A program made the position numbers and the translations under genes. Under the pieces are notes generated by a model that was given only the letters and a program-made list of their open reading frames with translations, was not told the DNA's origin and searched no databases. From a candidate division CPR2 bacterium GW2011_GWC2_39_10 (GTDB taxonomy: Bacteria; Patescibacteriota; CPR2): a stretch of 52,250 nucleotides of DNA. The DNA is taken from positions 1 through 52,250 of the forward strand of contig LBVV01000007.1 in the NCBI GenBank assembly GCA_000993275.1, read 5' to 3'. This document shows positions 1-52,250 of this stretch, piece by piece (the first letter of the stretch is position 1; each line of letters starts with the position of its first letter).

Positions 1-1
1 G

Positions 2-45
2 GGAATCCAGAGGGTATGGATTCCAAATCGAGTTTGGAATGACAA
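2..45. repeat. partial palindromic interspersed repeat at window edge
   Basis: Two adjacent perfect hairpins can be read: GGAATCC / GGATTCC and TTCCAAA / TTTGGAA, followed by AATGACA. Short nested palindromes of this kind are common intergenic repeats. The left end is cut by the window, so the full unit is not visible. Confidence 0.5.
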
Positions 46-88
46 ATCTAAGGTCAATTTTTAACAATTTTATGAGGAGTTTGTAAAA

Positions 89-241
89 GTGCACGTGGGT
101 CAGAATTTTGGGCTTCACATATTCTTCAACGGTGTTATAATCGTAACCGTCATGAAAAGACTTAAAGATGAGATTGGTCAGAAATACTTGCAATTTGAAT
201 ATGCCTTACAGTTTTTCAACCGTTACGGTTTTTTCATATAG
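89..241 (+). CDS. possible 50-aa protein, GTG start
   Basis: An open frame too short for the ORF track begins at GTG 89 behind a GAGGAG-like ribosome-binding site and ends at TAG 241. The product would start M(V)HVGQNFGLHIFF and carry an amphipathic basic/acidic C-terminal half (KRLKDEIGQKYLQFEYALQFF). It ends just before a gene in the same direction, and a small hairpin AACCG-TTA-CGGTT followed by T residues sits at its 3' end (218-234). No homology is recognised. A TATAAT hexamer lies inside the frame near 136, so the segment could instead be leader DNA for the next gene. Confidence 0.3.
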   Translation: MHVGQNFGLHIFFNGVIIVTVMKRLKDEIGQKYLQFEYALQFFNRYGFFI

Positions 242-287
242 ATTCGGCTAGAATATTAACATGGTTTTAATGAGGTGATTTGCACAA

Positions 288-665
288 ATGCCAGTGAATT
301 TAAGGAATGGCGTTTCGACGGTTAAGATTGCCGGAAACAGCGGAAGGAACGTGCGAATTAAGGTGTCGGATATGCAGTTTGAGATGTTTCGGCGTATGTA
401 TTTAAGACTTACCAAAGACAGTGCATATAAGTCCGAGTCCTTAAGCAAACTGCAGCTAGAGCTTGGCATGAGTGACAATAATTTTCGTTGGCTCATAAAT
501 GCCCTTCATGACAAACGTCTAATTAACAAAATTGACGATAGGTATGAACTAAATCACAAAAAGCTAAAAGAGGTTGAGTTTATTTTGGCTTCCAAAAGCA
601 GAGGAAGTCGCAAACCGACAGGCAAGAAATGGATTGGTGAGACGGGTGAATTTGTAAAAGAATAA
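288..665 (+). CDS. hypothetical protein, possible winged-helix-like
   Basis: A 125-aa basic cytoplasmic protein with no signal peptide or membrane segment. The start is supported by GAGGTG 12 bases upstream. Residues about 40-95 (LRLTKDSAYKSESLSKLQLELGMSDNN...WLINALHDKRLINKIDDRYELN) have the helix-helix-wing feel of a small winged-helix fold, with an N-terminal stretch that repeats Arg/Asn-Val strands. This fold assignment is only an impression from the pattern; I do not recognise the family. A clear intrinsic terminator follows 30 bases after the stop, so it is the last gene of its transcript. DNA binding is a guess from basic charge. Confidence 0.6.
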   Translation: MPVNLRNGVSTVKIAGNSGRNVRIKVSDMQFEMFRRMYLRLTKDSAYKSESLSKLQLELGMSDNNFRWLINALHDKRLINKIDDRYELNHKKLKEVEFILASKSRGSRKPTGKKWIGETGEFVKE

Positions 666-694
666 TTTTTTTTTCATTGTCTGTAACCCCCCAA

Positions 695-729
695 AAAAGA
701 GCTTGGTATTCCAAAAACAAGCTCTTTTT
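695..729 (+). terminator. intrinsic terminator of the 288-665 gene
   Basis: Stem AAAAGAGCTTG / CAAGCTCTTTT with a 12-base loop, ending in a T-run. Confidence 0.85.
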
Positions 730-835
730 CTTATTTAAACCTTCCTTGGCGACAGTCTAACCCGAGTTTTATTATTAATCTTTTTAGTATAACGTTTAAA
801 TATTTCAACTTTTTCCATTAAAGACTTTTCTATCC

Positions 836-1482
836 TTAAGCTTTGTATTTAATCATGGCAAAAGCCGCAGGCACGATAAATAATAAGGTTTCCGGTATGT
901 CGAGTAAAGAATAGGGTATTATATTAAGAGCGGGCAACAGAACCACTGTCAATAATGCAGCCAGGACATAGCTTACAATGCCTGCAGTAATAATAAGTAA
1001 TTTTTTTCTTACGAGTCCGGTTTGTGTAATAATAGATCTGATTAATAAGGTGGTTCCGTAAAGTATGATAGCCGCGGTACTAAATAGCACTACAACATAG
1101 CCGGCGCCAAGTTCATACGTAAATGAATTGTTGTTAATAACGATGTCTTTTACATAAAAATCATCAATACCAAAACCTACTAGCAGTATCATGGTAATAG
1201 CAGATATTATTATGGCGATGTTTCTCTTATATCCTTTGCACATCGAGATAATCCATATCAATGCTGTTGATTTCGCCATCGCACTTATTATAAATGTTAA
1301 TTTGAATAATGCTGGATTTTCTAAAATAACCGAAATATAGCTTATTGAAATGTAAGAAGAAAGAAGAATTGTAAATATAAAGAATGACACATTAATAGGA
1401 TTCGTTCGATTTTTGACAAAAACCAAAGCGCCCAAAGGAAATTAGCAAGAGAGGCGAAGATTGTAATAATAGCGAGTGTCAT
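836..1482 (-). pseudogene. 7TM sensor-type membrane protein, frameshifted and lacking any output domain
   Basis: The ORF track gives a 199-aa frame starting at a TTG (1435) that reads GALVFVKNRTNPINVSFFIFT and then six hydrophobic helices. This resembles the N-terminal seven-helix domain of some bacterial histidine kinases, where the first helix ends in LLGLFVLxKNRxNPxN. That first helix is present in another frame from ATG 1482 (MTLAIITIFASLANFL). The two halves join if one T is added to the CTTTGGG run near 1433. The frame ends at AMIKYKA, exactly where HAMP or kinase domains would follow, and no kinase sequence is present. A sequencing deletion in the homopolymer, or a real decayed gene, would both explain the break. 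If intact it would be a stand-alone 7TM protein of about 215 residues. Confidence 0.6.
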
Positions 1483-1567
1483 GGCTATATAATCACATAA
1501 ATGCTTGAGGTTTATGATATAAATTATCGCATTTTGGAAAATAAACGGGAGAAAATGTTGAGAAGGG

Positions 1568-1576
1568 TGGTATAAT
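1568..1576 (+). promoter_or_regulatory. extended -10 promoter TGGTATAAT for the 1597 gene
   Basis: Perfect TGnTATAAT with no good -35, 20 bases before an AAAGGAG ribosome-binding site. Confidence 0.65.
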
Positions 1577-1596
1577 ATCATAAAAGGAGAATAAAA

Positions 1597-1818
1597 ATGG
1601 CTAATGAAGAAAAGGGATGTAAGTGCGATCATGGTTCGAACAAGGCAATCAATTGCGGTGGTGCTTCCGGAGGTATCTACGGTTTGGCATTTATTGGGGC
1701 TTTGGTATATTATTTCCAACACGCCAGCGTGCTAATGGATTTTGTGCTTGGTTTTTTGAAAGCGCTAGTTTGGCCGGCAATAATAGCATACAAAGTTCTT
1801 GAGTTTTTTAAGATGTAA
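1597..1818 (+). CDS. small cysteine-containing membrane protein
   Basis: A 73-aa protein with AAAAGGAG eight bases before the ATG, an extended -10 promoter upstream and a strong terminator downstream, so it is a single-gene transcript. The N-terminal 25 residues hold three cysteines and a histidine (CKCDHG...INCGG), which could bind a metal or be redox active. Two hydrophobic helices follow (GIYGLAFIGALVYYF and VLMDFVLGFLKALVWPAIIAYKVL), giving a probable hairpin topology. I do not recognise a named family. Good expression signals and clean boundaries make it a confident gene despite its size. Confidence 0.75.
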   Translation: MANEEKGCKCDHGSNKAINCGGASGGIYGLAFIGALVYYFQHASVLMDFVLGFLKALVWPAIIAYKVLEFFKM

Positions 1819-1849
1819 GCAATCAGAAGTTTATGCGTAAATGATTTTT

Positions 1850-1879
1850 AAAAAGGGGCTCTTGCTTGGCCCCTTTTTT
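1850..1879 (+). terminator. intrinsic terminator, probably bidirectional
   Basis: Stem AAAAAGGGGC / GCCCCTTTTTT between two convergent genes; A-run on one side and T-run on the other let it serve both the 1597 gene and the minus-strand gene ending at 1883. Confidence 0.85.
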
Positions 1880-1882
1880 GGA

Positions 1883-2392
1883 TTACTGCTTATTCTCTTT
1901 TTCCTCTTTTTCCTCTTTCTCATGCCTTTTTTCGTAGAAGGTTTGTCTTTCCTCTGTTATTCTCATTATTGGCTCTTCTCTCTCCATTTCATAACTTCCA
2001 TACCAGTTGCTAATCCATGAATATAAAATGGTTGTCAGGATCCCATAAATGGCAATGCTTAAAAGGCTGACTAGGGTAAAGCCGGAAATTAAAGCGACGT
2101 TCATGAATAATGATGCATAAAGTGCAAATGCGATCCATAGTACTAAGCTCAACACTATGCCTTGAGTCAATGAAGATAGATAGCTTTCTGCCGGATTTAC
2201 AATTAATCCATAAATCAGTCCAATTCCTGCCCCAATTGCAAGACTTACAACTAGTGTCAATACCAACTGTTCTCCAAAAACTCCAACGGAAGATCCGGCA
2301 ATACTTATAATCAATGCACTTATAGCAGCCGAAATTAAACCGGCAACTAATCCTGCCCATGCTCTATTTCCCATGCTAAATTCTTTAATCAT
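1883..2392 (-). CDS. multi-pass membrane protein of unknown function
   Basis: The start is set at ATG 2392 (MIKEFSMGNRAW), not at the longer track ORF, because AAAGGAGGTGATAA lies directly upstream of it and would otherwise be translated as MKGGDK. The 169-aa product has about five Gly/Ala-rich helices (AWAGLVAGLISAAISALIISIAG, VLTLVVSLAIGAGIGLIYGL, GIVLSLVLWIAFALYASLF, ALISGFTLVSLLSIAIYGIL) and a strongly charged C-terminal tail (KRHEKEEKEEKENKQ) that should stay in the cytoplasm. No catalytic motif is visible. It converges on the 1597 gene and shares its terminator. Confidence 0.75.
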   Translation of the reverse strand: MIKEFSMGNRAWAGLVAGLISAAISALIISIAGSSVGVFGEQLVLTLVVSLAIGAGIGLIYGLIVNPAESYLSSLTQGIVLSLVLWIAFALYASLFMNVALISGFTLVSLLSIAIYGILTTILYSWISNWYGSYEMEREEPIMRITEERQTFYEKRHEKEEKEEKENKQ

Positions 2393-2596
2393 TTCTTTAT
2401 CACCTCCTTTCATATTGTCAAACATAAATTATTCTTTAATGAATTACATCATCAATTGTTGAAAATATTTAAGTTAATTGAGATTAATTTGCTTTTATAC
2501 GCGCATGCTTATATTTTACCCATCCTAAGCCTTCATTTTTTAAATTGACGAGCTGTCAAAAGAGGAGTTTAATAAGAGTATAAAAGGAGGGCTAAG

Positions 2597-5140
2597 ATGA
2601 ATTTATGGCCAAAATTTAATTTCATTAAGGGTAACCCTAGGTTTTCTAGGGCAACTATTGTATCAATTGCGACACTGCTATTTTTGGGCGGTGTCTATTT
2701 TGTTTACAACTCTCTGGCAGCTACCAGTAATCCTGCCGGAGAAAGCGAGTATTTTGCAAATAAACCTCTCGAAAAAATGACGATGGAAATGCTAAAGGCA
2801 AATAGCGAAGAGATAAATGCGAAAATAGAAAAGCGTGACGAAAAAATTAATAATTTAAGGAAAATTACCGAAGATAGAAAAAAACTTTTTAAAGAATTGG
2901 TTGACACCGACCCCGACCAGGCACTTAAATCGGCCATACCCGACAAATTAAAGAGTAAGTTTCCGAAGGAAATTCAAAACAGTTTGGAGACAAATGCAAC
3001 TGTGGAAGGAAAGTATGAAATTTATCATGCCGACGCCAAAGACCCGAAACAGTCTCGATATATGCGTTACCTAATTAGTAACGATGGTAAACAATATAAG
3101 ATAAATTTTGCCGGTAACATGCCTAATATAGCGACCGGTCAAAAGATAAAAATTAAGGGTAAGAAAATTGATAACGTGGTTGTGGCCGATAATTCTGACA
3201 ACAAGGGAGTAGAGTTTTTGCCCCTAACGGGTAGCGCCCCCGCTACCACCGATCTCGTAACAGCGGCATTGCTTCCCGATTCCCAAACCTCAATTTCGTC
3301 AAAAAAAGTTTTGACATTACTCATTAATTTTCAAAACGACACTTCTCAGCCAATAAGTGCCGATCAGTATAGGCAACAAACTTTTACCGGAGCAACCTCA
3401 GCTAATGCTGCTTACAAAGAGATGTCTTATTCTAAATTCCAGTTTGTCGGCAAAACTAGGGCCGATGGAGATATTTACGGCTATTATACAATTCCTTTTG
3501 ACAGTACAAAATATGATCCTAATGCAAGAACTCACAATGATTGGGCAACTGCTGCGGACAATGCGGCTAAAAATGCGGGAGTAGATGTAACCGGTTATGA
3601 TAGTATTATGTATGTGTTTCCGAAAAGTTCAGCTATTTATTGGTGGGGATTGGGAAGCATAGGAGGTTCTCCGAACAGAGTATGGTGCAATGGAGACTAT
3701 CATTATACTTTATCTGCCCATGAACTTGGCCATAATTTAGGTTGGTATCATTCTTCCAGCACTTCTTGCGTTGACGCAAATAATAAGCGTGTAACTATTA
3801 GTAACAATTGTACGACGGATGAATATGGCGATCCTTTTGATATTATGGGCGGCGGTGCCTATCATCATATGAATGTATTTCAAAAAGGAGTTGTGGGCTG
3901 GCTGGGTGAACCCAATACGCAAACAGCCACATCAAGCGGAACTTACACTATATATCCATTAAATACTGCTTCGAATAACGTCCAAGCCTTAAGAGTACCA
4001 AAAGAACGGGATTCGGCGGGGAATATCACTAAATATTACTATCTGGAATTCAGGCAACCTTCAGCTTATGATCTTTATGATTCAAATCATAATTCCTATC
4101 AGGATGTCAGTATGGCGACAAAGGGTGCTTTAGTTCACATAGCTTCCAAATATTTAAAACCGGTTACGGAGTACGGAAATGCACAGCGGCCACTTATATT
4201 AGACATGACTCCGGCTACCACGTCTTTCTATGATGCTGCTCTAACGTCCGGCAATTCTTATAGGGACGATGCGGCCAAATTTACCATTAAAACCGAATCG
4301 GCAACAACAAGCCAACTTACGGTTTCGGTGACATTTGATGCTTCTCCAACACCAGCTCCAACTCCGGTGCCGACACCTACGCCAACACCAACGAAGGCAC
4401 CAACGGCCACGGTGGTAATAACACCTACGCCCACTCCGACAAAAACACCCACACCTTCACCAACTCCGGTGTCAACTCCAACACCCACACCCTCACCAAC
4501 TTCAACCTGTACGCGGTCAAACCCAACCATTAGCGTAACGCCGGCGAGTCAGTGGGGAAGTCCCGGATTACAGTTAAGTTATACGGTTTCAATAACTAAT
4601 AATGATGTTAGGTCAAGTTGCACGGCCTCCAATTTCAAATTGGCGTCGTTAACATCTTCCGGTTGGACAATTTCTCCGTCATCAGAAGTATTTAGTCTTG
4701 CGCCCGGAGCTAAGGCAGATCGCACAATTGCTGTTGCTCCTCCCGTTTCTACAATCAGCGGCTTTTATGCTATCAACTTCAAAGTAGAAAATAGTAGTGA
4801 TGCAAAATTTAACGCTAGTATTTCCGCCAATTATAATATTTCCTCAGCTGACAATATTGCGCCCAATATCATTTCTTATGCTCCCAACGAAGGCAAAGTT
4901 TTATTCGGTAATAGCAGGACTTATGTTCGGGTCTACGCAAAAGACACGAGCGGTATTGGTAAAATAGAATTTTTCATTGATAACCAGTCAAAATTTACAT
5001 GCATAAATTCAATATCTTGTTCCTTTATGCTGTATTACAACACCTTAAGTAGCGGGAACCATAAAGTTAGATTTGAAGTGACTGATAAGGCTCTGGTGCC
5101 CAATATCACCAAACAAGAAGTAACAGTGACAAGGAAATAA
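2597..5140 (+). CDS. secreted metzincin metalloprotease (gametolysin/M11-like) with C-terminal Ig-like domains
   Basis: An 847-aa surface or secreted protein with AAAGGAGG ahead of the ATG. Residues about 18-42 form a signal/anchor helix ([21 protein letters not shown]). A charged coiled region (about 60-100) and a propeptide-like region follow. The protease has the zinc site H375[10 protein letters not shown] and a downstream Met-turn D415-I-M-G-G, the two signatures of metzincins; the cysteine after the site (HSSSTSC) recalls peptidase family M11. Residues about 583-638 are a Pro/Thr linker of TPTPTP repeats, then a NEW3-like beta domain (about 640-750) and an Ig-like domain (about 755-847). 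No sortase motif is seen at the C-terminus. It probably cuts proteins outside the cell; the substrate cannot be inferred. Confidence 0.85.
4342..4510 (+). repeat. Pro/Thr codon repeat (linker of the protease)
   Basis: Low-complexity ACNCCN hexanucleotide-type repeats encoding TPTPTP segments; likely to vary in length by slippage and to look like a spurious minus-strand Val/Gly-rich ORF. Confidence 0.8.
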
Positions 5141-5186
5141 ATATTTACCGGACCACGTAATATTTTTATGTATTAACATAAAATAT

Positions 5187-5232
5187 AAAAAAACCCGATG
5201 GTCTTAAGCATTTCTGCGTAAGTATCGGGGTT
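5187..5232 (-). terminator. intrinsic terminator of the spoVS gene
   Basis: On the minus strand AACCCCGAT and ATCGGGTT pair across a 24-base loop and are followed by seven T residues. Confidence 0.7.
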
Positions 5233-5248
5233 CGCGTGTTTGGTCCTT

Positions 5249-5509
5249 CTATTTTGGTTCTACTAATAGCCTAATGGCGGTTCTTTCCTCGCCATTTATC
5301 GTAATGTCCGCAAATGATGGCTTGCATACAAGATCGAGTCCGGAAGGTGCCACGAATCCGCGGGCGATTGCTATTGCTTTTACTGCCTGATTGAGTGCGC
5401 CGGCTCCTATTACCTGCATTTCTGCGGCTCCGCGTTCCCTTATGACTCCGGCTAAAGCTCCGGCCACGGAATTCGGGCTAGACTTTGATGAAACCCTTAG
5501 TACTTCCAT
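5249..5509 (-). CDS. spoVS: stage V sporulation protein S homologue
   Basis: The 86-aa product MEVLRVSSKSSPNSVAGALAGVIRERG... has the length and conserved sequence of SpoVS, an Alba-like small protein: the VSSKS(S)PNSVAGA start, AEMQVIGAGALNQAVKAIAIARG and the C-terminal ...INGEERTAIRLLVEP. In Bacillus SpoVS affects sporulation and septation. No other sporulation gene is visible here, so a different nucleic-acid-binding or developmental role is likely. AGAAAGG precedes the ATG, a good promoter lies 110 bases upstream, and a terminator follows, so it is monocistronic. Family identification is secure; function in this organism is inference. Confidence 0.93.
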   Translation of the reverse strand: MEVLRVSSKSSPNSVAGALAGVIRERGAAEMQVIGAGALNQAVKAIAIARGFVAPSGLDLVCKPSFADITINGEERTAIRLLVEPK

Positions 5510-5601
5510 TTCTAAATGCCTTTCTTCTACTGGTGATCTGCAACGTAAGGTTCTTATATTTTTAAGGCCTATGACCTGAATTTTTCTATAAATTATTAAA
5601 G

Positions 5602-5649
5602 TGCATATATCCGAAATGCAATTATATAATAAATAAATAATAAATGCAA
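5602..5649 (-). promoter_or_regulatory. spoVS promoter with inverted repeat at the start site
   Basis: Minus strand: -35 TTGCAT (5649-5644), 17-base spacer, -10 TATAAT (5626-5621). Immediately downstream TGCATTTCGGATATATGCA (5620-5602) has TGCAT/ATGCA arms and could be an operator. Confidence 0.65.
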
Positions 5650-5674
5650 GGGTTTTATTTTATTGGTTTGGCCT

Positions 5675-5680
5675 TATAAT
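5675..5680 (+). promoter_or_regulatory. -10 box TATAAT for the HEAT-repeat lipoprotein gene
   Basis: TATAAT 43 bases before the ATG and upstream of GGAGGGGG; no convincing -35. Confidence 0.45.
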
Positions 5681-5722
5681 GCATAAAAAGGCACCTTTAC
5701 AAGTCGATAGGAGGGGGAAATA

Positions 5723-7057
5723 ATGAAGAGGTATATGATTTTGGCATTAGTTTTGGCTTGTCTATTGCTCAACGGTTGCGCGTCTGTTCAAAATGATCTT
5801 AATATTTTATCCGGCGAACAAGATAAAGAGGCAAGATTAGAAGCGGCTGATCATTTGGCAAAATCGCAGGATAAAGAGGCTATCAAAAAACTAATTGAAG
5901 CGTCAAAAACTTCAGAGCTGGCAAGTCAGGGGGTTGGTGAAGTAAGAGACAGTCTAATTGCGGAGTCTTTAGTAAAAGAAACGGATCTATTAAAAACCAT
6001 AGACTGTTTGCAAGTAATTGGCGACGAGGCAAGTTACGACAAGATTTTTAGTATGATGCTTATCGCGGAAGACATCAAGGTTTTGAAAAAAATATTGGAT
6101 ATCATAACCAGTACGGACAATGATCAAGCAATTCCTTATTTGGTAGAATTTTTGAGTGTAAGTCCGGACGAAGGACTAACAACAACCGTGGAAAACATTA
6201 TCATGGCTTATGACAATAGAGCAGTCCCGTGTTTAATGCAAACTGCTAAGGATAATGTGGCAGATTCCGCCGAATTTATTAATGCAACGGATTTGCTTGC
6301 AGGCATCGGGGAGGATGCGATTCTGCCTTTGGTTGGGCAGTTGGGGGCAAGTTCGTGGGCTAAGGACATATTAATAAAGATTGGTGCTTCAACCGCTGAT
6401 TATGTCTATCCAAAAATTTGGGACAAAGATGTTCGGGTGCGGGCAGATGCGATTAAAGTATTTTCCGCCTTAACAGAAAGCGACAAGTCGTTATTTAATA
6501 AACTGACGGAAACAGATATTAAAATGCTTGTCAATTTACGAACCGAGCATAATGACAATAGCGAAGATGCATCAGCAATAGACAATTTAATACTTGGATC
6601 CGGAAGCAAAGCACTCCCGTATCTTGCCAAATACTATTTAAATCAGCCGTGGGCAGAAGCAAATATAGTAATAATAGGTTCGCCGTCTCTGCCGTATCTT
6701 GAAAAAATTGCGGCTGGTGGCAGCAATGAAACAATGTCAAAAGTTATAGGTAATATTCAGAGTATTGCTCAGTCGGATGAAAAAGCTACAAATTCGATTC
6801 TGAATATCATCAAGAATAAAAGTCTCAAGCAAATACGAAATAATTATGACTATTATATTAAACTGGGTCAGACCGGATCTGAGGGCATTTTGGCAAATGC
6901 ACTGTATAAATACGGCAACGCAACAATGTGTGTAGATTATTTAAATTGCGGTAACGATATATTATATAAGGCTGGCGAGCGTTGGGCCACAAGTCATGGT
7001 TATCGTGTTCTTTCGGGGGGATCTCATTATGGTCCGAGTTGGGGTTCCGGTGTTTAA
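5723..7057 (+). CDS. HEAT-repeat lipoprotein
   Basis: A 444-aa protein starting MKRYMILALVLACLLLNGCASVQ: a lipoprotein signal with lipobox LLNGC, so Cys19 is probably lipid-modified and the protein sits on the outer face of the membrane. The rest is built from helical pairs of HEAT/PBS-lyase type (DQAIPYLVEFLSV, NRAVPCLMQTAKD, EDAILPLVGQLGA, SKALPYLAKYYL, SPSLPYLEKIA), each with the alternation of a short helix and 'aiPxLvexL'. These scaffolds usually bind other proteins. The C-terminal 25 residues (GYRVLSGGSHYGPSWGSGV) leave the repeat pattern and are Gly/Ser rich. GGAGGGGG precedes the ATG; a terminator follows the stop. No enzyme motif is visible. Confidence 0.85.
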   Translation: MKRYMILALVLACLLLNGCASVQNDLNILSGEQDKEARLEAADHLAKSQDKEAIKKLIEASKTSELASQGVGEVRDSLIAESLVKETDLLKTIDCLQVIGDEASYDKIFSMMLIAEDIKVLKKILDIITSTDNDQAIPYLVEFLSVSPDEGLTTTVENIIMAYDNRAVPCLMQTAKDNVADSAEFINATDLLAGIGEDAILPLVGQLGASSWAKDILIKIGASTADYVYPKIWDKDVRVRADAIKVFSALTESDKSLFNKLTETDIKMLVNLRTEHNDNSEDASAIDNLILGSGSKALPYLAKYYLNQPWAEANIVIIGSPSLPYLEKIAAGGSNETMSKVIGNIQSIAQSDEKATNSILNIIKNKSLKQIRNNYDYYIKLGQTGSEGILANALYKYGNATMCVDYLNCGNDILYKAGERWATSHGYRVLSGGSHYGPSWGSGV

Positions 7058-7067
7058 TCATTTTTTT

Positions 7068-7096
7068 AAGGCAAACCAAAAAGGTTTGCCTTTTTT
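7068..7096 (+). terminator. intrinsic terminator
   Basis: Stem AAGGCAAACC / GGTTTGCCTT with a 5-A loop and six T residues; ends the lipoprotein transcript. Confidence 0.9.
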
Positions 7097-7133
7097 ATAT
7101 CAAACCCTTGCTTTAATATAAAAATGAAATGTA

Positions 7134-7158
7134 TAAAAAAACTCCCAAAAACGGGAGC
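7134..7158 (-). terminator. intrinsic terminator of the cupin gene
   Basis: Minus-strand stem GCTCCCG / GGGAGT with a T-run of seven. Confidence 0.8.
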
Positions 7159-7177
7159 TTCAATTGTGACTATGAAA

Positions 7178-7576
7178 TTACTCTGTGGTTTGATTGTCAA
7201 ATTCGGCTTCTTGGGCCATGGCTTCTTCTTTATCGGCCATAATAATTTGATCCTTGTGATGGGCGGGGGAATAGATGGTGTATAGTTTTAGATCTTCCTC
7301 GTCTGAAATATTGATAACATTATGCTGGGCGCCAGCCGGCACAACAACGGCATCTCCATCTGTCACGTTATATTCATTGTCGTCAATTATTACTTTGCCT
7401 TCACCGCTTTCAAATCTAAAAAATTGATCGTTTTCTTCATGCACCTCCATGCCAATTTCTTCATTTGGCTTTAGTCTCATTAATACCAGCTGACTGTGGG
7501 GGGCAGTATATACGACCTTTCTAAAATTATCGTTTTCCAGCGATAATGTTTCGATGTTGCCAAAAAATCCTTTCAT
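7178..7576 (-). CDS. cupin-domain protein
   Basis: A 132-aa single-domain cupin with AAGGAGG nine bases before the ATG. Motif 1 is degenerate: MEVHEENDQFFRFESGEGKVIID keeps G...H.(E)...(E)...G; motif 2 is GDAVVVPAGAQHNVIN, keeping PxGxxH. The retained His/Glu side chains could hold a metal. Small stand-alone cupins of this kind are often sugar isomerases, dioxygenases or metabolite binders, and the reaction cannot be told from the sequence. The C-terminal tail (AMAQEAEFDNQTTE) is acidic and probably disordered. It is monocistronic with its own terminator. Confidence 0.85.
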   Translation of the reverse strand: MKGFFGNIETLSLENDNFRKVVYTAPHSQLVLMRLKPNEEIGMEVHEENDQFFRFESGEGKVIIDDNEYNVTDGDAVVVPAGAQHNVINISDEEDLKLYTIYSPAHHKDQIIMADKEEAMAQEAEFDNQTTE

Positions 7577-7683
7577 ATTTTCCTCCTTGTTAATAATGTC
7601 GTAATTATATCAAGAAGACAAAAGGCCGGTAATGGCGAAAAATCTAAAAAATTTAAATTAGTATAAATAGATGGTTTGAGTCT

Positions 7684-7911
7684 TTAAGTATTTAGTGCGT
7701 CTAATGTTTCGGATTTTTGTCTGGACATCCAGTCCATTAATCTTTTTCTATGCTTTTCTATAGACCATTCCGCTGTAATTTTGAATTCGTTCGGATGTTC
7801 GCTTCTGTATTGTTCGCAAATATTTCTTGTTATTTTGTGGTTGGGAATATTAAAAAGCAGATTATATTCCTTAATAAATTTATCCATTAGATCTTCAATT
7901 TCGCTGTTCAT
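7684..7911 (-). CDS. small hypothetical protein, leaderless
   Basis: A 75-aa helical, charged protein (MNSEIEDLMDKFIKEYNLLFNIPNHKITRNICEQYRSEHP...) without a recognised family. There is no ribosome-binding site; instead an extended -10 box TGGTACAAT lies six bases before the ATG, so the transcript should start at the A of the ATG. It has the coding look of real protein rather than a shadow frame. The gene stands alone between the cupin gene and the small acidic gene. Confidence 0.6.
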   Translation of the reverse strand: MNSEIEDLMDKFIKEYNLLFNIPNHKITRNICEQYRSEHPNEFKITAEWSIEKHRKRLMDWMSRQKSETLDALNT

Positions 7912-7917
7912 ATATAC

Positions 7918-7926
7918 ATTGTACCA
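7918..7926 (-). promoter_or_regulatory. extended -10 TGGTACAAT giving a leaderless mRNA
   Basis: Minus strand; six bases separate the box from the ATG at 7911. Confidence 0.6.
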
Positions 7927-7967
7927 CAGTTTGCGGAGAAACTCAATCTAATCGCAGTAACCAATCT

Positions 7968-8010
7968 AAAAAAGCGTTCGATTCTCTTTTCAAAGAAAGT
8001 AAACGCTTTT
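7968..8010 (-). terminator. intrinsic terminator of the small acidic gene
   Basis: Minus-strand stem AAAAGCGTT / AACGCTTTT with a T-run; an additional hairpin AAACTA...TAGTTT precedes it. Confidence 0.75.
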
Positions 8011-8048
8011 CTAGAAAACTAGCTAAAAGTTAGTTTAAAGATTCACTA

Positions 8049-8153
8049 TTATGCTTCTTCAGTTTCTGTTTCTTCAGCATCAGTTGTTTCTTCTTCGGTA
8101 TCAACAACATCAGTTGCTTCTACCTCTGGAGTAGTTTCTTCTTCGTTTGGCAT
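8049..8153 (-). CDS. 34-aa highly acidic protein
   Basis: Missing from the ORF track because of its size. AAAGGAGG sits seven bases before ATG 8153, and the frame MPNEEETTPEVEATDVVDTEEE... ends at TAA 8049, followed by a terminator. About half of the residues are Glu or Asp and the rest mostly Thr, Val and Ala, with no basic residue at all, so the peptide should be disordered and strongly negative. The tight ribosome-binding site and terminator make it a credible gene. Function is unknown; polyanionic peptides can mimic nucleic acid or act as chaperone tails. Confidence 0.65.
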   Translation of the reverse strand: MPNEEETTPEVEATDVVDTEEETTDAEETETEEA

Positions 8154-8247
8154 GATTACCTCCTTTATTTATATTACAACAATAGCACAAACGGAAGACT
8201 GTTGCAATTTTTTGTTTATACCTCTTTAAAAATCCGGCTATTTTTAG

Positions 8248-8253
8248 TATAAT
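8248..8253 (+). promoter_or_regulatory. -10 box TATAAT for htpX
   Basis: TATAAT 27 bases before the ATG, followed by an AAAGGGAG ribosome-binding site; -35 is weak (TTTAAA at 17 bases). Confidence 0.5.
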
Positions 8254-8280
8254 TAATAGGAATTTAAAGGGAGATAAATA

Positions 8281-9144
8281 ATGAACATATTAAAAACATT
8301 CACATTACTTGGCTTAATGACCGTCTTGATGGTATTTTTTGGCAACATGTTTGGCGGACAAACAGGTATGATTATTATGCTTGGTATTTCTTTAGCCATG
8401 AACTTGGCAAGTTACTGGTTTTCGGGGAAAATGGTAATTAAAATGACCGGAGCCAAGCCGGTAGATAAAAATAAAGAACCGGAGCTTCATCACATGATAG
8501 AAGAAATTTCTCATAGTGCAGGAATCCCGGTACCAAAAATTTATATGACAAATGATGCCCAGCCAAACGCTTTTGCAACTGGACGAAACCCAAAAAATGC
8601 GATTGTAGCCGTAACCGCGGGGCTAATGGAACTGGTAGATAAAAATGAACTAAGAGGCGTAATTGCGCACGAGATGGCACATATTAAAAACCGCGACATT
8701 TTAATAGGATCAATAGCTGCCATGATGGCCGGCGTTATTTCATACATTGCACATATTGCCCAATGGGGTGCAATGTTTGGTGGTTTTGGCGGAAACGATG
8801 AAGAAGAAGGCGGAAACATTGTTGGCACCTTAGTTCTTGCCATTATCGCCCCTATTGCGGCTATACTTATTCAAATGGCAATATCTAGATCCAGAGAGTT
8901 TCATGCCGACGCCACGGGAGCCGGATTTGTAAATGACACTAAAGGGTTATCCGGTGCTCTAGGTAAACTAGAAATTGCTTCGCAAAGAATTCCTTTAAGA
9001 CACGCAAATGCATCAACTGCCCATATGTACATTTCAAACCCCTTAAAAAGCGGGGGAATTATGTCGCTCTTTAGTACTCATCCAACCACCAAAGCTCGGG
9101 TTGAACGCTTAAAAGACTTAAAGCTAAAAAGCACTAATATATAA
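8281..9144 (+). CDS. htpX: zinc metalloprotease HtpX homologue (family M48)
   Basis: The 287-aa membrane protease has two N-terminal helices (LLGLMTVLMVFFGNMFGG and MIIMLGISLAMNLASYWF), the zinc motif H130-E-M-A-H134 within GVIAHEMAHIKNRD, two more helices after it and the distal zinc ligand in SREFHADATGA. This arrangement and length match HtpX, which cuts misfolded membrane proteins in quality control. The active site faces the cytoplasm in E. coli HtpX. AAAGGGAG precedes the ATG. The stop codon overlaps a promoter for the next gene. Confidence 0.95.
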   Translation: MNILKTFTLLGLMTVLMVFFGNMFGGQTGMIIMLGISLAMNLASYWFSGKMVIKMTGAKPVDKNKEPELHHMIEEISHSAGIPVPKIYMTNDAQPNAFATGRNPKNAIVAVTAGLMELVDKNELRGVIAHEMAHIKNRDILIGSIAAMMAGVISYIAHIAQWGAMFGGFGGNDEEEGGNIVGTLVLAIIAPIAAILIQMAISRSREFHADATGAGFVNDTKGLSGALGKLEIASQRIPLRHANASTAHMYISNPLKSGGIMSLFSTHPTTKARVERLKDLKLKSTNI

Positions 9145-9145
9145 T
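9140..9145 (+). promoter_or_regulatory. -10 box across the htpX stop, leaderless start of the YkgJ gene
   Basis: TATAAT overlaps the TAA of htpX; the next ATG follows after six bases and has no ribosome-binding site. Confidence 0.5.
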
Positions 9146-9151
9146 ATTAAC

Positions 9152-9499
9152 ATGGCTAATAAGTGTAAAATGTGCGGATTATGTTGCAAGCTCTTTTTGA
9201 TTAACTTAAGCGAAGAGGAATATAAATCCGGTAGGTACAAAGTTATATTGAAGCATGAGATGGTCAAAGAATTTTCTGAGGCTAAAAAATATGGTCTAAA
9301 TTTGCTAGCTCAAAAAGAAGATGGTAGTTGCATATACCTTCAGAATAATTCTTGTAGTATTCATGAATGGCGGCCAAAAGTTTGCCGTGGATTTTTTTGC
9401 AGTTCAAAGAGCAAGAAATATGAGGGGATGAGGGAGATGGTTGAAAGGTCAAAACTCTTTCTGAAAACAAAAAATCGTGCTAAAATAAGCCAACGTTAA
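9152..9499 (+). CDS. YkgJ-type cysteine cluster protein
   Basis: A 115-aa protein with the pattern of the YkgJ/YcgN cysteine cluster family: CxxCxxCC at the N-terminus (CKMCGLCCKLF), a mid C (GSCIYLQNNSCSIHEWRPKVCRGFFC) and a final C near FFCSS. These cysteines probably bind zinc or an iron-sulfur cluster; no reaction is established for most members. It lies seven bases downstream of htpX, but its own -10 box overlaps the htpX stop codon and no Shine-Dalgarno is present, so it appears to be read from a leaderless transcript as well as by read-through. Confidence 0.85.
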   Translation: MANKCKMCGLCCKLFLINLSEEEYKSGRYKVILKHEMVKEFSEAKKYGLNLLAQKEDGSCIYLQNNSCSIHEWRPKVCRGFFCSSKSKKYEGMREMVERSKLFLKTKNRAKISQR

Positions 9500-9531
9500 G
9501 GGATAGCTCGTTAAAAAGGTGGTGAGGTGGA

Positions 9532-10785
9532 TTGTTTGAACTAGCTGAACAAGGAATTTTGGAAAGTGAACTACTAACTTACGACGATTGGAAGATTGGA
9601 AAAAAACACTACGAACATCTTCTTACAAGTACTAGCTATGCACAAACCGCCGAAAATGTAATTGTAAATATTATCGGCAATGAGAGCTTAACGCTTTTTA
9701 GGCAGGTGTATTTCCAAAAAAAGATGCCGGATTTAAATAAGATTGCCAAAGACAACCGTCTTACCGCAGACCACCTTTTTTTGAAGGTTGACTTGGTAAG
9801 ACTTGCAGTTTTGGTAATGTTTGAAGATCAGGTAGATTTATATTTGGTGCCGCCGCATTTGGATCACTTGGCTTTACAGATCGCGTATCCTAAAGAATGG
9901 CAGTGTCTTACAAACTGCATCAGTCCTCTTAAGTGGTATGAAGAGGCTTGTGGCGCAACGTCTGAGGACGAGTATTGCCCGCAGCAGAAGCAAAAAAAAG
10001 CATGCAGGCCGCATCAAAGACTTACTAAAGAAGAAATAGCGGCAATTAAGCAAGCCGTTTGGTCCGGCAAAAAAGAGCGCAGAAGAAAAACCAACCCAAA
10101 GGAGGGTATTGTGGTAGGATTTAGACGGTCAAGGGAAGGCGTTTTGAAAAAAGAGCAGCAATTTGCGGAGTTTTTGCACAAAAACAAATGTAAGGGTGGC
10201 CTAATTGCCGGCAATATTGTCGCTTTATACGTGCAATATAATGATGGCAGGCAAAGTACGCATTTTGCCCTTAATTTTGTTCATAGTGGCTGGATTGTTC
10301 GTCTAAAAAACGGAATCTATAAATTTGGCGAAAGGGGTATCGAGTACCTCCTTTGCAATGGGATTATTACGGAAAGCGAGGCGGTAACTCTTGGGGAGGC
10401 TTCATTAGAAAACAAAGCTAAAGTTGCAAAACCCGAGAAAAAAGAGCCGGCAGTCTGCGGCAATAACCCGCAATCGCAGGAAAATACGGCAAGCCTTAGA
10501 GATATAATCAACGTTTTCGTGCAGGATCTTACACAATTAGCGGCCGCGCACGAAGTAAAGATCGCTGAAGCTATAAGCGATACGGAAAAATGGCGGCCAC
10601 TTTTAGGAGAAACGAAAACAGAAGCTATCATATCAACGATCAAGGAAAGCGTAAAAAGCAATACTAGACTAAAGTCAGATCGAATAGAAAATGACATAGA
10701 TGTGTTAAAAAATGCTGGCGAGATATTAAGGCGCCGCGGCATAACTGTCTTAAATGTCGACTATATCGTTGATGAAGCGGAGTAG
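9532..10785 (+). CDS. 417-aa protein of unknown function
   Basis: Begins at TTG 9532 behind GGTGAGGTGG. No family is recognised. Residues 1-140 are helical with a charged core; 150-200 hold a Cys/basic segment (CPQQKQKKACRPHQRL) and a lysine/arginine-rich stretch (KKERRRKTNPKEG) that could bind nucleic acid; 205-300 look alpha/beta (GGLIAGNIVALYVQYNDGRQ); 300-417 are helical and polar. A strong terminator follows. Unlike its neighbours it uses a TTG start and more G/C-rich codons, like the genes at 28.8-31.9 and 40.1 kb, so it may share their origin. Confidence 0.7.
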   Translation: MFELAEQGILESELLTYDDWKIGKKHYEHLLTSTSYAQTAENVIVNIIGNESLTLFRQVYFQKKMPDLNKIAKDNRLTADHLFLKVDLVRLAVLVMFEDQVDLYLVPPHLDHLALQIAYPKEWQCLTNCISPLKWYEEACGATSEDEYCPQQKQKKACRPHQRLTKEEIAAIKQAVWSGKKERRRKTNPKEGIVVGFRRSREGVLKKEQQFAEFLHKNKCKGGLIAGNIVALYVQYNDGRQSTHFALNFVHSGWIVRLKNGIYKFGERGIEYLLCNGIITESEAVTLGEASLENKAKVAKPEKKEPAVCGNNPQSQENTASLRDIINVFVQDLTQLAAAHEVKIAEAISDTEKWRPLLGETKTEAIISTIKESVKSNTRLKSDRIENDIDVLKNAGEILRRRGITVLNVDYIVDEAE

Positions 10786-10800
10786 TTTCAATAAAAAAAA

Positions 10801-10831
10801 TGAGGCGTTCTTTTAAAAGAACGCCTTTTTC
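10801..10831 (+). terminator. strong intrinsic terminator
   Basis: Near-perfect palindrome AGGCGTTCTTTT / AAAAGAACGCCT followed by T residues. Confidence 0.92.
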
Positions 10832-10875
10832 TGTTTGATTAGTGCATAGAAATTGTGCGATTTTATCTTAATCGC

Positions 10876-11340
10876 TTAGACTCCAACCCTGTTGTTCCAA
10901 AAGGTGGGGTTTATTTCTTTGCCGTGTCTGCTGCCAATGATCATAAGGTCTTGGGCGGCTTGGGCGGCATTCATGTTTTGTACAATTGCACTGCTTATGC
11001 TTACAAGAAAACTTTCTTCTTCGTCGACTCTGTGTGTTTTGGTTTCCCCATCCTCAATTATTATAAGTACAGTTGGATGATTATTTGTACGATTAGCTCG
11101 TTTAATCAGTTGCTGATAGACCCATGATATGGCACTGTTTGCTATCGGATCGGAACTCGTGCAATCGCATCGATCACCGAAATACATAAGCGTCTCTGCT
11201 ACGCTGGCTGGATCTTTACCTTTTTTTGCGGCAAGCTCAATTATTTCAAGAACTTCTTCGCTTGTAATCCTTGCAGCCCAACCGCGCCCGTCTTCAGTGG
11301 TAACGCAGATTGTGATTTTGAGATCATTTCTTTCATTCAT
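10876..11340 (-). CDS. 154-aa protein of unknown function
   Basis: The start is placed at ATG 11340 (MNERNDLKITICVTTED) because AAAGGAGAAGAAGC lies directly upstream; the longer track ORF would translate that site. The product is soluble and seems to hold two related halves: KITICVTTEDGRGW...EEVLEIIELAAKKGKDPASVAETLMYFGDRC and TVLIIIEDGETK...ISSAIVQNMNAAQAAQDLMIIGSRHG, each a beta strand pair then helices ending in (M)xxxGxR. That internal repeat is my reading and no family is recognised. It converges on the 9532 gene. Confidence 0.65.
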   Translation of the reverse strand: MNERNDLKITICVTTEDGRGWAARITSEEVLEIIELAAKKGKDPASVAETLMYFGDRCDCTSSDPIANSAISWVYQQLIKRANRTNNHPTVLIIIEDGETKTHRVDEEESFLVSISSAIVQNMNAAQAAQDLMIIGSRHGKEINPTFWNNRVGV

Positions 11341-11552
11341 GCTTCTTCTCCTTTTTCTGTAAATATCAGCCTGCACCTAACGAGTTACTGAAAAAAACAT
11401 TTTTCTATCTAACAAATAAAAACCGAAATGCATGATAAGCAAACCTAGTGTTTATTATTTCGTTTTACGTAGTAATATAATATTAAGTAACTTGCTTTAC
11501 CGGAGTTGTCCTATTTTAACATAATTATTAAAAAATGTCTACACTTTTAAGA

Positions 11553-11676
11553 GTAACTGCTCACAACTCTCGCGTCTTTGCGAGTGAAACGAAGCAATCT
11601 CCTCATGCTTGAAACAAGATTGCCGCACTCTCCGGCAGCTGCCGGATCGTTCGCAATGACGATTGTGAGCAGTTAC
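11553..11676. mobile_element. TIR element copy 1 (MITE-like)
   Basis: Flanked by 14-base inverted ends GTAACTGCTCACAA and TTGTGAGCAGTTAC. The interior is GC-rich compared with its surroundings and nearly identical, on the opposite strand, to copies at 25.5 and 52.1 kb. No ORF. No target duplication is clear for this copy. Confidence 0.85.
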
Positions 11677-11701
11677 ATATTTTTTATCAAGATAAAGGTA
11701 C

Positions 11702-11730
11702 TTGATTTTTATATAATTTTATGGTATAAT
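11702..11730 (+). promoter_or_regulatory. promoter reading toward sortase, antisense to tRNA-Leu
   Basis: -35 TTGATT (11702-11707), 17-base spacer, extended -10 TGGTATAAT (11722-11730). No other plus-strand promoter is evident before the sortase gene. Confidence 0.7.
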
Positions 11731-11735
11731 CCAAA

Positions 11736-11767
11736 CTTAGTAACTTAGTAACTTAGTAACTTAGTAA
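11736..11767 (+). repeat. four tandem copies of CTTAGTAA
   Basis: Exact 8-base tandem repeat, four units, lying at the predicted +1 region of the promoter just upstream. Confidence 0.9.
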
Positions 11768-11774
11768 CTAACTC

Positions 11775-11858
11775 TGGTGCCGGGAGAGGGACTCGAACCC
11801 TCAAGCCTTGCGGCACACGATTTTGAGTCGTGCGTGTTTGCCATTTCACCACCCCGGC
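11775..11858 (-). tRNA. tRNA-Leu (anticodon CAA)
   Basis: 84 nt including an encoded CCA. Acceptor GCCGGGG pairs with TCCCGGC. The anticodon arm is GCACGA-CTCAAAA-TCGTGT with CAA at 34-36; a long variable arm (TGCCGCAAGGCT) marks a class II tRNA, and the T arm reads GGGTTCGAGTCCC. Confidence 0.95.
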
Positions 11859-11868
11859 ATTGAAAATA

Positions 11869-11897
11869 ATTATATATTAATGAACCGGATAAATCAA
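11869..11897 (-). promoter_or_regulatory. tRNA-Leu promoter
   Basis: Minus strand: -35 TTGATT (11897-11892), 17-base spacer, -10 TATAAT (11874-11869), about ten bases before the mature 5' end. The -35 abuts the sortase start codon. Confidence 0.75.
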
Positions 11898-12898
11898 TGA
11901 TCAGACGAAATATTGAACCCGAGAAAGACAATAATTCATCGGCTTCATTCGAAAATTATATACCCGATAAATACAGCTCTCCCTTAGAAAACCACAAAGA
12001 AGAGATTGTTTCGGATTCTAACAATCATGATGTTCAAAAAGATGACCCTATAAATATTGAACCCTCCGATTCAGAGAAACCAAACAAAAACGAGGATTTT
12101 AATTTTCATTTTCCGAAAGTTGAATTTAAAAAACCTAAAAAAGAATTTTTAAAGAAGTTAAAAAAAACCAATTCTAAACGAATAGCAAAATATTTTTTCT
12201 CGATCATTGTACTTTTTTTGGGCCTTTATTTTACTATGAATGCCCCTATGTATTACTACAGATTAACGCACCTTAATCCGAGAAATCTTGTTAGCAAAGA
12301 AGTAAGTAAAGCCAAGCCAACTCCCGCCCCCAAAAGCCAAACAAAAGCGCCGACAACCGAGAGCAAACTTATTGTCAACAAAATTAAAGTTGACGCTCCA
12401 ATTGTTTTTGTTAATTCACGAGCAGAAAAAGACATCCAGGAAGGATTGAGGTCGGGTGTTGTCCATTATGCGGGCACCGCCAAACCCGGAGAGATTGGCA
12501 ACGTATTTGTTACCGGCCACAGCTCCAATTATTGGTGGGAAAAAGGGGAATATAATTACGTGTTTAGCATTTTGGATAGATTGGAAATAGGTGACAAAGC
12601 AACCATATATTACGATGGTCTGGTTTGGGAATATACAGTTTACGAAAAGAAAATTGTGGATCCCACCGATGTGGCTGTTTTAAACCAAACCAGCACACCA
12701 ACCCTGACCCTTATGACCTGTACTCCTCCCGGAACAAGCTGGAAACGATTAATTGTTCGTTTTAATCAATCATACCCAAAAGAAATAACAATACCAAAGA
12801 ATACGCCCATAAAAGAACCCACCAAAAAACCCGAGGATTTACCTGCAGAACAAGATTCCTTCTTTACCAAGCTAAGAAGATATCTTATTCCTAACTAA
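11897..12898 (+). CDS. sortase (class E/D-like)
   Basis: 333 aa. Residues 1-95 are a long charged cytoplasmic tail, 96-115 a membrane anchor (YFFSIIVLFLGLYFTMN), and 150-305 the sortase beta-barrel: GNVFVTGH208SSNY, the TLMTC275TPPGTSWKR284LIV motif with catalytic Cys and Arg. Sortases cut a sorting signal on secreted proteins and join them to the cell wall. The TLxTCxPxGT form fits class D/E. No LPxTG-like substrate was noticed in this window. There is no clear ribosome-binding site, and the start overlaps the -35 box of the divergent tRNA-Leu gene. The last 8 bases overlap the convergent PEGA gene. Confidence 0.92.
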   Translation: MIRRNIEPEKDNNSSASFENYIPDKYSSPLENHKEEIVSDSNNHDVQKDDPINIEPSDSEKPNKNEDFNFHFPKVEFKKPKKEFLKKLKKTNSKRIAKYFFSIIVLFLGLYFTMNAPMYYYRLTHLNPRNLVSKEVSKAKPTPAPKSQTKAPTTESKLIVNKIKVDAPIVFVNSRAEKDIQEGLRSGVVHYAGTAKPGEIGNVFVTGHSSNYWWEKGEYNYVFSILDRLEIGDKATIYYDGLVWEYTVYEKKIVDPTDVAVLNQTSTPTLTLMTCTPPGTSWKRLIVRFNQSYPKEITIPKNTPIKEPTKKPEDLPAEQDSFFTKLRRYLIPN

Positions 12899-14279
12899 CG
12901 TCAAGCTGAATCAGATTACCGTTATCGCCAACATAGTAAAAAGTCTTATGATCGCCAGTGAAGATCAGCCTCGAAATAGGGCTAGACGTTAAATTTGTTC
13001 TATTGGCGCCGTCAAACTCGATGAGAATATTATCATTTTTAGATTGAATTACTACGTGCGCATTATCCGAATACCAATGAGAGGAAACTATATCTCCCTC
13101 AAAAACCCTATACTCTTTTTTCTTATCAAAATCGTAAGACCAAATACTTTTATTATTACCATATAAAAGGCGCCTTCCATTTTCCGACCACTCGGCAAAA
13201 GTAATCTCTTTTGATAAGTCTAACTCTTTGTTCTTACTACTTAAGTCCATTACGGTTATATTTTTGGATTTTTTGGAAATTAGCGCCACTTTTTCTAAAT
13301 TACCATAGGCATAAATGCCATATACATCACCAGGGCTTAGTCCGTCAATTATGGTCGCCTTATTATTACCGGTAACGTTTATTTGCCACAATGCCGTTTC
13401 CAATGTTTTGGGGTCTTTTCTTATATATAAAATCTTATTCTTGTCTTTAGGAACAATGTTGAAAGATAAAATATTATCAGCAATTGCCGCAGTAACGCTT
13501 TTTTCGGATAAATTTATCTTATGCAAACTGTCATTTTTTAAACAGAATATTTCATCCTCAGAATTTGCACTCCACGTTAGCGATGAAACATCTAGTTTAA
13601 ATAAATCCGTTAAATTAGTCACATCTGTAAAGTCCTTGCCGGACAAAATAAAATATTTTTTCGATCCGGAGACTGTTGAATCCACGAGAATTTTACTATT
13701 GTTGTTTGACCAAATAAAATTATTAATCTTGCTGCCTAGCGGAATTTTTTCCTTTCCAATAATTTGGATTTGTTTGTTGCTGTCTACCTCGTAAACGTAA
13801 AAAGAGCTACCGCCGCCGGTTATTGTTTCCAAAATGATTTTTTTGCTATCGTGGCTCGCAAAAACCCTGCTTATTTTTTGTCCATAGGTAAGCTCTTTAA
13901 TGCCGATATCTTCCTTTATTAGCCATATATAGTTTGCCCATGTTACCAGTCCGGCTTCCGCCACCAGCTTTTTGTTCCATGGCAAGTAACCGTCTTTTGC
14001 AACTCTAATATCATGCTCTCCCGGGCTAAATATATTCAGCTTCCTCATAATCATGGTTGACCCGGTTCTATATTTAGATATATTGCCGTTAATATAGATG
14101 CTGGCACCGGCCGGCTTGGAAGCAAAAATAAACATTCCGTTTTGTTTCCAAGCTCTTGCTTTAAAATCAAAATGGTTGCCTTTCGACAAGTTTATTAACA
14201 CATACGCAAACGCCACAAAAGATATTGCTAAGAATGAATATGATAAAATAAGAAAAATATGCTTGAATTTTATTTTCAT
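12891..14279 (-). CDS. membrane-anchored PEGA-domain beta-propeller protein
   Basis: 462 aa. A single N-terminal anchor (IFLILSYSFLAISFVAFAYVLINL) is followed by a PEGA domain at about 50-115 (IFASKPAGASIYINGNISKYRTG...LNIFSPGEHDIRVAKDGYLPW). The rest carries repeated strands of the WD40/TolB-like kind (ISRVFASHDSKKIILE, NNFIWSNNNSKILVD, SLTWSANSEDEIFCL, ITFAEWSENGRRLLY, SSHWYSDNAHVVIQ), so a propeller exposed on the cell surface. PEGA domains are linked to surface-layer proteins. It is transcribed divergently from murA with back-to-back promoters and a leader of only about 6 nt. Binding partner unknown. Confidence 0.85.
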   Translation of the reverse strand: MKIKFKHIFLILSYSFLAISFVAFAYVLINLSKGNHFDFKARAWKQNGMFIFASKPAGASIYINGNISKYRTGSTMIMRKLNIFSPGEHDIRVAKDGYLPWNKKLVAEAGLVTWANYIWLIKEDIGIKELTYGQKISRVFASHDSKKIILETITGGGSSFYVYEVDSNKQIQIIGKEKIPLGSKINNFIWSNNNSKILVDSTVSGSKKYFILSGKDFTDVTNLTDLFKLDVSSLTWSANSEDEIFCLKNDSLHKINLSEKSVTAAIADNILSFNIVPKDKNKILYIRKDPKTLETALWQINVTGNNKATIIDGLSPGDVYGIYAYGNLEKVALISKKSKNITVMDLSSKNKELDLSKEITFAEWSENGRRLLYGNNKSIWSYDFDKKKEYRVFEGDIVSSHWYSDNAHVVIQSKNDNILIEFDGANRTNLTSSPISRLIFTGDHKTFYYVGDNGNLIQLDVS

Positions 14280-14291
14280 GAGGATAGGCTG

Positions 14292-14320
14292 ATTATAAAG
14301 TATATCCGACTAATAAACAA
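14292..14320 (-). promoter_or_regulatory. promoter of the PEGA-protein gene
   Basis: Minus strand: -35 TTGTTT (14320-14315), 17-base spacer, -10 TATAAT (14297-14292); 12 bases to the ATG. Its -35 lies one base from the murA -35. Confidence 0.75.
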
Positions 14321-14321
14321 G

Positions 14322-14350
14322 TGGACAAAGCATTAACTATCTTGTATAAT
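14322..14350 (+). promoter_or_regulatory. murA promoter, near-leaderless
   Basis: -35 TGGACA (14322-14327), 17-base spacer, -10 TATAAT (14345-14350), nine bases before GTG 14360. Confidence 0.8.
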
Positions 14351-14359
14351 AATTCTGTT

Positions 14360-15625
14360 GTGCAAAAATTTGTTATACATGGACCAAATAAATTAGAAGG
14401 CGAAGTAAATGTTAGCGGATCTAAAAATGCCGCCCTCCAGTTGATTCCGGCTACTTTGCTGGCAAATAGTCCCAGCACCATCACTAATGTGCCGGATATT
14501 TTAGATATCAAGAATCTTCTGGATATTATAAAAATGCTGGGCGTCAAAATTGATTTTAAAAACAATGAACTCACAATTGACCCCACAACCCTAAAAAGCT
14601 GCGAATTACCGGAAAAGTTAGTTGGCAAATTAAGAGCATCAATTATGCTTGCGGCGCCCTTGGTTAACAAATTCAACAGATGTCAAATTCCTTACCCCGG
14701 CGGTTGTGTGATCGGGAAAAGACCATTAAACTACCATTTCGATGCCTATCGGGCGCTGGGATACAAAGTAACGGAAGAAGAATCATCATACAGAATCGAA
14801 AAGGGTAATCTTGCGGGTACCACTATCAATATAAACTTTAGCGTTCTTGCTACGGGAAATGCTATTATGGCCGCTGTTTATGCCAAAGGCGAAACCATTA
14901 TTAAGCTAGCCGCTTGCGAACCCGAGGTTTCTATTTTAATCGAATTTTTAAACGGAATGGGCGCAGATATTAAGTGGATAGACAATCATGTCGTTAGAGT
15001 TAAAGGCGTAACCAGCCTGCATGGAGCTAATATAAAGAATATTCCGGACAGAATTGAAGCGGGAACTTTTGCCATTGCTGCTGCCGCATGTCACAGCGAA
15101 ATCATTATAAACGATTTTTATCAGTATCATAATGATGCCTTGTTGTTCAAATTTAAGGAAGCCAACGTCAAGTATGAAATAGAAGAAAATAACCTGCATA
15201 TCAAGAAGGGCACCTTCCTAAAACCGGTCAAAATTCAGACCAAAGAATATCCGGGCTTTCCTACAGATCTGCAAGCGCCTTTTTCTATCATCATGACTCA
15301 AGCCGAAGGGATTAGTGAAGTTTTTGAAACAATATTCGAAGGCAGGCTTGGCTACCTTCATGAGCTGGAGAAAATGGGGGCAAAAGTTATAATTAAAAAT
15401 TCCCAATTTGCAAATATCGAAGGCCCAACACCTCTTTACGGCACCCACATCGAAAGCTTAGACCTAAGAGCCGGCGCAACTTTAATTATTGCCGCGCTAA
15501 CCGCTCAGGGCGAATCAACTATAGACAACATAGACATCATAGATCGCGGCTATGAAGGCATTGAAAAAAAATTAGTTAACCTAGGCGCAAATATTAGTCG
15601 CGTCACCTCTACGCGTCACCTCTAA
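14360..15625 (+). CDS. murA: UDP-N-acetylglucosamine 1-carboxyvinyltransferase
   Basis: First committed step of peptidoglycan synthesis: transfers enolpyruvate from PEP to UDP-GlcNAc in the cytoplasm. The start is moved from the track ORF (14321) to GTG 14360, because the promoter -35 and -10 boxes lie inside the longer frame. With this start the family residues fall at their usual places: K22 in SGSKNAAL and the catalytic cysteine C116 in PGGCVIGKRP (C115 in E. coli), and the protein begins MQKFVIHGPNKLEGEV like other MurA proteins. Length 421 aa is typical. The active-site Cys predicts sensitivity of the fosfomycin type. mreB follows 63 bases downstream. Confidence 0.96.
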   Translation: MQKFVIHGPNKLEGEVNVSGSKNAALQLIPATLLANSPSTITNVPDILDIKNLLDIIKMLGVKIDFKNNELTIDPTTLKSCELPEKLVGKLRASIMLAAPLVNKFNRCQIPYPGGCVIGKRPLNYHFDAYRALGYKVTEEESSYRIEKGNLAGTTININFSVLATGNAIMAAVYAKGETIIKLAACEPEVSILIEFLNGMGADIKWIDNHVVRVKGVTSLHGANIKNIPDRIEAGTFAIAAAACHSEIIINDFYQYHNDALLFKFKEANVKYEIEENNLHIKKGTFLKPVKIQTKEYPGFPTDLQAPFSIIMTQAEGISEVFETIFEGRLGYLHELEKMGAKVIIKNSQFANIEGPTPLYGTHIESLDLRAGATLIIAALTAQGESTIDNIDIIDRGYEGIEKKLVNLGANISRVTSTRHL

Positions 15626-15688
15626 TTAAACAACTTTAATATCCCTCAAAAAAATGATAAGATAATCAATATTTAAGGATTTATTTTT

Positions 15689-16690
15689 ATGATTATAAAA
15701 AGAATTGGAATAGATTTAGGAACGGCAAACGTTTTGGTTTATGTTCCGAAAAAAGGAATTGTTATAAACGAGCCTTCTGTTGTTGCCATTTCAGACGATC
15801 AAAAAATTTTGGCGGTAGGAGAGGAAGCAAAACTGATGGTCGGCAAAACTCCGGATTCCATTAAAGCTTATAGGCCATTACGTGATGGCGTAATCGCAGA
15901 TTATATGGTGACCGAAGCAATGATTAGATATTTTATCAACAAGGTTAGTGGAAATATAAGACTTTTTCGCCCCGAGATCATGGTATCAGTACCCGCAGGC
16001 GCTACTTCTACCGAAAAGAGGGCGGTTATTGACGCTACGAAACAAGCCGGAGCAAAGGAAGCTTTTATTATTCCTGAACCGGTTGCCGCTGCTATTGGAG
16101 CCGGCATTCCTATTGATTCTGCGGCCGGTAATATGGTTATTGATATCGGCGGCGGCACTACTGAAGTTGCCGTCATTTCTCTGGGCGGTATTGTTGCCTC
16201 AAACTCGGTTAGGGTTGGCGGCAATAGAATTGATCAATCAATCTCAGATTTTATCCGAAAAAAATATGGCCTTGCCATCGGCGACAGAACGGCTGAGCAA
16301 ATTAAAATTGAGATCGGCAGCGCAATTCACGAAAAAAAGAACAAAGAAATGGAAATTAGGGGAAGAGATATGATAGCCGGACTTCCCAAAACTGTCGTCA
16401 TTAGTTCCCATGAAATTACCGAGGCAATGAGAGACGAACTGGACAAAATTATTTTGGCGGTTCGATCAGTTTTAGAACAAACTCCACCTGAACTTGCATC
16501 AGATGTTATTGATAGAGGTATGGTTATGACGGGCGGATGCTCCCTACTTAAAAATATTGACAGATTAATCACAACGACCACAGGGATTCCCTGCATCGTA
16601 GCAGATGATGCGCTTCTGTGCGTAGCAAAGGGCATTGGCATTGCCCTCGACAACCTAAACGATTATAAAAGAAGCATTTTGTCTAAATAA
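15689..16690 (+). CDS. mreB: rod shape-determining protein MreB
   Basis: Bacterial actin that forms membrane-linked filaments guiding lateral wall synthesis. The 333-aa protein shows the actin-fold nucleotide motifs: phosphate 1 IGIDLGTANVLVYV, phosphate 2 MVIDIGGGTTEVAVISLGG and adenosine motif MTGGCSLLKNID, plus the conserved GAKEAFIIPEPVAAAIGAGIPI. The N-terminus MIIKRIGIDLG lacks the usual longer membrane helix. AAGGA precedes the ATG at 11 bases. mreC, mreD and rodA are not adjacent; the next gene, an HD protein, begins two bases after the stop, so mreB is co-transcribed with it. Confidence 0.97.
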   Translation: MIIKRIGIDLGTANVLVYVPKKGIVINEPSVVAISDDQKILAVGEEAKLMVGKTPDSIKAYRPLRDGVIADYMVTEAMIRYFINKVSGNIRLFRPEIMVSVPAGATSTEKRAVIDATKQAGAKEAFIIPEPVAAAIGAGIPIDSAAGNMVIDIGGGTTEVAVISLGGIVASNSVRVGGNRIDQSISDFIRKKYGLAIGDRTAEQIKIEIGSAIHEKKNKEMEIRGRDMIAGLPKTVVISSHEITEAMRDELDKIILAVRSVLEQTPPELASDVIDRGMVMTGGCSLLKNIDRLITTTTGIPCIVADDALLCVAKGIGIALDNLNDYKRSILSK

Positions 16691-16692
16691 CT

Positions 16693-17229
16693 ATGATTCC
16701 AACCAGAAAACAATGTGAAAAAATATGGCAGGAATATAATATTCCCGCACCAATAATTGAACATATGGAGCTAGTTTCCCGTGTATGCGTTTTTTTGGGC
16801 GAAAGGCTAGAAAATAAAGGCGAGAAAATTAATACGGAAGCCTTAAAAGCTGCGGCTCTTCTTCACGACTTAGACAAAATAATGATCGGCCGCAACGAAC
16901 ATAATCATGGTTTTTTAGCTGCCCAAATTCTAGAAAAAAAAGGAATGGTGGATCTTTCCGGAATGATAAAGAAACACGCATTAGCCAATATCGCCAGCAC
17001 TGTAAATAAACCGGAATCAATCGAGGAAAAAGTTTTATTTTATGCGGATAAAATTGCTTCAGACAAAATTTTCTCGCTAGAAGACAGAAGCTTCTCCTGG
17101 ATCGAGAATCATCCCGAAGCCAAGAAGCTTATTTTAGAAAAACTTCCGCTCCTTGCCGCGCTTGAACAGGAAATTCTCACCAAAACCGATTTAAAATTTG
17201 AGGATATAAAAAACAAATTTAACAAATAA
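16693..17229 (+). CDS. HD-domain phosphohydrolase
   Basis: 178 aa with the HD superfamily pattern: IIEHMELVSRV, H58-D59 in AALLHDLDKIM, histidines in HNHGFLA and KKHAL, and a late Asp in LFYADKIAS. HD proteins are metal-dependent phosphohydrolases, usually acting on nucleotides. The substrate is unknown. It starts two bases after mreB and lies 38 bases before a second HD-bearing gene (YhaM-like), so these appear to be one operon. The ATG has no strong ribosome-binding site and probably relies on translational coupling to mreB. Confidence 0.85.
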   Translation: MIPTRKQCEKIWQEYNIPAPIIEHMELVSRVCVFLGERLENKGEKINTEALKAAALLHDLDKIMIGRNEHNHGFLAAQILEKKGMVDLSGMIKKHALANIASTVNKPESIEEKVLFYADKIASDKIFSLEDRSFSWIENHPEAKKLILEKLPLLAALEQEILTKTDLKFEDIKNKFNK

Positions 17230-17267
17230 TGGTTGCTCAAATTGTTTTTTTTCTTCATAATTGAACC

Positions 17268-18251
17268 ATGGCAAATAATCTTTTCAAACAAGTTTTTATC
17301 AAGGATCTAAAAGAGGGAGATCGCATTAGCGGTCAGCCCTTTGTTATCAAATCTTATCGAACCCTAACATCAAAAAACAATAAGCAGTATATTGATATTA
17401 CAATTGGTGATAAAACGGGTTCTATGAAGGGGAAAATATGGAGCGACAATTTAGTTAACTGCCAGGAGGGAAGAGAAGGCGACGTCTTCTTAATTTCCGG
17501 AAATATTGATTCATTTAGCAATAGTCTTCAGATGACAATTACAAGCATGTTTAAAGCAGATGAATTTGAAGTATCGGATTTTTTGCAGGTCGCCCGAGAG
17601 AATCCGGACGAAATGTATAGCCAACTTACCCAATTTATGGCCAAAATTGAAGATGAGGATTTTAAAGACCTCCTGGAAACTGTTTTTGATGACGAGAATA
17701 TCAGAAATACTTTCAAGAAAGCTCCGGCAGCGTTTACGGTTCATCATTCCTATGCCGGCGGCCTCTTAGAACATACCTTAGATTGTTTGGTTTTGGCCGA
17801 AAGTTTACTCGAAAGATATCCGAAAATGCGAAAAGACCTCCTGTTTACAGGCGCCATTCTACACGATTTTGGAAAGATTTTCGAATTTGATATTTCCACA
17901 ACCATAACCATAAGTGATAGAGGGAAATTGCTTGGCCACATTTACATGGGAACAGAGTACATCAGCAAGATTGCTCCCAAGGGTTTCGACCAAGAAAAAC
18001 TGAATGAACTTATGCACCTGCTTCTTAGTCACCACGGCGAATTAGAATTTGGTTCGCCAATAAAGCCTAAAACAATCGAAGCCGTAGCCCTGTGGATGGC
18101 AGACATGGCAAGCGCTAAGGTAAATATGGCATATAATTTTACATATGATAATATAGGAATAGGTAACGATGATCAAAATTTTTCACCCTACCACAAGCAT
18201 TTGGCAACTGATCTTTATTTAAAACCATATATTGCAGAGGAAGATGAATAA
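17268..18251 (+). CDS. yhaM: 3'-5' exoribonuclease of the YhaM type
   Basis: 327 aa with an N-terminal OB-fold (about 8-90: FIKDLKEGDRISGQPFVIKSYRTLTSKNNKQYIDITIGDKTGSMKGKIW) and a C-terminal HD domain (HH159-160 in FTVHHSYAGGLLEHT, H199-D200 in GAILHDFGKIFEF, LLSHHGELEFGSP, ADMASAK). This order and length match YhaM/CBF1 exonucleases, which trim RNA and single-stranded DNA from the 3' end with manganese. The OB part holds nucleic acid, the HD part cuts. It follows the small HD gene and shares its transcript. Confidence 0.9.
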   Translation: MANNLFKQVFIKDLKEGDRISGQPFVIKSYRTLTSKNNKQYIDITIGDKTGSMKGKIWSDNLVNCQEGREGDVFLISGNIDSFSNSLQMTITSMFKADEFEVSDFLQVARENPDEMYSQLTQFMAKIEDEDFKDLLETVFDDENIRNTFKKAPAAFTVHHSYAGGLLEHTLDCLVLAESLLERYPKMRKDLLFTGAILHDFGKIFEFDISTTITISDRGKLLGHIYMGTEYISKIAPKGFDQEKLNELMHLLLSHHGELEFGSPIKPKTIEAVALWMADMASAKVNMAYNFTYDNIGIGNDDQNFSPYHKHLATDLYLKPYIAEEDE

Positions 18252-18299
18252 ACAGAAAGAATTTAAGAAAGGCATGGGCTTTAAGCCCTAAAGATACTT

Positions 18300-19781
18300 A
18301 TGGAGGGTAAAGATTTTATTTGCAGAAATTGCGGAGCTACCAGTTATGTCGTTTTAAAAGACGATATTTATTGTTCTGTATGTGGCAAAAGAAGTAACGA
18401 TGTTAGTAATGCGAGTTCCCAAATTAATGATTCACCTAAAAAAATTGGGGATATTCCTATTAGTGAATTAGTAGAAAATATAGATACTAATAACATTTTG
18501 CCAACAACAACCTCGCCCCAAAAAACCGAACCTACGGCCATATTAACAGGTCCCGCTAATTTATTTGTTACAATAACCCCTTCAACTAATAATAACGATG
18601 ATGTTGGCGGGGCGGAGGACAATAAGCCCGTTTCCATTACCGACAACGATATTGACCCCTATCTTATAACTGTGCCAATTGGCCAAATCTCTCAAAATGA
18701 AGGCACATCATCTAAAGCAGAAACACTCGAGGCGCCTTCAGAATCATTGGCCGACCTTCTGGAAATGACTTTAAATGAAATTGATGTTCAAAAAGAAGTC
18801 CAAGTTATAGAAAGCAAAATTGAAACTTCCGAGGAAATATCAAAAAAAATCGATAATCAAACCAAGCCCTTAGATGAAGCTTCCATTTATGCGAGAACCG
18901 TCTTTAGGGATATAAATAATGAATTAAAAACAGAAACGAAAAACAACCCACCTACGGCAGTAGTGCCTGACACCAAGGTAAAAGAACCAACTACCACAGA
19001 TGTCGCAAACGAAGAACTTATAACCTTAAGAGAAGAAAAGGAACTGGAACATTATGCGCAAAATTTCATTGATTCAAGCACCATAAATGACAATCCCACG
19101 CCCCTTGGACCGAAAAATATCATCGACGGCATCGCTATAAACCAACATTATGTTGGCACAAAAGAACCGGCGAAGGAAGCTGCTCAAGCAGAAACTCCAA
19201 AAACAGAAAATGATAAACCGAACAATTATGTTATTCAAAAGAATAAAAAAACCAGAAAAGCTACCGGAAAGAAGAAATCCCTAAAGTCACGCAGACATTT
19301 TTGGTTGAGCTTCTTCATAATATTCATATCTGTTATCCTAATCATTGCCGGCGCATTCTATGTTTATTACAAAAGCAATACTCCGCCGCCAAAATACGAC
19401 CTGACTGCCGCGACATCCAAACTTTCATTCGAGTTAAAAAAGCCGGATTATATTCCCGAAGGATACTCACCCAGAACTTCATATGGCGACGAAGAAAAGT
19501 ACGTCATGAAATACTACTACCTGCCTAAATACCAAGACGAGAAAGAGGATATGGTAATTACTCAAGAAAAAACGTCCATAGAAAACTCTGACACTTTATA
19601 CACCAATTTAAAAGGCGACAAAACTGCCGATAATCTTTGGAGCTCCGTTAAAGAAAGAGATACATGGTACTATCATGTTAAGGGCAAGATTGTTTTTATA
19701 CGCAATAAAAAATTGTTTACCATAACCGGTAATTCTCTTGATGAATCGGAACTCCAAAAAATCGCTTTCTCAATAAAATAA
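18300..19781 (+). CDS. zinc-ribbon membrane protein with a DUF4367-like outer domain
   Basis: 493 aa. The N-terminus is a zinc ribbon (CRNCGATSYVVLKDDIYCSVCGKR, two CxxC pairs). Residues 30-330 are a long, low-complexity, Thr/Glu/Asn-rich cytoplasmic spacer ending in a basic patch (KKTRKATGKKKSLKSRRH). A single helix follows (WLSFFIIFISVILIIAGAFYVYY), and about 125 residues lie outside: LKKPDYIPEGYSPRTSYGDEEKYVMKYYYL...ISGNS, resembling DUF4367 domains, which are often found on anti-sigma-like proteins. The tail may sense the envelope while the ribbon acts inside; that is inference. GGAGG is placed at the start codon itself (ATGGAGGG). Confidence 0.75.
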   Translation: MEGKDFICRNCGATSYVVLKDDIYCSVCGKRSNDVSNASSQINDSPKKIGDIPISELVENIDTNNILPTTTSPQKTEPTAILTGPANLFVTITPSTNNNDDVGGAEDNKPVSITDNDIDPYLITVPIGQISQNEGTSSKAETLEAPSESLADLLEMTLNEIDVQKEVQVIESKIETSEEISKKIDNQTKPLDEASIYARTVFRDINNELKTETKNNPPTAVVPDTKVKEPTTTDVANEELITLREEKELEHYAQNFIDSSTINDNPTPLGPKNIIDGIAINQHYVGTKEPAKEAAQAETPKTENDKPNNYVIQKNKKTRKATGKKKSLKSRRHFWLSFFIIFISVILIIAGAFYVYYKSNTPPPKYDLTAATSKLSFELKKPDYIPEGYSPRTSYGDEEKYVMKYYYLPKYQDEKEDMVITQEKTSIENSDTLYTNLKGDKTADNLWSSVKERDTWYYHVKGKIVFIRNKKLFTITGNSLDESELQKIAFSIK

Positions 19782-19828
19782 AGAAAAATTTCTTAAAATA
19801 TGATATCCTCTGTTAAGAAAGGAGTTTT

Positions 19829-20179
19829 ATGGTTGAAGAAAAATGGTTAGACCTGCTAGACAATATTAACGAAAAATTCGAAATTTTAAAAAAAGAGAAA
19901 GAGGAAATGGAGTTTAAGGATGACATAGGCCATGGAAGCAAGGGCACTGTTGAAAAAATCTTCTTTAAGACCCCCATTGGGGAATTAAAACTGGAAAGAA
20001 CAACAAAACCAATGATCATAGACAAAAAAGTCCATTATAATCGAACATCGGGTACGGGAGGAAAAGTAGAATATATCCTTTCGGATACCGAAAAAACAAG
20101 CAAAGTAACGGCCTTCAAGAAAGATGATTTCGGCAATTGGGAAGAAATAAATTTGCCGGGAGGCAATTTGAGTTTTTAA
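19829..20179 (+). CDS. 116-aa hypothetical protein
   Basis: Soluble, with AAAGGAG nine bases before the ATG. The first third is a charged helix that may form a coiled coil (EEKWLDLLDNINEKFEILKKEKEEM); the rest is strand-rich (GTVEKIFFKTPIGELKLERTTKPMIIDKKVHYNRT). The phrase KVHYNRTSGTGGKVEYILSDTEKTSKVTAFKKDD looks like a conserved small family, but I cannot name it. It ends one base before the next ATG, and a run of tightly spaced genes continues to the P-type ATPase, so it heads that operon. Confidence 0.7.
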   Translation: MVEEKWLDLLDNINEKFEILKKEKEEMEFKDDIGHGSKGTVEKIFFKTPIGELKLERTTKPMIIDKKVHYNRTSGTGGKVEYILSDTEKTSKVTAFKKDDFGNWEEINLPGGNLSF

Positions 20180-20180
20180 G

Positions 20181-20699
20181 ATGAAGAAGTTTTTTACCAT
20201 TATTTTTATTATGGTTTCTATCCTTAGCATAATTGGTTTGGGAATTTTTAATAAGATTGAAAAGGAATTTAAAACGGATAAAACCGGACAATTATCAAAT
20301 TTGTCTTTTAATAATCCACTTCTTCAGCAAAATGCTACTAAAGACTTTACTTTAAATTTATCTGGCCAAGACTTGCAAAGCAGCCTAAACTCCGGCCTTC
20401 TTCCCAATATTGCAAAGCCTAGTGTTGAAATAACTGATAAAATAATTCTGCTATCGTATACCGGAAAAGCATATTTTACATATACCGGTGAAGCAAATGT
20501 GGCTCCGAAGGCTGACGAGGGCGATTTAAAACTGGAGGTCACTAATTTTAAGGTCTTCGGCGTACCTGCTAATTTTTTGAAGGGCAGTTTTGAAGAAATG
20601 ATCAATAAAAGCATCTCTTCTAAAATTAATGAAGGTGCTACAATTAATAATGTAACGTTAAATGATAATAAAATAATAATTAAGGGAGTTAAAAAATGA
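20181..20699 (+). CDS. membrane-anchored protein with a lipid-binding-like outer domain
   Basis: 172 aa: N-terminal helix MKKFFTIIFIMVSILSIIGLGIF, then an extracellular domain with the alternation LNLSGQDLQSSLNSGLLP...VEITDKIILLSYTGKAYFTYTGEANVAPKADEGDLKLEVTNFKVFGVPANFLKGSFEEMINKSI..INNVTLNDNKIIIKG. The pattern (ligand-facing strands, conserved 'vtnfkvfgvp', C-terminal 'INxVxLNDNxIIIxG') recalls YpmS/DUF2140 and LmeA-like tubular lipid binders. That assignment is an inference from pattern only. It overlaps the NYN gene by four bases (ATGA) and so is translationally coupled. Confidence 0.65.
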   Translation: MKKFFTIIFIMVSILSIIGLGIFNKIEKEFKTDKTGQLSNLSFNNPLLQQNATKDFTLNLSGQDLQSSLNSGLLPNIAKPSVEITDKIILLSYTGKAYFTYTGEANVAPKADEGDLKLEVTNFKVFGVPANFLKGSFEEMINKSISSKINEGATINNVTLNDNKIIIKGVKK

Positions 20700-21229
20700 A
20701 AAATCCAGCGCAAAGAGTCGGCGTTTTTGTAGATGTTCAAAACTTATATTACTCGGCTAAAGCACTTTACTCAGCAAAGGTAAACTTTGGAGAAATCTTA
20801 AAAACTGCAGTTTCCGACAGGCAACTGGTTAGGGCCATTGCTTATACCATAAAGGCTCAGATGCCTGACGAACAAAGTTTTTTTGATGCTCTGGCCAATC
20901 AAGGATTCGAAGTTAAGTCTAAAGATCTGCAGGTTTTCGTTTCGGGCGTCAAAAAAGGCGACTGGGATGTAGGTATAGCGGTTGACATATTAAAGATGGC
21001 CCCAAAATTGGATGCTGTTGTTCTTTGTTCCGGTGATGGCGACTACGAGCTTTTACTTGCTCACGCTAAAGCTGAGGGCGTTAGAGCAGAAGTAATTTCG
21101 TTTGGACGAAGCACATCGGCTCGGCTTTTGGAGGAAGTCGATGACTTTTTCGATTTAGACCTGGATCCTGACAAATATTTAATTAAACAAAAAAAACACA
21201 TACCAAAAAGAAAGGACTTTAATCAGTAA
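20696..21229 (+). CDS. NYN-domain (LabA/DUF88) nuclease-like protein
   Basis: 177 aa with the PIN-like NYN fold: GVFVD13VQNLYYSAK, GVKKGDWDVGIAVDILKMA and VVLCSGDGDYELLLAHAKAEGVRAEVISFG, i.e. the acidic residues that bind metal in NYN/PIN nucleases. These proteins probably cut RNA. LabA-type members are common next to unrelated genes and most lack a known substrate. The start codon lies inside the previous gene, and the stop overlaps the start of the P-type ATPase by one base, so the three are one translationally coupled unit. The tail is basic (KQKKHIPKRKDF). Confidence 0.9.
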   Translation: MKNPAQRVGVFVDVQNLYYSAKALYSAKVNFGEILKTAVSDRQLVRAIAYTIKAQMPDEQSFFDALANQGFEVKSKDLQVFVSGVKKGDWDVGIAVDILKMAPKLDAVVLCSGDGDYELLLAHAKAEGVRAEVISFGRSTSARLLEEVDDFFDLDLDPDKYLIKQKKHIPKRKDFNQ

Positions 21230-23982
21230 TGTTTCATAACAGATCCATTGATGATTTGTTAAAAGAATATAAATCGTCATTAGCCGGCCTAAGCAGTGAT
21301 GAGGCTAGAAAAAGACTTGCCGAATATGGACACAACAAGATAGAGGCAAAAAAGAAAACATCTCTGGTAAAAACATTTTTCATGCAGTTTGTGGACTATC
21401 TGGCATTGATGCTGGTTGTTGCCAGCGCCTTAAGTTTTGTTTTAGGCTCATTTATAGAGGGCTTTGTTATTGCGGGAATTATTGTTTTAAATGCCACTAT
21501 TTCATTTTTTCAGGAATTTAAAGCCGAGAAAGCTATTGAAGCCCTGCAAAAAATGGTACCTCAAAAAGCAACGGTTATAAGAAATAATAGCCAGCACATT
21601 ATAGATGTTTCAGAAATTGTACCCGGAGATATTCTAGTTTTAGAAGAAGGCAGCAAAATTCCGGCTGATGCCCGCTTAATTAAAGCAAATAGTTTATATA
21701 CCAACGACTTTGCGTTAACGGGCGAATCCGAACCTCAGCTGAAATTTTCCGATGTTATTAAGGAAGAAAATCTATCTGTAACAGAAATTGACAATATGGC
21801 ATTTATGGGCATGAGCGTTTCTACCGGCAACGCCATTGCGTTGGTTGTTAGCACCGGCATGAATACCGAATTCGGCAAAATAGCCCATCTAACAACAGAC
21901 TTAAAAACGGAACTCAGCCCCCTGCAAATAGAAGTTACCCATATTGGCAAAATTGTTAGCAAACTAATTTTTGGGCTTTCTTTTGTAATCGCTATAATCG
22001 GTTTTTTCATGCACTATGGCCTACTTGAGAACATCAAGTTTACGATCGGCGTTGCGGCAGCATTGGTACCCGAAGGCTTACCGGCAACCATTTCCCTGGT
22101 TTTAGCAATAGCAGTTCAAAGAATGGCTAGAAAAAAAGCTATAATAAAAAAACTTTCCGCAGTTGAAACAATGGGATGTATTACCGCCATAGCCACTGAC
22201 AAAACCGGAACACTCACTAAAAATGAAATGACAGTTAAGGATATATTCTTTAATAACCAAAATTTCCACATTAAGGGCGTGGGTTATGACCTTGGAGGCG
22301 AATTTCAGAAAAACGATAAGAAAATATCCGCACAAGAAATGAAGGAGTTAGATTTATTCTTTAAAGCGGCTGTTTTATGTAATAATGCTTCTCTTCATAG
22401 ACACAAAAACAAAACTGAAGTTATTGGTGACCAAACCGAAGGTGCTCTCATTATGATGGCCGAGAAAGCGGGCATAAAAAAAGAAGATTTTGACAAAAGG
22501 TTCACTGAAAAGTTGGAAATTGCTTTTTCTTCCGAACGAAAAAAAATGTCAACTATTAATAAGATGGGTGATCAATATTTTGTTTTTTCAAAGGGCGCAC
22601 CTCAGGAAATTATTAAAATGTGCTCCAAGATCCGGCTAAATGGCAAGGAAATTAAGTTAAACAAAAACACAATTGGAGAAATTGAAGACAAAAATAATGA
22701 ATATGCCGGCAAAGCCATGAGGGTTTTAGCTGTCGCCTATAAACCGATAGAGAAGAAAAATAACTACACGGATAAAGAAGTTGAAAAAGACTTAATATTT
22801 TTAGGTCTTATAGCCATAATTGATCCCCCAAGAGAAGAAGTAAAAGATGCTGTTAAGCTTGCCAGAAAAGCGGGCATAAAAATTTTTATGGTAACCGGCG
22901 ACTATTCTTTAACGGCGCAGGCAATTGCCGGTAAAATTGGCTTGGGAGAAAACCTGCCAATCGTAACCGGAACAGAGTTAAATCATTTTTCTGACGCTAA
23001 AATATTAAATATTTTAAAAAACAATGATTCGGCAATTTTTTCCAGGGTTGCCCCGGAACATAAAATGAGGATTGTTAAACTGCTTCAAAAACTGGGAAAT
23101 ATTGTTGCTGTAACCGGCGATGGCGTAAATGATGCTCCCGCCTTGAAAAAAGCCAATGTTGGCGTGGCAATGGGTATTACGGGCACAGATGTTTCCAAGG
23201 AGGCCGCTTCAGTTGTTTTAGCTGATGACAGTTTTGCTTCCATAATAGCGGCCATAAAAGAGGGCCGAGTTGTTTACTCAAACATGAAAAAATTCATTAA
23301 GTACGTTTTTTCACATAATTTTTCAGAACTATTTTCAATTGTTTTAAGCATTCCCCTGGGAGTTACCGCGCTTACGCCTATCTTGATTTTTGTAATTGAT
23401 TTAGGTTCCGACATACCTCCCTCGCTTGCTTTATCGTTAGACCCCGAGGAGCCAGGCGTTATGGACAAACCGCCAAGGAATCAAAAGAAGAAAATATTCA
23501 ATAAACGGCTAATGCGGGATATGGTATTTGTCGGTCTTATGACGGGAATTTTTGCCGTTGCCTTTTTTGCTTTCGTTCTAGTTAGTGGGGGATGGCAATG
23601 GGGCACAAAATTAACAACCAACGATTATCTTTACAGGCATGCGACTACAGCTACATTTGCCGGCATCGTTTTAGCCCAATTTTTTAATTCTTACTACTGC
23701 CGCGCACCGCACAGCAGCATATTAAAAAGCTTTAGAGAAAATAAAAAACTCCTTAAAGCCAACCTTTTTTCCTTATTTCTATTACTAAATGTCGCCTATA
23801 ACCCGATATTTAATAAACTATTTGCAACAGCTCCTCTTAATTTAATTGACTGGTTTGTTATTATAACGGGTATCATTATTTTTGCCATCATATTGGAAAT
23901 ATATAAAATACTCACAAAACCGAAAACAATACCAACTAAAAAAATTGATGCCATATCAGCGATAACCACGCATAGTAATTGA
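21229..23982 (+). CDS. P2-type cation-transporting ATPase
   Basis: 917 aa, ten-helix P-type ATPase. Cytoplasmic motifs: LTGESEPQ (actuator), D324-K-T-G-T-L-T (phosphorylated Asp), KGAPQ (nucleotide domain) and TGDGVNDAPAL (hinge). Membrane motifs: PEGLPA in helix 4, FSHNFSELFSI in helix 5 and VIDLGSDIPPSLALSLD in helix 6, close to calcium and Na/K pumps where N/DxxS/TD coordinate the ion. The helix 6 asparagine of SERCA is Asp here. So it belongs to type II and exports Ca2+ or a monovalent ion; the exact ion cannot be fixed. The stop codon overlaps the -35 box of gltX. Confidence 0.93.
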   Translation: MFHNRSIDDLLKEYKSSLAGLSSDEARKRLAEYGHNKIEAKKKTSLVKTFFMQFVDYLALMLVVASALSFVLGSFIEGFVIAGIIVLNATISFFQEFKAEKAIEALQKMVPQKATVIRNNSQHIIDVSEIVPGDILVLEEGSKIPADARLIKANSLYTNDFALTGESEPQLKFSDVIKEENLSVTEIDNMAFMGMSVSTGNAIALVVSTGMNTEFGKIAHLTTDLKTELSPLQIEVTHIGKIVSKLIFGLSFVIAIIGFFMHYGLLENIKFTIGVAAALVPEGLPATISLVLAIAVQRMARKKAIIKKLSAVETMGCITAIATDKTGTLTKNEMTVKDIFFNNQNFHIKGVGYDLGGEFQKNDKKISAQEMKELDLFFKAAVLCNNASLHRHKNKTEVIGDQTEGALIMMAEKAGIKKEDFDKRFTEKLEIAFSSERKKMSTINKMGDQYFVFSKGAPQEIIKMCSKIRLNGKEIKLNKNTIGEIEDKNNEYAGKAMRVLAVAYKPIEKKNNYTDKEVEKDLIFLGLIAIIDPPREEVKDAVKLARKAGIKIFMVTGDYSLTAQAIAGKIGLGENLPIVTGTELNHFSDAKILNILKNNDSAIFSRVAPEHKMRIVKLLQKLGNIVAVTGDGVNDAPALKKANVGVAMGITGTDVSKEAASVVLADDSFASIIAAIKEGRVVYSNMKKFIKYVFSHNFSELFSIVLSIPLGVTALTPILIFVIDLGSDIPPSLALSLDPEEPGVMDKPPRNQKKKIFNKRLMRDMVFVGLMTGIFAVAFFAFVLVSGGWQWGTKLTTNDYLYRHATTATFAGIVLAQFFNSYYCRAPHSSILKSFRENKKLLKANLFSLFLLLNVAYNPIFNKLFATAPLNLIDWFVIITGIIIFAIILEIYKILTKPKTIPTKKIDAISAITTHSN

Positions 23983-24007
23983 AAAAAACCCTTTATTAGA
24001 CTATAAT
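23979..24007 (+). promoter_or_regulatory. gltX promoter
   Basis: -35 TTGAAA (overlapping the ATPase stop), 17-base spacer, -10 TATAAT at 24002-24007; TGGAG ribosome-binding site follows. Confidence 0.75.
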
Positions 24008-24027
24008 TAGCTGCACTGGAGATTTTA

Positions 24028-25488
24028 ATGAGCAACATCCGGGTTAGAATAGCCCCGTCACCAACAGGAAAGTTTCAAATAGGCAATGCAAGAACAGCAC
24101 TGTTTAATTACTTATTTGCGAAGAAAAATGGCGGTGTTTTTATTGTTAGAATGGAAGACACCGATCAATCAAGATCAACAAAGGAATCCGAAGAAAATAT
24201 TTTAAAAAGCCTGGATTTTCTTGGACTTTCTTGGGATGAAGGCCCGATTATGGGAGAGGACGGCTATAAGGGTGGTTTTGGGCCCTATAGACAGATGGAA
24301 CGATTAAATACCTATCCGGAATATATCGATAAATTAATTAATGAGGGCGGGGCGTATAGGTGCTTTTGCACGACTGAAGAATTGGAAGAGGAAAGAAACA
24401 AACAAAAAGAAAAAGGAATTGCCGCTCCAAAATATTCGGGAAAATGTCGTAATTTGACCAAAGCCGAAATTGAAGAAAAAATTAAGACCGGTTTAAGCTA
24501 TACTGTCAGACTTAAAATAAAACCCGAAAAAATTAAGTTTAATGACCTCATAAAGGGCGCGTTAGAAATTGATATGTCAAATTATGGTGATCCGGTTTTG
24601 GTCAGGTCGGATGGAATGCCTTTATACAATTTTGTAGTTGTAATTGATGACCTTCTTATGAAAATTACGCATGTTATAAGGGGAGAAGATCATATTTCCA
24701 ACACACCGATTCAAATTCAAATTCATGAAGCCCTGGGTAATACTCCGCCGGAATTTGGCCACATTCCCTTAACGTTAACTCCGGACAAGAAAAAGTTAAG
24801 CAAAAGACACGGCGCCGTCTCTATTGACAAATACAAGGAAATGGGCTATTTAAAAGAAGCTCTAATCAATTTCCTAGTACTTTTGGGCTGGTCATCCGGA
24901 AATGAACAAGAAATTTACTCACTGGAAGAATTGATAGAGGTATTTGATTTGAGCCGAATGCAGAAATCCAATGCAATTTTTGATATAGAAAGACTTAATT
25001 GGCTAAATGGTGTCTGGATAAGAAAGAAAGATATTCAAGAAATTGTCGATTTGTCTAAGCCTTATTTTGAAAAAATGAACGTTAAATTTGACCAAGACTA
25101 TTTAAGCAAAATAATTATACTAATTAGAGACCGCTTAAAATACTTGTCTCAAATACCGGAATTAACCGACTATTTCTTTAACGAAGGAAAGTTGGATAAA
25201 GAAAAATTGGTCTTTAAAAAAAGTACCGCCGAAGCTACTAAAAAGGGGCTTGAGGCTGCCGAAAATAAGCTTTCAGCGCAAGATAAATGGCCAAATGATG
25301 TTGAGGATTTTAATAAATTACTTGCCGAAGTCGTCTCGGAAAACAGTTTATTAAACGGCGATGTTTTCTGGCCCATAAGATATTCTCTTTCGTTTTCTGA
25401 AGCCTCTCCAAGCCCTGCAGAACTTTTATGGGCATTGCCAAAGGATGTTTCTATTTCTAGGATTAAAACTGCAATCGACACGCTATAA
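24028..25488 (+). CDS. gltX: glutamyl-tRNA synthetase
   Basis: 486-aa class I synthetase that charges tRNA-Glu (and possibly tRNA-Gln if the cell uses the amidotransferase route). The Rossmann core starts RVRIAPSPTGKFQIGNARTALFNYLF. The usual HIGH-type signature, normally LHIGxAR, reads F16-Q17-I-G-N here, with the first His replaced by Gln. The second signature KKLSKRHGA is intact. A zinc knuckle CFCTTEE...YSGKCRN lies in the acceptor-binding insert and the C-terminal helical anticodon domain is present. The length is normal. A repeat element lies nine bases after the stop, so the 3' end of its transcript may have been altered. Confidence 0.95.
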   Translation: MSNIRVRIAPSPTGKFQIGNARTALFNYLFAKKNGGVFIVRMEDTDQSRSTKESEENILKSLDFLGLSWDEGPIMGEDGYKGGFGPYRQMERLNTYPEYIDKLINEGGAYRCFCTTEELEEERNKQKEKGIAAPKYSGKCRNLTKAEIEEKIKTGLSYTVRLKIKPEKIKFNDLIKGALEIDMSNYGDPVLVRSDGMPLYNFVVVIDDLLMKITHVIRGEDHISNTPIQIQIHEALGNTPPEFGHIPLTLTPDKKKLSKRHGAVSIDKYKEMGYLKEALINFLVLLGWSSGNEQEIYSLEELIEVFDLSRMQKSNAIFDIERLNWLNGVWIRKKDIQEIVDLSKPYFEKMNVKFDQDYLSKIIILIRDRLKYLSQIPELTDYFFNEGKLDKEKLVFKKSTAEATKKGLEAAENKLSAQDKWPNDVEDFNKLLAEVVSENSLLNGDVFWPIRYSLSFSEASPSPAELLWALPKDVSISRIKTAIDTL

Positions 25489-25495
25489 CGATCAA

Positions 25496-25647
25496 GCAAC
25501 TGCTCACAATCGTCATTGCGAACGATCCGGCCCGCCTCGGCGAGTCGTAGGCGAGACAGGCAGCCGCCGGAGAGTGCAGCAATCTTGTTTCAAGCAGAGG
25601 AGATTGCTTCGTTTCACTCGCAAAGACGCAGGGTTGTGAGCAGTTAC
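25496..25647. mobile_element. TIR element copy 2 (MITE-like) with target duplication
   Basis: Inverted ends GCAACTGCTCACAA / TTGTGAGCAGTTAC. An exact 8-base direct repeat ACGATCAA flanks it (25488-25495 and 25648-25655), as expected of a transposed element. The interior matches copies 1 and 3 apart from a 30-base GC-rich insertion (CCCGCCTCGGCGAGTCG...). No ORF. Confidence 0.88.
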
Positions 25648-25678
25648 ACGATCAACTATTGACAGATATCCAGATTGG

Positions 25679-26092
25679 ATGTGTGTGTGTAAACCAAAGG
25701 ACAGAGACTATTCGAAATACGCCCAGATACAAGTGCATCAAGTCCGGCAAACAGATAATGCAGTATTCAGCTTATCGGAATCGCTAGAGATGCCTTCATT
25801 CGAAAAACATGGTCATACCATTACAGTTGTAGAGGAACTAGGCATGCGGGTGCTAAAACTAAAACTTGTTCCGGTATTACCGATGACTGCAAAATCAGCA
25901 ATATTAGGCATTATGGTTGCCATCAAGGCAAAAACGGATAAGGGGTTGGAAATATTCCCAATCGAGGATTACGACATATCGCCAACCGGCATGATAGAAG
26001 CAAAAGTTGATGCGGATCACATTCTAAGTATCGATTCGGTCCTCATCAAAAAATGCTGCAATAAAAATGCCGACTGTTCGTGCAAAAACTAA
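25679..26092 (+). CDS. 137-aa cysteine-ended hypothetical protein
   Basis: The frame MCVCKPKDRDYSKYAQIQ... has cysteines at both ends (MCVC; KKCCNKNADCSCKN), suggesting metal binding or a structural disulfide/thiolate patch, and a strand-rich middle (HTITVVEELGMRVLKLKLVPVLPMTAKSAILGIMVAIKAKTDKGLEIFPIED). No named family. There is no ribosome-binding site; only a TTGACA hexamer (25660) precedes it, 12 bases after the TIR element target repeat, so the native promoter may have been separated by the insertion. A GC-rich terminator ends it. Confidence 0.55.
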   Translation: MCVCKPKDRDYSKYAQIQVHQVRQTDNAVFSLSESLEMPSFEKHGHTITVVEELGMRVLKLKLVPVLPMTAKSAILGIMVAIKAKTDKGLEIFPIEDYDISPTGMIEAKVDADHILSIDSVLIKKCCNKNADCSCKN

Positions 26093-26099
26093 GCTTAAA

Positions 26100-26139
26100 G
26101 CGGGGGACCAATCCTACAGAAACACCCCCGCATTTTTTA
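26100..26139 (+). terminator. intrinsic terminator
   Basis: Stem GCGGGGG / CCCCCGC followed by ATTTTTTATTT. Confidence 0.88.
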
Positions 26140-26177
26140 TTTCCATAATTTGACTACGAAACGTCTATCAGTCAGTC

Positions 26178-26206
26178 TTGAAAAATATCAGAATTTCCTT
26201 TAAGAT
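26178..26206 (+). promoter_or_regulatory. possible promoter before the truncated tRNA copy
   Basis: TTGAAA, 17-base spacer, TAAGAT; fits a promoter that once served the tRNA gene. Confidence 0.35.
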
Positions 26207-26267
26207 GTGTATGTCTTAATTTGTAATTTCTGTTGTTTCCTGTTAACTGGTTCCTGTTTCCTGATCA

Positions 26268-26330
26268 TGGGGAGTCGCCAAGCGGCCCGTCTCGACTAGG
26301 CGTCGAGCCGAGGTGGATAAGGCACCAACA
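26268..26330 (+). pseudogene. truncated tRNA-Gln copy with a hairpin inserted in the D loop
   Basis: The first 18 bases TGGGGAGTCGCCAAGCGG are identical to the 5' end of the intact tRNA-Gln at 26586. A GC-rich insert of about 32 bases with hairpin CTCGAC-TAGGC-GTCGAG follows, then TAAGGCAC, which is the continuation of the tRNA D arm. After that the sequence leaves the tRNA and runs into the GIY-YIG gene. Anticodon and T arms are missing, so it cannot be functional. Confidence 0.7.
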
Positions 26331-26338
26331 AAATTTTT

Positions 26339-26581
26339 ATGAAAGCTTATGTCTATTTACTAATCAGCTTCAAAGATCAGGAAACTTATCTTGGTTCTAC
26401 AAATGATCTTGGCAGGAGGATTTCTGAACATAACTCAGGAAAATGCAAATCAACAAAGCAAAGAGGACCATTAAAATTAATTTATTCTGAAGAATATGAT
26501 AATATTGAAGATGCCAGAGTAAGAGAAAAATATTTAAAAACAAAAAACGGAAGAAAAGAATTATCAAATATCTTTAATTAA
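26339..26581 (+). CDS. single-domain GIY-YIG endonuclease-like protein
   Basis: 80 aa: MKAYVYLLISFKDQETYLGSTNDLGRRISEHNSGKCKSTKQRGPLKLIYSEEYDNIEDARVREKYLKTKNGR. The GIY-YIG motif appears as VYLL...TYLGSTNDLGRRISEHN with the conserved Arg and the later Glu (ARVREKYLK). This YhbQ/UvrC-like minimal form is widespread in Patescibacteria, often near tRNA and rRNA genes. Here it lies exactly between a truncated copy of tRNA-Gln and the intact one, four bases before the latter. No ribosome-binding site is seen. It may act as a homing-type nuclease that spread with the tRNA segment; that is inference. Confidence 0.9.
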   Translation: MKAYVYLLISFKDQETYLGSTNDLGRRISEHNSGKCKSTKQRGPLKLIYSEEYDNIEDARVREKYLKTKNGRKELSNIFN

Positions 26582-26585
26582 GCTT

Positions 26586-26659
26586 TGGGGAGTCGCCAAG
26601 CGGTAAGGCACTGGGTTCTGGTCCCAGCATCGGGGGTTCGAATCCCTCCTCCCCAGCCA
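26586..26659 (+). tRNA. tRNA-Gln (anticodon CTG)
   Basis: 74 nt with encoded CCA. Acceptor TGGGGAG pairs CTCCCCA, discriminator G; D arm GCCAAGCGGTAAGGC; anticodon arm CTGGG-TTCTGGT-CCCAG with CTG at 34-36; T arm GGGGGTTCGAATCCCTC. A terminator follows. Confidence 0.96.
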
Positions 26660-26669
26660 AGAAAAATTG

Positions 26670-26697
26670 AAATGCCCTTTGAGGCATTTTTATTTTT
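26670..26697 (+). terminator. terminator after tRNA-Gln
   Basis: Stem AAATGCC / GGCATTT with a T-rich tail. Confidence 0.75.
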
Positions 26698-26812
26698 CTT
26701 TGGGGTGTGAGGGTGGGAACTCTCGAGATAAATGTTCAAGAATATACAAGTTGAAACCAAACTTCTCAGAAGATACAATACATAGGGAGTTTATAACAAA
26801 AAACAGTGAACT

Positions 26813-26873
26813 GCGGTGAGAATCTCGCCCTACGGGTGATCGGCCGAAGGCCGGCCTCCTCCCTAGCCATAGT
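26813..26873 (+). repeat. 61-base conserved block, copy B1
   Basis: Shares GAGAATCTCGCCCT and GCCGAAGG, with the same spacing, with a block at 29892. Contains hairpin GGCC-GAA-GGCC. Both copies lie upstream of a gene promoter in an otherwise empty intergenic stretch. Confidence 0.55.
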
Positions 26874-26895
26874 TCTGGCTCTTTATTCTTCAAAT

Positions 26896-27073
26896 TCCAT
26901 TGTGGCTACCGTTTATGGCGCCATTGTGCACAAATAGAGGTTAGCCCTAAATCAATATTTGGCTATTTGGATTGTGGTGACTGGAGTAATTGCACTAAGA
27001 GTTTTTCTTAGGCAGATATATGGTGGTTGGCGGTTATGCAATTGCTTATGATCTTAAAGAAATAGAGGCTTGA
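26896..27073 (+). pseudogene. relic of a small membrane protein gene
   Basis: Coding-like sequence with an internal TAG and one frameshift: SIVATVYGAIVHK, stop, RLALNQYLAIWIVVTGVIALRVFL, then after a shift GRYMVVGGYAIAYDLKEIEA and a stop. The hydrophobic pattern suggests a two- or three-helix membrane protein. This reading explains part of the 400-base gap before the Nudix gene. The rest of the gap (26698-26895) holds block B1 and no other signal. Confidence 0.35.
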
Positions 27074-27079
27074 TATAAT
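27071..27079 (+). promoter_or_regulatory. extended -10 TGATATAAT for the Nudix gene
   Basis: TGnTATAAT, 27 bases before the ATG and ahead of AAGGAGG. Confidence 0.6.
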
Positions 27080-27106
27080 ATAATTAGAGAAATCCAAGGA
27101 GGCATT

Positions 27107-27544
27107 ATGTCCAAAGAAAAATTTACATTACGCGGAGCAGTTTACTTAATACTGACCAAAGGTAACCAAATCTTACTTCTTAGAAGAGCTAATACCGGCT
27201 GGAAAGATGGTGAATATAGCTTAGTTGCCGGACATCTTGACGGTAATGAAACTGTTGCAAAGGCTATGGCAAGAGAAGCAAAAGAAGAAGCTGGAATAGA
27301 GATTAAACCGGAAGATTTAAAAGTAGTTCACTTTGTCCATCACATTAGTAATTACGAATTTGTCGACTTCTATTTAACAACCGAGAAATGGCAAGGAAAA
27401 CCAGAAATTATGGAACCAGATAAATGTGACGACCTTTCCTGGTTTCCTCTTGAAGACCTACCAGAAAATATGGTAGACAATGTAAGAGTTGCTTTAGATA
27501 ATTACAAAAACGGTATTACCTTTTCTGAATATCGCTGGAAATAG
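27107..27544 (+). CDS. Nudix hydrolase
   Basis: 145 aa with a complete Nudix box GHLDGNETVAKAMAREAKEEAGI (Gx5Ex7REUxEExGU) at about residues 46-68. Nudix enzymes hydrolyse nucleoside diphosphates linked to another group, with Mg2+ held by the EExxE glutamates. The surrounding residues (AVYLILTKGNQILLLRRANTGWKDGEYSLVAGH) suggest an MutT/ADP-ribose-type member, but the substrate cannot be chosen. AAGGAGG lies six bases before the ATG. A second, unrelated Nudix gene occurs at 37.3 kb, within the same accessory stretch. Confidence 0.93.
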   Translation: MSKEKFTLRGAVYLILTKGNQILLLRRANTGWKDGEYSLVAGHLDGNETVAKAMAREAKEEAGIEIKPEDLKVVHFVHHISNYEFVDFYLTTEKWQGKPEIMEPDKCDDLSWFPLEDLPENMVDNVRVALDNYKNGITFSEYRWK

Positions 27545-27597
27545 TTTATATTGCTCTTCGCCTTATTTGGTTAATAATTATATGCCAGAATTGGTCT

Positions 27598-28218
27598 ATG
27601 ATAGAGAAAAAGAAATACAATGATACTAAACAATCCTATGAAAAACTTGGCGGTAGATACCTTCAAAGCATTCGGGATTTAACACCGTCTGACTTTTATA
27701 ACTTCATAAAAATCATTCCTCGGAGCGCTTTGGTGTTAGATGTGGGCTGTGCAGGCGGTCGAGATTCTCGCAATTTTTTGGACAATGGTTTTAGGGTAGT
27801 AGGCATTGATGTTGTTGAGGAGTTTATAGAAGCCTCTCAAAGATTATATCCCGAAGGAAAGTTTTATAAGATGAGCGTCTTAGATATAAATTTTCCTGAA
27901 GAACAATTTGACGCTATTTGGGCAAATGCGGTTCTGCTTCATCTAGACGATGAGGACTTAGTAAAGGCATTAGATAATCTGCGAAAGGTATTAAAAACTA
28001 AAGGTACTGCTTTTTTAAGTTTCAAACTAGGAAAAGAAGAGGCTACCGTTATTGATAAATTATCGGATGGGGAAGCTAGATATTTCAACTTTACAAATGA
28101 ATCTAAAATTATTAAGTTACTAGAAAAGTTTTTCAAAATCGATAGTTACAATATAGCAGACGATGACGCTAATAGAGATGATGTTAAGTGGATTAGATTG
28201 TTTTTAACGAAAGTATAA
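27598..28218 (+). CDS. SAM-dependent methyltransferase (class I)
   Basis: 206 aa. Motif I is ALVLDVGCAGGRDSRNFLDNG (E/DxGxGxG form), followed by acidic motif II GFRVVGIDVVEEFI and motif IV FDAIWANAVLLHLDDEDLVKALDNLRKVLKTKG, the usual Methyltransf_11 layout. It transfers a methyl group from S-adenosylmethionine; the acceptor is not evident. No ribosome-binding site is visible at the ATG, which lies 54 bases after the Nudix gene, so the two may be co-transcribed. Downstream comes a 600-base region without intact genes. Confidence 0.9.
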   Translation: MIEKKKYNDTKQSYEKLGGRYLQSIRDLTPSDFYNFIKIIPRSALVLDVGCAGGRDSRNFLDNGFRVVGIDVVEEFIEASQRLYPEGKFYKMSVLDINFPEEQFDAIWANAVLLHLDDEDLVKALDNLRKVLKTKGTAFLSFKLGKEEATVIDKLSDGEARYFNFTNESKIIKLLEKFFKIDSYNIADDDANRDDVKWIRLFLTKV

Positions 28219-28267
28219 CTAACTTAAATGAAAACTTTAAATCTTTAAAAGTTTGGTAAATAAGAAT

Positions 28268-28433
28268 TTAATTTAAAGAAGGGCTGATAGCTAAATTAAG
28301 TGTTTTGGCAAGTAGGCATAATTCTTTGCCTAAATCTATTATAGGAATGTAGTATTTATCCGTTCTTAATATATCAACTAAGGGCAGCCATAGTTCGAGG
28401 CTTCGACCGAGCTCAGCCGAAGTCCAAGCTCAC
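28268..28433 (-). pseudogene. possible 3' remnant of a lost gene
   Basis: On the minus strand a stop-free coding-like segment ends LWLPLVDILRTDKYYIPIIDLGKELCLLAKTLNLAISPSLN and is bounded upstream by a palindromic repeat (CTTCGACCGAGCTCAGCCGAAG). No start codon or ribosome-binding site. I do not recognise the family. Confidence 0.3.
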
Positions 28434-28560
28434 TATTAATAACTTGACTAGTAAGAGTTATGGAGATCAGAACTTTTTTGATTGAAAGATTTAGGCAAGA
28501 ACTATGCCCTGGTTCCACTGAGTCACCACGAAGTGAGTTTATCGAAGGGCTTTTTAAGAT

Positions 28561-28588
28561 AAAAAGACCTCAAAATGTGTCTTTTTTT
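28561..28588 (+). terminator. terminator-like hairpin
   Basis: AAAAAGAC / GTCTTTTTTT with a 10-base loop, no clear gene directly upstream. Confidence 0.55.
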
Positions 28589-28715
28589 GAGTTCGATAAG
28601 TTTTGATTAAAATAAAAGATTTACCCTCAAATGATAGCTGAGAAAAAGGAGATTCAAACTTTTTACTTTAAAGATGGAATAGGGTCAAATTATACTGGAA
28701 ATTTTGGCTCTTTTC

Positions 28716-28724
28716 TGCTATAAT
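28716..28724 (+). promoter_or_regulatory. extended -10 TGCTATAAT (followed by CCAA)
   Basis: Promoter for the 28842 gene; weak -35 TGGAAA at 17 bases. Shares TATAATCCAA with promoters at 11725 and 29981. Confidence 0.6.
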
Positions 28725-28841
28725 CCAAAGTCAGACAAGCAATTCCCGCAAATTGACACAGATATTACATAAAGTTTCTTCGGTGTTTTTATTGAATCAT
28801 GTTTGGATTGGAAGAGATCTCAGAAGGAGGAGGTGAAAACA

Positions 28842-29765
28842 ATGTTAACAAATGTAGTGACTAGTGGAAACGTATTTGATCTCGCTGAGAAGCATCGGCA
28901 CATTGCATTCTTGTTATGTGAAACAGGCTTCAAGGCAACACCATTCTTAAAAAAAGTCGTTGATAGAGGATGGAGAGAGCTTGCCGAAGTTAGAAAGATG
29001 CATAAGGGCAATGTCCTGAGACACGGCAAGGAGCATGATACATGGCAATTTTACGGACTGGTTTGTCTTAATGCGGACGGTATTGACCCCGGTAAGGACT
29101 TGGCGAATACTCTTGCGGGCTGTCTATGGCACGTGAAAGTGCCGTATGGCGATAGTCTGGCACTAGTGCTGGAGGCAAACCTGGAAGACACCGTTAATCT
29201 GCTAAACTTAGCGCCTATACTTGATGCAATCAGCAGATCACCTATTCCGATTAAAGTCTACATGCTTCAACAGAGAGCGTTGCCGAAGAAAACCGGTAAA
29301 ATTCAGGGCTCGGCCGATGCTTTGTCGGATGATAGAACGCTGATCAAAGATGTGATGAAGCTATTTGAGCCTAAGGTAAACGACCTCTTAAGAAAGAGGA
29401 GCTTCAAGGTAAGTGCTACTCCAGCTGGCATGCACGAAGGCACTATTCAGGTCGGCGAATTGTATGAAGTTAAGGATGACTGTCATAGCCGGCATGGTGG
29501 TGGCTATGGTTTTAACGTGCAATGCATTAGGCAGATCGGGAACAATGCGCTTATTCATCTTGTCAGCGATGACCAGCTTCCTATCAAAGAGGGCATACAT
29601 CTTCTGGCAATTGAATCAAATGGTAGGCCATTCAATTCATTTGCATCCGAGTACACGTTTATCATCTGGTCGGAAGTAGAAAGCGCGATCGAAGCTGCGG
29701 GCAAAACCGTCGAGCAAAACCTCATTGATACCATCAGGGGTAATCTTGTTTTCTCAAAGGCGTAA
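28842..29765 (+). CDS. 307-aa protein of unknown function
   Basis: The start is ATG 28842 (MLTNVVTSGNVFDLAEKHRH) because AGGAGGAGGTGAAAACA directly precedes it; the longer track ORF would translate the ribosome-binding site. Soluble, no signal peptide. N-terminal half is helical (IAFLLCETGFKATPFLKKVVDRGWRELAEVRKMH), the middle alternates strands and helices (LANTLAGCLWHVKVPYGDSLALVLEANLEDTVNLLNLAPILDAI), and the C-terminal third is strand-rich with a His/Gly patch (DDCHSRHGGGYGFNVQCIRQIGNNALIHLVSDDQLPIKEGIHLLAIES). I recognise no family. More G/C-rich codons than its neighbours. It opens a co-oriented set of unknown genes reaching 31.9 kb. Confidence 0.7.
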   Translation: MLTNVVTSGNVFDLAEKHRHIAFLLCETGFKATPFLKKVVDRGWRELAEVRKMHKGNVLRHGKEHDTWQFYGLVCLNADGIDPGKDLANTLAGCLWHVKVPYGDSLALVLEANLEDTVNLLNLAPILDAISRSPIPIKVYMLQQRALPKKTGKIQGSADALSDDRTLIKDVMKLFEPKVNDLLRKRSFKVSATPAGMHEGTIQVGELYEVKDDCHSRHGGGYGFNVQCIRQIGNNALIHLVSDDQLPIKEGIHLLAIESNGRPFNSFASEYTFIIWSEVESAIEAAGKTVEQNLIDTIRGNLVFSKA

Positions 29766-29775
29766 ACCTGCAATA

Positions 29776-29815
29776 ATAGCAGGCAGTTGATTTTTAGCTG
29801 CCTGCTATTTTCTTT
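29776..29815 (+). terminator. strong intrinsic terminator (shared 3' module)
   Basis: Stem ATAGCAGGCAG / CTGCCTGCTAT. The stem core and the following TTTCTTTCCCAAAAACTTGA recur at 38910. Confidence 0.9.
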
Positions 29816-29891
29816 CCCAAAAACTTGACTAGAAAGAGTTCTGTGAATCAGGACTTTTTTGATTGAAAAAAATAAAACCGAAACTATGACA

Positions 29892-29952
29892 GCGATGAGA
29901 ATCTCGCCCTAAATATGATCAGCCGAAGGGCAGCCTCTTCTCCAATCATTAT
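29892..29952 (+). repeat. 61-base conserved block, copy B2
   Basis: Second copy of the block at 26813; GAGAATCTCGCCCT and AGCCGAAGGGC are conserved. It sits 29 bases before the promoter of the phosphatidyltransferase gene. Confidence 0.55.
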
Positions 29953-29980
29953 TACTCTAGAGATTTTAGCTATTTTCTAG

Positions 29981-29986
29981 TATAAT
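29981..29986 (+). promoter_or_regulatory. -10 box TATAAT (followed by CCAA)
   Basis: Lies 45 bases before the TTG start of the phosphatidyltransferase gene. Confidence 0.5.
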
Positions 29987-30030
29987 CCAAGATCACAAGA
30001 GATAATTCAGTTATGGAGGAGGTGAGCACC

Positions 30031-30555
30031 TTGATAGTAAAAAAGCAAAATAAATACGTTGGAATCGAGTTAGTCTCTAGCTTTCTAAGAGAATTAAAAG
30101 CCAATATGAATCCTGCCAATGTAATTACTCTCTCAAGAATTGTAGCAGTTATTCCAATCAATATCTTTGCACTTCTGGGCTATGATTTACTTGCAAGTAT
30201 TGTCATCACTATGGCTGCCCTTACGGACTTCATAGACGGCAAGATTGCAAGAAGGTTTGGTTGGGTAACAAAAATCGGAAACCTATTAGACCCTATCGCC
30301 GACCATATCTTAATTTGGTCATCAATTATTGCAGTCGCTATTTCTAAAAAAATCATACCTTGGTGGGCAATAGTCATAATTATCCTAAGAGATATTTACA
30401 TTGCCAAAATCAACTTAGCCAAGAATGGGCACAAAGAAAAAGCCACCGTGATTTTTGGAGGCAAGGCATCTACCGTTCTTTTGATGATAGGTGCTGCCTT
30501 ATTAGCGGGAAAAGAGCAGATTTTAGCATTACCAATCGGGGGGGGGGTGCATTAA
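30031..30555 (+). CDS. CDP-alcohol phosphatidyltransferase, 3' end interrupted by a G10 tract
   Basis: Membrane enzyme of the PgsA family, which joins a CDP-diacylglycerol to an alcohol to make phospholipid headgroups. The signature DGxxARx8GxxxDxxxD is present: TDFIDGKIARRFGWVTKIGNLLDPIADH. Start chosen at TTG 30031, since GGAGGAGGTGAGCACC precedes it and would be translated from the track ATG 30013. Five helices are visible. A run of ten G residues (30538-30547) shifts the frame to GGGVH and a stop. With nine Gs the frame continues for 36 codons to 30658, adding a last helix ending ACLYSGYRYWKRL, as PgsA proteins do. So this may be phase-variable or a sequencing indel. Confidence 0.85.
   Translation: MIVKKQNKYVGIELVSSFLRELKANMNPANVITLSRIVAVIPINIFALLGYDLLASIVITMAALTDFIDGKIARRFGWVTKIGNLLDPIADHILIWSSIIAVAISKKIIPWWAIVIIILRDIYIAKINLAKNGHKEKATVIFGGKASTVLLMIGAALLAGKEQILALPIGGGVH
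30538..30547 (+). repeat. poly-G tract of ten
   Basis: Ten consecutive G residues inside the phosphatidyltransferase gene; the length decides which of two reading-frame ends is used. Confidence 0.95.
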
Positions 30556-30674
30556 TAAGAACATAGTTCTTTTGGTAATAGAGTACACCTTCTGGATTGG
30601 TTTTGTTGCTTGTTTGTATTCGGGTTATAGGTACTGGAAGAGATTATCTAGTCAATAGGAAAGCGAGGGTGACA

Positions 30675-30887
30675 ATGGCTAAGAAAGTTAGTAAAGACGG
30701 GGTGGTAACCTTTGATCCACCAGAGCCTACCGGTATTCCTGGTATTTATTGTGTCTGCATAATTACTGGTGAGGCTGCAAGAAAGTTGGATAGAGATCTA
30801 AGCGAGCGTATTGAGAAGGCCTTAGAACCAAATCGTAGATGGAGAGCAGAATCGATGGCGCATGCCAGAGATATTATTCTGGATTAA
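30675..30887 (+). CDS. 70-aa hypothetical protein
   Basis: Start placed at ATG 30675 (MAKKVSKDGVVTFDPPEPTG) after GCGAGGGTGACA; the longer track ORF begins in the restored C-terminus of the phosphatidyltransferase. The product has a short strand region (IPGIYCVCIITGEAARKL) and a basic helix (RDLSERIEKALEPNRRWRAESMAHARDIIL). No family is recognised. It begins 16 bases after the restored stop of the phosphatidyltransferase and ends 10 bases before the next gene, so it belongs to the same operon. Confidence 0.6.
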   Translation: MAKKVSKDGVVTFDPPEPTGIPGIYCVCIITGEAARKLDRDLSERIEKALEPNRRWRAESMAHARDIILD

Positions 30888-30897
30888 GGGGGAGGAT

Positions 30898-31155
30898 ATG
30901 AGCCTAGAAGACTATTTTAAGAGGAAGATAGAGGAACTAACAGGCTTTGAAAACCTGAACGATGATGCCCTAACGAAACTCGAGAAAGAAGCCGAAGAAA
31001 AATATCGGCTCGAAGGTACGTTTAGTGAGCTTGACCTGGGCAAATATGGCTACACCAATCCAGAGAGAGTTGCACAAATTGAACGTGAACTTGAGGCCAT
31101 GAAGCCAGGAGTAAGGCCAGAGCCATGCTTTTGTGGGCACAAAAAAGTTCAATAG
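30898..31155 (+). CDS. 85-aa hypothetical protein
   Basis: Start at ATG 30898 (MSLEDYFKRKIEELTGFENLN) behind GGGGGAGGAT. A charged helical protein with a Pro/Cys tail (VRPEPCFCGHKKVQ) where CxC and His could bind a metal. No family is recognised. It follows the 70-aa gene by ten bases and its end lies 22 bases before the start of the helical repeat protein, so the three small genes look co-translated. Confidence 0.6.
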   Translation: MSLEDYFKRKIEELTGFENLNDDALTKLEKEAEEKYRLEGTFSELDLGKYGYTNPERVAQIERELEAMKPGVRPEPCFCGHKKVQ

Positions 31156-31177
31156 AAACGAGTGGGAGGTGAAACGG

Positions 31178-31918
31178 TTGAAACGAAGAAGGCCTAGAAA
31201 GATGCAAAAGGCTTGGGAAAATTGCCTTGAGAAAGGTATTAGCACTCAAGACTTGCAAGCTTTTGTTAAAACTCCTTTCTTGGGTGGATTGTGGTTCAAA
31301 GAAGAGGCTGGAGAATTACTACTGCAGAGAAGTTCTTCGGTGGAAGAAGTGCTTTTCGTAATTGAAAATATGCGTTCTCTTCGCCTTAAGGCCTGGGATA
31401 AACTCTGGGAGATTGAACCCACTGCTCATGCCTTAGTAAGAGTCATAAAATGGACTCGATCACTTAGGCGGAAAGCTTGGATGAAGTTATTGCAAATGGG
31501 TCCGGATAGAGACGACCTAATGACTGTCATTGAAAAGGCTAGAAACCTTCGTTGGGAGGCTTGGCGTAAGCTCATTGAAATTGGTCCCACAAACGAAAAT
31601 CTAGAAGAAATCATCAGATACCGTCACGGCAAGATGAAGTACGAAGCAACTAAAAGACTCCTCTCACAACGGCCTAGCAACAGGCAGCTCGGGACAATAA
31701 TGCTCTACGGTAACAGTAGGAAATTGACCCTTGAGTCGATGGAGGTGCTTATCAGCAACAATCCAGACATGGAGGACATCAAGTCAATTTACCACCACTA
31801 CCAGATGATTATTCCGGTAAGCAAGAGAAAGAGAAGGCTCAAGCACGAGGCTTGGGATAAGTTTAAGGATACTCCAGAAGGCCAACTCAAGAGTCTTCGT
31901 AGAATCAAGCTTTTCTAA
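31178..31918 (+). CDS. alpha-helical repeat protein, about seven 28-30 residue units
   Basis: Start set at TTG 31178 (LKRRRPRKMQKAWENCL) after GGGAGGTGAAACGG. The 246-aa basic protein is made of tandem units of the form DLxxVIexARxLRxxAWxKLxeigPtxe: ALVRVIKWTRSLRRKAWMKL, DLMTVIEKARNLRWEAWRKL, NLEEIIRYRHGKMKYEATKRL and four looser ones. Conserved Leu, Ala-Trp and Pro positions give a HEAT-like solenoid with a 28-30 residue period. Such solenoids bind proteins or nucleic acid; the Arg/Lys excess favours an acidic partner. I do not recognise the family. A double-hairpin terminator follows, closing the operon. Confidence 0.7.
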   Translation: MKRRRPRKMQKAWENCLEKGISTQDLQAFVKTPFLGGLWFKEEAGELLLQRSSSVEEVLFVIENMRSLRLKAWDKLWEIEPTAHALVRVIKWTRSLRRKAWMKLLQMGPDRDDLMTVIEKARNLRWEAWRKLIEIGPTNENLEEIIRYRHGKMKYEATKRLLSQRPSNRQLGTIMLYGNSRKLTLESMEVLISNNPDMEDIKSIYHHYQMIIPVSKRKRRLKHEAWDKFKDTPEGQLKSLRRIKLF

Positions 31919-31935
31919 GGTGTAAAGAATTTATT

Positions 31936-31967
31936 GAAGGGATCACGACAATGGATCGGATCCCTTC
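31936..31967 (+). other. hairpin after the repeat-protein gene
   Basis: GAAGGGATC / GATCCCTTC, perfect nine-pair stem, no T-run. Confidence 0.6.
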
Positions 31968-31972
31968 AAAGG

Positions 31973-32026
31973 GAGAGAATTTCGTTAAACATGTTAATCA
32001 CATGCTTACCCGAATTCTCTCTTTTC
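31973..32026 (+). terminator. terminator hairpin
   Basis: GAGAGAATT / GAATTCTCTC with a long loop and CTTTT tail; ends the 28.8-31.9 kb unit. Confidence 0.6.
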
Positions 32027-32073
32027 ATTTACTTAAAATCTCTTAGGAAACCCTTAATTTTTTATTAACTTCT

Positions 32074-32103
32074 TTGACAATTCCCTTATGCTTGTGATAC
32101 AAG
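32074..32103 (+). promoter_or_regulatory. orphan promoter
   Basis: Perfect -35 TTGACA, 18-base spacer, TG-A-TACAAG. It is followed by AGGAGGGAGAAAAGG but no usable start codon, probably the surviving promoter and ribosome-binding site of the broken M23 gene. Confidence 0.5.
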
Positions 32104-32224
32104 ATTGATTAACAGTTAAATATATTACAAGCGAGGGCCTTAAGGGCTCTTATTTAATAGGAGGGAGAAAAGGAATATATTAAGAGTTATCTTCGGTTCC
32201 TCTTGTATTCCTTTTTGTTTTTGA

Positions 32225-32488
32225 AATTTTTCCGCACTTAGTGATGGACTGCAGGCGATCTTTCCTGGGGCTTTGGGAGACGTGATTATTAACCATGGGA
32301 AGCATGTAACCTCTATTTATGACCATTTGGATACTATTGGTGTAAAAGTCGGGAACGTTGTTGAAATAGGCGGAATAATCGGTACTCTTGGTGATACCGG
32401 CTGGTCAACCGGCCCCCATCTTCATTTTCAGATTAACGTCTTTGGAATCCCCGTCAATCCAAGGGTGTTTTTGGAGGGGGCGCCGTAG
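32225..32488 (+). pseudogene. truncated M23 (LytM) peptidase
   Basis: Only the C-terminal half of a peptidoglycan endopeptidase domain remains: GDVIINHGKHVTSIYDHLDTIGVKVGNVVEIGGIIGTLGDTGWSTGPHLHFQI. The PHLHF zinc motif and the YxHL strand are intact, but the first zinc ligand and the HxxxD region upstream are missing, and an in-frame TGA lies at 32222. The track ORF begins at an internal TTG. An orphan promoter and ribosome-binding site lie about 90-150 bases upstream, so a deletion of the 5' part is likely. Confidence 0.75.
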
Positions 32489-32511
32489 AAACAAGAGATC
32501 TCTTAATAATG

Positions 32512-33042
32512 TTAAGCTAAAAATTCCTTGATATTTAAATTTTCATCAATTACAAAACCCTCAGCTTCATCATAATTCTTTTCTGGCTTTTTTATATCTT
32601 TACCCTCGATAACCTTTTCGGCTCTAATCATAGTACCTTCATGAGAGGTGATTAAAGCATTGCCATCTCCTTGAAGTCTTGCAAAAATCTCCTTTATTAA
32701 AGAAACTAATTTTTCTCCCGCAATCTTTAGGGGCCCATGAAGTTCCGGAATTGCTAAAAGAGCGCCAATTGCTCCACATGGATGAGTTTTTCTAATTTCA
32801 TTAAATTGAGATACTTGTTCTTCGGTCATAGCTAATTCTCCGGCTCGATCATCGATTTTTGGCTCCTTGCCCGAAAGAATTTTTGCTGTCTCTATTGTAC
32901 GGTCTCGATTTGAGGAGATTACTAAATCAAACTTTGGTAATTTTTTCGCTACTTCTTTGCACTTCCCAATTCCTTCTGGATTTAGTTGATCTTTTCCCAA
33001 AAAATCCCAGTTTGCATGACGTAAAACGTATATTCTCTTCAT
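32512..33042 (-). CDS. histidine phosphatase family protein
   Basis: 176 aa of the phosphoglycerate mutase superfamily. The catalytic motif is LRHANWDF (RHA in place of the common RHG), with ISSNRDRTIETA for the second Arg and ITSHEGTMIRA for the second His. It removes phosphate from a small molecule or protein; the substrate is not evident. There is no ribosome-binding site, and TGATATAAT lies six bases before the ATG, so the transcript should be leaderless. It is one of several phosphate-cleaving enzymes in this stretch. Confidence 0.9.
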   Translation of the reverse strand: MKRIYVLRHANWDFLGKDQLNPEGIGKCKEVAKKLPKFDLVISSNRDRTIETAKILSGKEPKIDDRAGELAMTEEQVSQFNEIRKTHPCGAIGALLAIPELHGPLKIAGEKLVSLIKEIFARLQGDGNALITSHEGTMIRAEKVIEGKDIKKPEKNYDEAEGFVIDENLNIKEFLA

Positions 33043-33048
33043 GGGGAG

Positions 33049-33057
33049 ATTATATCA
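33049..33057 (-). promoter_or_regulatory. extended -10 TGATATAAT, leaderless
   Basis: Minus strand, six bases before ATG 33042. Confidence 0.65.
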
Positions 33058-33114
33058 TAATATAAAACCTTTGATTAGCTGTTATGTTATCTTCCAATTT
33101 TTGGCTTAAAATAG

Positions 33115-33120
33115 TATAAT
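33115..33120 (+). promoter_or_regulatory. -10 box TATAAT
   Basis: Upstream of the broken 33180 gene; no good -35. Confidence 0.4.
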
Positions 33121-33179
33121 TATGGAAACTACAATAAAGAAAAGTTGGAAGGTTGTAAGTTATTAAACTTGGAGTACTA

Positions 33180-33613
33180 ATGGCAAAAAGACTAAAAATT
33201 GGCGACATTGTAGAAATTGAAACTAAAAAAGGTCTGGCATATATCCAGTACGTTTATCATCATGATGAACCACCTCGGTATGGCAGACTGATCAGAGTTC
33301 TTCCAGGTTTTTTTGATAAAACTCCAGCCTCTTTTTCCGAATTGGTTAAACAAAAGTAAATAAAGGTTATATGCACATAGTTGGCAATGAGCCAGTTTCA
33401 GAAGAGTTCAACAAATTGCCACTGTTTCGAGCTCGAGGAGGTATTGACACTGATGGCAAAGTTGTCTCGTGGTGGTTATGGGACGGAGAGAAAGAATGGA
33501 AAATAGGAAACTTAACGCCAGAGCAACGAAAACTTCCAATACGAGAAGTAATAAATGACACTTTGCTGATTGAGAGGATAGAGTCAGGTTGGAAGCCAGA
33601 AGAAACATGCTAA
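33180..33613 (+). pseudogene. gene split by an internal deletion (two half-proteins)
   Basis: The first half, not in the ORF track, is MAKRLKIGDIVEIETKKGLAYIQYVYHH...RLIRVLPGFFDKTPASFSELVKQK, 59 codons to TAA 33359. The second, in another frame, is MHIVGNEPVSEEFNKLPLFRARGG...GKVVSWWLWDGEKEWKIGNLTPEQRKLPIREVINDTLLIERIESGW. The halves read as one domain of about 150 residues: strand-rich start, then the WWLWDGEKEW core. About ten residues between them seem lost, with a frame change. From memory such intact proteins exist and the first half recalls Imm26-like immunity proteins, but I cannot name the family with confidence. Alternatively both halves are separate small proteins. Confidence 0.55.
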
Positions 33614-33727
33614 TTGATTTTTAAATTGCAATATCTACAGCGTTAAGGTTAATAAGGAACTGATAATTAAAGACGTTTGCGTCGAAGAATATAATGAAAG
33701 AGTTTCTAAATATATAAAGGAGCGAAC

Positions 33728-33997
33728 ATTCCAAAACCATATGATATAGAATGCGAAATAATTTCAGTAAAGGGTAACTGCCGATTAGGTCACCAAGTTG
33801 GCGAAAAGTTTATAATTAAAAGCATGAAAATAGATCATCCCATTTGCACCGAACTTCTCTATAACATGATGCCTTGGATGCAAACTTTAGCCTTCGGCGG
33901 TGAGGTTCCTTGGGATGAAGATGGAGTTGTGGTCAGGATGTGCCCCGATACCGGTAATGCTGTGGAAGTTAGAATGAGAGCAATAAAGGAGGCTTAA
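33728..33997 (+). CDS. TIGR04076-like small protein with ATT start
   Basis: Absent from the ORF track because no ATG, GTG or TTG begins it. The 89-aa reading is (I)PKPYDIECEIISVKGNCRLGHQVGEKFII...CTELLYNMMPWMQTLAFGGEVPWDEDG.VVVRMCPDTGNAVEVRM. This matches the TIGR04076 family: C.GH.VGdxF, a CP-like C...LLxxMxPxL, FGGexPW and a final CPDpxN. Family members start MPKPYK..., aligned exactly with ATT-CCA-AAA-CCA-TAT. AAAGGAG lies six bases before the ATT, and an in-frame TAA lies seven codons upstream. The stop touches the ATG of the MazG-like gene. Function of the family is unknown. Confidence 0.75.
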   Translation: MPKPYDIECEIISVKGNCRLGHQVGEKFIIKSMKIDHPICTELLYNMMPWMQTLAFGGEVPWDEDGVVVRMCPDTGNAVEVRMRAIKEA

Positions 33998-34327
33998 ATG
34001 AAATTTAGTGATTTGCCAGCTTGGATTGAAAAACAAAGTGGCAGGCTCAGAGCTCAGTATCCAAATGAAGACGAAGAAAAACGAACTTACGTCCGTACAA
34101 TCAAATTAGTTGAGGAAGTTGGTGAGCTTTGCAATGAAATCCTAATTGCCGGTGATCAGCAAAGACCCTCAAAGGCAGAAAATCATGATAAAGACAATTT
34201 AAGCCATGAATTTGCCGATGTCTTAATAGTAACCTTGCTTCTCGCTAATCAGCTAGGCGTTGATGTTGAAAAAGCACTAGAATCAAAAATTGAAAAAATC
34301 AATGCTAGGTATAATGAAAATGTATGA
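33998..34327 (+). CDS. MazG-like nucleotide pyrophosphohydrolase
   Basis: 109 aa. The MazG motif EExxE...ExxD is present: KLVEEVGELCNEIL and HEFADVLIVTLLLANQLGVDVEKAL. These all-helical dimers hydrolyse nucleoside triphosphates (often non-canonical) to monophosphate and pyrophosphate, so the gene probably sanitises the nucleotide pool. Its ribosome-binding site AAAGGAGG lies inside the end of the preceding gene and the stop of that gene abuts the ATG, so the two are co-translated. Its own end overlaps the CYTH gene by 14 bases. Confidence 0.88.
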   Translation: MKFSDLPAWIEKQSGRLRAQYPNEDEEKRTYVRTIKLVEEVGELCNEILIAGDQQRPSKAENHDKDNLSHEFADVLIVTLLLANQLGVDVEKALESKIEKINARYNENV

Positions 34328-34922
34328 GATAGAGCTAAGAGCACTCATTAATGATTTCGCTGCTATAAAAAAGAAACTAGATAGCTTTGCGAGTCTAGTA
34401 AAAGATGGTGAAAGAGAAGCTACAATTTTTTTGTCTAACCCTCATAAGAAGGATTTTGATTTAAGGCTTAAGTTTAAAAAAGATAAGTATTTCCTAAGCT
34501 TTAAAAGCGATCCTTCAAAAAACGTGAGGAAAGAAATTGAATCGGATATTTCTGATCCGGAAGCTATTTATGAAATGCTCATTAACTCGGGTTTTGAGAC
34601 TCAGCTTATCGTTGCTAGAATAAATTATTTATATAATTATGGTGGCTATGACATTCTTCTAAATGAAATAATCGACTGGGGCAATGCTATTGAAGTAGAA
34701 AAAATGGTAGATGGCAAAGAAGACACCGAAAAAGTTGAAAAGGAAATGAAAGAATTTATGAATCGTCAACTAGACATAAAAGAATTACTTAATCGAGAGG
34801 AATTGGTTCGTTTGAACGGCATATATAAAAACAAAGCTGATTTTGATAAAATAAAAGCAGATGATTTAATAGCTTTTGTTAGTGGAGAGATAGATAATAT
34901 AAGTTTTTTAAAGGACAAGTAA
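34314..34922 (+). CDS. CYTH-domain protein
   Basis: About 202 aa; start at ATG 34314 or 34320 (MKMYEIELRALI), preferred over the track ATG 34290, which lies deep inside the MazG-like gene. The N-terminal ExE (EIELRA) begins a CYTH triphosphate-tunnel fold, with basic strands following (DFDLRLKFKKDKYFLSF). CYTH enzymes cleave inorganic triphosphate or thiamine triphosphate or cyclise ATP; this family is divergent, lacking several basic tunnel residues I would expect. Overlaps the previous gene and ends at the start of the HD gene, so it is translationally coupled on both sides. Confidence 0.65.
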   Translation: MKMYEIELRALINDFAAIKKKLDSFASLVKDGEREATIFLSNPHKKDFDLRLKFKKDKYFLSFKSDPSKNVRKEIESDISDPEAIYEMLINSGFETQLIVARINYLYNYGGYDILLNEIIDWGNAIEVEKMVDGKEDTEKVEKEMKEFMNRQLDIKELLNREELVRLNGIYKNKADFDKIKADDLIAFVSGEIDNISFLKDK

Positions 34923-35558
34923 TTGATAAAAAAATTAGCATGCAAAAGCGGATCAAAAAAAATCTCCAAAGAGGTTTTTGATCGAGAATTTAAATATATG
35001 ATTAGCGATATTGAGGAGTTAGTAGAAGAAGCATGTAAAAAAGACGCTAATATTTTTGGCTATGGGAGCTGGAGCCATCATATTGTTGGGGTGGTAAAGT
35101 ATGCGAAATTGTTGGCACGTAAATTAGGAGCTGATGAGGAAATCATTGAACTTGCGGCACTTCTTCACGATTATGCATCGGTGCTAGACAAGAATTTATA
35201 TCCAGATCATCATATTCATGGGGCAAGGCTTGCAGAGGAAATTCTAAAGCCATATAATTATTCTCAAGAAAAAATTGAAAAGATTAAGGATTGTATTTTT
35301 ACTCATCGTGCAAGTAAAGATATTATATACAAGTCGGTTGAGGCAAGGATTATCGCTTCAGCTGATGCTATGGCACATTTTGACAATGTAAATTCTTTGC
35401 TTTATCTTGCTTTTGTAAAACATGAGATGGAGATTGATGAAGGCACGAATTGGGTACTCGAAAAGCTTAAAAGAAGCTGGGAAAAACTAATGCCAGAAGC
35501 AAGAGAAATGATGCGTAAAAGATATGCAGCTATTAAAATAATTTTAGATAAAGGTTAG
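34923..35558 (+). CDS. HD-domain phosphohydrolase
   Basis: 211 aa starting at TTG directly after the CYTH stop, with AAAGGA upstream. HD motifs: SWSHHIVGVVKYAKLLA, H-D in LAALLHDYASVLD, PDHHIHGARLAEEIL, FTHRAS and a late Asp in IIASADAMAHFDN. The HH...HD...D set with an extra histidine pair fits metal-dependent phosphohydrolases of the YedJ type. Third HD protein in this window. Substrate unknown, possibly a nucleotide, by analogy with its MazG and CYTH neighbours. Confidence 0.88.
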   Translation: MIKKLACKSGSKKISKEVFDREFKYMISDIEELVEEACKKDANIFGYGSWSHHIVGVVKYAKLLARKLGADEEIIELAALLHDYASVLDKNLYPDHHIHGARLAEEILKPYNYSQEKIEKIKDCIFTHRASKDIIYKSVEARIIASADAMAHFDNVNSLLYLAFVKHEMEIDEGTNWVLEKLKRSWEKLMPEAREMMRKRYAAIKIILDKG

Positions 35559-35596
35559 GTATTAAATTAGATTTTATTTATGAAAGGAGAATATTA

Positions 35597-36172
35597 ATGG
35601 CGCAAGTAGACATTTTGATTAAAGGCTATAACCAAGAGGTAAGTGAAGAATTGCACAAATACGCCTCAACAACCACTTTGGTAAGATCGGGCGAATTTAA
35701 TATTGTTGTTGATCCGGGAACTCATAAGTCAACAGATCTGTATGTGCAAGCTTTAAGGGATTTTGATTTAACACCAGATGATATAACCCAGGTATTTACA
35801 ACCCACGAGCATCTTGATCACACAAGAGATATTCCGTTTTTTAAGAATGCCACGGTAATTGACGGTGTAGGTTTTCATAAAGCAGACGAACACCGTTTTG
35901 ACGAAAGTGAAGAGCTAGAAATTGCCCCGGGCGTTAAAAGAATTGCCACTCCGGGTCACGGGCAAGAAGACCAGCATGCTTCTTTGCTGGTTGAAACAGA
36001 TGGGGGAGTAATTTGTATAGCCGGCGATGTATGGTGGAACGAGGATTTTACTCCGGTTGAGGATCCTTATGCCAGCGACCAAAAAGCCTTAGAAGAGAGC
36101 CGCAAAAAAATTCTAGAACTTGCCGACTATATAATTCCCGGACATGGGGGAATGGTGAAGGTGAAAAAATGA
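35597..36172 (+). CDS. metallo-beta-lactamase-fold hydrolase
   Basis: 191 aa with the MBL zinc motif H70-E-H-L-D-H (TTHEHLDHTRDIPFF), a second-site histidine (TPGHGQEDQHASLLVE), D in CIAGDVWW and the last His in IIPGHGGMV. AAAGGAG lies nine bases before the ATG. MBL-fold enzymes hydrolyse esters, thioesters or phosphodiesters. A small single-domain member like this is often a glyoxalase II-like or lactone hydrolase. The stop overlaps the next start by four bases (ATGA), so translation is coupled. Confidence 0.92.
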   Translation: MAQVDILIKGYNQEVSEELHKYASTTTLVRSGEFNIVVDPGTHKSTDLYVQALRDFDLTPDDITQVFTTHEHLDHTRDIPFFKNATVIDGVGFHKADEHRFDESEELEIAPGVKRIATPGHGQEDQHASLLVETDGGVICIAGDVWWNEDFTPVEDPYASDQKALEESRKKILELADYIIPGHGGMVKVKK

Positions 36173-36624
36173 CAAATAAACTTGCAAATTTTCTAGTCAA
36201 GGCTAAAAAGAATACTTACGCTAGTATTGGAGAGGGCGGGGAAATAAGACTAGAAGATGGTGCTAAGGAATTATCATATAAAGATGAAGATTTTAGCTAT
36301 AGGGACCGATATTATGGTTCAAAGGATTTTGCGGGAGAGGAAATTGTATGGCAAGGCGGCAAAGTTATTTGGGGCATGAATTATTATGGAATGACGACTA
36401 AAGATGATATCGATGCGGAAAAAGTTTATTCATTTCTTAAGCTAGCCTTAAGCAATGTAACTACGGAGATGCCTTTTAGAGGCCCGGAAAATTTAAAGAA
36501 AGACAATTGCGAATATGTTAACAAGATAGAGGGTAGTTTAAAAAGTTTTTGCGGCAAAGAAGAAATATTATTAAATGGCCAGGTGGTATATCAGCTCTAT
36601 TATCATGGCGGAAGGATAAGGTAA
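36169..36624 (+). CDS. DUF5680-like protein
   Basis: 151 aa. The phrase LANFLVKAKKNTYASIGEGGEIRLEDGAKELSYKDEDFSYRDRYYGSKDFAGEEIVWQGGKVIWGMNYYG matches the DUF5680 pattern as I remember it (FLxxAKxxTYAxgGe...LxYxxgdfxYrDxYxGgxdFxGxExVwxxgxPvWxMNYyG). No enzymatic residues are known to me. Overlaps the MBL gene by four bases and is followed ten bases later by a CYTH gene, so it belongs to the same operon. Confidence 0.75.
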   Translation: MTNKLANFLVKAKKNTYASIGEGGEIRLEDGAKELSYKDEDFSYRDRYYGSKDFAGEEIVWQGGKVIWGMNYYGMTTKDDIDAEKVYSFLKLALSNVTTEMPFRGPENLKKDNCEYVNKIEGSLKSFCGKEEILLNGQVVYQLYYHGGRIR

Positions 36625-36634
36625 CGAGGCAACT

Positions 36635-37225
36635 ATGGATCAGGAATTCGAAGTTAAATTTTTAGAAATTAATCCCAAAGAGGTAGAACAAAAGCTTGTT
36701 AAATTGGGCGCCAAGAAGGTTTTTGACAAAGTCTTTAGGGTTAGAATATTTGATTATCCCGACTTAAGATTGCATAATGATGCTGCCTGGTTTAGGGTCA
36801 GAGATGAAGGCGACAAAATTACCATGGCTTTTAAAAAAAGGCTAGGCATAGACACTACGGGCAAGGCAAATGATCTTGGTATGCAGGAACATGAGGTTGA
36901 AGTTAATGATTTTGAAACCGCTTGCAACATTATGTTTAGCTTAGGGTTAATCCAAAAATTCTACGAGGAAAAAAGAAGAATTCGTTATTTGCTTGATAAT
37001 TTAGAATTCGACATTGACCACTGTCCGGGCATAAAACCTTTTTTGGAAATAGAGGCTCCTTCTTGGGAAAAAGTAGATAAAGCAATTTCTTTGTTAGATC
37101 TTGATCCTAAAGATAAGAAAGTTTGCTCAGCTTATCAGATATATGAGACTCATGGAATTAATATGCTGGAATATGAAGAGTTTAGGTTTGACAGCTTGGT
37201 TAAAAGAAAAAAGAAAATCGGTTAA
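36635..37225 (+). CDS. CYTH-domain protein, class IV adenylate cyclase-like
   Basis: 196 aa starting MDQEFEVKFLEIN, the ExExK signature of the CYTH superfamily, followed by the usual basic tunnel strands (AWFRVRDEGDKITMAFKKR, EEKRRIRYLLDNLEFDIDHCPGIKPFLEIEAPS). The spacing and the 'LEIE(A)' strand are closest to CyaB-like class IV members. They bind a triphosphate (ATP, thiamine-P3 or polyphosphate) with Mg2+; the reaction here is not settled. Second CYTH gene in the unit, and much better conserved than the first. Confidence 0.9.
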   Translation: MDQEFEVKFLEINPKEVEQKLVKLGAKKVFDKVFRVRIFDYPDLRLHNDAAWFRVRDEGDKITMAFKKRLGIDTTGKANDLGMQEHEVEVNDFETACNIMFSLGLIQKFYEEKRRIRYLLDNLEFDIDHCPGIKPFLEIEAPSWEKVDKAISLLDLDPKDKKVCSAYQIYETHGINMLEYEEFRFDSLVKRKKKIG

Positions 37226-37285
37226 AAAAGAGACTGGCGGGACTTGCAACTTCTCCCCGAAGCTCCAAGGCTGGTTGAAAAGGAA

Positions 37286-37291
37286 TATAAT
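37286..37291 (+). promoter_or_regulatory. -10 box TATAAT before the second Nudix gene
   Basis: TATAAT about 32 bases upstream of the Nudix start. Confidence 0.4.
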
Positions 37292-37317
37292 GTTTTAAAA
37301 GGGTTCTTGGAGAGTTA

Positions 37318-37761
37318 TTGAAAATGAAAAAGCAAACGTCAATAATTATTGGATTAAAGGATGACAAAGTTCTCTTGGGTATGAAAAAGAGAGGTTTTGG
37401 CGAAGGTTATTGGAATGGTTTTGGCGGTAAAAGAAACGAAAGTGAAACCATGACCGAAGCTGCTCTTAGAGAAGTTGAGGAAGAAGCCGGAATTCTTCCA
37501 ACTGATTTAAAAGAGGTTGGAATAATTGAGTTTGATACTTTTACAACTCATATATATACATTTTCAAATTATGAAGGCAAGTTGGCAGAAACCGAGGAAA
37601 TGAAGCCCGAATGGTTCGATAGAAATAATTTGCCCTACGACAAAATGTGGGAAGGCGATAAAATCTGGTTTCCTCTGGTTCTAGATGGCAAATGCTTTAA
37701 CGCCGAATTTATATTTGAAGGTAAAACTTTAACCGAATGCCATATTAGGATTAGAAAGTAG
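37318..37761 (+). CDS. Nudix hydrolase, MTH1-like
   Basis: 147 aa (TTG 37318) or 145 aa (ATG 37324); TTGGAGAG lies about five bases before the TTG. The sequence YWNGFGGKRNESETMTEAALREVEEEAGI holds the Nudix box and the residues before it (GFGEGYWNGFGGK) as in MTH1/NUDT1, with a conserved Trp and a C-terminal PEWFDRNNLPYDKMWEGDKIWFPLVLDGK. MTH1 removes oxidised purine triphosphates, which fits a sanitation role. It has its own -10 box 30 bases upstream and precedes the ASCH gene by six bases. Confidence 0.92.
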   Translation: MKMKKQTSIIIGLKDDKVLLGMKKRGFGEGYWNGFGGKRNESETMTEAALREVEEEAGILPTDLKEVGIIEFDTFTTHIYTFSNYEGKLAETEEMKPEWFDRNNLPYDKMWEGDKIWFPLVLDGKCFNAEFIFEGKTLTECHIRIRK

Positions 37762-37766
37762 TCAGA

Positions 37767-38207
37767 ATGGATCATCTAGCCATAATGAAAAAGTCCTGGG
37801 GTCTAACTGAAAAGATTCTTATGGGACAAAAGAAAATTGAATCAAGATGGTATAAAGCTAAGGTCGCTCCTTGGGATAGGATTAAAGAAGGAGAAGTCAT
37901 CTATTTTAAGAATTCTGGGGAACCAGTAACGCTTAAAGCAGAGGTTGAGAAGGTCTTGCAATTCTCCAATTTAACGCAAGACAAAGTTAAAGGAATTCTT
38001 ACTGAATACGGAGAACTTGATGGCATCGAAAATAATCAAATAAACGATTTTTATCATTTTTTTAAAGATAAGAATTACTGCATGTTAATTTTTTTGACAA
38101 ACCCTCAAAAAGTTAAGCCATTTAATATTGATAAAACAGGCTTTGGAATGATGTCGGCTTGGTTAATGGTTGATGATATAGAAAAAATTAAGGTCAGCAG
38201 CGTATGA
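37767..38207 (+). CDS. ASCH-domain (PUA-like) protein
   Basis: 146 aa: MKKSWGLTEKILMGQKKIESRWYKAKVAPWDRIKEGEVIYFKNSGEPVTLKAEVEKVLQF. This is the ASCH motif GxKxxExRxxxxxxxPWxxIkxGDxIyfK.SGgpV. ASCH domains bind RNA or nucleotides. Some act as small ribonucleases or cytidine-modifying enzymes. The stop overlaps the ATG of the following xthA remnant by four bases (ATGA). Confidence 0.8.
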   Translation: MDHLAIMKKSWGLTEKILMGQKKIESRWYKAKVAPWDRIKEGEVIYFKNSGEPVTLKAEVEKVLQFSNLTQDKVKGILTEYGELDGIENNQINDFYHFFKDKNYCMLIFLTNPQKVKPFNIDKTGFGMMSAWLMVDDIEKIKVSSV

Positions 38208-38857
38208 AGATAATTTCATGGAATGTTAATGGGCTTAGGTCAGCTAGCGATAAAGGATTTCTTGATTATATTTTGCAAGAAAATGCTGATGTTGTCTGTT
38301 TACAAGAAATTAAGGCTCATTTTAGTCAGTTAGGCAATAATATAGCTAATATTCCTAACTACAACCTTTATTTAAATGAAGCCCAAAAGGCCGGTTACAG
38401 CTATCTTACAGAGAAGCGGCAATTATGGAGTTTGGCAATAGCAACGATTTTTGGGGTTATTGCTCAATTTTTGGCTACAATAGTCTGGCTATCCTTCATT
38501 GATTGGAGAGCGGCAGTAATAGTCGGTGTCGTTGAGTGGCTCGGTTTGGGACTGGTTGCTAACTTCTTTGCAACCATGGCCAACTTTAATGTTAAAACCG
38601 CCGCCACAAGAGGTCTTTTTAAATGGCCCGGGAACTTTAAGAGTGTTCCGCATTTCAGTTTAGCTCTTGACAATGCCATGATTTATCGAAATATGATAAT
38701 CCAAGATATTTTGGTTAGCATGATTTTTGGCCTTCTAGGTTTTTCTTTAATAGTCATTTTGCGCTGTGAGGACTACTTTATGGAGCATTATGATGAAAAT
38801 GGCCATCTCAAAAAAGGAAATCCGGATACAGTAGATCCAGAAAAACTTCTTTGGTAG
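38204..38857 (+). CDS. chimera: truncated exodeoxyribonuclease III fused to a membrane protein tail
   Basis: Residues 1-66 (MKIISWNVNGLRSASDKGFLDYIL..ADVVCLQEIKAHFSQLG...EAQKAGYS) are the N-terminal strand and metal-site part of XthA, including N7 and the catalytic-site E of LQEIK. Where XthA would continue G-VAI-YSK, the frame runs without a stop into YLTEKRQLWSLAIATIFGVIAQFLATIVW... a helical membrane protein tail of about 150 residues ending DPEKLLW. The junction is near 38401. The nuclease is surely inactive; the tail lacks its own start. A deletion between two genes, or an assembly chimera, would explain it. The start overlaps the ASCH stop. Confidence 0.8.
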   Translation: MKIISWNVNGLRSASDKGFLDYILQENADVVCLQEIKAHFSQLGNNIANIPNYNLYLNEAQKAGYSYLTEKRQLWSLAIATIFGVIAQFLATIVWLSFIDWRAAVIVGVVEWLGLGLVANFFATMANFNVKTAATRGLFKWPGNFKSVPHFSLALDNAMIYRNMIIQDILVSMIFGLLGFSLIVILRCEDYFMEHYDENGHLKKGNPDTVDPEKLLW

Positions 38858-38909
38858 TCGAAAATCCTGTAGTATCTGCATAATACATTTACAAGTACTC
38901 CTGCAATAT

Positions 38910-38942
38910 AGCAGGCAGCGAACGTTCATCTGCCTGCTTTTT
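38910..38942 (+). terminator. intrinsic terminator (same 3' module as at 29776)
   Basis: AGCAGGCAG / CTGCCTGCT followed by TTTTCTTTCCCAAAAAACTTGA, matching the module after the 28842 gene. Confidence 0.88.
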
Positions 38943-38983
38943 CTTTCCCAAAAAACTTGATTTCTTTAACTTGTAAACCTTTA

Positions 38984-39085
38984 TTATCCTATCAACCCGC
39001 CCTAAAAAGAGTTCGAGAGAAAATGCATACAGACCGCACCCCGGCTGAAAGTTAGAATAGACTCTGAAAGAGGCTTTTTTGGTGT
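38984..39085 (+). ncRNA. structured RNA-like element, copy R1
   Basis: Shares TCCTATCAA, CTAAAAAGAGTTCGA, TGCAT and GCACCCCGGCTGAAA with copy R2 at 39928. An AGAGT (39008) can pair with ACTCT (39061); the same CTCT can instead pair with AGAG (39069) ahead of GCTTTTTT. The two pairings exclude each other, as in riboswitch-type terminators. It precedes the toxin-antitoxin genes. Confidence 0.5.
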
Positions 39086-39130
39086 TCTATTAATTTTAAG
39101 AAAAAGGATCAAATCCATCACAAAAGATTG

Positions 39131-39156
39131 TTGTGGGAAACGGGATTCGAACTCTT
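39131..39156 (-). other. possible tRNA 3' fragment
   Basis: Minus strand GAGTTCGAATCCCGTTTCCCACA resembles a T-arm and acceptor 3' strand, but T-stem pairing is poor and no 5' half is present. The rest of the gap 38943-39255 holds R1 and the operator. Confidence 0.3.
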
Positions 39157-39191
39157 AGAATCTATTTAAAATAATTTTTGTAAAAATGTTA

Positions 39192-39233
39192 TTGATTAAT
39201 TTTGATAATACAGTATATTATCAGTAATACTGT
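39192..39233 (+). promoter_or_regulatory. antitoxin promoter with overlapping palindromic operator
   Basis: -35 TTGATT (39192-39197), 16-base spacer, -10 TATATT (39214-39219). The 24-base palindrome ACAGTATATTATCAGTAATACTGT (39210-39233) covers the -10 box, as expected for autoregulation by a ribbon-helix-helix antitoxin. Confidence 0.65.
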
Positions 39234-39255
39234 GTAATAATTAATGGAGGTGGTT

Positions 39256-39504
39256 ATGGCTGGTAGATCAACAAAAGTTCTATCTTTTTCTCTTTCCCCC
39301 AAGATGGCAGATGAAATTGAAGATTTAGCGAAAAATGAACGCCGCTCTAAAAGTGAGCTTCTTCGTGAAATGGTGCATGTCTATAAAGAGCGCCAAGCTG
39401 AAGCTGAATGGCAGGATTTGTTTGCGTTTGGCGAAAAGACAACAAAGCGTTTTGGCATCAAAAACGAAGACGAGCTCTTGAAGATTCTTAATGGAAACAC
39501 ATAA
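39256..39504 (+). CDS. ribbon-helix-helix antitoxin (CopG-like)
   Basis: 82 aa from ATG 39256 (MAGRSTKVLSFSLSPKMADEIEDLAKNERRSKSELLREMVHVYKE), with GGAGGTGGTT upstream; the longer track ORF starts inside that site. Residues 6-45 form the RHH pattern: strand VLSFSLS, helix MADEIEDLAKNE, turn RRSKS, helix ELLREMVHVYK. The C-terminal half should bind and block the toxin. It ends with TAATG overlapping the toxin start, the coupling typical of such modules. An upstream palindrome suits autorepression. Confidence 0.9.
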   Translation: MAGRSTKVLSFSLSPKMADEIEDLAKNERRSKSELLREMVHVYKERQAEAEWQDLFAFGEKTTKRFGIKNEDELLKILNGNT

Positions 39505-39911
39505 TGCTTAGAGTGGTTTTTGACACTAACGTTTACATCTCAGCACTTCTTTTTGATGGTCCCCCGAGGCAAATATTAGAGCTTGTCCTGAAGCAGAAAG
39601 TGGTGCTCATTACCTCAGATGATATTATTAATGAAACGGCTAAAACGCTCAAGGGAAAGTTCTCATGGCCTGAACATAAAGTTCAGCAATTTGTAAGGCA
39701 AACAAGCAGATTAGCTGAAGTTTATAATCCCAAAACAAAGCTTGGTGTAATAGAAGATGAACCAGATAACCGAGTTCTTGAATGTGCTGTTACCGGGAAA
39801 GCCAATCTTATTATTTCAGGAGACAACCATTTGCTTGGGCTTAAATCTTATGAGAATATCCCTATTCAAAAACCAAAATACTTAACCTATCTCATGGAGA
39901 AAAAAGATTAA
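39504..39911 (+). CDS. PIN-domain toxin (VapC-like RNase)
   Basis: 135 aa with the PIN acidic triad: D7 in VVFDTNVYISALL, a Glu in DDIINETAKTLKGK and aspartates in EDEPDNRVLECAVTGKANLIISGDNHLLGLKSYENIPI. The layout matches the COG1569 group of PIN toxins that cut RNA until the antitoxin binds them. It starts one base into the antitoxin stop (TAATG). The pair lies between two copies of the R element (38984 and 39928), with the reading direction kept. Confidence 0.93.
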   Translation: MLRVVFDTNVYISALLFDGPPRQILELVLKQKVVLITSDDIINETAKTLKGKFSWPEHKVQQFVRQTSRLAEVYNPKTKLGVIEDEPDNRVLECAVTGKANLIISGDNHLLGLKSYENIPIQKPKYLTYLMEKKD

Positions 39912-39927
39912 TTTTTTAAATATTCTT

Positions 39928-40035
39928 GTTATCCTATCAATCCACTCTAAAAAGAGTTCGAACGAAAGTGCATTTAGGCAACGCACCCCGGCTGAAATTT
40001 AGAAAGCTCCCAAAATGAGGATTTTTTTGGTATTC
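39928..40035 (+). ncRNA. structured RNA-like element, copy R2
   Basis: About 80% identical to R1 through the first 65 bases. GAGTT (39954) can pair with AAGCTC (40004), or CTC with GAG (40017) ahead of seven Ts; GTGC/GCAC form an internal stem. It lies after the toxin gene, before the convergent 40095 gene, with no gene downstream on its strand. Confidence 0.5.
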
Positions 40036-40041
40036 CCGAAT

Positions 40042-40103
40042 AAAAAAGGCCCCTCTTAGGAAGAGAGAAACCTTTTGTTGTGTTCTTTCTTCCCTTAAGG
40101 GGC
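40042..40103 (-). terminator. terminator overlapping the end of the HhH-GPD-like gene
   Basis: Minus strand GCCCCTTAAGGGAAG...CTTCCTAAGAGGGGC then CTTTTTT; the stem covers the stop codon. Confidence 0.8.
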
Positions 40104-41285
40104 ATGAGTCAGTTTTCTAGCTGTCGCAACGTTTTCGCTTGTTGTTTGAAGGCGTACTGGTAAATCGAGTGGTCTGCCACATTCTCCGCAACCGATGCAT
40201 CCGTCATTTGGATTTGCAGACCAGAGCTTACCCTGATGCCTTGTGCAGCGGATTGTTTCCGAGGCTGACATATCTAGAACAAGCGGCTTCTCACCACTAA
40301 TTCTTGGCCGAGAAACAAATATCAGCCCTCCGCTTCCGTTGTAATGGAAGACATGAGGCATATTCCTTTTGCACAGATCCGAAACTATACAGTTTCCGCA
40401 GGTTTGCGAATAAACCTTATACTTTCCTTGGAACTTACGCTTACCGGATTCGTTGGTTAGAGATGATATACCAACATGTTGTCCGTTTATTGTGTATGCT
40501 CCGGGGGCGTATTTGCACATCTCTGCCGAATAGAACCAAACGGCTTCTCCAATCTCGAGCATACTCACATTTCTAGAATGAGCATAATCGATATAGAGCT
40601 GTCTAATCCTATCTCGGAAAGCATTTAATTCCTTCCATGACCTTACTACATTTCCTTGAGTTACCAGCCCCAAACTTCCGAAGAAACGGTTCTGGTGAAC
40701 ATCAATTGGGGGCGGTACGTCACATGGATCTACGAGCCGAGCATCCACTAAGAAATGGACTAAAAGCGAGAGCATCTTTTCCTGAAACCCCAGAAGCTTT
40801 CTTGGACTCCGAAGAACCCTGCCTTGAAGCTTTTGCCAAATTTCAAGCTCGTTTTTGTACTGAAGGGTATCCCCGAAGATATTACGAGGGTCCCCATCCC
40901 AATATTTGTTTAGTACCCTAGCATTGTGCAGTAACCATTCTGGTCTTGTGTTCCAGAATTGAAGACCAACAGCTTTCATCATTTCGCGTATCTCGTCTGC
41001 TGTATAATTGATAGCTGTTTTAGAATCGTAGATCTTGGGCCACCTTTCGTAAAGCCTTCTGTGTCCGCGAAAACTGGCCTCCGCTGGGTTGCCTCCAGAC
41101 ATATGCAGAAGTACAACAAAGAGGAAATTTGCCTGGTCGAACGGTGATTCAAGGTTAGACGGGTAGTTACGACACTCTTGCGGAAGTCTGTACGCTGCAA
41201 AAGGGCCTTGTCCTGTTCTTGATGCGAAAAGGATGCGATCTAGCGCATCATTTGTTCTTGCTTGGTGCCCCATGAGTCTGGCCAA
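40095..41285 (-). CDS. HhH-GPD-like DNA glycosylase family protein with Cys clusters
   Basis: 396 aa from TTG 41285, with AAGGAGGTG eight bases upstream. The middle resembles the endonuclease III/AlkA fold: LYERWPKIYDSKTA...YTADEIREMMKAVGLQFWNTRPEWLLHNARVLNKYW, then LLGFQEKMLSLLVHFLVDARL (hairpin and possible catalytic Lys) and PPIDVHQNRFFGSLGLV (possible catalytic Asp, as VDTHVxR in EndoIII). Downstream cysteines EMCKYAPG...CGNCIVSDLCKRN and CTRHQ...CIGCGECGRP could hold a metal cluster. Base excision of an unusual base is my inference; the match is distant. The gene is clearly G/C richer than its surroundings, suggesting recent gain. Confidence 0.55.
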   Translation of the reverse strand: MARLMGHQARTNDALDRILFASRTGQGPFAAYRLPQECRNYPSNLESPFDQANFLFVVLLHMSGGNPAEASFRGHRRLYERWPKIYDSKTAINYTADEIREMMKAVGLQFWNTRPEWLLHNARVLNKYWDGDPRNIFGDTLQYKNELEIWQKLQGRVLRSPRKLLGFQEKMLSLLVHFLVDARLVDPCDVPPPIDVHQNRFFGSLGLVTQGNVVRSWKELNAFRDRIRQLYIDYAHSRNVSMLEIGEAVWFYSAEMCKYAPGAYTINGQHVGISSLTNESGKRKFQGKYKVYSQTCGNCIVSDLCKRNMPHVFHYNGSGGLIFVSRPRISGEKPLVLDMSASETIRCTRHQGKLWSANPNDGCIGCGECGRPLDLPVRLQTTSENVATARKLTHAP

Positions 41286-41592
41286 TATTCATACACCTCC
41301 TTGACTGAACATACTGTTTATAATTAGGAACTCAGAAGGAGAGGCTTAAGCCTCCACTAATGCCAAGCCATTATATCTCAAAAGTTCGATTTTTAAAATC
41401 CCTTTAATAAATCGAAAAATTATTAAAACAGCAAAAACATTGGTTGATATTAGTGTGGTAATCTTCTTGGTTACTTTACTCTTATTCAAATAAAACTGAT
41501 TAATAGCCGCTTATTTACTTTTAAGCGGTTTTTTTGTTATTTGATATATACTTAATATTCTGGTAAATTATATAAATAAAATCGGAGAAATA
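41286..41592. other. intergenic region before gdhA
   Basis: Holds the minus-strand promoter of the 40095 gene (-10 TATAAT at 41375-41370), a perfect palindrome GAGGCTTAAGCCTC in its 78-base leader, a weak TTCGATTT/AAATCGAA hairpin, and an orphan plus-strand terminator (41506). Confidence 0.6.
41506..41535 (+). terminator. orphan intrinsic terminator upstream of gdhA
   Basis: CCGCTTA / TAAGCGG and seven Ts, with no plus-strand gene before it; a leader attenuator or the end of a small RNA. Confidence 0.65.
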
Positions 41593-42837
41593 ATGAAAAA
41601 TAACCCGCTTGAGAATGCTATGGATCAACTAGAGAAAGCCAGCAAAATCCTTCAAATTGACAGGGAAGAACTGGAAATTTTAGAAACCCCGAAAAAGGAA
41701 ATTCATGTCCAAATACTTCTAAAAACTGCTGATGGAAACATGAAAATTTTAAAAGGATACAGAGTTCAGCATAATGACAGTCGCGGGCCCTTTAAGGGAG
41801 GCATTCGCTTTCATCCCAAAGTTGACTTAGATGAAATAAAGGCGCTTTCTTTTTGGATGTCAATTAAAACTGCTGTTTTAAATATTCCGTACGGCGGATC
41901 AAAGGGCGGCATTGCCGTAAATTCCAAAGAATTATCAGCAAATGAAATAGAAAAAATATCAAGGGCTTATGTTAGATCTATCTTTAAGGATATAGGCCCG
42001 GATGTCGACATTCCGGCCCCGGACGTTTATACAAATCCGCAAATAATGGCCTGGATGGCCGACGAATATTCAACTATCGCCGGACAACATGTTCCCGGAG
42101 CATTTACCGGCAAGCCGGTGGAAGTTGGAGGCTCTAAAGGACGTGACACCGCAACTGCACAAGGCGGCATTTACGTTTTAATGGAAGCCATTAAAAAATT
42201 TAAATTTAAAAAACCTATCTCGGTGGCAATTCAGGGGTTTGGAAATGCCGGTGCCAATGCGGCCAAAATTCTTCACTTTGATGATGAGAAGTTTAAAATT
42301 GTAGCCGTAAGCGACTCTGGGGGTGCCGTCTATAACGAAAAGGGGATAGACGTCCCATTTTTACTTTCACATAAAAAAGAAACCGGAGCAGTAACAGATT
42401 TTAAAGACGCAAGGAATTTGAAACCGGAAGAACTTTTAGAGCTTGAGGTTGATATTTTAATTCCGGCTGCCTTAGAAGGTGCCATTACTTTAGAAAACGC
42501 TAAAAATGTAAAAGCAAAAATTCTTTTAGAACTTGCAAACGGACCAATTACCAAAGAAGCTGAAGACATTTTACTCGGAAAAAATATCCTAATTATCCCC
42601 GATGTTCTGGCAAATGCCGGCGGTGTAACCGTAAGTTATTTTGAATGGACTCAAAATAAAAGCGGTTTTTATCTGGATGAAGAAGAAATACAAAAAATGC
42701 TTTCTAAGAAAATGCGTGAAGCATACAAGGACGTTTTGGATTTGGCGGAAGTTTATAAGATTGATCTTAGAACTGCCGCCTATGTTTTGGCTATATCTAG
42801 AATTGTCGATTCTCAAAAATTAAAGGGGCTGTTTTAA
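41593..42837 (+). CDS. gdhA: glutamate dehydrogenase (Glu/Leu/Phe/Val family)
   Basis: 414 aa; oxidative deamination of glutamate to 2-oxoglutarate and ammonia, or the reverse, with NAD(P). The N-terminal domain has the lysines of the active site: GYRVQHNDSRGPFKGGIRFHP and ALSFWMSIKTAVLNIPYGGSKGGI, and DVDIPAPDVYTN. The Rossmann domain shows VAIQGFGNAGANAAKIL. AAATCGGAGAAAT precedes the ATG. It is a hexamer in other bacteria. It is single-gene, preceded by an orphan terminator that could act as an attenuator. Confidence 0.96.
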   Translation: MKNNPLENAMDQLEKASKILQIDREELEILETPKKEIHVQILLKTADGNMKILKGYRVQHNDSRGPFKGGIRFHPKVDLDEIKALSFWMSIKTAVLNIPYGGSKGGIAVNSKELSANEIEKISRAYVRSIFKDIGPDVDIPAPDVYTNPQIMAWMADEYSTIAGQHVPGAFTGKPVEVGGSKGRDTATAQGGIYVLMEAIKKFKFKKPISVAIQGFGNAGANAAKILHFDDEKFKIVAVSDSGGAVYNEKGIDVPFLLSHKKETGAVTDFKDARNLKPEELLELEVDILIPAALEGAITLENAKNVKAKILLELANGPITKEAEDILLGKNILIIPDVLANAGGVTVSYFEWTQNKSGFYLDEEEIQKMLSKKMREAYKDVLDLAEVYKIDLRTAAYVLAISRIVDSQKLKGLF

Positions 42838-42887
42838 TTAAGAATATATGATATATGTCTTGCAATTTTGCATTGGGAAGGAGAAAC

Positions 42888-43358
42888 ATGATTGAAGTAT
42901 TTTTGCTTAAACTATTAGATGTAATGCTGAATACGGTTAGAAGTGCTTTTTTTGTCAGAAATAAACATTTCTTGGCATCATTACTTACGGCAATTTCAAC
43001 CTTCACTTACTTTTTGATAATTGTCAAACTGTTACAAATAAGTAGCTTTTTTTCTATTGCGCTAGTATCTCTTGCCGCTTTTTTAGGCAGTTATATTCCG
43101 CCAATAATAATACGCAGACTGGAAAAGGACAAGGTTTGGGTTTTTGATATTACCCCAAACTCAAATGAAAATGGGAAGGAATTTGCAAACCAGATGAGGA
43201 ATAAGGGGTTTTCGGTAGTAACCTATAAGAGCTATAACAAAGGTAATGAATGCGTGGTTTGTTCTAAGGTTTTTTCCAAAAACAAAACCCACAGTAGATT
43301 AATAAAGAAAAACATCCCCAGGGGCTTTAAATGGCATATTGTTTCTGCAATAGATTAA
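42888..43358 (+). CDS. DUF5698/DUF2179-type membrane protein
   Basis: 156 aa; start at ATG 42888 (MIEVFLLKLLDVMLNTVRSAFFVRNKHFLASLLTAI) because GGGAAGGAG precedes it. Two or three helices (IEVFLLKLLDVMLN, FLASLLTAISTFTYFLIIVKLLQI, FFSIALVSLAAFLGSYIPPIIIRRLEKDK) and then a small cytosolic alpha/beta domain with cysteines (VWVFDITPNSNENGKEFANQMRNKGFSVVTYKSYNKGNECVVC). The N-terminus resembles DUF5698/UPF0316 proteins; no enzymatic function is known to me. It ends before a convergent glycosyltransferase gene. Confidence 0.75.
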   Translation: MIEVFLLKLLDVMLNTVRSAFFVRNKHFLASLLTAISTFTYFLIIVKLLQISSFFSIALVSLAAFLGSYIPPIIIRRLEKDKVWVFDITPNSNENGKEFANQMRNKGFSVVTYKSYNKGNECVVCSKVFSKNKTHSRLIKKNIPRGFKWHIVSAID

Positions 43359-43365
43359 AAAGCGT

Positions 43366-44022
43366 TTACTTGCGGGTATTGGTCTTAAACTTCAATTTTG
43401 CGTAAATTATTGCCCGAACGATTTGCTTATACATCTTTAATCTTTTTTTGATACCGTAGATAAATCCGTATTTTTTTTCTTTCAAATGCTGAGAAACCCC
43501 ATCCAAAATGATATTTTTTACAACACAACCATTCATTTTAGCGTAAACGTTTATAGAAGTCTCTATTCCGAAATCCGTGATTGTGTTTTTTGCAAAAAAA
43601 CCTTTCCAAAAAACGGTTTTTGCCGCTCTTTGTCCGGAAAGAAAGGGGATTAAGAAATTAAAAATATCCTGTAATTTATATGGCTTAAATCTTCCGCCCA
43701 CCATATCGGCCGAATTTAATGCCTCCAACATTGCCTCAACATGCTTGGGCTTGAAGTTAATCAGATCCGCATCCGCAAATACAACAACTTCGGCCATGGG
43801 ATATTTCTCGCTAACCCTCTTAAAACCAAATTTCATAGCATAACCTTTGCCCCGATTGTTTTTAAGTCTGGCAACATGTACATTTTCTTGCCTGAAATCC
43901 GGCACCGGTTCTTCTTTTGATCCGTCATCAACAACAATAATGGGCCACTTATATTCCAAATTTTTAACTACGTCGGATATATACGGTTCATTAAAAGCAC
44001 AAATGACGATTACAGTTTTCAT
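43366..44022 (-). CDS. family 2 glycosyltransferase
   Basis: 218 aa with the GT-A fold start TVIVICAFNEPYISDVVKNLEYKWPIIVVDDGSKEE, VARLKNNRGKGYAMKFGFK and a DxD motif in VVVFADADLINFK, the metal-nucleotide site of GT2 enzymes. It transfers a sugar from a nucleotide donor to lipid or polysaccharide; the C-terminal region is basic (KEKKYGFIYGIKKRLKMYKQ) and may contact the membrane. AAAGGAG lies eight bases before the ATG. A PGPGW-type small membrane protein lies upstream on the same strand, possibly in the same transcript. Confidence 0.92.
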   Translation of the reverse strand: MKTVIVICAFNEPYISDVVKNLEYKWPIIVVDDGSKEEPVPDFRQENVHVARLKNNRGKGYAMKFGFKRVSEKYPMAEVVVFADADLINFKPKHVEAMLEALNSADMVGGRFKPYKLQDIFNFLIPFLSGQRAAKTVFWKGFFAKNTITDFGIETSINVYAKMNGCVVKNIILDGVSQHLKEKKYGFIYGIKKRLKMYKQIVRAIIYAKLKFKTNTRK

Positions 44023-44045
44023 AATTTCTCCTTTGTAAAAGTGCT

Positions 44046-44291
44046 CTATTTGTTTTTTCTCTTCATGAGAGCTTCTTTTACTTGTTTTGGAAGCTTGTTT
44101 AAAATGAATTTGCTTATTTTATTCTTTTCACCCAAAATTAACACACCAATAATAATAAGCAACCATCCCGGTATTATTGGCAAAACCAAACCGGCAATCC
44201 CAAAAATGATAGCCAGCACACCTCCAATAAAAATAAAGAAGTATCCGATTCGCTTTATGTAGTCTGTAATTTTCTTTAAAATTGAATCCAT
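44046..44291 (-). CDS. small PGPGW-type transmembrane protein
   Basis: 81 aa with the motif LPIIPGWLLIIIGVLIL between two helices (YFFIFIGGVLAIIFGIAGLVLPIIPGW and WLLIIIGVLILGEK), typical of the Transmemb_PGPGW family of small membrane proteins, and a basic C-terminal tail (KQVKEALMKRKNK). Function unknown. Its -10 box TGGTATAAT is ten bases from the ATG, so the leader is about 4 nt; a weak CAGG is the only possible ribosome-binding site. It lies 23 bases upstream of the glycosyltransferase gene on the same strand. Confidence 0.8.
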   Translation of the reverse strand: MDSILKKITDYIKRIGYFFIFIGGVLAIIFGIAGLVLPIIPGWLLIIIGVLILGEKNKISKFILNKLPKQVKEALMKRKNK

Positions 44292-44301
44292 AATCTGCCT
44301 G

Positions 44302-44310
44302 ATTATACCA
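44302..44310 (-). promoter_or_regulatory. extended -10 TGGTATAAT for the PGPGW gene
   Basis: Minus strand; ten bases from the ATG. Confidence 0.6.
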
Positions 44311-44313
44311 TAA

Positions 44314-44342
44314 TTGAGAATTCTCGAGAAATATAGTAAAAT
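44314..44342 (+). promoter_or_regulatory. ABC-transporter promoter with nested palindromes
   Basis: -35 TTGAGA (44314-44319), 17-base spacer, -10 TAAAAT. GAGAATTCTC (44316-44325) and TTCTCGAGAA (44321-44330) are overlapping perfect palindromes across the -35 and spacer. Confidence 0.6.
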
Positions 44343-44369
44343 GATAACTGTGAAATAAACAAGGGAAAT

Positions 44370-45287
44370 ATGATGGATACGGTAATTAGTGTTAAAAACC
44401 TGGTTAAGGAATACAAAGACCTTAGGGCTGTAAATAATGTTTCTTTTGAAGTTCTAAAGGGAGAAATATTCGGTTTGCTGGGAGAAAATGGAGCCGGAAA
44501 AACCACGACCCTAGAAATGATCGAAGGCATAAGAAAGCCTACATCGGGAACAATAAAAGTGTTGGGACTGGAAATAAAAAAAGAGATGAACAAAATAAAA
44601 GAGAAAATTGGAGTTCAACTTCAGTCGTCCGCTTACTACAATTATCTTTCGCTAAAAGAAATTCTTGAATTATTCGGCCAGTTTTATGGTAAGGAAGTTG
44701 ACGCTTTAAAACTTTTAGAAATGGTCGACTTAAGTTATAAGGCTAATTCGTACGTCGGTAAACTTTCCGGAGGCCAAAAGCAAAGGTTTTCCATTATTGC
44801 CAGTCTTGTTAATGACCCCGAAATTGTTTTTTTGGACGAACCAACTACCGGCCTGGATCCGTTAGCGAGGCGAAACTTGTGGGAATTAATTGCCAAAATT
44901 AAAGATCAGGGCAAAACAATTATTTTAACAACTCATTATCTAGAAGAAGCGGAAGTTTTGTGTGACAGGGTGGCCATAATGGAAAAGGGGGAAATTTTAA
45001 AGATAGACGAAACCCATAAACTTATAGAAAGCTCGAAGGAACCTTATAAGATCAGCTTTTATGCTCCGAAAATTAAAGAAAATGCCTTAAAACAATTGGA
45101 AAATATGGGAAGACTGAGCAACTTGGGGGGCAAAACTAATCACTTCGAAATGAGGTTAAAGACACAAACACTGCTAAATATTGCAATAAGCATTATTCAT
45201 GAATATAAACCTGAAAGCCTAACTGTCGGCAGGTCAACTTTAGAAGATCTATTTATAGAACTAACCGGAAAAAGGATAGAGGAATAA
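44370..45287 (+). CDS. ABC-2 type transporter ATP-binding protein
   Basis: 305 aa. Walker A GENGAGKTTT, Q-loop VQLQSS, signature LSGGQKQR, Walker B IVFLDEPTTG and switch His in LTTHYLEEA. The C-terminal 80 residues (PYKISFYAPKIKENALKQLENMGR...) form the domain seen in NatA/CcmA-like exporters. It energises the permease encoded two bases downstream. Drug, sodium or surface-polymer export are possible; the cargo is not evident. ATG 44370 and 44373 are both possible starts. The promoter has palindromes that suit a repressor. Confidence 0.94.
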   Translation: MMDTVISVKNLVKEYKDLRAVNNVSFEVLKGEIFGLLGENGAGKTTTLEMIEGIRKPTSGTIKVLGLEIKKEMNKIKEKIGVQLQSSAYYNYLSLKEILELFGQFYGKEVDALKLLEMVDLSYKANSYVGKLSGGQKQRFSIIASLVNDPEIVFLDEPTTGLDPLARRNLWELIAKIKDQGKTIILTTHYLEEAEVLCDRVAIMEKGEILKIDETHKLIESSKEPYKISFYAPKIKENALKQLENMGRLSNLGGKTNHFEMRLKTQTLLNIAISIIHEYKPESLTVGRSTLEDLFIELTGKRIEE

Positions 45288-45288
45288 T

Positions 45289-46371
45289 ATGTATAAGTTA
45301 TTTTTAGCCGATTTAAAAATGCTGATCAGAAACAAACAAGCATTATTCTGGAGCTTATTTTTTCCTTTAATATTTACTTTTGTATTTGGATCTTTTTTTG
45401 CTAAGGGAGATGGGGGCAGCGGAACTCTAAGTATTGTAAATAAATCGAACACGGAAATTGCTAAAAATTTTGAATCTAGTCTAAAAGATACTGGTATATT
45501 TAAGGTTCAAAATGATGACAGCTTTGATAAAGCAAAAGAACTGGTGGACAAGGACAAGGTTTCTGTAGCCGTTTATATTCCGGAGAAGTTCGGCTCGCTA
45601 GAACCCGGTGACCCAAAGAAAATAAAAATTTACTATGTTCCCACCAATAGGCAAGCCGGAAGCATTATAGAAAGCTTTTCTAACACATATTTGACGTCTG
45701 TAAATATGCAAGTTCAAAAAGCGCTACCAATTTTTAGCGTGGAGAAGGAAGAAGGCAATAAGCCTAAGTTTAATTATTTCGATTTTATCTTAATTGGCCT
45801 TATTGGAATGGCTCTTATGAATTCATCTGTTCAGGGAGTTGCCATAGCCATGAGTAGATACAAGGAAGACAAAATATTAAAAAGGCTAACAACAACCCCC
45901 GTAAAATCCTGGCAATTTATTGGAGCTGAGGTTTTTTCAAGATTGGTGCTTAATTTTGTTCAAGTAAGCCTGATTCTTCTTGTTGGAGTTTATGCTTATG
46001 ACGCACACATAAATGGAAGTATCTTTTTGGTATATATCCTCTCATTAATTGGAGCTATCCTGTTTCAATCTATGGGCTTTGTCATAGCTGCCTTCTCCAA
46101 AACCACTGATGCGGCAGAAGGAATGTCAACCGCCATAACAATTCCAATGATGTTTTTAGCCGGAGTATTTTTCCCCATAGACAGCCTGCCGAAGTGGTTA
46201 AGCTCCATAGTTCAATATTTACCACTAGCGCCGCTTCTTAAAAATTTGAGGGGGGTAGCTTTGGAAAAAAATTCTGTTTTTGACAACCCTTATAATATGG
46301 GGTTGGTTTTGGTGTGGATAGTTATAATGTTGCTTATTGCAGCTAAAAGGTTTCGGCTATCAGAAGAATAA
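45289..46371 (+). CDS. ABC-2 type transporter permease
   Basis: 360 aa. The first helix (ALFWSLFFPLIFTFVFGSFF) is followed by a large outside loop of about 130 residues (SIVNKSNTEIAKNFESSLKDTGIFKVQNDDSFDKAKELVDKDKVSVAVYIPEKF) and five more helices (FDFILIGLIGMALMNSSVQGVAIAM, FIGAEVFSRLVLNFVQVSLILLVGVYAY, SIFLVYILSLIGAILFQSMGFVIAAFS, TAITIPMMFLAGVFFPI, MGLVLVWIVIMLLIAA). This is the ABC2_membrane_3 form. It starts two bases after the ATPase stop, forming one exporter with it. Confidence 0.92.
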   Translation: MYKLFLADLKMLIRNKQALFWSLFFPLIFTFVFGSFFAKGDGGSGTLSIVNKSNTEIAKNFESSLKDTGIFKVQNDDSFDKAKELVDKDKVSVAVYIPEKFGSLEPGDPKKIKIYYVPTNRQAGSIIESFSNTYLTSVNMQVQKALPIFSVEKEEGNKPKFNYFDFILIGLIGMALMNSSVQGVAIAMSRYKEDKILKRLTTTPVKSWQFIGAEVFSRLVLNFVQVSLILLVGVYAYDAHINGSIFLVYILSLIGAILFQSMGFVIAAFSKTTDAAEGMSTAITIPMMFLAGVFFPIDSLPKWLSSIVQYLPLAPLLKNLRGVALEKNSVFDNPYNMGLVLVWIVIMLLIAAKRFRLSEE

Positions 46372-46435
46372 AATACAACATCACATAAGAAGTATTTACG
46401 GAACCTTAAAAATACAATAGGAGAGGAAGGTAGAA

Positions 46436-47020
46436 ATGGAATATACTTTGCGGCCAACAAAGCTACCCGTAGTTCTAAATGAGTCTCTAAATGCCTTAAT
46501 TGATTATGACACGCTTCATTTAAAAATGCAGACATGGGAAGAATACGAAAGCCAAATATTTTATGAAAATCCGTATTATCTTCATTTTCTATATGAAAGT
46601 ATTGATAAATACTGCAAGGATACTGAATTTGCACTTCAGCTTCCGATTCAGACATACTTAAGATTTGTTGGAGTTTTTGTTTACCGATTATTAAAATCTC
46701 AATGTGAAATTAACGTGCTAAACGATCAATTAATGGGAATTAATTCTCTTTTAGCCAAAAATTTGCCACAGATATCGAAACATATTTATGAATTGGTTCT
46801 GAAAATTCAGGATCCCAAAAAAAAATTTGAAGCAGTAGAGTTTGCAGATTACAAGATTCTCCAATTCATTTCTAGGTTAACAATAGCAGTATCAAAAAAA
46901 GAGTCAAAAAAAATTAAGGAAGACAATTTAGAATTCCTTACAAGAGCAATAAAGGAATATTCGACATTAGCATATTACATGCTTTACGCCCAGTGTGTCG
47001 AAAATGAAAATTACTTATAA
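46436..47020 (+). CDS. 194-aa helical hypothetical protein
   Basis: AGGAGAGGAAGG precedes the ATG. The product is soluble and mostly helical, rich in Leu, Tyr and Glu (LHLKMQTWEEYESQIFYENPYYLHFLYESIDKYCKD, VYRLLKSQCEINVLNDQLMGINSLLAKNLPQISKHIYELVLKIQ). No family is recognised. Its terminator is split by a 161-base repeat element inserted in the loop. Confidence 0.65.
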   Translation: MEYTLRPTKLPVVLNESLNALIDYDTLHLKMQTWEEYESQIFYENPYYLHFLYESIDKYCKDTEFALQLPIQTYLRFVGVFVYRLLKSQCEINVLNDQLMGINSLLAKNLPQISKHIYELVLKIQDPKKKFEAVEFADYKILQFISRLTIAVSKKESKKIKEDNLEFLTRAIKEYSTLAYYMLYAQCVENENYL

Positions 47021-47230
47021 AACCGCATTTTGAAATTTTTTCAAACTAAACTGGACTTACGCAAAATGGCACATCTATCCAAGCCGAAAACAAGTGAGAT
47101 AAAATCTCTTTTCTCTACTGGAAGCATATTTGTAGATACGCTGACAGAAGAAAAAGGGATTTTAGCCGCTTTTAGTTGGTTTGGGAGGTGTGATAGTTTG
47201 CGTAAGTCCAGTAAAATATGCGGTTTTTTT
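47020..47230 (+). terminator. intrinsic terminator interrupted by an insertion
   Basis: Left arm AAACCGCAT (47020-47028) and right arm ATGCGGTTTTTTT (47218-47230) pair perfectly, but a 161-base TIR element with a TAAA duplication lies in the loop. Confidence 0.75.
47051..47211. mobile_element. MITE-like element with 15-base TIRs
   Basis: Perfect 15-base inverted ends CTGGACTTACGCAAA / TTTGCGTAAGTCCAG and a 4-base target duplication TAAA (47047-47050 and 47212-47215). It has an internal hairpin GAGAT-AAA-ATCTC-TTTT and no ORF. The sequence is unrelated to the 11.5/25.5/52.1 kb element. Confidence 0.88.
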
Positions 47231-47360
47231 ATTTTAAGCTACTATTTTTTATTAAAAAATATGAAGTATTTTGCATTTTTTTTATATAAAGACCATAAAG
47301 CATTCCACTAACAAAAAGAATATCATCAGACCAATATTAATATTATGAAAGGGGGAACTA

Positions 47361-47624
47361 ATGATTGTTAATTTACTAGCTTGGGTCTTGCTTGGTTTAA
47401 TTGCCGGCTGGATTGCAAATTTAATTGTTCCGGAAGTAACCGGTGCCGGAATTTGGAGCAATGTTGTGGTTGGCATTATTGGAGCAATTGTTGGTGGATT
47501 TGTTTTCCAAGCCCTTGGGGGGCCAGGAATATCCGGTCCATTTAGCTTTTATAGCATACTGGTTGCAATAGCCGGTGCGGCGATTCTTTTATCCTTGGCT
47601 AAAATGCTTCAAACTAGAGCGTAG
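47361..47624 (+). CDS. GlsB/YeaQ/YmgE family membrane protein
   Basis: 87 aa with three Gly-rich helices (LLAWVLLGLIAGWIANLIVP, SNVVVGIIGAIVGGFVFQAL, SFYSILVAIAGAAILLSLAKM), the pattern of the transglycosylase-associated/GlsB family of stress-induced small membrane proteins. AAAGGGGG precedes the ATG. Its role is unsettled even in E. coli. The phosphoribosyltransferase gene follows 15 bases later and may be co-transcribed. Confidence 0.9.
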   Translation: MIVNLLAWVLLGLIAGWIANLIVPEVTGAGIWSNVVVGIIGAIVGGFVFQALGGPGISGPFSFYSILVAIAGAAILLSLAKMLQTRA

Positions 47625-47639
47625 CGTAACTCTTCTATA

Positions 47640-48281
47640 ATGGAAGCCTTTATAGACAGAAAAGATGCGGGCTCTAGGTTAGCTGTTGAAATGAATGACT
47701 ATATCACTAGAGATTCCATTGTAATAGCGCTACCAAGGGGTGGCGTAGTGGTGGGCTACAAAATCGCAAAAAAATACGGTCTGCCATTGGATGTCTTTAT
47801 TTCCAGAAAAATACGGCACCCCTTTAATCCCGAATATGCAATTGGAGCAATAACTGAAACCGGTCATATGTTGAAAGATGAACAATCAATTAGTTCATTT
47901 TATATCACTGGCGAATACCTTGAAAAAACGATTAACGAAGAAAAGAAACTCATTGCTGATAAGATAAATATATTTCGAGGCGGTAAACCATTATCCAACT
48001 TAAACTCAAAAGATATTATTTTAGTTGATGATGGCATTGCCACGGGTTACTCAATAACAGCCGCAATTGAGTCCCTGCGTCAACTAAAAGTTGCAAGCAT
48101 TGTTCTTGTCGTGCCGGTTGCACCGCTTGATGCAATTGAAAGGTTAACCAAACTCGTGAATAAACTATTTGTTCTTTTATCTCCTCCGTATTTCACTGCA
48201 GTCGGGGAATTTTATTCAGATTTTTCGGAAGTTACTGATAATGATGTTGTAGAAATACTTTCCAAATCCAAAAGACCTTGA
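47640..48281 (+). CDS. phosphoribosyltransferase-domain protein
   Basis: 213 aa. Starts MEAFIDRKDAGSRLA, and holds IVIALPRGGVVVGYKIAKKYGLPLDVFISRKI and the PRPP-binding loop DIILVDDGIATGYSITAAI of type I phosphoribosyltransferases. Members of this stand-alone group (often with an alpha/beta-hydrolase partner) act on unknown bases. The ATG sits inside a TATAAT, so that hexamer cannot be its own promoter and is probably coincidental; no ribosome-binding site is visible. Confidence 0.9.
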   Translation: MEAFIDRKDAGSRLAVEMNDYITRDSIVIALPRGGVVVGYKIAKKYGLPLDVFISRKIRHPFNPEYAIGAITETGHMLKDEQSISSFYITGEYLEKTINEEKKLIADKINIFRGGKPLSNLNSKDIILVDDGIATGYSITAAIESLRQLKVASIVLVVPVAPLDAIERLTKLVNKLFVLLSPPYFTAVGEFYSDFSEVTDNDVVEILSKSKRP

Positions 48282-48294
48282 TACAATATTTCTC

Positions 48295-49443
48295 ATGAAA
48301 AAGATTAACGTAAGCTGGCTTTTGCCAATTATATTGGTAGGTATTTCTTTAATAATTGGCATTTTTTTGGTTAAGAATATAGTTACCAAACCCCAACCAA
48401 AAGAAAATGAAGTTATATCCACCGAGGAACTTAAATCCAAAATCGACGCTAAAACACCTTTTAAATTAATCGATGCGAGGTCTAAGGATCGCTATGAGCT
48501 GGAGCACCTGCCGAACGCAATTAATATTCCCGAAAATGAACTGGACAAAATAAAAAATGTTGCCCTTCCTACCGAATATCTTGTTGTTTATTGTGAGGGA
48601 TTTGGTTGTCCGTCAGCAAAAGAGGCAAAAAATGTTCTCGCTAAAAAAGGATATAAAAACGTTAGGATTTATAACGAAGGAATACCCGGATGGAAAGCCG
48701 ACGGCAATAGCACCGTCAAGGGTTCCGGTACTACCATAAAAAATTTAGCTTCCAGGTATAAAACTTTGCCCTTAGTACTTTTGGCGGGCCTAACAGACGG
48801 CTTTAATCCTTGCGCAATCGGAATGCTTTTATTTTTGCTTGGATATTTAATTATTTTTGCAGAAAAACCCGAAATGAGCCTAAAACTTGGCATAGCCTAT
48901 ATTGCTACCACATTTATGGCTTACTACCTTCTCGGACTTGTGCTTTTGAATTCTTTGTATGTTATTACCGGCTCTTCCGGTTTTCAAGCAATATCCAGGT
49001 CGGTTAATTACGTAATTATTGGTGTCCTTACTATTGCGGCTATCGTTAACATTAAGGATGTGTTTTTTTATGGGAAAGGGCTAAGCCTTCAAATACCCAA
49101 GAAAGTACGAGGACAATTAGAAAAGGTGGTTGAGATTGCAACACTGCCGTCAACTATTGTGCTTGCTTTTCTAGTTACTTTTTTTGAATCTCCCTGCTCT
49201 TTACCGGTTTACATTGGCACTTTAAAGATTCTTCATGAAACATATTCTGCAACAGTTACACTTTTTTACTTAGCCTTATATAATTTGATGTTTGTAATGC
49301 CCATCATTGTACTTCTTGTTGCTGTTTTAAAAGGCGAGCAAATGGTAAAAATTAAAGAATGGGAACATAGAAACAAGAAAAATATGAAACTGACGATGGC
49401 CTTAATGCAATTATTTATTGCCGCTATCATTTACTTTTATTAG
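48295..49443 (+). CDS. rhodanese-CcdA fusion membrane protein
   Basis: 382 aa. N-terminal anchor (LLPIILVGISLIIGIFLVKNI), then a rhodanese domain at about 45-140 (LIDARSKDRYELEHLPNAINIP, YC100EGFGCPSAKEA with the loop Cys, VRIYNEGIPGWKADG), then a CcdA/DsbD-type transporter with six helices and two membrane cysteines, C173 in DGFNPCAIGM and C301 in FESPCSLPVY. CcdA moves electrons across the membrane; the rhodanese may carry sulfur or persulfide. The two functions in one protein suggest a thiol relay. trxB lies 900 bases downstream on the same strand and could feed it. No clear ribosome-binding site. Confidence 0.9.
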   Translation: MKKINVSWLLPIILVGISLIIGIFLVKNIVTKPQPKENEVISTEELKSKIDAKTPFKLIDARSKDRYELEHLPNAINIPENELDKIKNVALPTEYLVVYCEGFGCPSAKEAKNVLAKKGYKNVRIYNEGIPGWKADGNSTVKGSGTTIKNLASRYKTLPLVLLAGLTDGFNPCAIGMLLFLLGYLIIFAEKPEMSLKLGIAYIATTFMAYYLLGLVLLNSLYVITGSSGFQAISRSVNYVIIGVLTIAAIVNIKDVFFYGKGLSLQIPKKVRGQLEKVVEIATLPSTIVLAFLVTFFESPCSLPVYIGTLKILHETYSATVTLFYLALYNLMFVMPIIVLLVAVLKGEQMVKIKEWEHRNKKNMKLTMALMQLFIAAIIYFY

Positions 49444-49485
49444 TAACGCTTGTTTAAATTTAGGGGTTGTGCTAGCGTAATTAAA

Positions 49486-50307
49486 ATGAAGAAATTTTTT
49501 AAGAAATTATTTATTCCTCACGCAAACAATTTATATAGGCCTCATGCTTTTAGGCATAAGGCTATTTCAATTTATTCTGTAGCCCTTATGCTATCCCATT
49601 TAAGCTTTGGCATTGCTTTCACTTCCGCTTCCGTATCTGCTCAGGCCGGAGGGGATATAGCTAAACAAATTATTGGACTCACCAATACCGAGAGATCTGC
49701 GTTTGGACTTGGCTTAGTCATCGAAAACGAAAAATTAACTTTGGCGGCTAAGGACAGAATTAACGACATGTTCGCAAAAAATTACTGGGATCATTATGCA
49801 CCGGAAGGAACCGAGCCTTGGGACGCGGTCAAAAATGCCGGCTATAACTATTCTTACGCCGGAGAAAACCTGGGAAAGGGCTTTACAGATGCTAACGCCG
49901 TTGTTGGAGCATGGATGAATAGCCCGAGCCATAGAGAAAATTTACTTAATAGCAATTATGAAGAAATTGGAGTAGCCATAGGATCGGGACTTTTAAATGG
50001 CAGGAACACGACTATAATTGTCCAGCTTTTTGCATCGCCCTTTGAAAAAGGCGTAAAGCCTGTTACTGTTCTTGGCAGCAAATCTCAAGTCGAGCAATTT
50101 AGCCTCTCAAACGTTTTCAATTCTTCCAATGTTCCATATTCAATTGCTTGGATAATGTTGACCTTAATGCTTATAGCCGATGCCTATATGCTTACCAAAC
50201 AAGGCCATCATAAAGACAGGAAACATAAATTCCACATTGGTTTTGCATCTCTTTTAATTCTGGTATTATTCAGCCTTTTAACTTTCCAACTTGTAAACAT
50301 ATTATAA
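49486..50307 (+). CDS. CAP-domain (SCP/PR1) secreted protein
   Basis: 273 aa from ATG 49486 (MKKFFKKLFIPHANNLYRPHAFRHKAISIYSVALMLSHLSFGIAF); the track TTG is less likely. The N-terminus has a helix (AISIYSVALMLSHLSFGIAFTSASVSA). The CAP domain shows LTNTERSAFGLGLVIENEKLTLAAKDRINDMFAKNYWDHYAPEGTEPWDAV, GENLGKGF and SPSHRENLLNSNYEEIGVAI with the conserved His and Glu. Two helices follow at the C-terminus (IAWIMLTLMLIADAYML and FASLLILVLFSLLTFQL), so the CAP domain is held outside by membrane segments at both ends. Role in bacteria is unclear, often surface or peptidoglycan related. Confidence 0.88.
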   Translation: MKKFFKKLFIPHANNLYRPHAFRHKAISIYSVALMLSHLSFGIAFTSASVSAQAGGDIAKQIIGLTNTERSAFGLGLVIENEKLTLAAKDRINDMFAKNYWDHYAPEGTEPWDAVKNAGYNYSYAGENLGKGFTDANAVVGAWMNSPSHRENLLNSNYEEIGVAIGSGLLNGRNTTIIVQLFASPFEKGVKPVTVLGSKSQVEQFSLSNVFNSSNVPYSIAWIMLTLMLIADAYMLTKQGHHKDRKHKFHIGFASLLILVLFSLLTFQLVNIL

Positions 50308-50318
50308 AGGAGCTAAAC

Positions 50319-51236
50319 ATGATTGACTTAGCAATAATTGGGTCCGGTCCGGCCGGATTATCGGCTGCCGTTTATGCAGCAAGATACCTCATGGATTTTG
50401 AAATTTATGGCCAGTTGCCGGGAGGATACGTATCGGAAGCGCATGAAATAGGTAATTACTTAGGGTTTCCAAATGTAACGGGAGCAGAGCTTACAAGCAG
50501 CTTTTTAAAACACCTCGAATCTTTGGATGTTCGCATACAAAATTATCTAGTTAAAGGAATCCGAAAAGAAAACGGTTATTTTTCTATTCACTTTGACGAA
50601 AAGGAAGAAATGGCCAGAAATGTTCTTCTTTGTCTTGGCACCCAGAGAAACAAATTAGATGTTCCGGGAGAGAGCGAGTTTTTAGGAAAAGGTGTTTCTT
50701 ATTGTGCCACCTGCGATGCTTTTTTTTATCGAAATAAAACTGTCGCGGTAATTGGCGGCTCCGATTCTGCCGTTTCCGCTGCCATTTATTTATCCGATGT
50801 AGCCTCAAAAGTCTATTTGATCTACAGGAAGAAAGAGCTGCGGGCAGAACCGGTTTGGATTAAAAGAGCAAAGTCAAATTCTAAAATAGAAATAATTTAC
50901 AAAACCAATATAAAATCTATTGAAGGAGAAAATTTTGTCGAAAAAATCACTCTTGATAAAGAATACGAAGGGAGCAACGAATTAAGCGTAAATGGAATCT
51001 TTATAGAGGTTGGGTCAGCACCAAGCACAGCCATCTATAAACCTTTAGGTGTTAAAACAGAAGACGGCGGGCTTATTGTTGTGGATAGCGCACAAAAAAC
51101 AAGTGTCAACGGCATTTGGGCGGCGGGGGATATTACAACAGGATCTAACAAATTAAGACAGGTAATTACGGCGGCTGCCGAAGGCGCAATTGCCATTCAT
51201 GATATTTATCAGACTATTAAAAAGAGCAAGAAATAG
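50319..51236 (+). CDS. trxB: thioredoxin-disulfide reductase
   Basis: 305-aa flavoprotein that passes electrons from NADPH to thioredoxin. FAD-binding GSGPAGLSAAVYAAR, the redox pair C129-A-T-C132 (VSYCATCDAFF), NADPH-binding VAVIGGSDSAVSAA and the final FAD motif GIWAAGDITT are all present. AAAGGAG lies seven bases before the ATG and 12 bases after the CAP gene. The NADPH loop VYLIYRKKELRAEP is somewhat unlike the usual HRRD(E)xxRA, so specificity may vary. Acts with the CcdA fusion in thiol redox balance, by inference. Confidence 0.95.
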   Translation: MIDLAIIGSGPAGLSAAVYAARYLMDFEIYGQLPGGYVSEAHEIGNYLGFPNVTGAELTSSFLKHLESLDVRIQNYLVKGIRKENGYFSIHFDEKEEMARNVLLCLGTQRNKLDVPGESEFLGKGVSYCATCDAFFYRNKTVAVIGGSDSAVSAAIYLSDVASKVYLIYRKKELRAEPVWIKRAKSNSKIEIIYKTNIKSIEGENFVEKITLDKEYEGSNELSVNGIFIEVGSAPSTAIYKPLGVKTEDGGLIVVDSAQKTSVNGIWAAGDITTGSNKLRQVITAAAEGAIAIHDIYQTIKKSKK

Positions 51237-51255
51237 CCGAGCTAGAAATATGTTC

Positions 51256-51283
51256 TTGACAACACGTTCGGTTGAGCTATGAT
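51256..51283 (+). promoter_or_regulatory. promoter of the DUF5679 gene
   Basis: -35 TTGACA (51256-51261), 16-base spacer, -10 TATGAT (51278-51283). Confidence 0.7.
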
Positions 51284-51359
51284 TTTAAGCGTAAGCAGCT
51301 TTGCTTTTTAAAAGGCAAACGCTTTAGAAAATAAAACCTTATGAAAGGAGGTGAGTTAA

Positions 51360-51518
51360 ATGGCAGATGAAGTAAAAGCTACAGTAGGTTATTGTGTAAA
51401 ATGTAAAGCAAAACAAGAAATGAAGGACGAGGAAAAAGTAACCCTAAAGAATGGCAAACCAGCAACAAAGGGTACTTGTCCTGTTTGTGGCACCAAAATG
51501 TTTAAAATTGGTGGCTAA
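51360..51518 (+). CDS. DUF5679-like zinc-ribbon protein
   Basis: 52 aa, too short for the ORF track: MADEVKATVGYCVKCKAKQEMKDEEKVTLKNGKPATKGTCPVCGTKMFKIGG. Two CxxC pairs (YCVKCK and CPVCG) should hold one zinc. The sequence fits DUF5679, a small family common in Patescibacteria and often near nucleic-acid genes. AAAGGAGGTGAGTTAA lies directly upstream, and a good TTGACA/TATGAT promoter is 77 bases before the ATG. The 70-base leader contains a small hairpin (AAGCG...CGCTT). Function unknown. Confidence 0.85.
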   Translation: MADEVKATVGYCVKCKAKQEMKDEEKVTLKNGKPATKGTCPVCGTKMFKIGG

Positions 51519-51600
51519 TATATCATACGAGGGGGATTTTCAAATGGCCTCGATCTAATATCTTAGGATTTAGTTCGGGGCTATTTGTTTTGATATAAAA

Positions 51601-51623
51601 AAGCGAGCTTTTGTTGCTCGCTT
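51601..51623 (-). terminator. intrinsic terminator
   Basis: AAGCGAGC / GCTCGCTT with six T residues on the minus strand; likely ends the 51754 transcript. Confidence 0.75.
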
Positions 51624-51753
51624 AAAATATTTTCGTTCTTCTTTCTAATGATTTTTGAGAGGATTCTAGCGCACTACTTGGTAAGGGCTTAAATTCCATC
51701 ATTTATCAATCAATGTGACTTATCTTTTAACTATGCTTTCTCTTTACCTCAGC

Positions 51754-52005
51754 TTATCCCCCATAACTTACCCTAAATTGAGCTCGCACCTTCGATTCAG
51801 CAGTTTCCTTGCTATGTTCTTCGATGTCTGGCCTAACTCTATTTATGCCTGAAATCATGCTTTTGATTATGCTTTCTTTTAATTCCTCGCTGTTTTTAGG
51901 CTTATTCTTCAAAGAAATTATAGCAGTAGGTGGTAATTCAACTGCCAAACCTGCAAACATCGATCGATTAATTTTCGACTTTTCAACGTGCCCTCTCTTC
52001 GCCAT
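51754..52005 (-). CDS. 83-aa hypothetical protein
   Basis: MAKRGHVEKSKINRSMFAGLAVELPPTAIISLKNKPKNSEELKESIIKSMISGINRVRPDIEEHSKETAESKVRAQFRVSYGG. Basic, soluble, with GGGGGGTGATG upstream of the ATG. No family is recognised. The intergenic 51519-51753 holds only the terminator. It is the last complete gene before the right-hand repeat copy. Confidence 0.6.
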   Translation of the reverse strand: MAKRGHVEKSKINRSMFAGLAVELPPTAIISLKNKPKNSEELKESIIKSMISGINRVRPDIEEHSKETAESKVRAQFRVSYGG

Positions 52006-52142
52006 AAATCATCACCCCCCTAATCCTATATGATTTAAAATATGAACGTATCTTATCACAATATTGATAATTATCAAAATTTTGAATTTAATTCATTGGG
52101 ATTTGTTTAGAAATTAGGAATTAACCTCCGGCACAGCTGATA

Positions 52143-52250
52143 GTAACTGCCCACAATCGTCATTGCGAACGATCCGGCAGCCGCCGGAGAGTGCGGCAAT
52201 CTTGTTTCAAGCAGAGGAGATTGCTTCGTTTCACTCGCAAAGACGCAGGG
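52143..52250. mobile_element. TIR element copy 3, cut by the window end
   Basis: Starts GTAACTGCCCACAA and then follows copies 1 and 2 nearly base for base (CATTGCGAACGATCCGGCAGCCGCC...GAGATTGCTTCG), in the orientation of copy 2. The right end is outside the window. Confidence 0.85.

Follow-up and report, generated by a model that had tools for sequence, protein, structure and literature searches.

The TIGR04076 gene and its neighbourhood

The window that we analysed is a stretch of 52,250 nucleotides from the candidate division CPR2 bacterium GW2011_GWC2_39_10 (contig LBVV01000007.1, positions 1 to 52,250, forward strand). It contains an intact gene of the TIGR04076 family in which ATT, led by a Shine-Dalgarno (SD) sequence, stands in the place of the start codon, and this observation was confirmed. 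The features of the locus are collected in Table 1. The 89-residue translation reads IPKPYDIECEIISVKGNCRLGHQVGEKF...RAIKEA and is closed by the TAA at 33995-33997. The next gene encodes a MazG-like pyrophosphohydrolase and is a probable operon partner of the TIGR04076 gene; a CYTH-domain gene comes after it. The TIGR04076 gene is probably the first of this transcription unit, the operon itself being putative. The TATAAT hexamer upstream is a weak candidate for a -10 box, because a good -35 hexamer is absent and TATAAT occurs here about once per 1.2 kb.

Table 1. Features at the TIGR04076 locus (window coordinates)
Feature	Position	Strand	Remarks
TATAAT, possible -10 box	33690..33695	+	About 32 nt before the ATT; good -35 hexamer absent; not in the promoter-scan output
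In-frame stop TAA	33707..33709	+	Upstream limit of the gene
Shine-Dalgarno AAAGGAG	33716..33722	+	5-nt spacer CGAAC; anti-SD duplex about -8.3 kcal/mol
Proposed start codon ATT	33728..33730	+	Same register, by residue count, as the ATG of L007 (closest homologue found)
TIGR04076 gene	33728..33997	+	89 codons plus TAA, start codon ATT; intact ORF, family profile match, coding score
Predicted N-terminal tryptic peptide of the AUU-started product			(M)PKPYDIECEIISVK, initiator Met kept or removed
First in-frame canonical start ATG	33824..33826	+	SD pairing absent (+0.8 kcal/mol); conserved GNC..GHQVGEKF part lost
MazG-like pyrophosphohydrolase gene	33998..34327	+	ATG directly after the TIGR04076 stop; SD AAAGGAGG within the 3'-terminal part of the preceding gene

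By DNA comparison the segment 31000-38300 of the window is variable: no DNA matching it was found in the congener (G001), and in a second genome of the family (G002) only scattered parts matched. In addition, we noted an open frame of 43 codons (33618-33746, plus strand) that overlaps the start of the TIGR04076 gene and holds no ATG, GTG or TTG. Its coding signal is mild (+6.2 over the 43 codons), and its residues 6-27 show a marginal 50% match to the C-terminus of a glutamine amidotransferase (G002:C1:174358-175116, E=0.023). On this marginal evidence the frame may be a remnant of an amidotransferase gene.

Family assignment, coding evidence and predicted fold

The initial annotation had assigned the gene to TIGR04076, and the profile search bore this out: the translation matched the NCBIfam model (TIGR04076.1) with 50.8 bits (E=1.9e-13) against a curated cut-off of 33, and the match was near full-length, covering residues 5-87 and profile positions 2-90 of 91. 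A search of the 89-residue translation against the Pfam profiles gave no match. An alignment of three sequences revealed 11 invariant columns shared with the relatives (G, C, VG, C, P, G, PW, C, V). Apart from the start codon, the 89 codons carry no lesion, and the conserved motifs are intact.

For coding potential we used a hexamer model whose training set comprised 439 genes of this genome with an aligned counterpart in a family member. The ORF scored higher than 99.3% of the shadow ORFs and higher than 18% of the real-gene windows. Codons 1-32 scored weakly, so that homology supports the reality of the N-terminal part better than composition does.

A sequence search of the solved structures with the TIGR04076 protein returned nothing useful. 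The AlphaFold2 model of window positions 33728-33994 (three input sequences, pLDDT 79) is similar in fold to the N-terminal domain of 2we8 and 3on5, with a Z score of 8.8 over about 80 residues, the next, unrelated rows lying at about 4; the Foldseek E value for this resemblance was 0.025. The entries are titled as an Rv0376c homologue and a xanthine dehydrogenase (BH1974), and we take both to be XdhC/CoxI-type proteins. We regard this predicted likeness as a lead for the TIGR04076 family and not as functional evidence. The family has not been assigned a function, and the direct biological reach of the present gene is modest.

The ATT codon and its Shine-Dalgarno sequence

The sequence around the proposed start reads TAA (33707-33709) ATA TAT AAA GGA GCG AAC ATT (33728-33730) CCA AAA CCA TAT. 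That ATT occupies the start position, with a stop seven codons upstream and no canonical codon in its place, had been claimed before and holds on reading the sequence: no in-frame ATG, GTG or TTG lies upstream of the ATG at 33824. For the same reason the standard ORF list yields just a 57-residue fragment, and gene callers restricted to these three codons are likely to report no more than this fragment; the initial annotation had foreseen that they would miss the gene. Initiation at 33824 would remove the conserved first third of the protein.

The claim of an AAAGGAG before the ATT stood as far as a good SD is concerned, although the spacer is 5 nt long and not six bases. The 3' end of the 16S rRNA of this genome is intact (CACCTCCTTTCT) and contains the anti-SD CCTCC. 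Among 412 starts backed by a family member's genome, whose median pairing energy was -5.8 kcal/mol, 30% were as strong as or stronger than the SD described here. An ATT with SD pairing of -8.3 kcal/mol or lower was found at 0.068% of the window positions, and 1.6% of the ATT triplets genome-wide were led as strongly.

Homologues and the register of the start

We searched 59 relatives, 379 genomes of the phylum, genome contigs, plasmids, phages and viral contigs for orthologues, and only distant relatives were recovered (L003/L004, L005, L006 and L007), together with one marginal match in a phage record. No orthologue was present in the congener (G001) or in one other member of the family (G002), and across the phylum the distribution of the gene is patchy (4 of 379 genomes). 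In one relative (L006, genome G043) it is broken by a stop. A further relative (L005, positions 703-1779, genome G186) encodes a protein of 358 amino acids that matches TIGR04076 below the cut-off and by eye seems to hold several units of this kind; its gene comes after one resembling the C-terminus of a radical SAM protein.

The closest homologue found, L007 on a Patescibacteria contig, begins MSFSKVIAEIVKIEGGRCSFGHQVGEKF. Exactly 20 residues precede GHQVGEKF both in this protein and in the window gene, and the ATG of L007 is thus in gapless register with the ATT at 33728. This register is a residue count, since the multiple alignment puts gaps in the poorly conserved N-terminal stretch, and it is exact in this one homologue; the others start further upstream or downstream, L003 for example with an ATG further upstream, following a tRNA gene. 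The three closest relatives checked that have a readable N-terminus all start with ATG. The expectation that the family begins MPKPYK was not upheld within the phylum, where L007 begins MSFSK and L003 MKDYYNY; agreement is confined to where the protein starts, and to L007.

These data bear on the possibility that the gene starts elsewhere, either through a frameshift or because the upstream frame at 33618-33746 provides the start or is coupled to it. In favour of this, the frame is open, has a mild coding signal and is similar in part to an amidotransferase C-terminus. However, it has no canonical start of its own and is preceded by a stop, the amidotransferase match is marginal, and L007 begins at the same residue as the window gene, so that an N-terminal extension is unneeded. 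We consider this explanation very improbable.

AUN starts of infC in the genome and its class

The initial annotation had likened the ATT start to those of infC and pcnB, and the comparison proved apt, because the infC gene of this very genome has an SD-led ATA start. This gene (L134, C12:6387-6890, minus strand) begins AAAGGAG-TACTCAC-ATA-AAA, and no ATG, GTG or TTG was found near its N-terminus. The infC genes of the congener (G001) and of the family member G002 also have an SD-led ATA. The comparison set consisted of L134 and L135-L150. Of the 15 infC genes of the class that were examined, 14 carry an SD-led ATA or ATT at the expected place without a better canonical start, and one carries TTG. 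In L138 there is in addition a GTG close by, and L137 and L143 have a short SD spacer. More distant relatives show mixed starts, several of them without a recognisable SD. Starts of the AUN kind are well established for infC, examples being AUU in E. coli, AUC in Streptomyces (both PMC5472188) and AUA in S. aureus (PMC13009471). Since infC has AUN starts in this genome and in its class, the ribosomes of the lineage very probably initiate at SD-led AUN codons.

Other genes without a canonical start

When the ORFs of this genome were matched to those of G002 (647 pairs), infC alone stood out as a clear gene lacking a canonical start. When 959 coding-like ORFs over about 1.03 Mb were scanned, seven had an SD-led AUN or CTG and no canonical start near the onset of coding, and of these infC was the only convincing one. 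The scan passed over ORFs with a canonical start as far as 15 codons beyond the onset of coding; because of this tolerance the present gene would not be flagged, and a small number of comparable genes may have escaped as well. The further ORFs without a canonical start that were inspected looked like frameshifts or short spurious frames, or had a canonical start further in.

In the comparison with G002 the LysM/CHAP gene L053 (G000:C21, about 5850-7100) also had no canonical start, and its only nearby ATG lies in another frame before a T6A8 run; the A8 run together with this ATG just upstream suggests a frameshift, slippage or error. In L031/L032 (G000:C10:28354-31225), L030 (G000:C9:38548-39535) and an ORF on the minus strand of G000:C6 (36983-37475), the N-terminus seemingly lies in another frame. 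Among these three coding loci are a glycosyltransferase and an ABC ATPase, and all three seem to reflect frameshift mutations or assembly errors.

The genome is a draft of 34 contigs, and breaks of this kind, seen in a handful of genes, indicate that errors or decay exist; the true base at 33730 could be a G. In an assembled consensus, however, substitution errors are rare, and this one would need to fall on precisely that position. We judge a sequencing or consensus error to be improbable.

Functional start or recent start loss

A second way of reading the ATT is that an ancestral ATG recently mutated and that the gene is becoming a pseudogene with little or no functional protein. In a single sequence such a start loss would look identical to a functional AUU, and the locus looks like that of an ATG gene in everything except the last base of the start codon. 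In addition, the patchy distribution of the gene makes it probably dispensable, its relative in G043 is stop-broken, and several other genes of the genome look frameshifted. Against this reading, the 89 codons carry no other lesion, and the motifs and the SD are intact. An AUU with a strong SD is moreover expected to yield some product: in S. aureus, AUU and AUA starts with a strong SD reach about 10% of the AUG level (PMC13009471). Start loss seems to us unlikely. Reconstructed switches from AUG to AUU are extremely rare (1 in 61,358; PMC5622118), a rarity that makes any real ATT less probable beforehand, be it a functional start or a recent loss.

Taken together, the sequence evidence leads us to favour, with reasonable though limited confidence, a functional AUU start of the TIGR04076 gene at 33728. 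The likelihoods attached to this start and to its three rivals are judgements. For the AUU start, the strong SD with its 5-nt spacer would position the ribosome on the codon, and fMet-tRNA would pair with it at two positions, the mismatch at the third weakening the codon as in infC. Initiation factor IF3 would then reject a large share of the AUU initiation complexes. Since IF3 would discriminate against these complexes, we infer a low rate of synthesis of the protein, with a level that rises when IF3 is scarce. The downstream MazG-like gene, with its own ATG and SD, would escape this limitation. An ATT start behind a good SD thus probably keeps the protein scarce, and by analogy this translation may be under IF3 control; the GTC start of sigR in Streptomyces is repressed by IF3 (PMC5472188). 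A stronger proposal appears doubtful, namely that selection maintains the AUU as an IF3-linked switch for low expression, acting on the leading gene of a MazG-containing operon in a Patescibacteria-type bacterium, and that this gene is the first besides infC to be so regulated in the lineage.

Comparison with known AUU-start genes

Bacterial genes with an AUU start are few, and annotation restricted to ATG, GTG and TTG misses or shortens them. An example from an uncultured lineage with small genomes, where infC also starts with AUA or AUU, would suggest IF3-controlled initiation there, and it is a practical argument for considering AUN starts in the annotation of such genomes.

The gene shares with infC an AUN start behind a strong SD and an expected sensitivity to IF3, whereas infC is universal, essential and autoregulated and the TIGR04076 gene is patchy. 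It shares with E. coli pcnB the AUU start, although the proteins are unrelated; according to Binns and Masters in 2002, this start reportedly limits the translation of pcnB, as tested experimentally. A further likeness, drawn by description, is to cvfC1 of S. aureus, which has an AUU start with a strong SD, is the first gene of its operon and reaches about 10% of AUG activity (PMC13009471). Both it and the window gene encode small proteins with conserved cysteines; in cvfC1 these form a possible zinc finger, and its start was mapped by ribosome profiling and is conserved among staphylococci. The pncA (bbe22) gene of Borrelia burgdorferi also starts with AUU, and databases list its protein truncated at the next canonical start (PMC13398362). 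The combination of AUU with a too-short annotation is as in our gene, and the full-length Borrelia protein has been purified and its structure solved (PMC13398362). Within its own family, the TIGR04076 gene encodes the whole domain, with ATT replacing the ATG of the relatives read. Judged from its sequence, it is probably one more example of the known AUU-start kind represented by infC, pcnB, S. aureus cvfC1 and Borrelia pncA.
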